From NCBI GenBank assembly GCA_027623995.1, contig JAQBUF010000022.1, positions 1-49,685 on the forward strand: 49,685 bases of DNA, written 5' to 3'. Under the pieces are notes generated by a model that saw only the letters and a program-made list of their open reading frames with translations, was not told the origin of the DNA and ran no database searches. The stretch is from Nitrospirota bacterium. GTDB taxonomy: Bacteria > Nitrospirota > Nitrospiria > Nitrospirales > UBA8639. Below are positions 1 to 49,685 of this stretch, piece by piece; the first letter of the stretch is position 1, and each line of letters begins with the position of its first letter. Both the position numbers and the translations under genes were made by a program.

Positions 1-359
1 TCACTTGTTGGGTGATCGGATGAGAGGGGTGGTCCGAATGAGTATACCCTAGGCTCGCGCGGACATGCTCACGTTTCGGGAACGTTGTTCAAGAAAGAAT
101 CGCTCAATTTAGGTCAGAATTAATCGGAAACGCGCATGCGGGTCAAGGAATTTATTAAGGGGAAGCGAGGAGTGAACGCGTATGCAGTATTAAATTTGGT
201 CTAGTGGTTAAGGGCCTCAGTCAACCTTTGAATGTATCTAAAGGTAACCTACAACTGAGGATCATTTTTTGAAGATTAACCATATTTTTTCTTAAAACTC
301 TCAATAAAATATTTGGCCTCTATTTCTTATTAATTCGCATTTCTGTGAAATTATAGATT
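1..359. other. Left-edge non-coding stretch
   Basis: No open frame here resembles a protein family. The last 130 bases before the glycosyltransferase are AT-rich, as expected for a promoter region, but no pair of promoter boxes is good enough to call. The window starts inside this stretch, so its true length is unknown. Confidence 0.4.
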
Positions 360-2029
360 ATGCCTCGAAATTTGTTTTCTGCTATTAAAACTCACCAGGG
401 GATTCTTCTCCTCTTGTTCTTAGCCTCCCTTCTGTTTCTGACCAATATTGGTTCCTACGGTCAATTATTACGTGCGGAAACGAATTTTTCCATGGGTGCA
501 CGAATGTTGGTGGAAACCCAGGAATTTCTTCTTCCGCATGCTCCGCATGAACGGCCTCTAAACAAAACTCCCCTTCAAAATTGGCTAATAGGTATTTCCT
601 ATATGATTTTTGGATTTAGCCACGGTGCGAGTCGAGTTCCGTCTGCCTTATGCGGGCTCGGAGTGCTCGTATTGGTCTATATTTTGGGTGTACGCCTTCG
701 GGACCAGCGCATAGGACTGGCTGCCTCAGCGATGCTTTCGACAAGTTATATCTTTTGGTCTTTTTCACGCCTGTGTATGCCAGACATGCTGCTCACGCTC
801 TGCGTCACTGCTGCGCTGGTTTGTTGGATGCTGGTGCTCACCGGTCGGACAGAACATCCCCAGCTCTTAGCGATAATCGGTTCTGGAGCGGTGGGGGTTG
901 GGTTTTTAGCAAAAGGACCAATTGCTCTCGTATTGGCTCTTCTCCCGTTATGTTTGGAAATAATCGTGACGCGCGATTTGAGCATTCTGAAGCGGCTCAA
1001 ACCCATCCAGGGGAGCGCCGTCTTTTTGGTAATCGCCGCACCGTACTTTCTTCTGGTCTATGCGTTTCATGGCATTGAGCCCCTACACAATTTTTTTATT
1101 GGAGAAAATCTTAGTCGTTTTACAGGGAAAAACTATAACACCTCAAATATGATGTTCGTGTATGAGTCGTCAGCCTTGTTGGCAAACTTTGCTCCATGGA
1201 CACCGCTGATTATTGTTGCTTTCGGTTCCTTAGTACATTGGAGGAAACTTGATTCGACGACCAAACATCAGTTGAGATTCATTTTACTGTGGATCATTTC
1301 GCCAATAATATTTTTCTCGCTATCCAACTTTAAACTCGACTACTATTTTCTCCCAGTCATGCCGGGGTGGCCTTGATAGTGGCACTGTGCTTTCTTCAAG
1401 AAGGGGTTTTGCCCTTATGGGCAAGAAGATACGGATTGACGGTCAGCGCGGTACTGTTGCTAGTTTTTCTCCCAGTTCTTTTATATTTTACCGGATTAAT
1501 CGTGAGGGCCAATTTCCCAAACTCGATGATAGCATGGGTGCCTCATATCATCGCGGTGCTGACCATTGTGCCAGCTATTGTGTTTGCCATTAAGGGATGG
1601 ACATACCGTTCGTTGCTGGCGTTTTCCTTTGCCATTTGGGCCATCATTTTTTCTTCCTATCTCGTCCTTCTTCCTGATTTTACTCGATTCCAACCAGCAG
1701 CCGTGCTTGCCACGAATGTGCCAAAGGCATCCACTGTGTATGTGACGGCTCCTGCAGGTGAGTGGCAATGGGATTTGGCGTTGTATTTACCAACTTCTCA
1801 GTCCGTAGAATTTCTTCATTTGCAGAATTTGAACAGTCAGATTTTGCATATATTCCAAACCGAGCCAGAGGCCGTTATTTTACTGTACGAAACCGAGTAT
1901 AAGGAGCTACGAAAATTGGATTCAGAGTTTCGTGTCGTAGCCCAAGCCAATGCCTATAAAAATAACAGATTGACCTTGAAGAAATTATTGAATCCTAAAT
2001 ACGAACAGTTATATTTGATCTCCAAATAG
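360..2029 (+). pseudogene. ArnT/PMT-like membrane glycosyltransferase, frameshifted
   Basis: Integral inner-membrane glycosyltransferase of the dolichyl-phosphate-mannose/ArnT superfamily, which moves a sugar from a polyprenyl-phosphate donor to an envelope acceptor. The first frame (338 codons) has a leading membrane helix, an acidic loop motif RAETN and the loop RPLNKTPLQNWL, matching the family's KPPLxYW signature, then many hydrophobic helices. It ends at 1376. A second frame from GTG 1367 continues in register with more helices and a soluble C-terminal tail to 2029. One extra G in the G run at 1364-1367 would join them as MPGVALIVAL, giving about 556 residues, a normal family length. It is either a real frameshift or a homopolymer sequencing error. 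A GT2 enzyme follows 24 bp later and could supply the lipid-linked sugar. Confidence 0.75.
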
Positions 2030-2053
2030 GTCTACTCAGCCAACATACAAATA

Positions 2054-2827
2054 ATGAAACCAGAAATAAATATTTGCATTGTCATTCCTTGCTATAACGA
2101 AGGGAAACGTTTGGCCGTAGAAGCGTTTCATTCTTTTTTTTCGGAATCCCCTCAGGTCCTGGTATGCTTTGTGAACGATGGTTCTGTGGATGATACTCAA
2201 AGGCTACTTGAGAAAATTCAATTGTCACATCCCTACCAGGTCGAGGTGGTTTTGTATTCAAACAATGTGGGGAAAGCGGAGGCCGTCAGAAGAGGGAGCC
2301 AGCATTGTAATAGCCGATATGATCATGCACATATCGCCTATCTGGATGCTGATTTAGCTACCTCCCTACAAGATTGTTTGAAATTGCAAGAATATTTACA
2401 GCCACCAATTGAATTTTGCTTTGGCTCAAGAATTCGATTGCTTGGGACTTTCATTAAACGAAAAAAACGTCGATGGCTCCTTGGGCGAGTTATTGCGACG
2501 ATTATCTCCCAAATGTTGCGAATAAACGTGTATGACACCCAATGTGGATGCAAACTGTTTTCCAAAGCCCTATCCAAAGAATTGTTTCAAGAAGAATTTA
2601 TTTCAAAGTGGTTATTCGATGTGGAACTATTTTTCAGAATGATTACGTTGTATGGAATGGAGGGTGCCCTCCCCAAAATGTTAGAGGTCCCTCTGAGGAG
2701 ATGGATAGATGGAGACGTTTCGAGCGTAAAGGTTTCTTATATATTTACACTTTGGCTTGATTTGTATCAGATACACAAAACATACAGCGCTCGGGCATTC
2801 AAAAACTCCTCCCTTAATACTGGTTAA
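2054..2827 (+). CDS. Family 2 glycosyltransferase (dolichyl-phosphate glucosyltransferase-like)
   Basis: Cytoplasmic GT-A fold enzyme that probably charges a polyprenyl phosphate with a sugar from a nucleotide donor. Visible motifs: IVIPCYNEG (residues 9-17), VNDGSVDDT (40-48), the metal-binding DAD at 98-100, and CGCKLF near 165, which is typical of the DPG/DPM synthase subgroup. At 257 residues it is catalytic-domain length with no C-terminal membrane anchor. It starts 24 bp after the frameshifted ArnT-like gene in the same direction, so the two probably form a unit in which this enzyme makes the lipid-linked donor. The Shine-Dalgarno sequence is weak. Family assignment is firm; the sugar is unknown. 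Confidence 0.85.
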   Translation: MKPEINICIVIPCYNEGKRLAVEAFHSFFSESPQVLVCFVNDGSVDDTQRLLEKIQLSHPYQVEVVLYSNNVGKAEAVRRGSQHCNSRYDHAHIAYLDADLATSLQDCLKLQEYLQPPIEFCFGSRIRLLGTFIKRKKRRWLLGRVIATIISQMLRINVYDTQCGCKLFSKALSKELFQEEFISKWLFDVELFFRMITLYGMEGALPKMLEVPLRRWIDGDVSSVKVSYIFTLWLDLYQIHKTYSARAFKNSSLNTG

Positions 2828-3458
2828 GGTTACCCCAAAAAGGCAGCCCAACAGTAATTGCCTTTTCTCCAGTTTTTGGAAAAAGACGAACATTCACTTT
2901 TTGGCTCATGGGTTATGGAGGAGTCCGCTGGTTCGGTGACTATGTTAGTGTTGCCACCGAATTCCTGAGGGGATACATTCATGATTCTTGAGAAGGCAGT
3001 ACTTAATAATGTGAACTGTTCGCGCTAGATGGGTAGCGGCTTGGGAACATAAACCTTATTTATTAGTGGGCGTATAGTAGATGCTTAAATTTTCAGCAGA
3101 CCGATATATTGCCATTAGTTCCAGGTTGACGAGCGTGATTAGGCTCATTGAACGGGCAGAGTATCGTTATGAAAAAATCAACGACGGTACACTTGTTTCC
3201 TGAAAGGGGACGTTACCCTTTTTTAGCAGTGGTTAGGTCGGATGTGTTAGAGGGAGGGGATGAGCCGGATCATTTGATGGTTATTGTCGAAATGTCGAAA
3301 CTGGCAGGTTGTGTGGCAGGGGGTAGGTGTTTCCTTCCAAATTAGTCCAGCAAGGCGAGTTTTTCCTCTACAGACCGTAAGGATGACTTTAGATTGATAG
3401 TAGGTGATCGCGTCAAAATTTTCCCATTCACATCATTCTTCTGAATCTGCAACCTCCC
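2828..3458. other. Gene-poor intergenic stretch with one doubtful small ORF
   Basis: About 630 bp separating a plus-strand and a minus-strand gene that converge here. The only candidate is a 58-codon frame at 3169-3345 (plus strand, starting MKKSTTVHLF), with no recognisable domain, signal peptide or clear ribosome-binding site. I see no strong terminator. Confidence 0.35.
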
Positions 3459-4169
3459 TCACTTTTCTTGTGGTTGCCAATCCCAGGCTAGGCGTTCGGC
3501 TTTAATGATTTGCTCAACTGGCATTTCCTTGATTAAGGCTTTTTGAATGCTGACTGCGGCATCAACACCTTTCATTGCTGCGAGAAATGCCCACATTAAG
3601 GCTTGAATCTCATTTTGGGCTACGCCATGGCCTTGTTGATACATAGATCCTAGGTGGTATTGGGCTCTTGCCATTCCCTGCTCTGCCAAGGTTCCAAATT
3701 GTTTCATGGCGGTTTTGTAATCCCCATTCTCGTATGCCTTTACTCCCTTCTGATAGTACGCCCATGAAGGGGGAAGGACCGAACTAGGCCCTGAGGTCAT
3801 GGCCACCAACACGTCTCGTACTGAAACCATGCCCACTATTTTTCCATTTTTGGAAATGCCCAGATGTCGAATTTGTTCTTTGGCCATGAGGTCGTTCGCA
3901 TCCTGAAGGGTTTGGTTTTCATCAATCATTGGGATAGGCGTCGACATGACATCTTCCACTGTGATCTGGGAGGGATCTGTCCCGGTCGCTACAAGCCGCC
4001 AGACCACTTCGGTATCTGACACATTGCCCATGATGTCGCCTTCCTTGGATATAAAGACACTGCCGACCTCATGGTCACGCATGATTTCCACTGCTTTCTG
4101 GACGTTGACGCGATGATCTACCGTCACAAAATTCTCAGCAGGAATCATAAACATTTTCACGGGATTCAT
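3459..4169 (-). CDS. CBS-pair protein with Sel1-like tail
   Basis: Probable cytosolic regulator. The N-terminal half carries two CBS motifs in tandem (roughly residues 1-60 and 62-125; for example VGSVFISKEGDIMGNVSD and IRHLGISKNGKIVGMVSV), a module that usually binds adenine nucleotides. The C-terminal third has Sel1/TPR-type helices (ENGDYKTAMKQF, ARAQYHLGSMYQQGHGV). The reading frame opens at 4196, but an AAGGAGG ribosome-binding site lies just before the ATG at 4169, so I use that start (MNPVKMF). It is divergent from the symporter genes. The CBS-Sel1 combination suggests an energy-sensing domain joined to a protein-interaction domain; the partner is unknown. Confidence 0.85.
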   Translation of the reverse strand: MNPVKMFMIPAENFVTVDHRVNVQKAVEIMRDHEVGSVFISKEGDIMGNVSDTEVVWRLVATGTDPSQITVEDVMSTPIPMIDENQTLQDANDLMAKEQIRHLGISKNGKIVGMVSVRDVLVAMTSGPSSVLPPSWAYYQKGVKAYENGDYKTAMKQFGTLAEQGMARAQYHLGSMYQQGHGVAQNEIQALMWAFLAAMKGVDAAVSIQKALIKEMPVEQIIKAERLAWDWQPQEK

Positions 4170-4527
4170 ATCTACCTCCTTACTCACCAGGGTCAAACCG
4201 AATGTTCCACTTCGAGAGTGCTTCTCTTCTTATCTATATCGGCAGGGAATTGAACGGACCCAACATTTTTCATGATAAAGAATTCAAAGGGCTCAGCCAA
4301 AAGACAGAATAACAGTGCCAGATTCACCATTCTTTCAAAACCTCATGACACGACTGGTATGTGTTTTATGAAGACAGCCTTCCTTTCTAATGGCCGGGGC
4401 CCAGGACATTTCCCCCGATCTCACCCTCCTTACTCCTGATTGTCAGTTGTCACAGGCTGCTTTTGTTGTATGATGTTGAACGTCTGTAAGGATTTCCTCC
4501 TCATCTCTCTGCTACAGAAAGGCCTCT

Positions 4528-4857
4528 ATGTCAGATAAACGGGAAATTTCAAAAGAAGTCGCTGACGACTACTGGCGGGCCAATATTGCACTTCTGGTGA
4601 AATTACTGGCTGTGTGGTTTCTTGTTTCATTTGGCGCGGGGATTTTATTTGTTGATGTCTTAAACGAATTTCATTTTTTTGGATTTAAACTCGGCTTTTG
4701 GTTTGCCCAACAGGGCTCCATCCTTGTGTTTGTTCTTCTCATTTTTATTTACTCCTACAAAATGCACCGGCTTGAGGAAGCCATTCATATCGACGACGAC
4801 TTGGAACTCGACAGCTATGACCTTCCTGATGCGGATGAAGACGTGAAACCCGTATGA
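4528..4857 (+). CDS. DUF4212 small subunit of sodium:solute symporter
   Basis: A 109-residue membrane protein with two hydrophobic helices (about 22-42 and 62-82) and the family signatures YWRANI near the N-terminus and GFWFAQQGSI before helix 2. DUF4212 proteins are encoded directly upstream of a particular SSS transporter subgroup and are taken to be its small subunit. Here the stop codon overlaps the transporter start by 4 bp (ATGA), consistent with translational coupling and a complex in the inner membrane. The C-terminal tail is highly acidic. Subunit identity is well supported; the substrate is not. Confidence 0.9.
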   Translation: MSDKREISKEVADDYWRANIALLVKLLAVWFLVSFGAGILFVDVLNEFHFFGFKLGFWFAQQGSILVFVLLIFIYSYKMHRLEEAIHIDDDLELDSYDLPDADEDVKPV

Positions 4858-6620
4858 CCACCCAGGAGTTAACCTATCTTTTTGTTGGGTTAAGTTTTGC
4901 TCTCTATATCGGAATCGCCATTTGGTCTCGCGCCACATCGACGAAAGAGTTTTATGTGGCCGGCGGGCATGTGCCTCCGGTGTTGAACGGTATGGCCACT
5001 GCGGCGGATTGGATGAGTGCGGCGTCGTTTATTTCGATGGCCGGCATCATCGCATTTATGGGTTATGATGGGTCGGTGTATCTGATGGGATGGACTGGGG
5101 GATATGTGCTTCTCGCTTTACTCCTGGCGCCCTATCTAAGGAAATTTGGGCAGTTTACGGTTCCTGATTTTGTGGGAGAACGGTACTACTCGCGCTGGGC
5201 TAGGTTAGTTGTCGTCGTGTGTTTGTTGATTGTGTCCTTTACCTATGTGGCCGGGCAGATGCGCGGGGTTGGCATTGTGTTCTCTCGTTTTCTGGAAGTG
5301 GATATCAACACCGGTGTTCTCATCGGTATGACGATTGTATTTTTCTATGCGGTGCTTGGCGGGATGAAAGGGATTACCTACACGCAGATTGCCCAATATT
5401 GTGTGCTCATCTTTGCGTATCTGGTGCCTGCCATTTTTATTTCTATCCTGTTGACGGGAAACCCCATTCCCCAATTGGGGCTTGGGTCTATGTTGATCGA
5501 CGGAACCGGACTCTCTGTGTTGGCAAAATTGGATCACGTTCTTGTTGAGCTGGGCTTTCATGAATACACCATGGGCACTAAATCCAAGATGGACGTCTTT
5601 GCTATCACTGCCGCGCTGATGATTGGGACCGCAGGCCTTCCTCATGTGATTGTGCGGTTCTTTACTGTGCCGAAAGTCTCTGATGCTCGGCGTTCCGCTG
5701 GATGGGCATTGGTGTTTATTGCCATCCTCTACACCACGGCTCCAGCTGTGGGGGCCTTTGCCCGACTGAATTTTGTCGATACCGTTCACAACATTCAGTA
5801 TCAGGCGACGCCTTCCTGGTTTAAAAACTGGGAGGCGATTGGCCTGATTGCCTGGAAAGACAAAAATGGCGATGGTGCCGTGCAATATCACAATGGCGAT
5901 GCACTTGAAGGGGGAAAGCCGCATTACGCGGAAGGTCGTGGCGAGCATGGCGAACGTATACTCCATAACATCGCGACGGCCTCGGCTAACGAAGTGTATG
6001 TAGATCGGGATATTATGGTGTTGGCCAACCCTGAAATTTCCAACCTCCCAGGCTGGGTCATTGCGCTCGTCGCTGCTGGGGGACTTGCAGCAGCATTGTC
6101 CACGGCTGCCGGATTGTTATTGGTGATTTCTACTTCGATTTCTCATGACCTATTGAAGAAAACGCTGGTGAGTACGTTATCCGAAAAACAGGAATTATTG
6201 AGCGCCCGAGTTGCTGCTGCGTTTGCTGTGGTCGTGGCTGGCTTCTTTGGGATTTATCCGTTGGCTTTTGTCGCGCAAGTGGTGGCGTTTGCTTTTGGGC
6301 TTGCTGCCGCGTCCATTTTTCCTGCGCTATTTTTAGGGATTTTCATGAAAGCCATGAATCGTGAAGGGGCGATTGCAGGCATGCTGACTGGCATGATTTT
6401 TACGTTTAGTTATATTGTGTATTTCAAACTGATGCAGCCTACTGCGAATATTCCAGCCAATTGGCTTTTTGGCATTTCCCCTGAAGGCATTGGGTTCATC
6501 GGCATGATTCTCAATTTTGCGGTCGCGCTAACGGTTGTCCGTTTTACCAATCCACCGCCTGCTCACATCATTGCGATGGTGTCGAATATTCGAATCCCCG
6601 TGGGGGTTGTCAAAGAGTAA
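4854..6620 (+). CDS. SSS-family sodium:solute symporter, large subunit
   Basis: Sodium-driven importer with about 12-13 membrane helices, 588 residues. It starts inside the DUF4212 gene. N-terminal features YVAGGHVPPVLNGMATAADW and SAASFISMAGI match the ActP/VC_2705 branch of the solute:sodium symporters. A hydrophilic insert around residues 325-380 contains KDKNGDGAVQY, an EF-hand-like DxNxDG loop that could bind calcium. Members of this branch are often named acetate or cation symporters by similarity, but the substrate cannot be read from sequence. Together with the small subunit it probably takes up a short organic acid. Confidence 0.88.
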   Translation: MTTQELTYLFVGLSFALYIGIAIWSRATSTKEFYVAGGHVPPVLNGMATAADWMSAASFISMAGIIAFMGYDGSVYLMGWTGGYVLLALLLAPYLRKFGQFTVPDFVGERYYSRWARLVVVVCLLIVSFTYVAGQMRGVGIVFSRFLEVDINTGVLIGMTIVFFYAVLGGMKGITYTQIAQYCVLIFAYLVPAIFISILLTGNPIPQLGLGSMLIDGTGLSVLAKLDHVLVELGFHEYTMGTKSKMDVFAITAALMIGTAGLPHVIVRFFTVPKVSDARRSAGWALVFIAILYTTAPAVGAFARLNFVDTVHNIQYQATPSWFKNWEAIGLIAWKDKNGDGAVQYHNGDALEGGKPHYAEGRGEHGERILHNIATASANEVYVDRDIMVLANPEISNLPGWVIALVAAGGLAAALSTAAGLLLVISTSISHDLLKKTLVSTLSEKQELLSARVAAAFAVVVAGFFGIYPLAFVAQVVAFAFGLAAASIFPALFLGIFMKAMNREGAIAGMLTGMIFTFSYIVYFKLMQPTANIPANWLFGISPEGIGFIGMILNFAVALTVVRFTNPPPAHIIAMVSNIRIPVGVVKE

Positions 6621-6820
6621 ATTTTTCCCTCCTCAGAAAAGCCTGAAGCCCAAAAGTCGAGGTAGGTGTCTTTACCCTGGCTCACATCTGAATTTTGTCC
6701 TGGTGGTTTTGCCCATCTTGTCACGTGAAATCTAAACCCATAGTTTACAGATTCCCTGTTGGACTTATCCCCTTGTGTTGGTGTCATCATGTTAATTTTT
6801 TTGCTTGGCAGGTTTAATTG

Positions 6821-7393
6821 ATGGTTATGCAAACGTATCCCTTTGATTTTCAACGACAGGATTTCTTTTCAGGTTTTGATCATTTCCTTTCCCCTCCAGT
6901 GAATTCACCTTCAGGCATTCAAGAAGTTTGTCGGGCCACAGGTAGGGCGGAGAACCTGCTTGAAGGATCTCCAAAGGCCACGCTGCCTAAGTATACGGTG
7001 AATGATTATCGGGTAGGGCAGACGGATACTCTTCATGCCACGATGGTGTGTGAATTTTTGCGTTTGTTCTGTCAGGAAGAACCTTCTTCGCAAGGTGCGG
7101 ATGCCGTTCTGATTGTTGACATCCAAGGATATATTCATGGATATGGGTGCCGTCATGATTCTTCATTCGGCGATGTGTTGACGCGTTGGTCTGGTTGCCT
7201 CATCACTGAAATGCTTGCCGAACACATGAAGCGGCCATGGTTGAATCAAAACATCGATAGTATTGCCTTACAGCGACGACAGTGGCGTTTATTTCGTGTG
7301 TATGACTCTGGAACCAGCCACATTGTATTGATGGAGTTTCATCCAGTTGAAATGCAACGCACGGCCCTTGTGTTATGGGCATTGGAGGCGTAG
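6821..7393 (+). CDS. Hypothetical protein, unknown function
   Basis: 190-residue soluble protein I cannot assign. The frame also opens at a TTG (6818), but the ATG at 6821 has an AGG about 8 bp upstream. The N-terminal third is low in predicted structure; the C-terminal part (from about residue 85, ADAVLIVDIQGYIHGYG) looks like an alpha/beta sensor-type fold, perhaps PAS- or roadblock-like. No signal peptide or membrane segment. It lies between the symporter and a STAS protein in the same orientation, so a signalling role is possible but unproven. Confidence 0.6.
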   Translation: MVMQTYPFDFQRQDFFSGFDHFLSPPVNSPSGIQEVCRATGRAENLLEGSPKATLPKYTVNDYRVGQTDTLHATMVCEFLRLFCQEEPSSQGADAVLIVDIQGYIHGYGCRHDSSFGDVLTRWSGCLITEMLAEHMKRPWLNQNIDSIALQRRQWRLFRVYDSGTSHIVLMEFHPVEMQRTALVLWALEA

Positions 7394-7692
7394 CACTCCC
7401 CAATGGGTTTTTGGATTTTTCTGTAAGAACATTCCCTCCTTATCTCTACCTTTAAGCCTTTGTCATTCCCAGTTTGTTCGACGATTGGTTTTTGCCAATT
7501 GGCTTTGACTCCTTCTTTTCCCTTCTTGCATTCAGTTGAGATTCTCAGGCCCTCGATGGGTAGGCCTCAAAATCTTCGTGGCAATAGTGCGAATGGCGTA
7601 TGTCGTGAGTCATTCAACTGTAGGTAAGATGGGAGAGACTGCACGATGGATTCATTAGGCGACTTGCCTCGCAGAATTGGAAATTTAATCCT

Positions 7693-8148
7693 ATGTTGGT
7701 TCTTGAAGAATTCGATTCATCCACCTTAATCCTTACTCTTTCTGGGCGATTTGACCAGAGAAATGATATGGACTTAGAGACGGCGTTATTGCGTGGGGAT
7801 GAAAAGCGGGTTCGGCATGTGATCTTTAATTTGGAACAAATATCCACGATTGATACTGCAGGGATTGGTCGAATTTATGTCACTTTCTTTCGGCTCAAGG
7901 AGAAAGGGGTGTGCCTAAGTTTAGTTAATCCCAAACCAAGCGTTCGAGAAATTTTTGATTTGGTTGAGATTCCCAAAGTCATGCGAGTGTTCGAATCCGA
8001 TGAGGCCGCCCGTGTGTGGCATGCCTCGGTTTTCACATTGTCTTCCCCTTCTGCAGTGTCGTCGCCAGACTGGCAGGCTGTCCAAGAGCCTGAACTCCCT
8101 GAACCGCAGAAATGGGCACATAAATCTCCAACTGAAGCTTCAGCGTAA
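7693..8148 (+). CDS. STAS-domain protein (anti-sigma factor antagonist-like)
   Basis: Residues 1-110 form a STAS domain like SpoIIAA/RsbV: strand LVLEEFDSSTLILTLSGRFD, then the core IDTAGIGRIYVTFFRLKEKG. STAS antagonists bind anti-sigma factor kinases and are switched by phosphorylation of a serine in a DSSG motif. Here the motif is DTAG, so the usual phospho-acceptor position appears to be alanine. The last 40 residues are a proline- and glutamate-rich tail. No kinase or phosphatase partner is encoded nearby. It may act constitutively or in another STAS role such as a scaffold. Confidence 0.8.
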   Translation: MLVLEEFDSSTLILTLSGRFDQRNDMDLETALLRGDEKRVRHVIFNLEQISTIDTAGIGRIYVTFFRLKEKGVCLSLVNPKPSVREIFDLVEIPKVMRVFESDEAARVWHASVFTLSSPSAVSSPDWQAVQEPELPEPQKWAHKSPTEASA

Positions 8149-8188
8149 ACCCTTTCTTATTGATTCTCTTCCTTCGATAATCTCTGGA

Positions 8189-8265
8189 GGGCACCTCTAA
8201 CAACCAGGAATTTTTTGTGAGGGCAAGGAAGCCGCGCGAGGAAAACCGTAGGGGGGAGGGTCAGG
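8189..8265 (-). repeat. Truncated copy of the 19.3-kb inverted-repeat element
   Basis: The stretch beginning GGGCACCTCTAACAACC matches, for roughly 70 bp and with scattered changes, the reverse complement of the right end of the element at 19306-19487 (shared words include AAGGGCAAGGAAGCC-type sequence and AAAACCG). Only one terminal repeat is present; the other end is not found downstream, so this is a one-ended fragment. Confidence 0.65.
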
Positions 8266-8447
8266 ACTTGACTTCATATCTTTAATTTCATTTGGTCGGC
8301 CTTGTCACGCGGGATTGAATGGTGTGTGGCAAATTGAGCGATTTTTTGGAAAGCCAGCCCAGCCTGGCTCGAACGAAAAAAGGTATGAAATCAATACTCT
8401 CTATTCGGACTCTCTATTTCCCTGGTTTTCTTGCGAAAAGACTGCGT

Positions 8448-8774
8448 TCACGTACGGGTTCGTGTGCGACTTGCATTGCTTCCAATCCCCGCCCAGGGTT
8501 TGATTTTGGCCAGCTTCGCACCTAAAGATCGTTCTGCTACTTCTGTGTCATGTGCTGCCTGAGCACGTAGCCAGTAGCCGTTCGACAGGCCGAAAAATCG
8601 GCACAGACGTAGATCGGTGTCAGCGGTAATGGTTCGTTTCCCCGCCACGATTTCGCTAATCCGCTGCGCAGGGACACCGATTTCCTTCGCCAGACGATAT
8701 TGACTGATTTTCATCGGCCCGAGAAATTCTTCCCGCAAGAGTTCTCCTGGTGTGATGGGCTTGAGTTTACGCAT
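8448..8774 (-). CDS. higA: HigA-family XRE antitoxin, apparently without its toxin
   Basis: 108-residue DNA-binding protein. The N-terminus KPITPGELLREEFLGPM and the helix-turn-helix ISQYRLAKEIGVPAQRISEI, followed by VAGKRTITADTDLRL, are classic for HigA-type antitoxins, which neutralise a RelE-fold HigB mRNase and repress their own promoter. In HigBA loci the toxin normally sits just upstream; here only 46 bp separate it from the unrelated diiron-protein gene, and no HigB-like frame is visible. The C-terminal ASRTRTRT tail looks like read-through into non-homologous sequence. It is probably an orphan regulator or a decaying locus. Confidence 0.8.
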   Translation of the reverse strand: MRKLKPITPGELLREEFLGPMKISQYRLAKEIGVPAQRISEIVAGKRTITADTDLRLCRFFGLSNGYWLRAQAAHDTEVAERSLGAKLAKIKPWAGIGSNASRTRTRT

Positions 8775-8820
8775 TTCCTCTTTTGTCAGTGAGGGAAGAG
8801 CGAACTAAGAAGTGCCAAGG

Positions 8821-9882
8821 CTAGGCGTTTTCGGCTTGCTGAATAGCGTTGGCTATGGCTTGGCTGGCGCGGGTGCTAAGGTCTCGTTGTTGGTCGTAGC
8901 CCCAGACGATTTCCCAGGCGGAATCTTTATAGCGGTCGATGAGGGGGAGGGCGACTTCGTTGAGCATCCATTGGCCGTGTCTGAGGTCTTCTTTGATGTG
9001 CACATCCCAGTAGCTGATGGCTTGTTCGCTGAAGCCAAGACGTTTTCCTGCCAATTTGTAATTCTGGAATGCGGCAGGGACTGAGATTTCGAAGTAGAGC
9101 AGGCTGCCAATATATCGCAAAAAATTTCTTTTGCGTTCACACATGTTGAAACTGTGATTGATGTTTGCCAGGACTTCCCATGGCACGATGTCAAAATAGC
9201 TTTCTGGCGTGGTGTTCATCCCAAACTCTGACATCATTGCCGAAAAAAAAGACGAATGTTTTCTTGCCAGTTTCCCTCCACCGTACTCCTCAATCAGTAT
9301 TTTTGTGAGCATGGCTTGCACCTCGTTGCTCACCCCCCCAATCATTCGTGACAGTTGGCTGGCTTCCACCAATCCATCCAGAGATGTAATCGCCAATAAT
9401 CGACGGTATCCGGCTTGCGACATTTCGTTGCGAAAGAAGAGGCTTGTCTGCGATGGTTCTGGATCAAGATCTTCAGCTGTGCGTTCCTGGAGCGCGGTCT
9501 TGATGTCGAGGCCTTTTAAGGCAGGGCTCTCACTGTTTCGCGTCTCCCAGTCCTGCCAGGCGGTATCAATCTTCGCCCGTAGGCCGAAGAGCAACGCTGA
9601 ATTCTCATTGGCGTAATTTTCAAGATCGTCATACCAGAAGAGTTTTAATCGGTTGATGCGATAGAGTATTCGGTGAAGGAAGAGCTGAGCCTTTGGACAT
9701 AATGGTTGGTCTTCGTAGGCTTCCACTATTGCCTGATCCAGGACCTGCTCGAATGGTTCTAGGCACTTGGGCGTGACGGAGACATAGTGATCAAGATCAT
9801 CTTGCTGGAGGAGTTGGGTAAACGCTTCTTGGGCTTCACGATACTCAATGTCAGAAAGAATGTGGGAGGAAGACAGATTCAT
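8821..9882 (-). CDS. Heme-oxygenase-like iron-containing redox enzyme
   Basis: 353-residue soluble protein with the ligand pattern of heme-oxygenase-like diiron oxidases/oxygenases (HDO): E199, H209, E265, H295, D299 and H302, the last three forming H-x3-D-x2-H (in DVHIKEDLRHG). The whole metal set is present with spacing typical of the family, so an active non-heme diiron site is likely. Known relatives perform N-oxygenation, desaturation or C-C cleavage of amino acids and fatty acids; the reaction here cannot be read from sequence. About 180 residues precede the HDO core. It is divergent from an EgtD-like histidine methyltransferase, 115 bp apart, suggesting shared regulation and perhaps action on a modified amino acid. 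Confidence 0.72.
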   Translation of the reverse strand: MNLSSSHILSDIEYREAQEAFTQLLQQDDLDHYVSVTPKCLEPFEQVLDQAIVEAYEDQPLCPKAQLFLHRILYRINRLKLFWYDDLENYANENSALLFGLRAKIDTAWQDWETRNSESPALKGLDIKTALQERTAEDLDPEPSQTSLFFRNEMSQAGYRRLLAITSLDGLVEASQLSRMIGGVSNEVQAMLTKILIEEYGGGKLARKHSSFFSAMMSEFGMNTTPESYFDIVPWEVLANINHSFNMCERKRNFLRYIGSLLYFEISVPAAFQNYKLAGKRLGFSEQAISYWDVHIKEDLRHGQWMLNEVALPLIDRYKDSAWEIVWGYDQQRDLSTRASQAIANAIQQAENA

Positions 9883-9997
9883 GAGGGGAGTATGAAATTA
9901 TGAAAAAAATGTTCACAGGATGATAATGTCCATACTAGCAAGCTTCTTTTAGGATTAGCAAACTCTGGACAGAATTATACGTATAAGAAGGAGACTT

Positions 9998-10996
9998 ATG
10001 TCATTTGATTTTCAGAATTTACGATCGGGAATCGCCGCAGCTTCGGCTGATGAGCAGTTTGCTCAAGCGGTGCTTGATGGCTTATCAAAGACCCCTAAAC
10101 GACTGCCATCCTGGTTAATTTTCGATGATCGTGGCAGCGAAATTTTCACCGAGATTACTCAACTGCCAGGATATCATCCCGCTCAATGTGAGTTCGAGAT
10201 ATTCCAGACGCACAAACAGGCGGTGACCGATATTCTGTCGAAGACCCCGTTCCGAGTCATTGAGTTGGGTGCTGGAGATGGAAAGAAAACTGAAATTCTT
10301 CTTGAGCATTTTATTCAGTGCCAACTGACATTCGAGTATGTGCCGATCGATATCTCCGAGGGGGCGATCAAAAATCTTGTCGCTTCTTTGGAGTCGAGAT
10401 TTACAGGGAGTACCATGTCCGTTACAGGATTGGCCGCCGACTATTTTGATGGCCTTCGTGCGGTGAGCCAAGACTCCAATCAGCGCAACATCGTGCTCTT
10501 TCTGGGTTCGACTATCGGGAATATGGAGTTGCCCGCTGCCGAGCAATTTGTCCGGCAGTTGTGGGAATCATTACATGACGGGGACTACGTCATGATTGGC
10601 TTCGATCTTATGAAGCACCCGAAGACTCTGTATGCTGCCTACAATGATTCTACTGGGGTGTTCGAACGGTTCAACCTTCATCTCCTGGATGTGCTGAATC
10701 GAAAACTTGGTGCCAATTTCGTGAAAGGCAATTTTGTTCAGCAGGGGCAGTATCATCCGAGATCTCATGCAGTCGAGAGCTTTGTGTATAGTACCCGAGA
10801 ACAGGTGGTTCGCCTTGAGGCGTTGGGAAAGGAATTTACTTTCGATGCGTGGGAGCCGATGCAGACCGAGCATTCCTACAAGTACACCCAAGCAGAAATT
10901 GAATCGTTGGCAGTGAATAGTGGGTATCAGATTGTTAAGCATCTGTTCGATGCACAGGCCCACTTCGTGGATTCGGTGTGGGAGGTGAAGACATAG
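9998..10996 (+). CDS. egtD: EgtD-like L-histidine N-alpha-methyltransferase
   Basis: 332-residue SAM-dependent methyltransferase of the EgtD family, which trimethylates histidine to hercynine in ergothioneine synthesis. Visible elements: substrate loop ITQLPGYHPAQCE (family form LPEYYPTRTE), SAM motif ELGAGDGKKT, GSTIGNM, the DLMKHPKTLYAAYND loop and C-terminal QTEHSYKY, which keeps the Glu and Ser of the family's TExS imidazole-binding motif. A good AAGGAG site precedes the ATG. No EgtB-type sulfoxide synthase is in the window, so either hercynine is made for another route or the partner lies elsewhere. The substitutions in the substrate loop leave a different amino acid substrate possible. 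Confidence 0.82.
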   Translation: MSFDFQNLRSGIAAASADEQFAQAVLDGLSKTPKRLPSWLIFDDRGSEIFTEITQLPGYHPAQCEFEIFQTHKQAVTDILSKTPFRVIELGAGDGKKTEILLEHFIQCQLTFEYVPIDISEGAIKNLVASLESRFTGSTMSVTGLAADYFDGLRAVSQDSNQRNIVLFLGSTIGNMELPAAEQFVRQLWESLHDGDYVMIGFDLMKHPKTLYAAYNDSTGVFERFNLHLLDVLNRKLGANFVKGNFVQQGQYHPRSHAVESFVYSTREQVVRLEALGKEFTFDAWEPMQTEHSYKYTQAEIESLAVNSGYQIVKHLFDAQAHFVDSVWEVKT

Positions 10997-11076
10997 TTTG
11001 GTCCGGTTACCTTCCTTGCCCGCACAAGGAGAGGATCTGTGGCGTGATATTGTGAAGTGAGAGTTGGTAGAAGGCC

Positions 11077-11268
11077 TTATTGATAGTTCTGCGCTTGGGT
11101 TTCAAGCAGTTCGGCATAGGCGCCTTGTTTGGTGACTAATTCGTCGTGGGTGCCACATTCTACGATGCGGCCGTGTTTGACCACAAAAATGCGATGGACC
11201 ATCTTGACGGTTGAGAGTCGATGGCTAATGAGAGTCGCCATGTGGCCTTTGGCGAGCTTCGGATTTGT
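11077..11268 (-). pseudogene. 3' remnant of an ABC exporter ATPase
   Basis: On the minus strand, ending at a TAA (11077-11079), the frame reads the end of an MsbA-type ABC exporter: LAKGHMATLISHRLSTVK (H-loop), then IFVVKHGRIVECGTHDEL and a final AYAELLETQAQNYQ. Everything upstream (Walker A, Q-loop, signature, membrane domain) is missing; similarity fades near 11268 and a stop follows. It is a stub left by a deletion or rearrangement and not a functional gene. Confidence 0.8.
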
Positions 11269-11328
11269 AGATTCCTTACCTTTAAGGGAAAGAAATTTTT
11301 TAGGGCACTGTTCTTTTGATTCATGGTG

Positions 11329-11700
11329 TTACTTTGTCCCCGCAGTTACGCAGGTGTTTCCGTCAAAGACATTGCACGCTGAACCACCGCTCGCCAATTT
11401 CCATGATTTAATAATGGGGGGATTGGGTTGCCCCTGAAACTCAATTACAACATCAAGTAGCCCTCCCACGGGTAATTTCCCAATGTGAGGGAGTGCGGCT
11501 TCACTGGCGCGCAGCCACAGTACCCCACTGTGCGTGCTGATCATGATAAACCCCTTGTCTGGAACCACACGGATAATGGGGCTGTAAAAGCTTCCTTGTT
11601 TTCCTGGTTCATCGGTAAAGGCAGCCCCAAGGCCTGTCATTGCCACGATAAGAAAAACTAGGAAGGAAAGAATGAGTAGATTGCGGTGGTATGAAGCCAT
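11329..11700 (-). CDS. Hypothetical exported protein
   Basis: 123 residues with a clear N-terminal signal or anchor helix (ILSFLVFLIVAMTGLGAAF). The mature part is small, with VVPDKGFIMISTHSGVLWL and two cysteines near the C-terminus (SACNVFDGNTC) that could form a disulfide. No family recognised. It stands alone between the ABC remnant and the sulfur-carrier operon, same strand as the latter. Confidence 0.6.
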   Translation of the reverse strand: MASYHRNLLILSFLVFLIVAMTGLGAAFTDEPGKQGSFYSPIIRVVPDKGFIMISTHSGVLWLRASEAALPHIGKLPVGGLLDVVIEFQGQPNPPIIKSWKLASGGSACNVFDGNTCVTAGTK

Positions 11701-11792
11701 GAAAATACTCCTTGGTCAGGGCAAGCAAAAGTTTCTGCATTATCGCAGCCTAGGAAAAAGATGTCTAGAAAATGATGAGAAAAAGTAAAGGC

Positions 11793-12302
11793 TTATTGTC
11801 GTTGGACAGGGACTTCGGTGGATAGGGAATTTTGAATGTGGTAGGCGCGAATAACAGGATGGGACTTCTCTTCTAGTGAAATGATGAGGTGTCGAGGTTC
11901 TGGAAAGTTCAATTTTTCTCGCATGGTTTCAAAGTCCATCGCTTTTTTAATATCAGTTTCTGATGGACGAGCGGGGCTGGAGGTATGTGAATGGTAAAAA
12001 ATTGGAAGAGTCAATTCTTTTTGACGAATGTCCTTGACTGCTGAGGAAAACTCCATTGTATCCATGATAAAGGCAATGTCTGCGCGTTCATCAGGAGAAA
12101 GGTTTTTGAGGTCGGATAACTTTCCTTTTTCAAAGAAGGTGGTAAGTTCATCCTCTGTCATGCTGGCCAAGATGTTGGTGATTCGATATTGGGCTGAGAT
12201 CACGCCATCTTTGCCGGCGAGAACCCCACAACATTCATGAGGGTCCAGTTCGCGGGCATGAGCAATCATGTCATCCCAGATTGTCGCAGGAATAGAAATC
12301 AT
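11793..12302 (-). CDS. M67-family JAMM metallopeptidase (Mec/HcyD-like)
   Basis: Zinc peptidase of the JAB/MPN+ fold. The full JAMM motif is present: E23 in PHECCG, H104 and H106 in YHSHT, S114 and D117 in RPSETD. In Mycobacterium the homologue Mec cleaves cysteine from the CysO carrier; in Wolinella HcyD trims the C-terminus of HcyS and later frees homocysteine. It is the last gene of the minus-strand sulfur-carrier operon, 5 bp after a ThiF-type E1. Both carriers in the operon have residues beyond Gly-Gly, so this peptidase is the obvious candidate to trim them and to release the product amino acid. Confidence 0.87.
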   Translation of the reverse strand: MISIPATIWDDMIAHARELDPHECCGVLAGKDGVISAQYRITNILASMTEDELTTFFEKGKLSDLKNLSPDERADIAFIMDTMEFSSAVKDIRQKELTLPIFYHSHTSSPARPSETDIKKAMDFETMREKLNFPEPRHLIISLEEKSHPVIRAYHIQNSLSTEVPVQRQ

Positions 12303-12307
12303 GGTGC

Positions 12308-13111
12308 CTAAATGCTACAGGAGACGTGATGCTCTTCGAGCGTGGTGATCGTGGGGTTGTCGCTGCACAAGGGGCATTTTGGGTCCTTGGGGCGACCGAC
12401 TTTGCGGAATTTCATCTCGAGCGCGTCGTAGATCAGCAAACGATCTGCAAGGGTATCGCCCAGTCCTAGAATTTCCTTGATGGCTTCGTTGGCTTGAAGA
12501 ATGCCAATGGTGCCAGCAAGGACGCCGAGTACGCCAGCTTCTTGGCAATTTGGCACTAATCCCGCTGGGGGTGGTTCCGGATACAAGCAACGATAGCAGG
12601 GATATCCTTCATGTGGCTTGATCGTGGTCAGTTGTCCTTCAAACCGAAAGATGCTTCCTGAGATGAGCGTTTTCTTCGCAAAAAAACAGGCATCGTTGAC
12701 AAGAAATCGTGTGCCGAAATTATCTGATCCATCAAGGACGATATCATATTCAGGCAGGAGTTTCATGATATTGTCCATGCCAATATTTTCTTGATAGGTG
12801 TTGACGGTGACATCAGGATTCAGCGCCGCTAAAAGGCGGCGTCCCGATTCGACCTTCGGGACTCCAACAGTATTCGTGGTATGTAAGACTTGCCGTTGGA
12901 GGTTTGATAAATCAACGACATCACCATCGATGAGTCCAATCGTGCCAATGCCTGCGGCTCCGAGGTAGAGAGCAATGGGTGAGCCTAAGCCTCCAGCACC
13001 AATCAGAAGCACCTTGGCCTCTAAGAGTTTTCGCTGTCCCTTTCCGCCCACATCAGGAAGAATGATCTGGCGGCTGTAGCGTTGAATTTGATCTTCTGTG
13101 AAATCCATCAT
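12308..13111 (-). CDS. ThiF/MoeB-family E1-like adenylyltransferase (copy 2)
   Basis: ATP-dependent activator of ubiquitin-like sulfur carriers. Motifs in order: RYSRQIILPDVGGKGQ, nucleotide-binding GAGGLGSP, DVVDLSNLQRQ, adenylation-site SDNFGTRFLVNDAC, zinc cysteines CYRC and CPLC, and the conserved NCQEAGVLG cysteine. No rhodanese domain, so sulfide or another donor must supply sulfur. The frame runs upstream into a palindromic spacer; I start at ATG 13111 (MMDFTED), matching the start of the other E1 in the operon (MSFTEDQ), though no Shine-Dalgarno sequence is evident. It probably activates the MoaD-like carrier encoded just upstream. Confidence 0.88.
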   Translation of the reverse strand: MMDFTEDQIQRYSRQIILPDVGGKGQRKLLEAKVLLIGAGGLGSPIALYLGAAGIGTIGLIDGDVVDLSNLQRQVLHTTNTVGVPKVESGRRLLAALNPDVTVNTYQENIGMDNIMKLLPEYDIVLDGSDNFGTRFLVNDACFFAKKTLISGSIFRFEGQLTTIKPHEGYPCYRCLYPEPPPAGLVPNCQEAGVLGVLAGTIGILQANEAIKEILGLGDTLADRLLIYDALEMKFRKVGRPKDPKCPLCSDNPTITTLEEHHVSCSI

Positions 13112-13312
13112 TACGTCAGGATGTTGAAAACGCTCGTTAGCTGCGTTCCCTGGCTTTGCCGAAGCGGCTCGCACAGGCAGGTGGTCGCCCCTTTGTCATG
13201 CTCACGTACTCACTTCGTACGTTCCGCGTGCCAAATGGTCTGCGGCCTTGCTATCGACCATTTTGAACATCCTTCCTTCACAATTAGTTATTCATTTTTA
13301 CGGTTTATTTCT
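13112..13312. repeat. Palindromic intergenic spacer inside the operon
   Basis: A 200-bp gap between the NIL and E1 genes, otherwise tightly packed neighbours. It holds a GC-rich hairpin centred near 13215, CACGTACTCACTTCGTACG (arms ACGTAC/GTACGT), flanked by imperfectly complementary GTCGCCCC- and TGCGGCC-type sequence. No coding potential was recognised. It is probably an inserted intergenic repeat that splits the operon and may affect mRNA stability. Confidence 0.5.
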
Positions 13313-13552
13313 CTATTCGACCACGTTCAGTTCAATGGGATCAACGAGGACCCCTTTTTCTCGCATGCCGTCAACAGCGCGTTCAATTTCTTCGGTGTCC
13401 CCTAAAAATTCAACATCCATCCATCCCGTGGTATCTCGAACATCGGCCCGACGAATACTGGTCACGACTTTATATTCATGACCAATTTCATAAATGATCG
13501 GTGCAGGAATTTTTTCTTCTGGAAAGCGAATGTGATACCGTAATTTAGCCAT
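13313..13552 (-). CDS. NIL-domain protein
   Basis: 79-residue ferredoxin-like-fold protein of the NIL family, recognised by KLRYHIRFPEEKIPAPIIYEI and GWMDVEFLGDTEEIERAVDGM. NIL domains occur at the C-terminus of the methionine importer ATPase MetN and in small proteins linked to homocysteine synthesis. The start at 13552 overlaps the MoaD-like stop by 8 bp, implying translational coupling. In this operon it may act in sulfur-amino-acid sensing or in homocysteine formation; the exact role is not known. Confidence 0.8.
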   Translation of the reverse strand: MAKLRYHIRFPEEKIPAPIIYEIGHEYKVVTSIRRADVRDTTGWMDVEFLGDTEEIERAVDGMREKGVLVDPIELNVVE

Positions 13553-13826
13553 GAGATCCTCCCGCGATCGCAGGAACGATTGAGACTTCATCCCCATCTT
13601 TTAGTGGCGTTTCTTTTCCAGTGAGAAAGCGAATGTCTTCCTCATTGACATAGATATTAATGAAGCGTCGCACCTCACCTTGCTCATCGCAGATGCGATC
13701 TTTGAGCCCAGGATGTGCGCCATTCAAGTGGTCGATGAGTTCAAGGACACTGCCCCCAGTTGCTTCAACTTCTCCCTTACCGCCAGTCATGGGGCGAAGG
13801 GGCGTGGGAATACGAACCGTAATCAT
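13545..13826 (-). CDS. MoaD/ThiS-like sulfur carrier with tail after Gly-Gly
   Basis: 93-residue ubiquitin-like beta-grasp protein of the archaeal MoaD type (MITVRIPTPLRPMTGGKGEVE; LKDGDEVSIVPAIAGG). Such carriers are adenylated and thiocarboxylated on a C-terminal glycine. Here the Gly-Gly is followed by Ser-His-Gly, so the chain must be cut before activation, as reported for HcyS by HcyD. It overlaps threonine synthase by 4 bp (ATGA) and the NIL gene by 8 bp. Candidate functions are homocysteine or cysteine synthesis; molybdopterin synthesis is less likely since no MoaE is near. Confidence 0.87.
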   Translation of the reverse strand: MITVRIPTPLRPMTGGKGEVEATGGSVLELIDHLNGAHPGLKDRICDEQGEVRRFINIYVNEEDIRFLTGKETPLKDGDEVSIVPAIAGGSHG

Positions 13827-15061
13827 GCTTCCCCCTGTTTTCCAAATATTTGTTCAAATTTAGCCAGACTCGGTGGGATCCTGAATGGACGCCCCACTGA
13901 ATCCACAACGGCTTCTTGGGTTTTGAGCCCATTGCCTGTGATATATGCGACGGTCACCTCATCTCGCTTGATCAAGCCTTGCTTGGCTAACTTTTGAAGG
14001 ACGCCAATGGTGACCCCTCCGGCGGTTTCGGCAAAAATCCCTTCCGTTTGCGCCAGTAATTTTATGCCTTCGACCACTTCATCATCCGTCACGGTGTCCA
14101 TGGCTCCACCGCTTTCCGCCACGGTTTTCAAAGCATAGTATCCATCCGCGGGGTTGCCAATAGCGAGTGATTTCGCAATCGTGTTTGGCTTCACGGGTTT
14201 AAAGAAATCACGACCATCTTTATACGCCGTCGCAATGGGAGAACATCCCTCGGCTTGGGCGCCATTGACTTTGGTGTTCACTGAATCAATCAATCCCACC
14301 CTGTGAAACTCGTTCAGGCCTTTCCAAATTTTTGTCAGCAACGATCCTGAAGCCATTGGAACCACGACTTGGTCAGGCGCACGCCATCCCAATTGTTCAG
14401 CCGTTTCATAGGCCAGAGTCTTTGATCCCTCGGCATAGTAAGGTCGGATGTTCACGTTGACAAAGGCCCATTGTCGTTCGCCAGCAATCTCGCTGCATAG
14501 ACGATTGACATCGTCGTAGGTGCCTTCAATCTCAATCACTTTTGGGCGATAAATGAGATTACCTAAGACCTTCGCTGCTTCTAAGTCACCAGGAATGAAC
14601 ACATAGCATTGCATGCCAGCTTGGGCTGCATGGGCAGCCACAGAGTTCGCCAGGTTTCCAGTGGAAGCGCAAGCTGCGGTTTCAAAGCCGAGTTCTCGTG
14701 CTCGGGTGAGGGCTACTGCGACGACTCGATCTTTAAAGGAAAGGGTTGGGTGATTGACGCAATCATTTTTAATATACAGTTCATCAATGCCCAGAAATGC
14801 GCCTAAATTATGTGCGCGAACGAGAGGCGTGTAACCTGCATGTAAACCAATAGTGGGTTTGCCTTCTATAGGAAGGAAGTCTTGGTATCGCCAAAGACTT
14901 CTGGGACCAGCTTCAATTGATTCACGTGAGACTTTGGCCTTGATCTCATCATAATTATATTTGACCTCTAAGGGGCCAAAGCACAATTCACAGACGTGAA
15001 TGGCTTCGGTGGGATATTCCTTCCCACATTCTCGACAGACTAAGGCTTTCATTTTTGCCAT
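13823..15061 (-). CDS. thrC: Threonine synthase-like PLP enzyme
   Basis: 412-residue fold-type II PLP enzyme. An N-terminal zinc-ribbon-like segment (CRECGKEYPTEAIHVCELC) is followed by HPTLSFKDR with the PLP lysine, ASTGNLANSVAAHA and the C-terminal ETAGGV motif. Threonine synthase converts O-phosphohomoserine to threonine. I start at 15061 (MAKMKAL) because the longer frame runs into the preceding gene; an AGGTG lies upstream. Its position between an E1 and a carrier suggests it may use a carrier-bound sulfur with O-phosphohomoserine to form homocysteine, but ordinary threonine synthesis remains the default. Confidence 0.85.
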   Translation of the reverse strand: MAKMKALVCRECGKEYPTEAIHVCELCFGPLEVKYNYDEIKAKVSRESIEAGPRSLWRYQDFLPIEGKPTIGLHAGYTPLVRAHNLGAFLGIDELYIKNDCVNHPTLSFKDRVVAVALTRARELGFETAACASTGNLANSVAAHAAQAGMQCYVFIPGDLEAAKVLGNLIYRPKVIEIEGTYDDVNRLCSEIAGERQWAFVNVNIRPYYAEGSKTLAYETAEQLGWRAPDQVVVPMASGSLLTKIWKGLNEFHRVGLIDSVNTKVNGAQAEGCSPIATAYKDGRDFFKPVKPNTIAKSLAIGNPADGYYALKTVAESGGAMDTVTDDEVVEGIKLLAQTEGIFAETAGGVTIGVLQKLAKQGLIKRDEVTVAYITGNGLKTQEAVVDSVGRPFRIPPSLAKFEQIFGKQGEA

Positions 15062-15084
15062 GGCAGCACCTATTCGAAGAAAAG

Positions 15085-15912
15085 TTATGTGACGCCTACT
15101 GTGCCAGGCGTTCGGAGTTGGCAAACTTCTTGTTCATGTTCAAACAACTTCGTGATTTCTGGGTTGTCACCGCACAGTTTACACTTTGGGTTCCGTTTGG
15201 TTTTGATTTCACGGAAGGCGGTCTTCTGGGCATCAAAGTCCAAAATGCGATCCGTCAGCGGTTGCCCAATGCCTAATATAATTTTCAGTGCTTCGGTCGC
15301 TTGAATCGTACCAATAATACCGGCGACCACGCCAATAATGCCGGCTTCCTGACAGCTGGGTACCAGTCCAGGTGGTGGTGGTTCTTTAAAGATGCATCGA
15401 TAGCAGGCGGACTTTTTGGGAATGATCGAAAATACGCGTCCCTCAAATCGTAAAATGCCGCCATGCACTAATGGCTTGTCTGCGAAATAGCACGCATCAT
15501 TGATGAGGAATTTCGCAGGAAAATTATCGACCCCATCAATGACGATGTCGTAGGGCGTGATTAGCTCAAGGGCATTCTCTGCCGTAAAGCGAGCCTCATG
15601 GGTTTCAACTTTGACATCAGGATTGATCGCCTGAATTTTTGCTTTTGCCGAAAGAACCTTTGATCGTCCAACATCTGGAGTGTGGTGTAAGACTTGCCGT
15701 TGCAGATTCGACATGTCCACCACATCACTATCGATGAGGCCGATGGTGCCAATCCCTGCGGCAGCCAAATACAGCGCGACGGGAGATCCAAGGCCGCCGG
15801 CTCCTACCACGAATACTTTGGCCTGGGATATTTTCTTTTGCCCTTTACCCCCCACTTCTGGGAGTAAGATGTGTCGGCTATATCGGGTGATTTGATCTTC
15901 AGTGAAACTCAT
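15085..15912 (-). CDS. ThiF/MoeB-family E1-like adenylyltransferase (copy 1)
   Basis: 275-residue paralogue of the E1 at 12308-13111, with the same motifs: RYSRHILLPEVGGKGQ, GAGGLGSP, DVVDMSNLQRQ, VDNFPAKFLINDAC, zinc CYRC and CKLC, SCQEAGIIG. It extends a little further at the C-terminus (EHEQEVCQLRTPGTVGVT). It lies between cysteine synthase and threonine synthase and probably activates the ThiS-like carrier at the head of the operon. Two E1 copies and two carriers in one operon suggest two dedicated thiocarboxylate relays. Confidence 0.88.
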   Translation of the reverse strand: MSFTEDQITRYSRHILLPEVGGKGQKKISQAKVFVVGAGGLGSPVALYLAAAGIGTIGLIDSDVVDMSNLQRQVLHHTPDVGRSKVLSAKAKIQAINPDVKVETHEARFTAENALELITPYDIVIDGVDNFPAKFLINDACYFADKPLVHGGILRFEGRVFSIIPKKSACYRCIFKEPPPPGLVPSCQEAGIIGVVAGIIGTIQATEALKIILGIGQPLTDRILDFDAQKTAFREIKTKRNPKCKLCGDNPEITKLFEHEQEVCQLRTPGTVGVT

Positions 15913-15951
15913 AATGTTCTTCCAGGCAAAGGGAAATATTTGAAAATGAAA

Positions 15952-16881
15952 CTAGATTTTGAAGTATTTTTCGATACTCAAATATCGTTCACCTGTATCA
16001 CATAACACGGTGACGACGTTTTTGCCAGGGCCCAATTCTTTCGCGACATGTTGAGCGGCAAAGACATTGGCTCCTGAAGAGATTCCCACCATGAGCCCTT
16101 CTTTTTTGGCCAACAATTTTGTGGTTTGATAGGCTTGGTCGTCCGTGACTCGAATGATATCATCTAAGATGGAACGGTTTAATACCTTTGGAATAAACCC
16201 TGCGCCAATCCCTTGAATTTTGTGCTGCCCTGGTTCCCCTCCAGAAAGCACGGGTGATCCTGCTGGCTCAACGGCAATGATTTTGATCGAAGGGTTGCGT
16301 TCTTTAAACACTTCTCCGCAACCCGTAATGGTCCCGCCAGTTCCAACCGCAGCAACAAAGGCATCAATCTTTCCATCCATGGCATCCCAGAGTTCAAGTG
16401 CCGTGGTTTTTTTATGCATGGCCGGATTCGCAGGATTAGAAAATTGATTCGGCATAAAATAATCAGGATTTTTCGCGATAATACCTTCCGCTTCCTTAAT
16501 AGATCCCTTCATGCCTTCTATGGCTGGAGTCAAGATCAGTTGGGCACCATACGAAGACAGCAGGCTCGCTCGTTCCTGGCTCATGCTCTCGGGCATCACC
16601 AAAATGAGTTTATATCCACGGACCGCTGACACTAAGGCAAGTCCAATACCCGTATTGCCGCTCGTGGGTTCAACAATCGTCCCTCCAGGCTTCAGTTGGC
16701 CGCTTTTTTCTGCCTCATCAATCATGTTCAGGCAAATGCGGTCTTTCACGCTTCCGCCAGGGTTATGAAACTCCACCTTGCCAAAAATGGTGGACCCACC
16801 CTCTGGGGAGAGGCGATTCAGTCGGACAAGGGGAGTGTGACCAATACCATCAGTAATTTTTTCCAGGAAGGAAGGGGTCAC
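15952..16881 (-). CDS. cysK: Cysteine synthase (O-acetylserine sulfhydrylase)
   Basis: 309-residue PLP enzyme that makes cysteine. Motifs: PLP lysine in HNPGGSVKDR, substrate loop TSGNTGIGLA, phosphate cup GTGGTITG, VEPAGSPVLSGG and GISSGANVFAA. The start is a GTG at 16881 overlapping the stop of the ThiS-like gene by 4 bp (GTGA). This coupling to a carrier mirrors the CysO-CysM arrangement of actinobacteria, where a carrier thiocarboxylate and not free sulfide is the sulfur donor. Sequence motifs alone do not separate the CysK and CysM types. Confidence 0.9.
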   Translation of the reverse strand: MTPSFLEKITDGIGHTPLVRLNRLSPEGGSTIFGKVEFHNPGGSVKDRICLNMIDEAEKSGQLKPGGTIVEPTSGNTGIGLALVSAVRGYKLILVMPESMSQERASLLSSYGAQLILTPAIEGMKGSIKEAEGIIAKNPDYFMPNQFSNPANPAMHKKTTALELWDAMDGKIDAFVAAVGTGGTITGCGEVFKERNPSIKIIAVEPAGSPVLSGGEPGQHKIQGIGAGFIPKVLNRSILDDIIRVTDDQAYQTTKLLAKKEGLMVGISSGANVFAAQHVAKELGPGKNVVTVLCDTGERYLSIEKYFKI

Positions 16882-17078
16882 CGGCCGCCACCCATGAAGA
16901 AAAGGAATTCCAATTTATCTCCATCCTTCACCTGGGTGGCTTCCAGTTGATCTCGTTCAACAATCTGAGTGTTCAATTCTACTGCAACCATATGGGGGTC
17001 GACTTCTTTATGTTTGAGCACTTCCATGACGTTTCCAGCTTGGAGGTCTTCGGATTTACCATTAATTGTCACTTGCAT
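16878..17078 (-). CDS. ThiS-like sulfur carrier ending Gly-Gly-Gly-Arg
   Basis: 66-residue beta-grasp sulfur carrier: MQVTINGKSEDL, VAVELNTQIVERDQL and the terminal LEFLFFMGGGR. The usual carrier ends exactly with Gly-Gly; here one arginine follows, so trimming seems needed before thiocarboxylation. A GGAG lies 6 bp before the ATG at 17078, so I prefer that start to the frame opening at 17090. It is the first gene of the operon. No thiG or other thiamine gene is near; coupling to cysteine synthase points to a CysO-like role. Confidence 0.83.
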   Translation of the reverse strand: MQVTINGKSEDLQAGNVMEVLKHKEVDPHMVAVELNTQIVERDQLEATQVKDGDKLEFLFFMGGGR

Positions 17079-17169
17079 AATTTGCTCCATGGTTCAGGCA
17101 TTGGTGATAAACAAAGCACGGTATCAAACTCGGCGTGACCTAGTCAAGAAGATGTGGAATTACAATGGC

Positions 17170-17898
17170 TTATGGCAGGAGTCGTGGCAAAATATCTTTG
17201 GCACGCCCATGAATGGTGATATCCACCAGCTCTGAGTTTGGAGTGGGATCAAGGTTCAGCTCGACGACAAAGGCCCCTCGGTCTTTGGCTACTTGCCCAA
17301 ATGACGCAGCAGGATACACCAACCCAGAGGTCCCAATGATGAGAAGGATCTCGCACGTCTCTAATGCGGCATAACAGTTTCGAAGGTCTTGCGCATCGAG
17401 GGATTCACCAAACCACACGATGTGTGGCCGTAAGAGCCCCTGGCAGGTAGAACATTTTGGTAAAATCTCTAGAGGGACTTTTCGGTTTTCTTCGATGACA
17501 CCACACTCTGTGCACCTGACTTTCCAAATATTGCCATGAATTTCTGAAATGTTTCGAGAACCGGCTGTGGCATGGAGTCCATCCACGTTTTGCGTAATCA
17601 GCCAAAACTGCTCTATGGATTTTTCTAAGGCCACCAAAGCCTCATGGCCAGGGTTTGGCTGTTTTGTGGCGAGTAATTCGCGCCGCCAATTATACCATTC
17701 CCAGACCAAGGTCGGGTCACGCGTAAATGCCTCAGGGGACGCTAACTCTTCAGGTCGAAAATCCTTCCATAAACCCTCGGGACCTCGAAAAGTGGGGACG
17801 CCGCTATCTGCTGAGATTCCGGCACCAGTCACGACGGTCACTGATTTGGCATGGGCCAAGCGAGCTCGTAGGTTTTTCAAGGCATCGTCAGTATTCAT
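17170..17898 (-). CDS. cobB: Sirtuin NAD-dependent protein deacylase
   Basis: 242-residue class III sirtuin. NAD-binding GAGISADSGVPTFRG, TQNVDGLH with the catalytic histidine in EIHGN, and a zinc site from CTEC and CSTC are all visible. Y69 and R72 (in WYNWRRE) form the YxxR pair that marks sirtuins removing succinyl or malonyl groups as well as acetyl. It removes acyl groups from protein lysines in the cytosol. It follows the same strand as the sulfur operon, 92 bp upstream of its first gene, but need not be cotranscribed. Confidence 0.92.
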   Translation of the reverse strand: MNTDDALKNLRARLAHAKSVTVVTGAGISADSGVPTFRGPEGLWKDFRPEELASPEAFTRDPTLVWEWYNWRRELLATKQPNPGHEALVALEKSIEQFWLITQNVDGLHATAGSRNISEIHGNIWKVRCTECGVIEENRKVPLEILPKCSTCQGLLRPHIVWFGESLDAQDLRNCYAALETCEILLIIGTSGLVYPAASFGQVAKDRGAFVVELNLDPTPNSELVDITIHGRAKDILPRLLP

Positions 17899-18099
17899 CT
17901 GGGAAGGTCTCAGTCATCTTTTGGGAGGGTGAGGCACAAATGATACGAGAAAATGGTTCCTGTCTCAATAGCAAGCCTTGCCTACATTAACGGAACGAAA
18001 ATACCGAAGAAGAATAGGACATAGGTTATCGCCAAGGATTGGGGGAGCTCAAAAGTTGCAAGTCCCTCCTCGCCCCTCTCACATACAAAGGATAGAAGC

Positions 18100-19077
18100 A
18101 TGCCAACGATTGTATCCATCGCATCGGGAAAAGGAGGAGTTGGCAGGAGTGTGGTGGCCAGCAACCTTGGACTGTTGCTCGCTCGACACGGTAAACGTGT
18201 GGTGTTGGTGGATCTCGATATTGGGGGGGCCAACTTACATATTTTATTTGGTCAACTTCAGCCACCCAAAACCCTCTCAGATTTTATCTCACGAAAAGTC
18301 GAATCCTTGAATGATGTGGCGCAAGAGGTGGAGTGGGGATCTGGCCTTCGGCTTATTCCAGGGACAGGTCAAACTCTTGCAACCGCAAATTTACCATACG
18401 CCAAGAAACAACGCTTAATACGTCATCTCAAATACCTTGATGCGGATATTGTCATCTTGGACTGCCCACCTGGCACCAGTTATCAATCACTCGATTTCTT
18501 TTTACAGGGAGACGCTCAGGTGGTAGTCGCCAATCCTGATCCAACCTCCGTGATCGAACTTTACCGATTCTTAAAGTTGGCGGCCCTTCGGAAAGTTATT
18601 ACCCAGGTCCTGTCGCGGGGTCAAGGTAATGTTAAATCGTCACTTTTGGAGGAAGAATTTTCGAGCATTAATGATGTCCTCGCAGCCATCGGGGATGATG
18701 GTCAGGGTACCCTGGAAGCCGCGACCCAGACCTTGCAAGAATTCAATCCCTTGTTTGTCCTCAATCGAGTGACCCCAAATAGCAAGTTAACCATCGCGTA
18801 TCTTCAGCAAATGGTGGGGAAATTTATTGGGGGCGATTTAGTGATGTTGGGAGAAGTCCCTGTCGATGAATCCGTTGAACAATCCATGCGGATTTTTCAA
18901 CCTGTGGTGGATCTTGCCCCGAATTGTCCTGCGTCAAAGGAACTGGATCTTATCATACACAGATTGCTGCTCTTCATTGCACATCAGAAACGTTCTCCAT
19001 CTCAATCCAGAAAATTGTCCCAACGACGTCATAGCGGGAGGTTAGAATGCATCCAGGAATCATGCCAGCCATTGTGA
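18100..19077 (+). CDS. MinD/ParA-family ATPase with altered P-loop
   Basis: 325-residue MinD/FlhG-like protein. The deviant Walker A motif reads SGKGGVGRSVVASNL: the signature lysine is kept but the usual P-loop lysine (KGGVGKS) is arginine. Switch motifs VDLDIGGANLHILFG and VILDCPPGTSYQSLDFF are present. Relatives dimerise on ATP and position septum, flagella or chromosome cargo on the membrane. No MinC, MinE or flagellar gene is adjacent. The C-terminal 35 residues are basic and serine-rich, perhaps a membrane or DNA contact. ATP hydrolysis may be slowed by the arginine. Confidence 0.8.
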   Translation: MPTIVSIASGKGGVGRSVVASNLGLLLARHGKRVVLVDLDIGGANLHILFGQLQPPKTLSDFISRKVESLNDVAQEVEWGSGLRLIPGTGQTLATANLPYAKKQRLIRHLKYLDADIVILDCPPGTSYQSLDFFLQGDAQVVVANPDPTSVIELYRFLKLAALRKVITQVLSRGQGNVKSSLLEEEFSSINDVLAAIGDDGQGTLEAATQTLQEFNPLFVLNRVTPNSKLTIAYLQQMVGKFIGGDLVMLGEVPVDESVEQSMRIFQPVVDLAPNCPASKELDLIIHRLLLFIAHQKRSPSQSRKLSQRRHSGRLECIQESCQPL

Positions 19078-19305
19078 CCAGTCTTCTTCGTTCACAGACA
19101 ATTAAAAGCCACAACTATCCACGGTTGTTAGATCAGCCAATGAAGACCAAACGGTGTTATCCTTTGGTGAACAAAACAAAATCCACCTAGCCTGCACCAC
19201 TCAACAGATCGTTCAGATTTATCGATGGGCAAATTTCGACCAGTTGAAATCTGCCCACGATCAGAGTTGCAGGCTTGTCCTGTAGTTCACTTGCCGTTCA
19301 CTATT
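19078..19305. other. Intergenic stretch with a perfect-looking hairpin
   Basis: Non-coding. At about 19222-19262 there is a strong stem (GGGCA-ATTTC against GAAAT-TGCCC, with ATCG/CGAT outside) but no T-run after it on the plus strand. It may still mark the end of the MinD-like transcript or be an operator-like site. Confidence 0.4.
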
Positions 19306-19487
19306 GGGCATCTCTAAAAACCGTCCTTTTCCGTGATGGCGGCGTCAGCCCCGTGCTCACAGCCTTCGGCGCGCACAAGCTTGGTGGTCTTCGCACCGTG
19401 CGCCCTCATGTATTCGCCCATACACTCCGGTTTTTTACGCGTGGCTTCCTTGCCCTTACAGAAAATTCTTGGTTTTTAGAGGTGCCT
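19306..19487. repeat. 182-bp MITE-like inverted-repeat element
   Basis: Bounded by GGGCATCTCTAAAAACC on the left and GGTTTTTAGAGGTGCC on the right, complementary at about 15 of 17 positions. The interior carries GC-rich fold-back sequence and no plausible gene. A one-ended copy lies at 8189-8265. Small size, terminal inverted repeats and multiple copies fit a non-autonomous transposable element. No transposase with these ends was found in the window. Confidence 0.7.
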
Positions 19488-19526
19488 TATTGGGTTGCTG
19501 GTTTGATCCAGAAAAAAGATTAGCGA

Positions 19527-19565
19527 GAAAAAAGAAAGGCCTGAGCCGGTTAGCTCAAGCCTTTC
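19527..19565 (-). terminator. Rho-independent terminator after the parvulin gene
   Basis: Read on the minus strand, the stem GAAAGGCTTGAGC pairs with GCTCAGGCCTTTC around a 6-nt loop and is followed by TTTTTTC. It lies 38-76 bp past the stop of the parvulin gene at 19603. Confidence 0.88.
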
Positions 19566-19602
19566 ATCACCTGGGAATAGTCGTTGATTAGAAACGAGCC
19601 AC

Positions 19603-19881
19603 TTACGTGCGGCTGGTAATTTCCAGTAAATGGTAGCCAAACTGAGTTTTCACAGGACCGTGAACTTTGCCGATTTCCTCGTTAAAGACCACGGTATCAA
19701 ATTCTGGCACCATTTGGCCTGGACCAAATTCGCCCAAATCCCCACCTTGTTTTCCAGATGGACAGGTCGAGTGTTCCTTGGCCAATGCCGCAAAGTCAGT
19801 GCCCCCTTCAATTTGGGTTTTTATCGCATTGCAGGATTCTTCAGTTGCAACCAAGATATGTCGAGCGCGTGCTTTGGCCAT
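19603..19881 (-). CDS. Parvulin-type peptidyl-prolyl isomerase
   Basis: 92-residue stand-alone parvulin domain without a signal peptide, so probably cytosolic. Signatures: ARHILVATEESCNAI, FAALAKEHSTCPSGKQGGDLGEFGPGQMVPEFD and GPVKTQFGYHLLEI. It catalyses cis-trans isomerisation of prolyl bonds during folding, like E. coli PpiC. The family histidines (HILV, YHLL) and the cysteine of STCPS are present. It is monocistronic, with a clear terminator downstream. Confidence 0.93.
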   Translation of the reverse strand: MAKARARHILVATEESCNAIKTQIEGGTDFAALAKEHSTCPSGKQGGDLGEFGPGQMVPEFDTVVFNEEIGKVHGPVKTQFGYHLLEITSRT

Positions 19882-20034
19882 AGGTGTTCTCCTTCAAACA
19901 TTACAATGTAGATAGATGTGATTGGTGAGTAAATATGTTTGGATGATACCGTCTAGGTCAATTTAACGATCTCCGAAATCTTTTGCAATATAGTGAAGAG
20001 GTGTGAGATCTGGGTTCACTCTATAAACACGTGC

Positions 20035-20627
20035 TTAATTTCGAGAAGGATACATTCCTTCCAGCGCAATACAGAATCGTACCGTCAGGTAAGGCTGCAT
20101 GTTATTGTGAGGCTGCCCGTGACCCACAGAGCCCAAGGACTGAGGGTCCATTTTTATGAGCCTACCTGAGCCGGCAGAGGTATATGAATTGCGTTGAGTT
20201 TTCGCCTGGATATTTCCTCCTGGGGTTTTACTGGTGGACGAAATGTTGGAGGCATTCAGGCTATGAGTGTGAGCGGGCATTTGACTCACGCTAAGTGCCT
20301 CCGTTTCTGTGCCGCTTTTCGAGCCCAATGTTCGATTGGTTAACCCAGGTCCCTGCCCAGTGTGGATTGGCGCACGGCCTCTCATATCAGGCCAAAGTTA
20401 GTTCGTCCGTCACCGCCATAGGTGGTACCCAAGAGTGAATACAGGGCTTGGTATTGGTTCACTGCCAAAAGCTGACCACTGGCATCAGTCCATCCACGTG
20501 GGCAAAAATTTCCAGCAAACATCATCATTTCTCCAATGAACGGTTCTGGTCCAGCCTGGGCTGAAGGAGAAAATGGTGTGAACGTACACAGAGTCATCAT
20601 CGTCACGATCGTCGCAATGTGTTTCAT
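20035..20627 (-). pseudogene. Exported tail-collar (microcystin-dependent-like) protein, frameshifted
   Basis: Secreted protein of the phage tail collar family. The first part starts at ATG 20627 with a GAGG site and a signal peptide ending SPSAQA, then EPFIGEMMMFAGNFCPRGW and SLLGTTYGGDGRTNFGL, and stops at 20382. The second part, from 20385 in another frame, continues MRGRAPIHTGQGPG and ends PYLTVRFCIALEG. Relatives read GLPDMRGR at the join. A loss of four bases from a tandem CTGC-type repeat explains the break. The ORFs overlap as ATGA, so reinitiation is conceivable, but the second part would lack a signal peptide. Confidence 0.78.
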
Positions 20628-20896
20628 GAATACATCCTCTTTGAAGTAAAATGATTCGGCCCTGAACCACATGAAAGTGAGAAGTGAGATGCAAAGAGCG
20701 GTTATTCGTGGGTCATTATCTTGTATAAAAAATTTAACAAAAATTGGAGACTTTCTTGTCCCGTGGAACTGCTCGCTCGTTAGGGCATCAAAGATTTCCC
20801 GTGAGACGCGAAATACTAATTTTCTAAGCGTGGCAGAGAAGGGAATGAGTAAGGCTGGAAGAGGGCTAGGACATATGTTGAGTTTTAGAGGGTCTG

Positions 20897-21940
20897 TTAG
20901 GCTTGTGGGGTGATTAAGGTGAGAGGTACTGATTGCCAAGATTGGCCACCATTACTTGAGCGGAAGAGGCCTTTGAGGTTGGTGCCGGCATACAGGGTTT
21001 GTGGGTCTTGGGTGCTGATGGCGAGGGCACGAATATTCAGATTCGTGAGTCCTTCATTCACCGTCTGCCAGGTGTTCCCGCCATCGAGGCTTTTGTGAAT
21101 GCCTTTGCGACTGGCCACATACAATACATCAGGCTGCTCAGAATCTAAAATTAAATCACTGAAAAATTGGTCGGGGAGGGATTCGCCAATTCGTTGCCAT
21201 GATTCTCCGCCATCGGAGGTTCTGAATAAACCTTTGAGTGTCGCGGTGTACACCGTTTTGGGGTGATGCGGGTCGATTTTGACTTTGACGACACTGAGGG
21301 CCCTGGAAGATTTCAGTACATCAGGTGGCACAAGTCCGTGGTTGACCTTGGTCCACATCTTGGCGCCATCGGTTGATCGGTACATGCCGCCGCTAGTTCC
21401 TGCAAACAACGTCTGAGGTTGTTTAGGGTCCACATCGACCGACACGACCATCAACACTTCAGTCATGCCCTCCATGCGTTTAATCCAATTGGTGCCCCCG
21501 TTTTCAGTTTCGAAGACGCCCATCGAGGTCGCAGCAAACAGATGCTGGCTTGATCCTGTAACAAATTTCAGTTCATGCACGACGGAGGTGATGGTGACGC
21601 CTCCTAGGCCTGTGCCCATTGATTGCCATTGTTGTCCGCCACTGAAACTTTTGAATACGGCATCCCCTTTAGTCCCAGCATAGACATTAGCGGAAAGCAA
21701 GGGGTCGACAGCCAAAGCAATCACTCGTGAGTGGGTCATGCCTTTGGACACAGCCTCCCAGGTTTGGCCTTCGTCGCGAGATTTGAAAATGTAATCATTG
21801 GTGGCGATATAGAGAATGTTCGGCTTCGTGGGATGGAGTGCAATTTCTACTACCGTTTCTCCACTGCCGCCACATGCAGTGAGGAGTAAGAGAAAGAAGT
21901 AGGTAAACAGTAACTTTAGAGAGGCGCATTCTTTGATCAT
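20897..21940 (-). CDS. BNR/YCF48-like beta-propeller lipoprotein
   Basis: 347 residues with a lipobox (LLLLTAC, Cys about 23), so anchored to a membrane on the outside of the cytoplasm. The rest consists of about six to seven repeats of the BNR/Asp-box type: S-x-D-x-G-x-T-W in forms such as SRDEGQTWEAV, SFSGGQQWQSM, STDGAKMWTKV and SLDGGNTWQTV, alternating with LYAGT strands. This predicts a sialidase-like propeller. Such proteins bind or stabilise partners and are usually not enzymes. The frame is intact; the function is unassigned. Confidence 0.82.
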   Translation of the reverse strand: MIKECASLKLLFTYFFLLLLTACGGSGETVVEIALHPTKPNILYIATNDYIFKSRDEGQTWEAVSKGMTHSRVIALAVDPLLSANVYAGTKGDAVFKSFSGGQQWQSMGTGLGGVTITSVVHELKFVTGSSQHLFAATSMGVFETENGGTNWIKRMEGMTEVLMVVSVDVDPKQPQTLFAGTSGGMYRSTDGAKMWTKVNHGLVPPDVLKSSRALSVVKVKIDPHHPKTVYTATLKGLFRTSDGGESWQRIGESLPDQFFSDLILDSEQPDVLYVASRKGIHKSLDGGNTWQTVNEGLTNLNIRALAISTQDPQTLYAGTNLKGLFRSSNGGQSWQSVPLTLITPQA

Positions 21941-21983
21941 CGGGATCAGAGCATAGCGAGCACCGCGTGCAAACTCAAATTCT

Positions 21984-22078
21984 GTCGCTGGTCGCTGGTC
22001 GCTGGTGATCAGAAAATATGGGGAAACGCTTTTCTTCTAGTTCTATTGCTTTCCTAGCGACAAGCAACCAGCGACCAC
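21984..22078. repeat. Fold-back repeat of GGTCGCT units
   Basis: Left arm contains three tandem copies of a 7-nt unit (GGTCGCT); the right arm (22055-22078) contains the imperfect complement AGCGACAAGCAACCAGCGACC. The arms could form a stem around a 47-nt loop. It lies between the M48 protease gene and the BNR lipoprotein gene. Confidence 0.65.
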
Positions 22079-22111
22079 GTCGTATTTGGGACGGAGGTTT
22101 TTATGGGAGGG

Positions 22112-22969
22112 TTATTCCTGTTTGGGAGCAGGCTTTTTCTGAGGTGGTGGCGGAGTGATTTTTGGCAGCTCAGAGACGGAGGCTTTTTTCGCACGTTCGT
22201 AGATCGCCATGGCTTCAGGCATCCATTCTTGGAGATCTTTGATGCGTGTTTCATTTGCTGGATGGGTTGAAAGGAATTCTGGCGGAGCACCCTGTGAGGA
22301 TTGTGCCATACGTTGCCAGAGTTGTACGGATTCTCGTGGGTCATATCCAGCTTCGGCAGCGAGGAGTAGTCCAATGTAATCGGCTTCGGATTCATGGCTG
22401 CGGCTAAAGGGCAGGAGAAGGCCAATGCCGACTGCTTGACCGGCCAATTGACTGCCAACGGGACCCATACCCAAGGCGATGGTCACGACAGATAGGCCTA
22501 ACTGGGCAGCTGAATTGGTACTCATGCGCTCGGCACCATGTCTGGCCAGGGCATGGACTACTTCGTGCCCCATGATGGCGGCGAGGCCATTTTCATTTTT
22601 GGCCTCTGGGAAAATGCCCGTGTAAAACGCGATTTTTCCACCGGGGAGTGCCCATGCATTCTTGGTCCGGTCATCTTTGATGACGTTCACTTCCCAGTTG
22701 AAGCTTTGTGCGCGCTGAGCATATTTTGATTTCTTCGCCGCAGCAATGATTCGTTCTGCCACACGTTGGACCGGGGCTACTTCATCGGGATTTTTGGATA
22801 TTTGAACTTTTGGATCACCAAGGACTTGGGCGTAAGACTGCTCGCCCATTTGGGCTTCATTGTCTTCAGAGATCAACAGGAATTGAGAACGATCAGTGTA
22901 TGGATTACTGGCGCAACCCGTCGTCAATAAAAAAATCGTGGAAATGAGAACGCTAAAGAATTGTTTCAT
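22112..22969 (-). CDS. M48-family metalloprotease lipoprotein
   Basis: 285-residue zinc protease of the BepA/LoiP type. A lipobox (LLTTGC) gives an outer-membrane or periplasmic lipoprotein; HEVVH (in MGHEVVHALARHG) is the catalytic HExxH, with the third ligand in SHESEADYIGL. The frame opens at 23041, but MKQFFSVLIST at 22969 begins a proper signal peptide, so I use that. The C-terminal tail is basic and proline-rich (KITPPPPQKKPAPKQE). It probably helps quality control of outer-membrane proteins, together with the two M16 genes directly upstream. Confidence 0.9.
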   Translation of the reverse strand: MKQFFSVLISTIFLLTTGCASNPYTDRSQFLLISEDNEAQMGEQSYAQVLGDPKVQISKNPDEVAPVQRVAERIIAAAKKSKYAQRAQSFNWEVNVIKDDRTKNAWALPGGKIAFYTGIFPEAKNENGLAAIMGHEVVHALARHGAERMSTNSAAQLGLSVVTIALGMGPVGSQLAGQAVGIGLLLPFSRSHESEADYIGLLLAAEAGYDPRESVQLWQRMAQSSQGAPPEFLSTHPANETRIKDLQEWMPEAMAIYERAKKASVSELPKITPPPPQKKPAPKQE

Positions 22970-23009
22970 GTCGGTCAGGATAAAAACTGGCCTCAGTGGC
23001 TGAAACAGC

Positions 23010-24449
23010 TTACGACTCTGGTATAGAAATGTCGAGTTCATGAACTTTTTTATATCGTGCCAGTGCAGAGGCTGTGCCTTTGCGCGGACCGACCACTAAA
23101 ATGACAAATTGGTCGGGTTTAATATGCTGTTGTGTGGCGCGTCGGACTTGATCTGTCGTGACTCGTTCAATGCCATGACGAAATCGAGTCATCCAATCTG
23201 ACGGGTAGCTATAGTATTCGTATGTGAGGAAATTTCCGAGGACCTTCCCTGGGGAATCCACCGAAAATACAAAGGAGTTGAGAAGGCTGGCCTTTGCATT
23301 TTGTACTTCCTCATCCGTGGGCGGATCAGTCTTCATGATCTTATCGGCTTCCTCGATGAGGGCGTCGATGCCGGCTTGGGTGGTTTCCGTTTTGGTGGAC
23401 ATGGAGAAATTTGCAGACTCCGGATAGTCCCACCCAAAGCCCACACCCCCATGCACATCGTAGGCTAAGCCTTTCTTTGAACGAATCCTTGAGAACAGGC
23501 GTGCCCCAAATGATCCAGATAAAATTTGATTCGTGATGACCATCGGATGGTAATCAGGATGCATGCGAATGAGTCCCATGTGCCCAATGATAATTTTTGC
23601 TTGGGTCATGTCATTCTTCTCAACGTAGTAGACGCCGGCCTCGGTTGACGTTTGAAAAGGAACTTCAGGATCAGTAAATTCTGGCCCTTTTGGCCATTGT
23701 CCAAACACCCGTTTCACTAACGCCAAGGCGTCAGCGGTTTTGAAATCACCGACGAGGCCTAGGATCACGCGGTTGGGGTGGTAGTATTTTTGATGCCAGG
23801 CGATGAGATCTTCGCGAGTAATACTGCCGATCGTGGCATAGGTTTCCTGAGCAGCATAAGGCGAGTCCTTGCCATACACGAGTTTGGTAAATTCGCGTTT
23901 GACGATGCCGTCTGGATTGTCATTTTGCCTGGCAATTCCAGCCATGATTTGATTCTTGGCAATGGCTAATTTTTCGGGTGCAAAGCTTGGGTTTCTGAGG
24001 ACATCGACAAAGACCTGTACGACTTCTTCAAAGTCGTCAATCAGGCAATTCATCGAGGCTGAGCCGGCGGTTGTGCTAATGCCAGTTTCGATAGACGCAG
24101 CCTTCCCTTCAAGATAATCGTCGAGGGCATCGCCGGCTCGTGTGGTAGTTCCACCGCTACGCATCACGGTTCCAGTCAACCCGGCCAATCCGATTTTTTC
24201 TATGGGTTCGAGTCGCGCTCCGGTTCGGATTCGCGCTGATACCGAGACAATGGGCAACTCATGGTCTTCCAACAACAAAACTATCATCCCATTATCTAAG
24301 ACCACTCGTGTGGGTTCAGGGACCTTAATTTCTGGAAGCGGTGGATAGGGAAGTTGTTCGACCCGTTCAACTTGGCTCAAGGCAGGCGTGGCCAAGAGAC
24401 CGACTGTTGCCAGGGCAATAACAAGTAAGTGGAGTTGAAATATTTTCAT
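23010..24449 (-). CDS. M16-family peptidase, probably non-catalytic partner
   Basis: 479 residues with a signal peptide (LLVIALATVGLLATPALS) and two M16 halves. The HxxEH zinc motif expected near residue 90 is missing (region reads IEKIGLAGLTGTVMRSGGT), while substrate-binding elements such as YHPNRVILGLVGDF and RLFSRIRSKKGLAYDV are kept. In bacterial M16B pairs, one subunit carries the zinc and the other shapes the chamber; the catalytic one is encoded 23 bp upstream. Periplasmic heterodimer inferred. Confidence 0.88.
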   Translation of the reverse strand: MKIFQLHLLVIALATVGLLATPALSQVERVEQLPYPPLPEIKVPEPTRVVLDNGMIVLLLEDHELPIVSVSARIRTGARLEPIEKIGLAGLTGTVMRSGGTTTRAGDALDDYLEGKAASIETGISTTAGSASMNCLIDDFEEVVQVFVDVLRNPSFAPEKLAIAKNQIMAGIARQNDNPDGIVKREFTKLVYGKDSPYAAQETYATIGSITREDLIAWHQKYYHPNRVILGLVGDFKTADALALVKRVFGQWPKGPEFTDPEVPFQTSTEAGVYYVEKNDMTQAKIIIGHMGLIRMHPDYHPMVITNQILSGSFGARLFSRIRSKKGLAYDVHGGVGFGWDYPESANFSMSTKTETTQAGIDALIEEADKIMKTDPPTDEEVQNAKASLLNSFVFSVDSPGKVLGNFLTYEYYSYPSDWMTRFRHGIERVTTDQVRRATQQHIKPDQFVILVVGPRKGTASALARYKKVHELDISIPES

Positions 24450-24472
24450 CGTGAGTTGGCCTTATATCTTTC

Positions 24473-26047
24473 TCAATGTTGTGGTGTTGCAGCCGGTGTC
24501 GGTGAGGCCGTTTCGATTTGTGCGACCACTCGATTCGAAGGTTGAAATGTTTGCTTGGCGATTCGGCGAATATCTGCCTTTGTGACCTTGTCAAACCGTT
24601 CGATGTACCTGAACAATTCACGCCAATCCCCGAATAATGTGTGGTAGTCGGTGAGACTCATCGCGAGACCTAGATTACTGTTCAACGAATAGATTAAACG
24701 TGCCTTTGCACGTGTTCTGAATTTTGCCAATTCTTCATCGGTCACATCGTCGGTTTTTAATCGTTCAAGTTCATCTCGAATGGCCTGTTGGACTGCGGCA
24801 TTCCCCACGCCTCGCCCTGGAACGGCATACGCGACCCAGAGATGCGGATATTTTTCACCTGGGTATGCGCCATACGCGCCGGCGGCCACGGCAATTTTTT
24901 TATCCCTGATCAATGAACGATAAAACCGCGATGTGCGACCATTCGTCAGAATGTCATCGATGGCATCGAAGACCGGTTGATCCTTATGGGACATCGAAGG
25001 CTTATGGTAACCCTCAAGATAAAACGGCTGAGACGGATCTTTGAGCGTGATGGTTTTTTCAGCGGTTGATACCGGTTCGATTGTTCGAAGTGCAGGTGAC
25101 TTTGGGGATGAAGGGATCCGGCCAAAGTATTTTTCTAGCAATGGAATCAGTGTCTTGGGATTAATGTCTCCGACGATGGATGTCACCATGTTCGTGGGGA
25201 CGTAGTAGGTGTGGTAGAACTCTTGTGCATCGGTCATGGTATACGACTGAATATCGCTGGCATAGCCAATGACGGGATGGTGGTAGGGATGCGCGGTAAA
25301 AGACGTCGCCGTGAACTGTTCAAGTAGGCGTCCCACAGGACGGCTTTCGGTTCGCATGCGTCGTTCTTCCATCACCACATCACGTTCTTCGTAAAATTCA
25401 CGAAACACGGGTTCCATAAATCGTTCAGATTCAAGATAGGCGAACAGTTCGACCTTATTGGATGGCAGTGCATAAAAGTAGCCGGTGACGTCTGCGCTGG
25501 TGAACGCATTGAGCGACACCCCACCTTCTCGCTCGATAATATCCCCAAACTCATTTTTCTTGACGTATTGTGCCGCGGCTTTTTGTTTCTCCTTGAAGGC
25601 CTTCCTTAACTGTTCAACCTGTTGCGGATCGGCCTGGGGATTGAATTTGGCTTGCTGATAGGCAAGATAGGCTTGTTCTAGCTGTGCCAATGCGGGCTTT
25701 TCTTTGGCGTAGTCTAATGTGCCGAGTCTTGGCGTTCCTTTGAAGGCCATGTGTTCGAACATATGCGCGAGCCCAGTCACTCCAGCACCTTCTTGTGCTG
25801 ATCCCACATCCACTCGTGTCATGAAGGCAAAGACTGGTGCGACTGGCCGTTCGACCAAAATGAATTTCCACCCATTTTTTAACGTGTGTTCAGTGACTCG
25901 TTGTTCAAAGGTTTCCAGGCTTTGGCTGAAGGCCGAGGCTGGGAATACCAACAGTGCAAAAAAAAGTGGAAGTATCTTGATGATGTTGGTCGCGAGCATG
26001 TGTGGGAGTACCGATGGTGAGTGAGTGTGATTCTGTGTATGTGTCAT
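24473..26047 (-). CDS. M16-family zinc peptidase, catalytic subunit
   Basis: 524 residues. Signal peptide around IIKILPLFFALLVFPASAFS; zinc motif HMFEH (in GLAHMFEHMAFKGT) with a downstream glutamate in the EYD-type region; C-terminal M16 domain with KFRTRAKARLIYSL. A long charged insertion (about residues 115-160, AKEKPALAQLEQAYLAYQQ) separates the zinc motif from SLNAFTSADVTGYF, as in other periplasmic M16B enzymes. First gene of the M16-M16-M48 operon. The start at 26047 has AGGA upstream; 25999 (MLATNII) is an alternative closer to the signal peptide. Confidence 0.9.
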   Translation of the reverse strand: MTHTQNHTHSPSVLPHMLATNIIKILPLFFALLVFPASAFSQSLETFEQRVTEHTLKNGWKFILVERPVAPVFAFMTRVDVGSAQEGAGVTGLAHMFEHMAFKGTPRLGTLDYAKEKPALAQLEQAYLAYQQAKFNPQADPQQVEQLRKAFKEKQKAAAQYVKKNEFGDIIEREGGVSLNAFTSADVTGYFYALPSNKVELFAYLESERFMEPVFREFYEERDVVMEERRMRTESRPVGRLLEQFTATSFTAHPYHHPVIGYASDIQSYTMTDAQEFYHTYYVPTNMVTSIVGDINPKTLIPLLEKYFGRIPSSPKSPALRTIEPVSTAEKTITLKDPSQPFYLEGYHKPSMSHKDQPVFDAIDDILTNGRTSRFYRSLIRDKKIAVAAGAYGAYPGEKYPHLWVAYAVPGRGVGNAAVQQAIRDELERLKTDDVTDEELAKFRTRAKARLIYSLNSNLGLAMSLTDYHTLFGDWRELFRYIERFDKVTKADIRRIAKQTFQPSNRVVAQIETASPTPAATPQH

Positions 26048-26122
26048 GATCGTATCCTAACCAGGGACTCAGGGAGTTGCAAGGGATTGGTGAGTAAGTC
26101 GCAAGCGGGGTTTGCTGGAGAA

Positions 26123-26210
26123 GTGATGTGTAATGCGTGAAGCGTGAAGCGCGGGGAAAAAGAAATATTCCTTTTCTTTTTCGCTTCACGGATCACGCTT
26201 CACGTATCAC
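26123..26210. repeat. Fold-back repeat of GCGTGAA units
   Basis: Left arm 26123-26151 and right arm 26182-26210 are complementary at about 23 of 29 positions. Each is built of 7-nt units (GCGTGAA and variants). The loop is A/T-rich. The end overlaps the region just after the stop of the next minus-strand gene (26223), so it may also end that transcript, although no U-run follows. Confidence 0.7.
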
Positions 26211-26222
26211 GAACGGATAGTC

Positions 26223-27221
26223 TTACGGCGTGATGTTCTGAGCCATGGATTGGCATTCCCCGCGGGTCATGTAGAGCAGGTAATTGCCCATGCCCCAGGC
26301 CTCGGATTTTTGTTGAAGTGGTCGATGATGGACCAAGACCATTTCATAATCTTCTTTGGTATTCACCGAGAATCCCTGGCCGTCGTTGTAGATCTGATGC
26401 ATGGGAAATTCGATGAGGGTGCCATCTTGTTCCACTTTGGGCACGGTACGCAGTAAGGTTTTATTTTGGGTTCGATTTTCCAACCCCACCATAAGTACGC
26501 CATTGTGTCCATGTGGGTAGGCAAACTTCACGCAGCCATCAACCAGGAATCGTAGAGGCGCGGTATTGACCTGAACGCCGGGTTGAATGCTGATCCCTTC
26601 ATCACTTTGGTTCACCGGTCGTTGATCAAATTTACTAAAACAGACGACATTGACGCCGACTTGATAGACCTCCAAGGGTAACATATTGGCACCTTTGGGC
26701 GCCGTATACATCGTAAATCGTGCGTACACATTTTTGGTGGGGGGAACCTTATGGTAAAAGGCCACCAAACTCATGAGTTTATGCGATGGGTCAAGCTTGA
26801 CGCCGTTGCCGGTGGGGAAACGAGTGTCAGTCATTTCCATGCCAGCTCCTGCCATAAATAATGGTTCGCCCGGGCAAGAGATGCTTGGCTCGTCCATATC
26901 CAAGAGTAGCAAGTGGTGAAGGTATTCTTTGGGGAGTGCGCCACCTTCTTTAGTAAAGACTTCCGCTTTATAACCTGTCATGTAGCGAAGCTCTGGCATA
27001 TTGAAAAAATGCTTTGGCATGCTAGCCGCCAGATCGCCTTCATGACCTGCAGGGAGGTCAATGGGTCCGAAGGTGATCGTAACTTTGTCCTCTTCCAACG
27101 ACACGACGGTTTTGGCTTTGTTGAGTGTTGGAACTTGCTGATGTTCATGGCTCTTTTCATGAGCGAGAGCAATATTGGATGTAAGGAAGAGGCAGGCGAG
27201 CCCCAATATTAAGTGACGCAT
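26223..27221 (-). CDS. Exported protein resembling copper type II monooxygenases
   Basis: 332 residues with signal peptide (LACLFLTSNIALA) and a His-rich mature N-terminus (HEKSHEHQQ). The layout recalls the PHM/DBM two-domain copper fold: tandem H102-H103 in LHHLLLLDMD, H147 in DPSHKLMSLVAFYH, then H237-x-H239 in YPHGHNGVLM and several methionines near the C-terminus (WGMGNYLLYM). In PHM these positions hold the two coppers. Cysteines at 116, 194, 230 and 325 could form disulfides. The match is from motif order only; catalytic activity is speculative. Possibly cotranscribed with the NTF2-like gene 34 bp upstream. Confidence 0.5.
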   Translation of the reverse strand: MRHLILGLACLFLTSNIALAHEKSHEHQQVPTLNKAKTVVSLEEDKVTITFGPIDLPAGHEGDLAASMPKHFFNMPELRYMTGYKAEVFTKEGGALPKEYLHHLLLLDMDEPSISCPGEPLFMAGAGMEMTDTRFPTGNGVKLDPSHKLMSLVAFYHKVPPTKNVYARFTMYTAPKGANMLPLEVYQVGVNVVCFSKFDQRPVNQSDEGISIQPGVQVNTAPLRFLVDGCVKFAYPHGHNGVLMVGLENRTQNKTLLRTVPKVEQDGTLIEFPMHQIYNDGQGFSVNTKEDYEMVLVHHRPLQQKSEAWGMGNYLLYMTRGECQSMAQNITP

Positions 27222-27255
27222 TCAAATTCTCCTTCTCGACAGAATGTCAGGTAAC

Positions 27256-28185
27256 TTATTGTGTGTGGTTGAGTTCATTGGGTTGTGTCTTTATGGGGTC
27301 TAGTTTTACCGATGGAGCTTTCGTGGGGTCGATTCGTGTAAAAAAGTACGATCCACCATGCATCCGTGGTGGAATATTTTTATGCTCTTCCACTCGGGTA
27401 TACCACCACACGCCTTCGGCGGACATAAAGTCTTCAGAAAGCAGGACTTCAAACTTGCCTTCTCTATTGTTGCCTTTTTGTGCCCATGTGCCAGACCACA
27501 ATCGGCCATCTATTTCTGTGGTCGAGAATTCGCCCATTTCGTGAGTGTATGTGCCGTTTCCTTGTTCATCGAGTGTGGCCTGATAGGTTTTGTCTTCTTC
27601 TTGGATTTCCCAGACTCCAGCTAATGTCAGTTTTTTTTGTTCTTCCTTCGAAGTTGGTTCCGTGTAAGGAATTGCAGATGTTTGGGCTGTGGTTTGCAGG
27701 GGCTTTTGCATGCTTTCATGCCAATTGACCAGTTGCCAGGTGCCATGTTGTCGTTCCAATACCCCGGTTTCTCTTAAGGGAATGACTCGGGTGGTGAGGC
27801 CTTCTTGATTCCGGGTGATTCGAGTGTAATCCAATTCTAGCGCAAACCAAGCGATATCTTGTCGTTGCCAGACCTGTAAGAAGGTAATGGGAATTTTGAT
27901 TTCTTCGGTGTCACGAAATTCGGTTTCCATCATCTTTGCGAACTCTTCCCACCCTACGAACTTTCGTCCGCCAATTGTGTACCCAATAGATTGGGGATCA
28001 CCACCCATATACTTGTTCATCGTGGGAAGATCTTTGTTGGCATTGGCTTCGACCAATACTCGAATGACGGCTTCTGGATCATCAAGGATGGCATGATGCT
28101 CAGTGGTCTGAGCCATCGTTGTGGTGGCCATTGGAAATCCGAGTCCAATGGGAAGGAGGGCGATGATGAAAAGAAGGAAGCGCAT
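27256..28185 (-). CDS. Exported NTF2/SnoaL-like protein with extra beta domain
   Basis: 309 residues. A signal peptide (LLFIIALLPIGLGFPMATTTMA) is followed by an NTF2-like domain (about 30-150: AVIRVLVEANANKDLPTMNKYM, WEEFAKMMETEF, TGVLERQHGTWQLVNWHES), then a second beta-rich domain (about 190-290: GVWEIQEEDKTYQATLD, GRLWSGTWAQKG). NTF2 domains bind small ligands; no catalytic residues stand out. I start at ATG 28185, since the earlier TTG frame lacks support. Periplasmic location inferred; function unknown. Confidence 0.75.
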   Translation of the reverse strand: MRFLLFIIALLPIGLGFPMATTTMAQTTEHHAILDDPEAVIRVLVEANANKDLPTMNKYMGGDPQSIGYTIGGRKFVGWEEFAKMMETEFRDTEEIKIPITFLQVWQRQDIAWFALELDYTRITRNQEGLTTRVIPLRETGVLERQHGTWQLVNWHESMQKPLQTTAQTSAIPYTEPTSKEEQKKLTLAGVWEIQEEDKTYQATLDEQGNGTYTHEMGEFSTTEIDGRLWSGTWAQKGNNREGKFEVLLSEDFMSAEGVWWYTRVEEHKNIPPRMHGGSYFFTRIDPTKAPSVKLDPIKTQPNELNHTQ

Positions 28186-28342
28186 GTATGGTCGTGAATT
28201 CAGCAATGGCCGATGAATGTTCGTTTACAGATTAAGAAAAATGAGAAGCCTTGCGCACGATGGAAATTGATTTCACGAAGGGCTATTCAGCAGATGTCGC
28301 TCGCTGGAGCATAGAGACTGACACCTGATTCGTCAAGAGAAA

Positions 28343-28367
28343 CCCCTCACATCCTTGCAGTGAGGGG
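28343..28367 (-). terminator. Hairpin terminator after the epimerase gene
   Basis: The stem CCCCTCAC/GTGAGGGG with a 9-nt loop lies about 80 bp past the epimerase stop. On the minus strand it is followed by TTTCTCTT, a modest U-rich tract. Confidence 0.65.
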
Positions 28368-28444
28368 CATCACAAAATCGTCTATCGCTGAATCCCATAA
28401 CCTTCCGTATCTTGCTTTCTCAGGCCCCCTTTTTAAAATGCATT

Positions 28445-29554
28445 TTACTCGATCACCACCGAATTTGCATGGGGGGGAAGATGAACGTCTAATCCAGCAC
28501 CCATCCACGGTTGTAAGCGTGAGCCACAGTAGGCAAATCCCCCTTCGACGGGATCCTGATTTAGGAGCAACGGGGTGTCCAAGTCTAAGTATTCGATCCC
28601 ACCCACCCCAAGTACAAGAGCGAAGGAACATCCCATCGCCACTCGTGTTTCCACCATCCCGCCAATCATCAACTTGATGCTTGAGCTTTTGGCCAAGGTC
28701 GCAATGTTCAGGGTTTCCATGACCCCGCTCTTCGTGATCTTTAAATTAATGAAATCCGCGGCCTGGTGTTCAATGACCCGTTGGGCATCGGTGACGGAGC
28801 GCACGCTCTCATCCGCGGCGATTGGAATGTGATAGGTCTGGCGTAGCCATGCAGATCCTTCCAGGTCGTCTTTCGGGAGGGGTTGCTCCAAGAGTTCGAT
28901 GATTCCTCCGACCTTTCCCACGCCTTCGATAAACGTCGCTGCGGTGTCTCGAGTAAATCCCTGATTAGGATCGACCAAAAATGTGACATCGGGAAACTGT
29001 TTGTGAATGATCTCGATGCGACGAATGTCTTCATCCACGTCATGGCCCACCTTCATTTTAAAAAGCCGAAAGCCTTGCTCATACCATTCTCGTGCAAGAG
29101 CTAGGGTCCGTTCTCGGTCGCAGATTGGAATTGTGATGTCGGTTTCTCGCTCTCGTACATCAGCGCCACCCCATAACGCCCAAAGAGGCATATTGGCGGA
29201 TCGACAGAATGCATCGAGCAACGCCGTTTCAATCCCGCATCGTGTCGCGGGGAAACGTGGAGCCTGATCCTGAAGCTGTTGAGCGGACTGTCGATAGTGG
29301 CTGACTGAAGTTCCAAGGAGTGAGGTCGCAAGGGTCTGAGCCGTGGCGAAGCTGTCTTCGACTGTCTCTCCGGTTAAATCAGTAAAGGGGGCGATTTCGC
29401 CAAAGCCTACCGATCCATCCTGTAGAGTGACTTTGGCAATAATATTTTGTGCAGCGCTCAACTTACCCGTGGCAACCACAAACGGGTCGGTAGTGGGAAT
29501 GTCCAGTGTCCAGAGTTGTATCCTCGTGACGGTCGTCCGGTCGTGGTGGGTCAT
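28445..29554 (-). CDS. Dipeptide epimerase (L-Ala-D/L-Glu type), enolase superfamily
   Basis: 369 residues. Muconate-lactonizing-subgroup motifs: catalytic KMK in LFKMKVGHD, metal ligands in LVDPNQG, LLEQPLP and AADES, second catalytic lysine in NLKITKSG, and the specificity loop IGGMVETRVA. These enzymes epimerise dipeptides such as L-Ala-D-Glu in murein recycling; some accept other dipeptides. The stop of the molybdoenzyme gene is 15 bp upstream, so the two may be cotranscribed. The subgroup is firm; the exact dipeptide is not determined. Confidence 0.88.
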   Translation of the reverse strand: MTHHDRTTVTRIQLWTLDIPTTDPFVVATGKLSAAQNIIAKVTLQDGSVGFGEIAPFTDLTGETVEDSFATAQTLATSLLGTSVSHYRQSAQQLQDQAPRFPATRCGIETALLDAFCRSANMPLWALWGGADVRERETDITIPICDRERTLALAREWYEQGFRLFKMKVGHDVDEDIRRIEIIHKQFPDVTFLVDPNQGFTRDTAATFIEGVGKVGGIIELLEQPLPKDDLEGSAWLRQTYHIPIAADESVRSVTDAQRVIEHQAADFINLKITKSGVMETLNIATLAKSSSIKLMIGGMVETRVAMGCSFALVLGVGGIEYLDLDTPLLLNQDPVEGGFAYCGSRLQPWMGAGLDVHLPPHANSVVIE

Positions 29555-29569
29555 GCAATTGACAATCTT

Positions 29570-30217
29570 TCAACCGTGACGGTCGTCATTCCATGGAAGA
29601 GCGGTATTGGAGTAGCCACGCACTTCCCAAAACCCCTTTTGATCTTTTTCCGCGAAGGTAATTTTTTTGATCCACTTCGCACCTTTCCAGGCATAGCGTT
29701 TCGGAATAATCATCCGAACAGGTCCGCCATGATCCCGAGAGAGTGGTCGATGATTCCAGTTGTGGACGAGAAACACATCATCGTCATCGCAAACCGAAAG
29801 GGGGAGGTTGGTGGTGTATTCGTCATAGGATTCAAACAACACAAACTTGGCTTCGGGTTTTGGTTGCACCACACTCAACAGATGCCGAAAACTTACGCCT
29901 AGCCATTCCATGTCGAACTGGCTCCAAGAAGTGACGCAATGAAAGTCTGAGGTAAACGGCTGTTGGGGTTGGGCCTGATACTCATCCCAATTCCAAGTGA
30001 TAGGGTGAGCCACCAGCCCGTCAACTGTGAGCTTCCAGTCTTCAAGCTTCACTTCAGGTTTGCACCCTAAATCCAACACTGGCCAGTTGTTCACCATATG
30101 TTGTCCTGGTGGAAGCCGAGGATCATCAGAGGGGGTATCCACCTCTCGACATGAAAACTCCCGCCGATGCATCGCCATCTTCTGTTTCGCTTGTATCGTT
30201 TTTTCGTTGTATTCCAT
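29570..30217 (-). CDS. Sulfite-oxidase-like molybdopterin oxidoreductase
   Basis: 215 residues of the oxidoreductase molybdopterin-binding family. The Mo-ligand cysteine is in DFHCVTSWSQ; other family features are WPVLDLG, WKLTVDGLV, LPLSVCDDDDVFLVHNWN and GGPVRMIIPKRYAWKGAKW. No Tat signal or dimerisation domain, so a short cytosolic form with unknown substrate. The frame opens at 30250, but AAGGAGGAG sits just before ATG 30217 (MEYNEKT), which decides the start. Confidence 0.9.
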   Translation of the reverse strand: MEYNEKTIQAKQKMAMHRREFSCREVDTPSDDPRLPPGQHMVNNWPVLDLGCKPEVKLEDWKLTVDGLVAHPITWNWDEYQAQPQQPFTSDFHCVTSWSQFDMEWLGVSFRHLLSVVQPKPEAKFVLFESYDEYTTNLPLSVCDDDDVFLVHNWNHRPLSRDHGGPVRMIIPKRYAWKGAKWIKKITFAEKDQKGFWEVRGYSNTALPWNDDRHG

Positions 30218-30390
30218 TGAAGGCTCCTCCTTATCCCGCAAGTATCCCATAAGCTATGCCAATGTACCAAGAGGTTTTAAATCAGGTGCAGCATTGGTAC
30301 AGTCCCAGTTCATGTAAAAGGGATCTAGGGAAATCTTAGAGCACTTTTTTTGTTGGGGCAGTAACCAATTATTTTTGACTCCTTTTTTCT

Positions 30391-30876
30391 ATGATGAATG
30401 TTTCAATTAAGAGGGCAACTTCAGAACAGGCCGATCTTGTCTCTGAGATGGTGACGGAATTGTTGTGCGAGATTATGGAAGCGACGGGGGAGTCGCATTT
30501 CAATGTTAATGAGAATGTGCTTCGGACTCAGGCCCGTACTCTCATCGCTGCTGGTTCGTATGTGGTCTTGTTGGCTTCGCATGCTGAGACGTCTGCGATG
30601 GTCGGGTTCGTCGCCATGTTCGAGGGGGCGGCTCTTTATACCGAAGGGGTGTTTGGCGTACTTCCTGAGTTGTATGTACGTCCAGAGTTTCGGTCTCAGG
30701 GAATTGGGGCTTTGTTGTTGGAGCATGCCGTGAAATATGGTGCCTCTCGTGACTGGAGTCGTTTGGAAGTGACGACGCCACCGTTGCCTGTATTCGAGAA
30801 GACGTTACATTTTTATGAACAACATGGGTTTTCTGTGGCTGGTGGAAAAAAGTTGAAGCGGGATATTTCTTCATGA
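30391..30876 (+). CDS. GNAT-family N-acetyltransferase
   Basis: 161 residues with the GNAT fold: IKRATSEQADLV at the N-terminus, LYVRPEFRSQGIGALLLEHAV as the acetyl-CoA motif A (R/Q-x-x-G-x-G/A), and FYEQHGFSVAGGKKLKRD at the C-terminus. Substrate unknown. It overlaps the following SGNH hydrolase by 4 bp (ATGA), so both are cotranscribed and perhaps functionally linked. No obvious Shine-Dalgarno sequence before the ATGATG start. Confidence 0.88.
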   Translation: MMNVSIKRATSEQADLVSEMVTELLCEIMEATGESHFNVNENVLRTQARTLIAAGSYVVLLASHAETSAMVGFVAMFEGAALYTEGVFGVLPELYVRPEFRSQGIGALLLEHAVKYGASRDWSRLEVTTPPLPVFEKTLHFYEQHGFSVAGGKKLKRDISS

Positions 30877-31493
30877 GCGTCAATCAACCAGGTGATCATC
30901 GAATATGTTTTGTCGGGGATTCCTTGGTACAGGGGACTGGTGATCCCGATGCTCTCGGTTGGGCGGGGCGGGTAACTTTGAAGGCTCGGCAGGCTGGTTG
31001 GAATGTGACCAACTACAATCTCGGTATTCGTGGTGATACGAGTCGAGATATACTCGTGAGGTGGGCGCAGGAATGTGCGAGGCGGTTTCCGCCTGACACG
31101 CATCATTACATCGTGTTTTCGTTCGGGGTGAATGATACGATGATGGAAGAGGGTACTCGACGAATTTCTTTAGATGAAAGCCGAGAGAATTTCCAAAAGG
31201 TTCTTGAGCCATCGCGGGCTAAATACTCCACATTAATGATTGGTCCTCCTCCCGTGAATGACGCTGACCATAATAGCCGTATCCAAGAATTGTCCCAGTC
31301 CTTTAATGAGTTAGCCTCAAAAATCGATGTGCCGTTTTTGTCAGTGTTTGAACCATTGCGTCAGGATGCCATTTGGATACAAGAGGTTGGAGAGGATGAT
31401 GGCGCACATCCAGGTGCGGGCGGGTATTCACGATTGGCACGTTTGGTGGCGCAGTGGTCTTTCTGGTGGTTTTATCGCGAAGACCAATTGTAA
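30873..31493 (+). CDS. SGNH/GDSL-family hydrolase
   Basis: 206-residue esterase or lipase-like hydrolase. Four blocks are visible: FVGDSLVQGTG with the nucleophile serine, NLGIRGDTS, FGVND, and the acid-base pair in DDGAHPGAGGY. No signal peptide. It starts inside the GNAT stop. Likely a cytosolic esterase on a small acylated compound, given the acetyltransferase partner; this link is inference. Confidence 0.9.
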   Translation: MSVNQPGDHRICFVGDSLVQGTGDPDALGWAGRVTLKARQAGWNVTNYNLGIRGDTSRDILVRWAQECARRFPPDTHHYIVFSFGVNDTMMEEGTRRISLDESRENFQKVLEPSRAKYSTLMIGPPPVNDADHNSRIQELSQSFNELASKIDVPFLSVFEPLRQDAIWIQEVGEDDGAHPGAGGYSRLARLVAQWSFWWFYREDQL

Positions 31494-31508
31494 AGGGATG
31501 AGACATTC

Positions 31509-32459
31509 ATGACTCCACCCGCACAATTTCCAGATGAACAAACAGAGGCAGGGGCGTTTGAGCGTCAAGTCGATGCCTTTCGGCATTGGGTGAGTGAGGA
31601 TGAAAGCTCCGAATATCCTGCGGCGAAGGGGCGGTATCACTTGTATGTGTCTTTGGCCTGTCCCTGGGCGCATCGGACGATCATTGTTCGAAAGTTGAAA
31701 CGACTTGAAGGTGTGATTGGAATGACCGTGGTCGATCCCATTCGCGATGATGAAAGTGGGTGGGCTTTTCGTGATGGGCCTGGACACACAAAAGATCCGA
31801 TCAATGGGTTTGCGTTTTTGAGTGAGGCGTATCAAGCCACACAACCTGATTACCACGGACGCGTGACTGTCCCTGTATTATGGGATACGAAAACCAAACG
31901 GATCGTGAACAATTCCGAGGATGACATTTTGCGCATGTTCAATAGTGCGTTTCATCGTTTTACGGATAGCGACTTGGATTTGTATCCGAAATCTCTTCGT
32001 GATGACATCGATCAACTCAATGAGGATATATACGAGAACGTGAATGATGGGGTGTATCGAGCAGGGTTTGCGACTTCACAGGCTGTCTATGAAAAGGCTG
32101 TGTGCCGGTTATTCGATGGTTTAGATCGGCTGGAGTCACGTCTAGCGAATCAGCGGTTTTTTTGTGGAGCGACTCCGGTGGAGTCGGATTGGCGATTGTT
32201 TGTGACGCTGATTCGATTCGATGCCGTCTACCATGGACATTTCAAATGCAATATTCGACGAATCGTTGATTACCCAAACCTCTTCAGGTATCTCAAAGAT
32301 TTATATCAATACGATGGTGTAGCTGAAACCGTAAATTTCGATCACATCAAGCGCCACTATTACATCACGCACGATGACATAAATCCCACCCGCATTGTTC
32401 CCGTGGGCCCTGTGCAAGACCTGAGATCCTCTCAAGAGCGAACGAAGATGTTTAACTAA
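31509..32459 (+). CDS. Glutathionyl-hydroquinone reductase-like GST (Xi class)
   Basis: 316 residues. The N-terminal thioredoxin-like part has the catalytic CPWAH (in YVSLACPWAHRTII) and the family's VVDPIRDDESGWAF; the helical C-terminal domain has NDGVYRAGFATSQ and FNSAFH. These enzymes use glutathione to reduce glutathionyl-hydroquinones. It is 15 bp after the SGNH gene in the same direction and probably in one operon with the next small gene. Confidence 0.93.
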   Translation: MTPPAQFPDEQTEAGAFERQVDAFRHWVSEDESSEYPAAKGRYHLYVSLACPWAHRTIIVRKLKRLEGVIGMTVVDPIRDDESGWAFRDGPGHTKDPINGFAFLSEAYQATQPDYHGRVTVPVLWDTKTKRIVNNSEDDILRMFNSAFHRFTDSDLDLYPKSLRDDIDQLNEDIYENVNDGVYRAGFATSQAVYEKAVCRLFDGLDRLESRLANQRFFCGATPVESDWRLFVTLIRFDAVYHGHFKCNIRRIVDYPNLFRYLKDLYQYDGVAETVNFDHIKRHYYITHDDINPTRIVPVGPVQDLRSSQERTKMFN

Positions 32460-32471
32460 AAGGAATCAGGC

Positions 32472-32813
32472 ATGGACCAAGACCCAAATCCCAAACATGT
32501 TCCACGACAGGCAGAACTTCGGCCTTTAGGGTTTGTCCTCATCGATAGGCGGTTACGAGAAAAAGTGGAGGGGCTTGCAAAGGAAAGTCAGCGAGACTCA
32601 AAAGACTTTCATCAAACGCGTCGTCCTTTTACGCGCTTGCGCGATATCCTCGGTCCTATTCAAGCCGAACGTGCTCTGGTTCATCCATCGCGTTGTCATG
32701 CACCAGGCTGTGTCAACGAATTGGGCGAACGTTTTTATAAGAAGGCTAATGGAGATGTATTGTGTGTCGATTGTTATACGCGGATGAATCGCAGAAGAGT
32801 GACGGAAGAATAG
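32472..32813 (+). CDS. Hypothetical protein with C-terminal zinc-ribbon-like cysteines
   Basis: 113 residues. The first 70 are basic and helical (LIDRRLREKVEGLAKESQ), the end carries CHAPGC and CVDC separated by about 20 residues, spaced like a treble-clef or zinc-ribbon site. No family recognised. It starts 12 bp after the GST gene and ends 6 bp before the convergent bactofilin stop. Confidence 0.7.
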   Translation: MDQDPNPKHVPRQAELRPLGFVLIDRRLREKVEGLAKESQRDSKDFHQTRRPFTRLRDILGPIQAERALVHPSRCHAPGCVNELGERFYKKANGDVLCVDCYTRMNRRRVTEE

Positions 32814-32819
32814 CGTCGA

Positions 32820-33341
32820 TTACTTAGGAGCAAACAGATGCGTCTGATCCACGCCATGGGATTCGATGACGTTGAGGCCTTTGGCGTCAACCTGGCGGCC
32901 GCTGATTTTGGTGTTTTTCATTCGGAGAGTCCATGGGGTATTAAGGATCGCGCCATCTTCGATAAAGAGTTGCGGTGTTTTGAGTTCTCCATCCACTCTT
33001 GCCGTGCTTCTGAGTTTGACGTTGTTCTTGGCTGTGATGTCGCCAATAATCGTGCCTTCGCTTTCGACTGACCCGGCTTTGACTCTCGCTTCAATCATGG
33101 CGTGATGGCCAACGAGCAACGAGCCTTTGGTATTAATTTCGCCTTCAAATCGACCATCCACTCGAATGTTTCCGTGGTTGGTAATCGTTCCCCGGCATTC
33201 AACTCCTTCTCCAAAAAACGCGACGATTTCGTCGGTTTTTTTTCTCCGAATCGTGCCCTTTGCGCCTTTGGTGGTCCGATTCACGGATCGAGTTTGGGCA
33301 TGATAATTTTCAGATGTGGATGGTTCTCTCGTTATCCTCAT
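32820..33341 (-). CDS. Bactofilin (polymer-forming cytoskeletal protein)
   Basis: 173 residues. Residues about 40-150 form the bactofilin beta-helix: VAFFGEGVECRGTITNHGNIRVDG, EGEINTKGSLLVGHHAMIEA and VESEGTIIGDITAKNNVKL. Bactofilins self-assemble without nucleotide and scaffold wall or stalk proteins at the membrane. The N-terminal 38 residues are basic and disordered. Convergent with the GST operon. Start weakly supported by its upstream sequence. Confidence 0.9.
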   Translation of the reverse strand: MRITREPSTSENYHAQTRSVNRTTKGAKGTIRRKKTDEIVAFFGEGVECRGTITNHGNIRVDGRFEGEINTKGSLLVGHHAMIEARVKAGSVESEGTIIGDITAKNNVKLRSTARVDGELKTPQLFIEDGAILNTPWTLRMKNTKISGRQVDAKGLNVIESHGVDQTHLFAPK

Positions 33342-33724
33342 GGCGTTTTTAGTCAGCCCTTCATTCAGCGCTACAAAATAGTTGTTGATTCATTTGCCAA
33401 ATCTAGCTCTAACGTGAAAAGAGCGTTTTGGGCATTATTCAAACATATCCCTATCGGAGGTTAGTGGATATAAATTGAGTATTTTTTCAATTGTTTCAAT
33501 TCTTCCTTCCTCTTTACACATATGTCGTTTTCCCTCTTGAATTTTTTGAGATCGTCCCCGTTTCCAAGAATTAATTTTCAATATTTTCGGTGTCCGCACC
33601 GTTCCTCAGATTCGCGTAGTCGGCCATTTGGCTTGACTTGATTTTGGCATCGGTAGATTGTCTTTCCTGTCATCGTGATGGTGTGATGCTTGTGGGATGG
33701 TCTCGTACCCAAGGATTGCGATTT

Positions 33725-34117
33725 ATGCCTCCTGCCACGCTAGCGTTTCGTCGATGTGTCGTTAATTCAGCAGCCTATGGTAGTGATGAGGAGCATGTCG
33801 TCTCGCGCGTGTTTTTTGATCTACTCGTCGGGGATGCTGGATATGCCAATTTGTGTGTCGATGTCCGGCAGCTTGTTCGGGAGGGGACGGAGAGTGAGCC
33901 ACTTCTGATTTCCCGTCCTTCTGGGTATGAGGGGCCTCTCAATTTTCAGGTATTTCAATGCCTGGTGGAATTTTATTATCGTCAGGCTGTGGGTGGCAGG
34001 TGGGCCATGTTAGGGAACACCGGTATTAGGATGCGACTCGAAGATTGGGTGATCGAGCACGAGATGTTAGTGCAATATGAAGTATTTGAGGAAGAAGATC
34101 CTTTAGAGGTTGGGTAG
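33725..34117 (+). CDS. Hypothetical protein
   Basis: 130 residues, intact frame. AAGGATT lies 8-9 bp before ATG 33725 (MPPATLAFRR), preferred over the frame opening at 33638. Sequence such as EEHVVSRVFFDLLVGDAGYANLCVDVRQ and GPLNFQVFQCLVEFYYRQAVG suggests a compact alpha/beta protein; no signal peptide, no cysteine motif, no family recognised. It stands between the bactofilin gene (divergent) and a repeat element. Confidence 0.55.
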   Translation: MPPATLAFRRCVVNSAAYGSDEEHVVSRVFFDLLVGDAGYANLCVDVRQLVREGTESEPLLISRPSGYEGPLNFQVFQCLVEFYYRQAVGGRWAMLGNTGIRMRLEDWVIEHEMLVQYEVFEEEDPLEVG

Positions 34118-34233
34118 TTGTCTTCCTACACTTTTCTCTTCTTTCGATGAATTCGCCGTATAGAGTGGTTTAACCTCTTGTTCTTACACTCCCTTTTTAT
34201 ACGTGGACTGGTCCTAGGTTTTTGGACATGAAA

Positions 34234-34331
34234 TTTGTAGTTGCGGCATCTAATGCCGCCCTTCCTTTTGTTTCCTCCGCCACTTTGAAAGCCCGAAGAG
34301 GGCACGATGAGATCGTGCAGCTGCAAAAAAA
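34234..34331. repeat. Paired palindrome element, copy A (REPIN-like)
   Basis: Two short hairpin units in inverted orientation. Left: TTTGTAGTT, stem GCGGCAT-CTA-ATGCCGC (34243-34259), CCTTCC. Right: GAAGAGG, stem GCACGAT-GAG-ATCGTGC (34302-34318), AGCTGCAAAAA. The flanks are shared with the element at 36.8 kb while stem sequences differ but remain paired. This looks like a REP doublet. Confidence 0.75.
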
Positions 34332-34431
34332 TCACTGGAGGACTTCTCTCTTATGGCAAAATGGCAGTCTTCATACGTCTTATTTAAAAGTTAAAAGACT
34401 ATGGCTTTAAATGTGTCCTACTTTCTTTCCC

Positions 34432-35049
34432 CTAACTCTTGGTCAGTGCCTGTTCAATCTCGCTGACAATTTGTTGAGAGAGAGGCTTCAATCTTGGTTG
34501 GAATCTCGCAATGACCTTCCCATGTCGATCCACTAAAAACTTTTGAAAATTCCATTCGATTTCTCCAGGAAACGGACTTTGTGTGGTGAGGTATTGGTAC
34601 AGTGGGTGCGTGTCTTCGCCCTTGACGCTGATTTTGCTAAACAGTGGGAAATCCAATGCATACTTCGTATAGCAAAATGATTTGATCTCCTCATCAGTCC
34701 CAGGCTCTTGCTTCCCAAAATTGTTGGCTGGAAACGCCAGAATCTCAAATCCTTTTTCCTGATATTGTTCATACAGAGTTTGCAATCCATCGTATTGAGG
34801 CGTGTTCCCACAAAAGCTGGCCGTGTTCACGAGTAGGAGCACTTTGCCCTGAAAGCGCTTCAGGTCAACGGGTTGGCCATCAATATCATTGAGGGTAAAT
34901 TGATACACCGGTGCCAGAGTTTCGTTTGTGATGTCTTTGGCTTCAATCGTCTTGGGTTCGAAGGCGTAACCCTGCTTGCTGCCCAGGGTGAAACTGAGAA
35001 CGAGACAAGTGCCAAGGAAAACGCTGAGATATCTGGTCGTGAAGTTCAT
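34432..35049 (-). CDS. Exported glutathione peroxidase (Cys type)
   Basis: 205 residues with a signal peptide (YLSVFLGTCLVLSFTLGS). The peroxidatic cysteine is in NTASFCGNTPQY, followed by FPANNFGKQEPG (family FxxNQFGxQEP) and WNFQKFLVDRHG with the catalytic tryptophan and asparagine. It reduces peroxides, more often with thioredoxin than glutathione in bacteria. Export suggests envelope peroxide defence. Transcribed with Slp and TonB genes in the same direction but with gaps. Confidence 0.92.
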   Translation of the reverse strand: MNFTTRYLSVFLGTCLVLSFTLGSKQGYAFEPKTIEAKDITNETLAPVYQFTLNDIDGQPVDLKRFQGKVLLLVNTASFCGNTPQYDGLQTLYEQYQEKGFEILAFPANNFGKQEPGTDEEIKSFCYTKYALDFPLFSKISVKGEDTHPLYQYLTTQSPFPGEIEWNFQKFLVDRHGKVIARFQPRLKPLSQQIVSEIEQALTKS

Positions 35050-35077
35050 GTGAGGGCTCCTTTAAAAAATTGTGTCT

Positions 35078-35632
35078 TCAATAAGGGCCAAAGTAATAGG
35101 GGTCGTACCAAAATGGGGCGTATCCATAGAGGGAGTAGCGATATGGATAACGCCGGTAAATATTCTCTTGGGTTTTCGGCCAAACTTTCAGATATTCAAT
35201 CGATATAGTGGGGTACGTATACTCCATTTCGTCTAGTGGCTCGGTGTGCGTTCCTGAGACCTGCCCAATGATGGTGAGGCGAGTGCCTTGAGGAACAATC
35301 GCGGGATCAAGGAAATCGTGCTCAATTGCCAAAAACCTTCCCTGCGATTGCATGCGATCAATGATCGGTTCAACGTTCTCTTCTAGGGGGAGTTGTAGAA
35401 TGACGAGCCGCGTGTGATCGGTCATTCGTTTTGCTTCTAAGACTTCACCGCCGAGTACCAATGTGGATCCGATATGTGAATCCGGAGAGGCTTTGATCTG
35501 ATCAAAGGTCAGGGTCTGGTCAACTTTGGCCAGAATTTCCTGTGGCGCCCAATTATGGTAGTAGGTCGTCGCACACCCAGATAACAGGAGCAGGCTGAAG
35601 CTGATCATGGTGGCTACAAAACGGTCGTGCAT
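35078..35632 (-). CDS. Slp-family outer-membrane lipoprotein
   Basis: 184 residues. Lipobox LLLSGC, then the Slp domain: FDQIKASPDSHIGSTLVLGG, LVILQLPLEENVEP, GRFLAIEHDFLDPAIVPQGT and LTIIGQVSGTHTEPLDEMEY. The last 30 residues are tyrosine-rich (YRRYPYRYSLYGYAPFWY). Slp proteins are starvation- or acid-induced outer-membrane lipoproteins. It starts 69 bp downstream of the TonB gene stop on the same strand. Confidence 0.9.
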   Translation of the reverse strand: MHDRFVATMISFSLLLLSGCATTYYHNWAPQEILAKVDQTLTFDQIKASPDSHIGSTLVLGGEVLEAKRMTDHTRLVILQLPLEENVEPIIDRMQSQGRFLAIEHDFLDPAIVPQGTRLTIIGQVSGTHTEPLDEMEYTYPTISIEYLKVWPKTQENIYRRYPYRYSLYGYAPFWYDPYYFGPY

Positions 35633-35701
35633 TATCGAGGCTTCTCACCCAAAGGTTATACGGTATTGTATCCCCAATGAGTGGGATTGCCAATTTAGGG
35701 C

Positions 35702-36463
35702 TTAGCCTAATGATTTAAGCGAGAATCGAATGGGGAGGTCAACGACACTTCGAACGGTAAACAGGCCGTCATGGGCAGGTGCAAATTTCCAATTTTTGAT
35801 GGCTTTGGTCGCAGCTTCATCTAACAGGGTATGGCCACAACTCTCGCGGACTTTGATCGCACCCAAGCGGCCGTCTTGCAAAATTTCCACCCGCAAAAGT
35901 GTTTTGCCTTCCAAGCCTAATTCCCGAGCAATTTGAGGATATTGGGGGACAGGGTTATAGAGAACCTTGGGCGGCGTGGACCCTGTTAAAGAACTTCCGG
36001 CCTTGTGATCCACAAGAACGCGAGTGGGTCGTGCTTCCAGGTCTGTTAGACCTTGGCCTCTGGATAGTCCCTGAGTCACGATAGGTGATACGAGTATATT
36101 GGTAGCGACTTGTACCAAGGGGTGGGGTGAGGGTGTCGCTCTTTCTGGTTCGTTTCGTGGTGAAATATGCACTGGAGCCATGACACGAAATGATGATGAA
36201 GCCGGTTGAGTAAACGCAGCCGTGCCAGGTGTCGAGGGTCCTAATTTTTCAGGTCGAGGTATTTTGGAGACTTTGGTCTTTGGTAAAATTTCTGGTTTAT
36301 CCGGAAAGGCCACGACTAATCGAACAGGGATTGGGGATGAGTCGGGTTCTGATGTCGTGGGCCCAATCAGGATGATGAGCGCTAGGATTCCTACCAGGTG
36401 GAATACGAATGAGTATGAACTAAATACCCAAAAGTATTGAGATCGTTTTTTGCGAATCAGCAT
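35702..36463 (-). CDS. tonB: TonB-like energy transducer
   Basis: 253 residues. N-terminal cytoplasmic start, one membrane helix (YSFVFHLVGILALIILIG), a proline/lysine-rich periplasmic linker, and a C-terminal TonB domain: VLYNPVPQYPQIARELGLEG, VRESCGHTLLDEAATKAIKNW, FAPA. It couples the proton gradient to outer-membrane receptors; ExbBD are not in the window. It might serve the cobalamin receptor for the BtuFCD system encoded further on, but that is only an inference. Confidence 0.9.
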   Translation of the reverse strand: MLIRKKRSQYFWVFSSYSFVFHLVGILALIILIGPTTSEPDSSPIPVRLVVAFPDKPEILPKTKVSKIPRPEKLGPSTPGTAAFTQPASSSFRVMAPVHISPRNEPERATPSPHPLVQVATNILVSPIVTQGLSRGQGLTDLEARPTRVLVDHKAGSSLTGSTPPKVLYNPVPQYPQIARELGLEGKTLLRVEILQDGRLGAIKVRESCGHTLLDEAATKAIKNWKFAPAHDGLFTVRSVVDLPIRFSLKSLG

Positions 36464-36789
36464 AGGCGCACATTGTTAAGGATGATGGAATCCCCAGAGC
36501 TCCATCTAAGACCCGTAAGAATACAACGTGTAGGACCAGCACTTCAACATATAAAGCGACTTTTTGCTTTGTAGGACTCTCTTCTTTCATCGCGCATTGC
36601 GCACTAGAACAAGAGAGGAAATAGTTGCCTACCCAAAAATTGAGCCTGAAGCCTTTTTCAGAGGGACTCCTGCCATTGATTAGCCAAGAAATTTTTGGAT
36701 CATACTGAAAACATGGGGTTGCCCCTACCGCCATTCAATTCTGGATCCATGGAATGTCTTGTCCCTGCTTCCTCTTTTTGCAATCTTTC
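36464..36789. other. Intergenic stretch, no confident gene
   Basis: The only frame here (36420-36734, minus) overlaps the TonB start, has no domain and an odd composition, so it is not called. No strong hairpin before the REPIN-like element at 36790. Confidence 0.35.
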
Positions 36790-36885
36790 TTGTGTAGCTG
36801 CACGATCTTATCGTGCCTTCTTCCTATGCACCAAGGGCCCAGGACGCCAGGAAGAGGCAGCATGAGATGCTGTAGCTACACAAAA
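36790..36885. repeat. Paired palindrome element, copy B (REPIN-like)
   Basis: Left: TTGTGTAGCT, stem GCACGAT-CTT-ATCGTGC (36800-36816), CTTCTTCC. Right: GGAAGAG, stem GCAGCAT-GAG-ATGCTGT (36857-36873), AGCTACACAAAA. Same flanks and architecture as the element at 34234-34331, with compensatory stem changes. Confidence 0.78.
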
Positions 36886-37077
36886 GACTTGGCAACGCGT
36901 TTGCCTCATAAGGAGAGGCGCAATCACCTCTGAAAGCTGGTACAAAATTATTGACAGCTGATCGTATTGTGCTGCCAGAACCATAAATTCCGTATAATCC
37001 GAATCTTTGGTCTGAGAAAATTTGTCGAACTCGCTATAATAGCTGGAGTACGGTGGGCCTGAAATCTGGGAGAAAAC

Positions 37078-39567
37078 ATGGAATCTGAAACGGACAGTCC
37101 TAAGCCTCAACGCAAACGTCGCGAACTCACCATGGCCACGGTCGTGAAGGTGATGGACCCTGTGTGTGGGATGATGGTCGATCCGCTGTCGGCAGCAGGA
37201 AAATATGATCATGCCGGAACCACCTATTATTTTTGCAATCCTCGTTGCGAAGAACAGTTTCGTCGTGACCCTGATGGCTATCTGAGTGGGAAATACCATC
37301 AATCAATGGAAGAGACCACGGCTACGCAGGGCACTATATATATCTGTCCGATGTGTCCTGAAGTCGAGTTGGATGTTCCAGTGGCCTGTCCGTCGTGTGG
37401 AATGGCGCTGGAACCGGCCTCCATCCAATTGCCCGCTACCAAAACCGAATATGTCTGCCCCATGCATCCCGAAGTCGTCCAAGACCATCCGGGTGATTGT
37501 CCCAAATGCGGCATGGCCTTAGAGCCTCGAACCGTTACGCTGGAAGAAGCAAATCCCGAACTCGTGGATATGACGCGCCGGTTTTGGCTTGGGTTAGTCC
37601 TGGCTTTACCCGTGTTTGTGTTGGCCATGTCCGATATGATCCCAGGGCAACCCTTGAAAGAAATCTTGTCTGCGAAGTTTACGAACTGGCTGCAATTCAT
37701 CCTGGCGACCCCGGTGGTGCTGTGGGTCGGACTTCCGTTCTTTCAGCGAGGATGGGCCTCGGTCGTTAATCGTAGCCTCAACATGTTTACGCTCATTGCC
37801 ATGGGAACGGGCACGGCCTATCTCTATAGCGCAGTCGCGACAATCCTACCTGGTCTGTTTCCAGAATCGTTTCGCGCCATGGGTGGGGAAGTTCCCATAT
37901 ATTTCGAAGCCGCTGCGGTGATTATCGTGTTGGTCGCGCTAGGGCAAGTCTTAGAAATCCGGGCTCGCAGTCAGACCTCGAGTGCGCTGAAAGCCTTGTT
38001 GGGACTCGCACCCAAAAGCGCACGGATCGTGTGGCGTAATGGTAAGGAAGAAGATATTCCTATAGAGAAAGTCACGGTCGGTGATCGTTTGCGCATCCGA
38101 CCCGGTGAAAAAGTTCCGGTCGATGGGGAGGTGCTGGAAGGTGCCTCCTCGATCGATGAATCCATGGTGACCGGTGAGCCGATCCCGGTTGAAAAACAAA
38201 AGGGCAGTTGGGTAACCGGTGGAACGATTAACGGCACCGGCATGGTCTTGATGGAAGCCAAACGTGTTGGGCAAGAAACCATGTTGGCACGAATCGTTCA
38301 GATGGTCAGCGAGGCTCAACGCAGCCGTGCACCGATCCAGCGCGTGGCTGATGTGGTGGCTGGTTATTTTGTCCCAATCGTCGTATTGGTCGCGGTGGTG
38401 GCTTTTGGTGTGTGGGCGACCATCGGGCCTGAACCCAGATTGGCCTATGCCCTCGTGAATGCGGTCGCGGTACTGATCATTGCCTGTCCCTGTGCGTTGG
38501 GGTTGGCCACGCCCATGTCGATTATGGTCGGCACGGGACGAGGAGCCACGGCAGGCATACTCATTAAAAATGCCGAAACCCTCGAACGATTGGAAAAGGT
38601 CGATACATTAGTCGTGGATAAAACCGGCACGTTAACCGAAGGCAAGCCAGTGCTCCAGTCGATTCTGCCGACCCCAGATTTCAGCGAGACGGCGGTGCTC
38701 CAATTCGCGGCAAGTGTGGAGCGAGCCAGTGAGCATCCATTAGCGTCGGCCATTGTGGCTGGAGCCAAGGCGCAGGGTCTCCTCCTCAGTGCCGTGGAAG
38801 AATTTCGTTCCCAAACCGGTGAAGGCGTCGAAGGCAACGTCGATGGGAAAACCGTGGCCTTGGGTAATCGGCTATTTCTCGAACGCGATGTGGGTGTGCC
38901 TTCCAAGGATCTCGTCGAGCTTAATAAGCAAAGTGAGGCATTACGAAAACAAGGGCAAACCGTGGTGTTCGTAGCCGTCGATGGGCGACCGGCTGGTGTC
39001 ATTGGTGTGATTGATCCCATTAAATCCACAACGGCTGAGGCCATTCAATTACTGAAGCGTGCCGGACTCAACATCGTGATGTTGACGGGAGACAATCGGC
39101 AGACTGCTGAAGCTGTGGGGAAACAACTTGGGCTAACAGACATTCAGGCAGAGGTATTGCCAGAACACAAACATCAGGTGGTCAAACAATTGCGGAAGAA
39201 AGGGCATGTCGTGGCCATGGCTGGAGACGGCATCAATGATGCACCAGCTCTAGCTGAGGCCGATGTCGGTATTGCCATGGGAACAGGCACCGACGTGGCC
39301 ATTGAAAGCGCGGGGATTACGCTGGTGAAGGGCGATCTTCTGGGCGTTGTGCGTGCCCGCAACTTGAGCCGTGCCACCATGGGCAACATTCGCCAAAATC
39401 TGTTTTTCGCTTTCTTCTATAACATGCTTGGTGTGCCCGTTGCCGCCGGGATTCTCTATCCTTTCTTTGGCATTCTGTTGAGCCCCATTATCGCTAGTGT
39501 GGCCATGACCTTCAGCTCAGTGTCCGTGATTACGAATGCGCTGCGACTTAGAAGAGCCAACTTATAA
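37078..39567 (+). CDS. copA: Copper-translocating P-type ATPase with YHS and two heavy-metal-binding modules
   Basis: 829 residues. N-terminal YHS domain ([10 protein letters not shown], then [12 protein letters not shown]; about 24-70), then two heavy-metal-binding zinc-finger-like modules, [10 protein letters not shown]...[10 protein letters not shown] (about 86-115) and [10 protein letters not shown]...[10 protein letters not shown]. The P1B core has [12 protein letters not shown] in [49 protein letters not shown], and last-helix YN and MTFSSVSV motifs typical of Cu(I) pumps. It exports copper from the cytosol. GGGAGA 6 bp before ATG supports the start. With the multicopper oxidase and TolC-like protein downstream it forms a copper-resistance set. 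Confidence 0.95.
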
Positions 39568-39692
39568 CCTTGTTGCTCTAGAGGCTACATGAGATTGCCT
39601 GTGTAGATGGAGCCTGATGTTCCGTTGCCCATGCTGAAGATAGTCGGCGGGAGGCTATCTTGTTTTAAGTGGTTTTAAACGAGGGGCAAATT

Positions 39693-39721
39693 TTGCACGT
39701 AGAATGTGGTTCTGCTATTCT
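39693..39721 (+). promoter_or_regulatory. Sigma-70-type promoter of the toxin-antitoxin pair
   Basis: TTGCAC (39693-39698), 17-bp spacer, TATTCT (39716-39721), about 35 bp upstream of the antitoxin ATG. Good match to both boxes and to spacing. Confidence 0.65.
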
Positions 39722-39725
39722 TTGC

Positions 39726-39748
39726 ATGTACGGAAATATGTACGGAAA
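39726..39748 (+). promoter_or_regulatory. Direct-repeat operator candidate
   Basis: Two exact copies of ATGTACGGAAA, 12 bp apart (39726-39736 and 39738-39748), sit at the expected transcription start between the promoter and the antitoxin gene. Phd/YefM antitoxins autoregulate through such sites. The second copy also contributes to the ribosome-binding site. Confidence 0.55.
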
Positions 39749-39756
39749 GGTGATGT

Positions 39757-40011
39757 ATGAAAACATTGACCGCAACAGAAGCCAGAAGCGATCTCTTCAA
39801 TGTCATCAAAAAAGCTGTGAAAGGTCACCAGCAGTTTCGAGTGACATCAAAACAGGGTGGAGTGATTGTGTTGTCTGAGGAAGACTACGACAGTTTATTA
39901 GAGACCCTTGAATTGCTTTCGACGCCTGGAGTGTTAAAAGGGGTCAGAAAAGCCAAGCAGGAGATTAAGAAAGGACAGACCTATTCACTGGGGGAAGTCT
40001 TCGGTGAGTGA
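39757..40011 (+). CDS. Phd/YefM-family antitoxin
   Basis: 84 residues. MKTLTATEARSDLFNVIKKA is the Phd/YefM DNA-binding start; GVIVLSEEDYDSLLETLELL is the family centre; the C-terminus, which neutralises the toxin, is basic then acidic (KKGQTYSLGEVFGE). It overlaps the toxin gene by 8 bp. It represses the shared promoter with the toxin as co-repressor in known systems. Confidence 0.92.
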   Translation: MKTLTATEARSDLFNVIKKAVKGHQQFRVTSKQGGVIVLSEEDYDSLLETLELLSTPGVLKGVRKAKQEIKKGQTYSLGEVFGE

Positions 40012-40270
40012 CAAGAAGTCTTACACCATTCGTATTACTCGCCAAGCAAAAAAAGATATTGAAACTCTCCCTCCCAAACTTAAGGCTAAATTGAAAGACA
40101 TTTTAATCGAAGTATTAGTCGTCAACCCATTTGCGGGGAAAAAATTGCTTGGTGATTTGGCGGGTAGTTATTCCTATCGTTTGAGCTATCAAGACCGAAT
40201 TGTATACTCAATCGATGAAAACACCAAAACTGTGTTCATTGAGCGAGCTCGGACTCATTATGGGGATTAG
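40004..40270 (+). CDS. RelE/ParE-superfamily toxin
   Basis: 88 residues, GTG start within the antitoxin gene. Family features: SYTIRITRQAKKDIETLP, KLLGDLAGSYSYRLSYQDRIVYSID, IERARTHYGD. The YRLSYQDRIVY strand and the C-terminal R-x-R/HYGD fit YoeB/RelE-like ribosome-dependent mRNA interferases; a Txe/YoeB or RelE label cannot be fixed by eye. Partner of the upstream antitoxin. Confidence 0.9.
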   Translation: MSDKKSYTIRITRQAKKDIETLPPKLKAKLKDILIEVLVVNPFAGKKLLGDLAGSYSYRLSYQDRIVYSIDENTKTVFIERARTHYGD

Positions 40271-40489
40271 GTTTCTCTCCTGTCCTATATTCAGAGAGTA
40301 TCGCTTAGCTTAAGGCGTGGGTGGGTCTTTCCCCGTTGCCCTATTATTGTGAATGTTTCCAGGACTTTGAGTTTGGTATCGGTGGCTACGAACTTACTGC
40401 GCTGACAATCGGTGGGCGTGGATAGGTAATAGTCCTCGACCTTCTTGGGAGGCGCTGCCAGGTTTGTTTTTAACCTAGGAAACTTCGTC

Positions 40490-41230
40490 ATGTATTGGTT
40501 GGTGAAAAAATTGATAAAAGGGGCGTCTACAAGGTCAAAAAGAAAAATCTTGAACTTTGTCCTCTCGACAGAAATAGAGGATCACCTTTTTCATAAACTG
40601 AAACGACATGGGTATTGTCCTGAATCCGTGATTGATGTTGGAGCGTATCACGGGGAGTGGACACGAAAAATTAAAGCTATTTTCCCTTCATCTAAAGTAT
40701 TGATGGTGGATGCCTTGGCCAAAGAAAGTTATTTGGCTAAGGTTACAAAAGAACTACAGGAGTGTGCGTTTTGCATTCAATTACTAGGCGCGGAGACCGG
40801 TGTAGAAAAAACGTTTTATGAATGTGAGACCGGTTCGTCATACTATGAGGAAAATACCAATGCGAAGAAAATCGCGACGACTCGAGTCACGAAATCCTTA
40901 GATGATGTGTTGGCCGAAGAACACTTTTCCCTTGGCCATTCCTCCTTGTTGAAAATTGATGCCCAAGGGTCAGAATTGGATATCTTGGAAGGTGCAAAGA
41001 ACGCCCTGCCTGTTATTGATTTTATTTATCTAGAAGTGCCCATCGTTCAGTACAATCTTCATGCGCCTGATTTTGAAGGGTATGTTCATTACCTGTCCAA
41101 GATTGGGTATAGCGTGTTTGATGTGGCCACCCACCATCTTCACCAAGATTTATTACTGCAAGTGGATATCTTGTTTGCCAGGCGAGATTCTTCGATTGTC
41201 AAAAAAAGAGATGAATCGTTTGGGCAGTGA
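40490..41230 (+). CDS. FkbM-family methyltransferase
   Basis: 246 residues. SAM motif VIDVGAYHGEWTRKI and the FkbM blocks ATTRVTKSLDDVL, LLKIDAQGSELDILEGA and IYLEVPIVQYN are clear. The family methylates sugar or polyketide hydroxyls, often in surface polysaccharide loci. AGGAAACTTC precedes ATG 40490, which I prefer over the frame start at 40445. It is alone here, between the toxin-antitoxin pair and the insertion sequence, without other polysaccharide genes, so probably acquired or displaced. Confidence 0.88.
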   Translation: MYWLVKKLIKGASTRSKRKILNFVLSTEIEDHLFHKLKRHGYCPESVIDVGAYHGEWTRKIKAIFPSSKVLMVDALAKESYLAKVTKELQECAFCIQLLGAETGVEKTFYECETGSSYYEENTNAKKIATTRVTKSLDDVLAEEHFSLGHSSLLKIDAQGSELDILEGAKNALPVIDFIYLEVPIVQYNLHAPDFEGYVHYLSKIGYSVFDVATHHLHQDLLLQVDILFARRDSSIVKKRDESFGQ

Positions 41231-41387
41231 AGCGCCATTTTGTTTACCTCCTCGCTCGCGATCACCTCTTTTGCGCACTAGTTTCGAATGTAGCTCTTCC
41301 AAACTTCGTTACCTATTAAAGCAGGTCATGTCCCACTCAAAATTTAATTCCTTGCCATAGGGTTCGTTGTGAGAGACCCTAAGGACT

Positions 41388-42670
41388 TGTAAAGAAATAA
41401 AGGTTTCATTTTTGGGCTTGCGTGCTATGCTGCATAGTCATGAGCACCATTGCCGAATTGACGGAAAAGTTTCGCTCCGTGCGGCCCCTTTTGGATGAAC
41501 GCACTCGGCGACTTATGGCGGCGAACGAAGCCATGACGTTGGGTCATGGTGGGGTATCCCTGGTTCATCGCGCGCGCGAACTTTCTCGTAAAGCCATCCA
41601 AAAAGGTATCCAGTAAATTCGCGCGGGTTCGACACCCGGGGACGGTCGTGTTCGCCGATCCGGCGCGGGCCGAAAGCCGATTACCGTTTCCAGCCCGCAC
41701 CTGGTGGATGCCTTGGAAGCGCTGATCGACGAACAGACCCGAGGCGATCCGGAATCGCCGCTGCGATGGACCTGCATGAGTACGCGAGCCATTGCCAGGG
41801 AACTCGATCAGCAAAGCCACTCGGTCAGCCACACCAAGGTGGCGCAGATGCTTCATGATCTCGACTACAGTCTGCAGAGCAATCGCAAAACCGAGGAAGG
41901 GCAAGATCACCCGGACCGCGACGCGCAATTCCGGCACATCAGCGCCGCAGCCAAGAGATACCTCAGGCAAGGTCTGCCGGTGATTTCTGTGGACACCAAG
42001 AAGAAGGAACTCATCGGCAACTACCACAATGCGGGGCGACAATGGCGTCCAGGGAAAGATCCAAAGACGGTGCAGGGCCATGACTTTCCCGGCCCCGACG
42101 TGCCGCGTGCCTACCCTTACGGCATCTACGACCTGGGACGGAATGTCGGATTCGTCAATATCGGTACCGATCACGACACCGGCGCCTTTGCCGTGGCTTC
42201 GATCCGCGGCTGGTGGCGCCATGAAGGCCGACGACTTTATCCGAAGGCGGACAAGCTCTTGATCACGGCCGACGCTGGAGGCAGCAATGGCTGGCGATTG
42301 CGACTGTGGAAGCTCGAGTTGCAAAAACTGGCCGATCAGACCGGGCTTTCCCTCTGCGTTTGCCACTTCCCGCCTGGCACCAGCAAATGGAACAAGATCG
42401 AACATCGTCTGTTCTCGTTTATCTCTTCGAACTGGCGTGGAGAGCCGTTGCGCGATTACGAAACAATCGTCAACCTTATTGCCAGAACAACAACGGTGAA
42501 AGGATTGAAAGTGACCTGCCGCCTGGATCGGAGAAAATATCCAACTGGCCGCAAGATCACCGACGAAGAAATGAAACAGATTAATATCGAACGTCACAAG
42601 TTTCATGGCGAATGGAACTATGTTATCAAGCCAAGAGCCAAGACATAAATGCTACCTTTATTTATTTACA
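41388..42670 (+). mobile_element. ISAzo13-family insertion sequence
   Basis: About 1.28 kb with imperfect terminal inverted repeats: left GTAAAGAAATAAAGGTTTC (41389 on), right end reading inwards GTAAATAAATAAAGGTAGC (42669 back). It encloses a single ISAzo13-type transposase, which is richer in G+C than its neighbours. Exact ends and target duplication are uncertain. Confidence 0.78.
41440..42648 (+). pseudogene. ISAzo13-family transposase with in-frame stop
   Basis: DDE transposase, about 402 codons. The N-terminal part (DERTRRLMAANEAMTLGHGG, helix-turn-helix) ends at TAA 41614-41616 after 58 codons; the same frame then continues IRAGSTPGDGRVRRSGAGRK and the catalytic core: D in VISVDTKKKE, D in LLITADAGGSNG, E in SKWNKIEHRLFSF, and ends with FHGEWNYVIKP. 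A single base change (for example GAA or CAA to TAA) explains the stop. Without readthrough the element is dead in cis, unless another copy supplies transposase. Confidence 0.88.
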
Positions 42671-42899
42671 CAATCTAAGAGAGTCGAAAACCAATATACT
42701 GCTCCATTGGATTGAATCTGAGGAATCCTTCCTTTCGTTCCCGCGCGTTTTCGTATTTTCGAGATTATACAATAGAGCATGGCAATAATAATGGAGGCGC
42801 ACATTCCTAGGTAGAAAGGATGTGTGGCGTTGACTATTGAAATGGAATGAGGACGTATCGTTCAATTCCCACTGGTCTTACCAAAAGGATGACATCAGC

Positions 42900-44141
42900 A
42901 TGAAGCGAGCACGAATCGTCGTACATCAATCTACTCTTTGGCTGTGTATGATGTTCTTGCCCATAGTTGGGCACACCCATGAGGTGCAGGGGCATGCTGG
43001 GGCTGCGATGTCGGTACCTGGATCTCACGGAATAATTAAATAGTTTGGATTGGGGGCAGCGCCTCGAATAGAGCGCGGTAAATCGTATTCTTTCCCGCCT
43101 GCGTCCATGGGGCAACAACAAGGTGTGGTGCAGACACTTAATGTTCCCGCGTTAGGGTATGAGTTGGATGGCGAGGTCAAAGTCTTCACCCTCATCGCAC
43201 AACCCATGGAGCATGTATTTACCGATGGGAAGCCCATGGATGAATCCATTATCCCGCTGATGAATCGGGCGTTTGGTCATAGGGCGTCGCATATGAAAGG
43301 CACTTCACAAACGGGGATTGTGTGGGGATACAACGGGTCGATGCCTGGACCAACTATCGAGGCTCATGAAGGCGATACCATTCGTGTGATATTTCACAAT
43401 GAATTGCCCGAGCCGTCTTCGGTGCACTGGCATGGCTTGGAAGTGCCGAATGGTCAGGATGGGGCTGCAGGTGTAACCGAAGCTCCGACACCGCCAGGTG
43501 GCACGCATGTGTATGAGTTCACGCTCTATCAAAGTGGCACGTTTATGTATCACACGGGTTACAACGTGATGAAGCAAGATGCCTTGGGGTTAGGTGGAAT
43601 GGTTGTCGTGCATCCCAAAGCTCCCAAAAATACACCGGACAAAGAGATTGCGATTTTATTGCAGGAATGGACCTTTGCGCCAGGAAATCCAAATCCCAAT
43701 TTAGTGTCGATGGACTTTAATTGGTTTACGTTTAACGGGAAGGCTGCGCCGAGTGTCGATATAATTACGGTCCACCAGGGTGATCGAGTTCGATTGCGGT
43801 TTGGCAACCTCAGTATGCAAAGCCATCCTATCCATATTCATGGGTATACCTGGAATGTCGTTGGGACGGAAGGTGGCCCGATTCCTGAAGGCGCACAATG
43901 GCCAGGGGCCACCATTAATGTGCCGCCCGGCACCACGCGGGATGTGGAGTTTGTGGCGTGGAATCCAGGGGTGTGGCGGTTGCATTGTCATAAACTTCAT
44001 CATGTGATGAATGCCATGGCGGATATGCCCATGGGCGTGGCTCCTCATGGCGGAATGTTCACGCTGGTTCGCGTGATCCCAAAAGATCCTGATGCTGCGT
44101 GGACGCATCCGGCCCAACATACAAAGGGGGCACAACCATGA
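42900..44141 (+). pseudogene. Multicopper oxidase, amber stop between leader and enzyme
   Basis: From ATG 42900 a signal-peptide-like leader (STLWLCMMFLPIVGHTH) runs 47 codons to TAG 43041-43043; the same frame then codes the oxidase. Cupredoxin motifs: HWHGLEVPNGQDG, FMYHTGYN, HPIHIHGYTW and LHCHKLHHVM (type 1 and trinuclear ligands). The second motif is HTG where laccases have HSH, so one type 3 histidine seems absent. Translation could restart at TTG 43050 or ATG 43107, but the product would lack an export signal. Probably copper(I) oxidation or copper tolerance. It overlaps the TolC-like gene by 4 bp. If the stop is a sequencing error the gene is intact. Confidence 0.72.
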
Positions 44142-45502
44142 CTCGATCGACAATGTTCCTTGTTAGCCTGTTGGTGTTGATGAGTGGCTGTGCCACGGTG
44201 ACAGTGGATGAAGAGTTTGCCCAATTGTCGCAAGAGGCCATGTCGCGAACTGGAGAGGCGGTGGCGTGGGAGCAAACTCCAGAAGATGTGGCGTGGACGC
44301 AGGAGACGGTTCAGCAATTACTTCAGGATGGGCTGACGCGTGAGGAAGCCGTGCGCCTGGCCTTAATCAATAACCGCCAACTGCAAGTCCAATTTGAAAT
44401 GTTAGGAATGGCGAAAGCTGACCTTATTCAAGCGGGTCTCTATACGAACCCAAGGCTTGGATCGTTGATTCGATTTCCAGGGGGAATGCCTGGAGCCGTG
44501 ATCAACACGGAAAGCGATGTGTTGTTTCTCATTTCAGACTTATGGAACGTTCCGCTCCGAAAAAACCTAGCGACTGTGGAAGTCTTGCGCACGACCAATT
44601 TGATTGTTCAGGAAATCCTTGAGGCCGCGGCGAATGCCAGGAATGCGTTTGACGAGGTGTTGTTGCAACAAGCGCTCCATGCGTTTGTCAAGGAAAACGT
44701 GTCGTTGTTTGAGACGACCTTAGAGCAAGTCCACATTCGATTCGATGCGGGCCTGGTGAATCAACTGGATATTTATCTCGCGCAAAATGTGTTGTACGAA
44801 GCCCAATTGGAACTGGCTTCGGTCAATGCGCAACTCAACCGTGCGCGTGCGCAGCTCCTCGGGTCTCTTGGTCTTGATCCTCTCTCGTCGGTGAATGTGC
44901 ACATCCATGGAGATTTGGAACACATGCCTCGCCGGGATATTACGATCAATCAAGCATGGACATTTGCGCAGAATCACCGAATCGACCTGGCCTTGACTCG
45001 CTTGCAAATCGGTCAAACCCAGCGGTTATTGAGTTTACAAAAATATAAAATATTTGGAGATGTCGGACTGGGAGGAAATTATACCCGGTCACTTGGAGGA
45101 GTTGATAATCCTGGGCTGGTGATAGCCTTGGAGGTCCCAGTGCTTAATCAAAATCAGGGTGGGATTGCCAGGGCGGAATTCCAAGTGCGGCAGGCCGAAA
45201 AACAATTGGTAGCGACTGAGCTTGAGGCCAAACAGGAGTTGAAACAGCTCTTGGCAGAACTTCATTTTCATGACACCCATGTTGGGTTATTTCGAGAAAA
45301 TATGCTGGTGGTTCAAGAGCAAGCTGAATCCTATGTGAAACAGTTTTATTCCTCGATGCAGTTCAATAGTATTTACCTGATTCAAGCCCGTCAGCGGAAC
45401 CTTAATGCACGGCGAGGATATTTGCATGCGTTACGTCAGTATCGGTTCACGGAGTCCCAGCTCCAAGTGGCACTGGGTGGGCAGGCGATGAATGAATCGT
45501 GA
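44138..45502 (+). CDS. TolC-family outer-membrane efflux lipoprotein
   Basis: 454 residues. Start at ATG 44138 overlaps the oxidase stop (ATGA). Lipobox LVLMSGC, then two OEP repeats: TREEAVRLALINNRQLQVQFE, long coiled helices (ENVSLFETTLEQVHIRF; NVLYEAQLELASVNAQLNR) and a second half with DVGLGGNYTRSLGG and LEVPVLNQNQGG. It would form a trimeric outer-membrane channel. No RND pump or adaptor gene follows; neighbours suggest copper or other metal efflux. Confidence 0.9.
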   Translation: MTRSTMFLVSLLVLMSGCATVTVDEEFAQLSQEAMSRTGEAVAWEQTPEDVAWTQETVQQLLQDGLTREEAVRLALINNRQLQVQFEMLGMAKADLIQAGLYTNPRLGSLIRFPGGMPGAVINTESDVLFLISDLWNVPLRKNLATVEVLRTTNLIVQEILEAAANARNAFDEVLLQQALHAFVKENVSLFETTLEQVHIRFDAGLVNQLDIYLAQNVLYEAQLELASVNAQLNRARAQLLGSLGLDPLSSVNVHIHGDLEHMPRRDITINQAWTFAQNHRIDLALTRLQIGQTQRLLSLQKYKIFGDVGLGGNYTRSLGGVDNPGLVIALEVPVLNQNQGGIARAEFQVRQAEKQLVATELEAKQELKQLLAELHFHDTHVGLFRENMLVVQEQAESYVKQFYSSMQFNSIYLIQARQRNLNARRGYLHALRQYRFTESQLQVALGGQAMNES

Positions 45503-45692
45503 TGCTTGAGGTGCGAGTGAAAGCGAAAAATTATTTGGTCTCGGGAACAGCATGGCCGGTTTCCAGAGACCAAGGAATTGAAACAATTGGTCCGAGATAT
45601 TATTGCTCCAGAGAAGGAGCTTGGGCATTCAGACCGCTAAGTGGAGAAGTTTCGGAAACCAGCCCTTCATGAGAGTCATGAAGGATTGGTTC
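45503..45692. other. Possible gene remnant after the efflux gene
   Basis: One plus-strand frame reads SREQHGRFPETKELKQLVRD and IIAPEKELGHSDR before a stop near 45641, with good protein-like composition but a stop shortly upstream. It could be a 3' fragment of a lost gene; no family recognised. Confidence 0.3.
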
Positions 45693-45887
45693 TTAATCAA
45701 ACAGTGGCGCTTGCGGGCCGACTTGAAGTCCAGCTAAATCTGGATCTTCGCCTTCCAAGGTAGCTGGTCGGTCATCTTCATTTTGGGACTTCCGATAAAC
45801 CTTTTTTTCCTGCTTTTCCTTTTGTTTCATTTGCAACGCTCGTTCTCGATTTCGTTTGGCTGCAGTAGTTTTCGATGGTTTTCCCAT
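45693..45887 (-). CDS. Small basic hypothetical protein
   Basis: 64 residues. A strong AAGGAGG site 4-5 bp before the ATG supports translation. The first 35 residues are lysine/arginine/glutamine-rich and helical (AAKRNRERALQMKQKEKQ), the rest acidic with a proline-rich end (GLQVGPQAPLFD). No family known to me. Possibly nucleic-acid or ribosome associated, from charge alone. Confidence 0.6.
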   Translation of the reverse strand: MGKPSKTTAAKRNRERALQMKQKEKQEKKVYRKSQNEDDRPATLEGEDPDLAGLQVGPQAPLFD

Positions 45888-46245
45888 AAGCCTCCTTCAC
45901 TAAAATGTGTCCCCACTTGATTCCTTGTAACTGTGGTGGGTTCTACCTGACAGCGACAACAAAAACAAGGTGAATATGGCATCCCCTTGTTTCGTTTTCG
46001 AAATTAGCATCGGGTGATTCGCCTGTCAAATTTTATAGGTATTATACCTAGGTTTTTGGTGCCATGTCCGTATTTCCGTTTTGATCTTTCGAGAAACCAA
46101 AAACTCCTCCGAGAATGGATCATTCAATTGACAAAGGTTAATAATCAGTATAGGGAACGCCCTGGGTATAAATCTCTTGGATACAGATTGGCCTTGTCCG
46201 GTCCGCATCCTTGAAAGTTTAACAATATGGAGAGAGGGAACTGCC
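45888..46245. other. Intergenic stretch with candidate promoter
   Basis: Non-coding. TTGACA at 46128-46133 followed after 15-17 bp by TATAGG/TAGGGA (46149-46156) could drive the DUF3012 lipoprotein gene. Otherwise nothing recognised. Confidence 0.4.
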
Positions 46246-46422
46246 ATGGATAGTATAAAGACGTGTTTACTCGTCACCATGTTTTTCTTAGTGGCCTGTG
46301 CGCCAGAAGTCGGCAGTAAAGCCTGGTGTGAAAAGATGGGGGAAAAACCAAAAGGCGATTGGACGGCGACTGAAGCTGGAGATTTTGCCAAACACTGTTT
46401 GTTAGATCTTGGCGGAGAATGA
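46246..46422 (+). CDS. DUF3012 small lipoprotein
   Basis: 58 residues. Lipobox FFLVACAPE, then the DUF3012 signature EVGSKAWCEKMGEKPKGDWT and AGDFAKHCLLD with two conserved cysteines. Short exported lipoprotein of unknown function. The start at ATG 46246 is preceded by GGAGAGAGG. The longer frame upstream is not needed. Confidence 0.85.
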   Translation: MDSIKTCLLVTMFFLVACAPEVGSKAWCEKMGEKPKGDWTATEAGDFAKHCLLDLGGE

Positions 46423-46732
46423 TCGCGGTGATTTGAAAAGAACGCATCGAACGTCTTCCCTCTTAGGGAATAAAGGGAGTTTGCCTGCCTTTTATCTAAA
46501 CTTCAATTCGCTAACGATCTAGATTAGGATGGACGTTCTCAGGGAATCTGCTTCGGTTAATCGACTTGACCGCTTGCTTGACAAAGTATTCTGACCTTCC
46601 CTAAGGTTCCGCTTTAGTATTGACATATGGGGCACGGGTGCAGGGAAGAAGGTGTAACTCCTTCGCGGTCCCGCCGCTGTAACTGGAAACGAAACCCGCA
46701 GAGGCCACTGTCTGGATTCGTGAAGCATAATC

Positions 46733-46793
46733 CGTGATGCGTAATGAGTTAGAAAAAGTTACGTACGTCACGCTTTACGCATAACGCATCACG
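46733..46793. repeat. Fold-back repeat inside the riboswitch arm
   Basis: CGTGATGCGTAATGAGT (46733-46749) pairs with ACGCATAACGCATCACG (46777-46793) at about 15 of 17 positions. It uses the same GTGATGC/GCGTAAT-type units as the element at 26.1 kb. It extends the variable arm between GCCACTG and GGGAAGGC. Confidence 0.75.
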
Positions 46794-46824
46794 ATCTGGA
46801 TGGGAAGGCGCGGGAAGTAGGTTA

Positions 46825-47003
46825 GGGCCTGTGAAAAAATAACTGAGACAACATCGCGCCTAGATTTGGGTCGAATTTGGACGTAACGATTGAGAAAAGG
46901 CCGAGGCATAGCACAGCTATGTTGAGGTTTTTTCGATTGAGGCGCGTTCAAAGGTGGCCCGAAGATGGGATGGGATTTGTCTTAGTAATTTTTTCACAGG
47001 CCC
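46825..47003. mobile_element. 179-bp MITE-like element within the riboswitch
   Basis: Terminal inverted repeats of 27 bp, left beginning GGGCCTGTGAAAAAATAACT and right ending GTAATTTTTTCACAGGCCC, match at 25 of 27 positions. The interior has its own palindrome (CATAGCACAGCTATG near 46907-46921) and GCGCC/GGCGC arms. No gene inside. Ends differ from those of the 19.3-kb element, so this is a separate family. No clear target duplication. Confidence 0.82.
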
Positions 47004-47145
47004 TTCGGATCCAGAAGCCAGAAGACCTACCCGAGCTACGAATTCTGTTTCTCCAATTCTTTGATGTGGATTGGACGGCACAGGATTCACGACCTTCGAT
47101 CCCTCGGGGCTGGGGAGCGGGTGAGGATGAAGACGCGGGTGCAAT

Positions 47146-47178
47146 CCTCAGGGTCGTTTTGGCCTTGGGGATTTTTTT
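47146..47178 (+). terminator. Terminator of the cobalamin leader
   Basis: CCTCAGGG (47146-47153) pairs with CCTTGGGG (47163-47170), 9-nt loop, followed by ATTTTTTT ending just before the btuF ATG. ACGACC (47089-47094) and GAGGAT (47123-47128) can instead pair with GGTCGT (47152-47157) and ATCCTC (47144-47149), which would block it. This fits a riboswitch expression platform. Confidence 0.6.
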
Positions 47179-48207
47179 ATGTTGAGTCTGTTGTGGCACC
47201 GGCATCATAGCCTTGGCTCTACGCCATGGATTCGTTTTCCTCGTCTTTTTCTTGCAAGCCTGCCTTTTGCTCTGCTTATCTTATTCGTGTGCGAACCGCT
47301 GTTTGCGTTTTCTGATCAATCGGATTCTATGAAACGTCGTCAACAAGGAATTCTTACCGGAATGCCATTTATGGCCAACGTGGCCCCACGGACGTTTGTT
47401 GACGATACCGGGCATAAAATTTATTTATCCAAAACCCCCAAGCGAATTGTTTCTTTGGCCCCAAGTATTACTGAGATGTTGTTTGCGATTGGGGCGGGAG
47501 ATTCTGTCGTTGGGGTCACGGAGTATTGTGATTATCCACCAGAGGCCTTAACTAAAACGCAGGTGGGTGATTCTCGAGCCAATCTTGAGGCCATCCTCGC
47601 CTTAGAACCCGACCTTGTGTTGGCCATGGAAGTCATTCGGGATGATGTGCTGAAAACGCTTCAGCAGCTCAAGATCCCGTTGTTTATTCTCGAAGCCCAA
47701 TCCCTTGAACATGTGTACTCTCATATCCAAACCCTTGGCCGTATGTTAGGGCGTGTGCCGATGGCCAATACGTTGGCAGAAACCATGCGGAAAGACATTC
47801 AAGCGATCGGTGATCGTACGCGCTCATTGCCAAAACCTCGGGTGCTGTATGTGGTGTATCCTCAGCCTTTTATCACGGTTGGGGCAGGAAGTTTCATTGA
47901 TCAGCTTCTTGAGTTCGCCGGTGGAGAGAATATTGCTAAAGATGCTGGGAGTGCCTATCCGCGATTGAGTATGGAAGTGGTGTTACAAAAGGATCCAGAA
48001 ATAATTTTATTTCCCACGATGGGTGGGGTGAGCTCATCTGAATCTGATCTTCAGCAATGGAGGAGATGGAGCACGATGAGCGCGGTAAAAAACGAGCGTC
48101 TGCATCTTGTTCCATGGGCGTTGATTAGCAGGCCGGGCCCGAGGCTGGTGCAAGGCCTCGCCGCATTGGCCAAAGCCATTCATCCTGAAATTTTTCAGGA
48201 GAGCTGA
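47179..48207 (+). CDS. btuF: Cobalamin ABC transporter substrate-binding protein
   Basis: 342 residues. Leader with hydrophobic core LFLASLPFALLILFVCEPLFAF, then a class III binding-protein fold: PKRIVSLAPSITEMLFAIGAGDSVVGVTEYCDYP, LEAILALEPDLVLAMEV, a long central helix and SMEVVLQKDPEIILFP. Family BtuF/FepB-like; the riboswitch assigns cobalamin (or a precursor such as cobinamide) as ligand. The ATG directly follows the leader terminator, with GGGG in its 3' arm as the only Shine-Dalgarno-like sequence. Three bp before the permease gene. Confidence 0.9.
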   Translation: MLSLLWHRHHSLGSTPWIRFPRLFLASLPFALLILFVCEPLFAFSDQSDSMKRRQQGILTGMPFMANVAPRTFVDDTGHKIYLSKTPKRIVSLAPSITEMLFAIGAGDSVVGVTEYCDYPPEALTKTQVGDSRANLEAILALEPDLVLAMEVIRDDVLKTLQQLKIPLFILEAQSLEHVYSHIQTLGRMLGRVPMANTLAETMRKDIQAIGDRTRSLPKPRVLYVVYPQPFITVGAGSFIDQLLEFAGGENIAKDAGSAYPRLSMEVVLQKDPEIILFPTMGGVSSSESDLQQWRRWSTMSAVKNERLHLVPWALISRPGPRLVQGLAALAKAIHPEIFQES

Positions 48208-48210
48208 CCC

Positions 48211-49344
48211 ATGAGTGATAGCCAATTGGGTACTCAAACTTCTCATCCGCCTGTTGAAGCTCTGCGGTACCCAGGCGTGGAACCGGTAGGTGGAGCTATT
48301 GCATTTCTTTCAGCGGGTCGCTGGCTTACGAGCCTTTCAGTGTTGGGATTCTTGAGTGTGTTGATCGGTGTGGGCTGTTTGACCGTGGGGGCCGAGTCCA
48401 TTGGCTTTGCCACTGTTCTTCACGCCTTGGGTCTGGCTCTTCAAGAAGGCGGCGTGAAAGTCGAGGGTGTTGGGGTTTCTGAAGTGATTCTGTTGCAAGT
48501 TCGCCTGCCACGCGTGGTGTTGGCCTTTCTTGTCGGAGGCTCGTTGGCCACGGTTGGGGTCGCGTTGCAAGCGCTGTTGCGCAATCCCTTAGCCGAACCC
48601 TATGTGCTGGGCATTTCCAGTGGTGCGGCCTTTGGTGCGACGTTGGGGATTCTGCTCGGTATTGGTGGAACGGTCATGGGATTTTCAGCCCTGCCGCTTT
48701 GGGCATTTGTTGGCGGGCTTCTCTCTATTCTCGTGGTGTATCGCATTAGTATCACCTATCGGATGTTGTCCGTGCATACCCTGTTGTTGGCTGGGGTGAT
48801 TCTCAATGCGCTGTTTTCTGCCTTAATCATGTTTGCCGTTTCAATTGCCGACCCGACGCGCGCGTTCAAAATGATGATGTGGTTGATGGGTACGTTAGTG
48901 TCTCCCGAGTACTCAACCTTGCTAGGGCTTGGATTGTTTTTAGGTGTCGGCGGAGTGTTGCTATTCTGGCTGGCTCGCCCGCTCAACATTTTGACGATGG
49001 GTGAAGAAACCGCGAGAGCTTTAGGCGTTGAGATTGAACGCGTGAAGAAACTCATTTTTGTCGTGGCGGCCTTAATGACAGGCGCGGTTGTTTCCATCGC
49101 GGGATTGATAGGGTTTGTGGGCATGGTAGTTCCGCATACGGTTCGCATGGTCGTGGGAGCGGATCATCGTTTGCTCTTGCCAGCGTCTGCATTGGTGGGA
49201 GGGATGTTTCTCATGATTGCCGACACTGTCGCCCGAACGGTGCTTGCGCCGACGGAACTTCCGGTCGGAGTGGTGACGGCGCTTATCGGCGGCCCGGTCT
49301 TTATTTACTTGCTCGTGAAGCGGAGGGCGGGAGTGGCCTTGTGA
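48211..49344 (+). CDS. btuC: Cobalamin ABC transporter permease
   Basis: 377 residues, FecCD/BtuC family, about nine to ten helices. Signatures: LRLPRVVLAFLVGGSLATVGVALQALLRNPLAEPYVLGISSGAAFGA-type segments (48500-48640), ARALGVEIERVK, and GLIGFVGMVVPHTVRMVVGADHR, the loop that contacts the ATPase. The N-terminal 45 residues are an extra hydrophilic extension. Starts 3 bp after btuF and overlaps the ATPase gene by GTGA. Confidence 0.94.
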   Translation: MSDSQLGTQTSHPPVEALRYPGVEPVGGAIAFLSAGRWLTSLSVLGFLSVLIGVGCLTVGAESIGFATVLHALGLALQEGGVKVEGVGVSEVILLQVRLPRVVLAFLVGGSLATVGVALQALLRNPLAEPYVLGISSGAAFGATLGILLGIGGTVMGFSALPLWAFVGGLLSILVVYRISITYRMLSVHTLLLAGVILNALFSALIMFAVSIADPTRAFKMMMWLMGTLVSPEYSTLLGLGLFLGVGGVLLFWLARPLNILTMGEETARALGVEIERVKKLIFVVAALMTGAVVSIAGLIGFVGMVVPHTVRMVVGADHRLLLPASALVGGMFLMIADTVARTVLAPTELPVGVVTALIGGPVFIYLLVKRRAGVAL

Positions 49345-49685
49345 CGATAACTTCCGACCATCACTTGGCCTTTGATGTGCAGGGACTGTCTTTTCGATAC
49401 GATCATTCCCCTCATCGCGGGTGGGCGATCAAGAATTTGGACTGTACGATCAATGCCGGAAAAATTATTGGCGTGATTGGTCCCAATGGGTCTGGAAAGA
49501 CTTCATTGCTGAAATTGTTGATGGGGCTGTTATCTCCAGAGAGTGGAAGCATTTCTTTATTTGGTCAAGACTTAGTGGGCTTATCACCAGCAAAGATTGC
49601 GCAACAAGTGGCCATTGTTCCCCAAGAAACCTCTCAAGTGTTTCCTTTTACTCTGGGAGAATTAGTCCTGATGGGACGGTTCCCG
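49341..49685 (+). CDS. btuD: Cobalamin ABC transporter ATP-binding protein, cut by window edge
   Basis: First 115 codons, GTG start overlapping the permease stop. Walker A GPNGSGKTSLL and Q-loop IVPQETSQVFPFTLGELVLMGRFP are typical of the FecE/BtuD family. Signature motif and Walker B lie beyond the window. Third gene of the riboswitch-controlled uptake operon. Confidence 0.93.
   Translation, partial: MTITSDHHLAFDVQGLSFRYDHSPHRGWAIKNLDCTINAGKIIGVIGPNGSGKTSLLKLLMGLLSPESGSISLFGQDLVGLSPAKIAQQVAIVPQETSQVFPFTLGELVLMGRFP

Follow-up and report, generated by a model that had tools for sequence, protein, structure and literature searches.

Cobalamin riboswitches are highly variable in their P6 accessory region (PMC9600662), and in the repressing corrinoid riboswitch of Priestia megaterium metE the arrangement of P13, antiterminator and terminator has been tested by mutation (PMC10653944). 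Bacterial MITEs are short and non-coding, carry terminal inverted repeats, are present as dispersed copies and give rise to hairpin transcripts (PMC10969869). In the pneumococcal trp operon a mobile repeat, the BOX element, lies between two T-box riboswitches and is co-transcribed in a leader that still appeared to repress (PMC3049150). Here we describe a MITE-like element that lies inside a single cobalamin aptamer of a nitrite-oxidiser-like bacterium of the order Nitrospirales. The leader that contains it, a match to the cobalamin riboswitch family RF00174, is situated upstream of a btuF-btuC-btuD-like transporter operon near the end of the window, which is the whole stretch of 49,685 nucleotides analysed here (contig JAQBUF010000022.1). 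The features to which we refer throughout are as follows.

46577-46582, + strand: -35-like hexamer TTGACA upstream of the aptamer, kept in the aligned relatives (leader alignment)
46598-46821, + strand: 5′ segment of the cobalamin aptamer, covering positions 1-149 of the RF00174 model (3′-truncated cmscan match)
46665-46677, + strand: P5/L5 hairpin (fold), with loop CCCGC at 46670-46674 complementary to L13
46711-46800, + strand: long iterated palindrome that occupies the first peripheral arm (P6 accessory), absent in L056, the leader of a same-genus genome (arm survey)
46822-46824, + strand: left target-site triplet TTA (empty site GTAGGTTAG in relatives)
46825-47003, + strand: MITE-like element of 179 bp without an ORF of its own, folding as one hairpin (copies elsewhere; fold)
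46901-46931, + strand: apex hairpin of the element with U-run, terminator-like (terminator scan; apex fold)
47004-47006, + strand: right target-site triplet TTC, differing from TTA at one position (junction comparison)
47007-47037, + strand: remaining, 3′ part of the aptamer, including the B12 box and one helix strand, TCCAG at 47010-47014
47102-47126, + strand: predicted P13, with L13 GCGGG at 47117-47121 (leader alignment and folding)
47122-47150, + strand: predicted antiterminator UGAGGAU/AUCCUCA, overlapping P13 and the terminator (-9.8 kcal/mol; conserved)
47143-47178, + strand: predicted intrinsic terminator with U-run, overlapping the btuF ribosome-binding region (scan and fold; conserved)
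47179-48207, + strand: intact gene for a btuF-like substrate-binding protein (PF01497; score for NF002894 under its cut-off)
48211-49344, + strand: btuC-like permease gene, intact (PF01032; NF007081 below its cut-off)
49341-49685, + strand: btuD-like ATPase gene, truncated by the end of the contig (family match)

An element inserted between intact aptamer segments

With its inserts present, the leader matches RF00174 at 46645-46756 with 32.8 bits, which passes the gathering threshold of 31.5; the match over the whole leader is misaligned because of the inserts, its 3′ half being misplaced into the first peripheral arm. Neither the Rfam model nor a clade-specific covariance model bridges the insert. 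Positions 46590-46823 alone give a 3′-truncated match of 52.4 bits over 46598-46823 (cmscan), and the uninterrupted L056 leader scores 90.7 bits as a whole and 63.1 bits when cut at the insertion point of the window. The preliminary description held that the aptamer segments on either side of the element are intact, and this is borne out: the core helices and the B12 box (AGCCAGAAGACCTACC at 47016-47031) are all present, and 35 of 35 aptamer pairs mapped from L056 are canonical in the window when the element is disregarded. Across 36 relatives these pairs were formed in 97.6% of cases, with 17 pairs changed on both sides, which none of 500 shuffles matched, and slid controls were only 37–53% formed. 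The helix adjoining the insertion on its 3′ side (46683-46687 with 47010-47014), whose strands are mutually complementary in the window, was 100% formed in the same relatives, with four covarying pairs, and therefore must close across the element. A promoter scan of the leader returned no full sigma-70 promoter pair.

That a 179-bp element with terminal inverted repeats splits the riboswitch was confirmed by comparison of its ends, since 46825-46851 and 46977-47003 match as inverted repeats at 25 of 27 positions. The length first proposed stands; the range first given, 46824-47004, takes in one flanking base per side. Three further copies of the same length, 80–85% identical, are present in the window's own genome, and dozens of about 179 bp each occur in relatives, where they are up to 89–90% identical (tens of copies in a second same-genus genome, about 25 in genome G004). 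The contrary case, in which the stretch would be a conserved part of the aptamer without copies elsewhere, thus fails. No copy was found in the same-genus genome G001. In an alignment of 59 copies the lengths range from 177 to 181 bp, and 47 of 60 rows have TNA triplets at both flanks, with the two triplets identical in 35. The element accordingly has the traits by which MITEs are recognised, being short and non-coding, with terminal inverted repeats, multiple copies of uniform length, a target-site duplication and an empty site. Target duplications of 3 bp with the sequence TNA are linked to the IS5 family, IS1031 group, and the element shows this trait. A search for an autonomous parent found PF13340 in none of six genomes and only DDE_Tnp_1 loci without matching ends, and no other RNA families were found within 1.5 kb of 14 further copies.

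The uninterrupted leader sought in related genomes is present, including in L056. The junction in the window reads TTA-[element]-TTC, the uninterrupted site in L056 is GGGAAGTAGGTTAGTATCCAGGAGCCAG (...GTAGG-TTA-GTATCC...) and that in other relatives is GGGAAGTAGGTTAGGATCC. The distance from GGGAAGG to the B12 box is 32 in uninterrupted relatives and 214 in the window, a difference of 179 + 3. The copies elsewhere, the target triplets and the empty site in relatives together indicate transposition into a pre-existing riboswitch. An assembly artefact was considered and rejected: L056 has the two flanking sequences joined without a break, and a TNA triplet marks the junction as it does at other copies. 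The insertion point follows RF00174 model position ~151, which we take to be the P6 accessory region, and the site is a tolerant one. Extra stretches occur at the same point in relatives L011/L012/L014, L016, L062, L065, L094, L100, L102 and L141, and a survey of 58 btuF-type riboswitches found extra stretches there in six other lineages (L094, L100, L102, L131, L141 and L160). In L100 (aptamer 3045-3397) about 98 nt, and in L102 (aptamer 775-1092) about 66 nt, are added at the junction used by the element, and both leaders give full-length RF00174 matches (62.2 and 61.5 bits, respectively).

Predicted folding of the element and of the expression platform

The element RNA is predicted to form a single hairpin of -100.3 kcal/mol (z = -13), compared with only -59.8 kcal/mol for the opposite strand. 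In the predicted fold of the whole leader no pairs join element and aptamer, and 75 of the 78 pairs of the spliced fold are kept. The earlier picture of a giant extra stem is supported by this fold and by the independent extra stretches in relatives. All 59 copies fold better on one strand, the same as that transcribed here (mean -95 vs -68 kcal/mol); the one listed exception is a duplicate match to the reverse strand. Current selection for the RNA hairpin was considered and set aside, as private changes are not biased (12 G-U vs 16 A-C), and the strand asymmetry looks inherited because recent private changes do not favour it.

Downstream of the aptamer, the leader has the sequence features of a repressing transcriptional corrinoid riboswitch and is predicted to be one. 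L5 (CCCGC) and L13 (GCGGG) are complementary, with a calculated duplex energy of -11.7 kcal/mol, P13, antiterminator and terminator are mutually exclusive, and this platform is conserved in the aligned relatives. The operon genes are btuF-, btuC- and btuD-like by family, a tentative assignment in that the NCBIfam scores lie below the curated cut-offs. Relatives have a second cobalamin riboswitch about 3.4 kb downstream of the first; none was found in the genome assembly of the window, whose contig ends inside btuD at 49685.

We consider it probable that a MITE landed in a repressing cobalamin riboswitch at a peripheral position that tolerates inserts, where its self-contained hairpin leaves sensor and platform as they are in relatives. 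By this account the non-autonomous element would have entered the P6 accessory region, duplicating a 3-bp target of the TNA type, and, in the RNA, would hang as a hairpin of ~75 bp between two aptamer helices; since that hairpin would be self-contained, neither the ligand pocket nor the L5-L13 kissing loop nor the terminator switch would differ from its counterpart in relatives. Without B12 the antiterminator (47122-47150) would form and the operon would be read, and with B12 the kissing of L5 and L13 would let P13 hold GAGG, so that the terminator (47143-47178) would form and the operon would be shut. This account builds on the observed insertion and empty site, the intact pairs and platform and the predicted fold of the element independent of the aptamer. 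From these we infer that the leader binds its ligand, regulates the operon and has retained its response, and both fold and anatomy favour a switch that is still able to work.

Alternative readings of the insertion

The element could affect the operon in ways that spare the aptamer, as a terminator-like hairpin or RNase III cleavage inside it could alter expression without harming the aptamer. It may be that the element attenuates or stops btuFCD at any B12 level, either because its apex hairpin and six U act as an intrinsic terminator or because it slows the polymerase. The scan does find a terminator-like site at 46905-46923 followed by a run of six T, and the apex fold is calculated at -16.6 kcal/mol. 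However, the three terminator-like sites found compare with 1.2 expected from shuffles of the whole region, and one of the three is the riboswitch's own terminator; the U-run of the element starts 4 nt beyond the simple stem unless tandem G-A pairs close the gap, and the motif is matched in only 31 of 59 element copies. Both btuF and btuC are moreover intact. We regard attenuation as unlikely. A different fate of the transcript would be cutting of the ~75-bp stem by RNase III, whereby the aptamer in the mature RNA would consist of two pieces that its helices hold together, a new 5′ end would arise and the stability of the message would change. The stem is long and near-perfect and therefore a likely substrate, and the genome encodes RNase III (G000:C81:50964-51629), but cleavage may come too late to matter because the termination decision falls during transcription, and we judge this outcome improbable. 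The element hairpin, in our reading, would neither terminate transcription nor do harm when cut.

The insertion might also have broken the riboswitch, leaving the operon constitutive and the aptamer intact-looking only since the event is recent. The ages are consistent with this: the window copy sits on an end branch of 0.034 changes per site, set against a divergence of about 0.85–1.3 changes per fourfold site between the window and L056. With so recent an insertion, an aptamer that had lost its function at that event would still appear intact, and conservation or decay is therefore uninformative on function. What speaks against a broken switch is that the predicted fold keeps the aptamer and that relatives have up to about 98 extra nt at the insertion point, and we hold this explanation to be very improbable.

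Palindromes in peripheral arms and relation to known systems

The preliminary description accounted for the aptamer with a single insert. Whereas the 179-bp element stands, that account overlooked that the other peripheral arm also holds an insert, a palindrome at 46711-46800, which is built of the iterated words GTGATGCGT / ACGCATCACG and has partial copies elsewhere in its own genome. Long arms of this sort are present in 24 of 58 btuF riboswitches, and their gains and losses on the BtuF tree amount to at least 14 changes, nine of which are forced by well-supported branches. More widely, among 126 distinct cobalamin aptamers from Nitrospirales, 58 carry arms of 55–110 nt, many of them palindromic like that in the window. 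We tentatively suggest that dispersed palindromic elements may be a recurrent raw material of riboswitch peripheral structure, and that in Nitrospirales mobile or iterated palindromes may have settled time and again in the P6 accessory region of cobalamin riboswitches, where their folding on themselves would make them tolerable, the window aptamer carrying two and remaining functional; the case for this falls somewhat short of even.

Two further observations concern such palindromes. For the arm of the btuF riboswitch of Nitrospira moscoviensis (L141), about 50 related sites are scattered across the chromosome, because of which it looks like a captured dispersed palindrome. Another iterated palindrome in the window, at 26124-26215 (CGTGAAGCGTGAAGCG ... 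CGCTTCACGGATCACGCTTCACG), uses the same vocabulary as the riboswitch arm.

The locus offers a before-and-after natural experiment on the gain of a peripheral stem, with one event, a known site, a known element family and intact relatives. Should the switch still be functional, it would show that a structured RNA can take up a mobile element without effect as long as the element supplies its own fold; if true, this would account for some of the wide variation in length among cobalamin riboswitches. A practical consequence is that standard covariance searches can misalign or miss riboswitches that carry such inserts.

Within the open-access literature searched, a scope outside which most subscription papers lie, we found no earlier report of a transposable element inside an aptamer. 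Compared with described RF00174 riboswitches (PMC9600662), the window has in common the core aptamer, the B12 box, the L5-L13 complementarity and extra P6 accessory stems; the extra stem here, however, is a traceable mobile element with a target duplication and copies elsewhere. As in Priestia megaterium metE (PMC10653944), the 3′ side of P13 also pairs with the 5′ side of the terminator to give the predicted antiterminator, although the metE riboswitch has no insert and its function was tested, whereas the switch in the window is known from sequence and predicted fold. The element has all the traits described above for bacterial MITEs (PMC10969869), with a target that here lies inside an aptamer. 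Among published cases known to us, the pneumococcal BOX element (PMC3049150) comes nearest, being likewise a mobile repeat co-transcribed within a riboswitch leader; BOX sits between two T-box riboswitches and the element of the window inside one aptamer, and the element family and the ligand differ. Overall, the variable P6 accessory region and MITEs in transcripts are both known already, and the present locus combines them as a MITE inside an aptamer.
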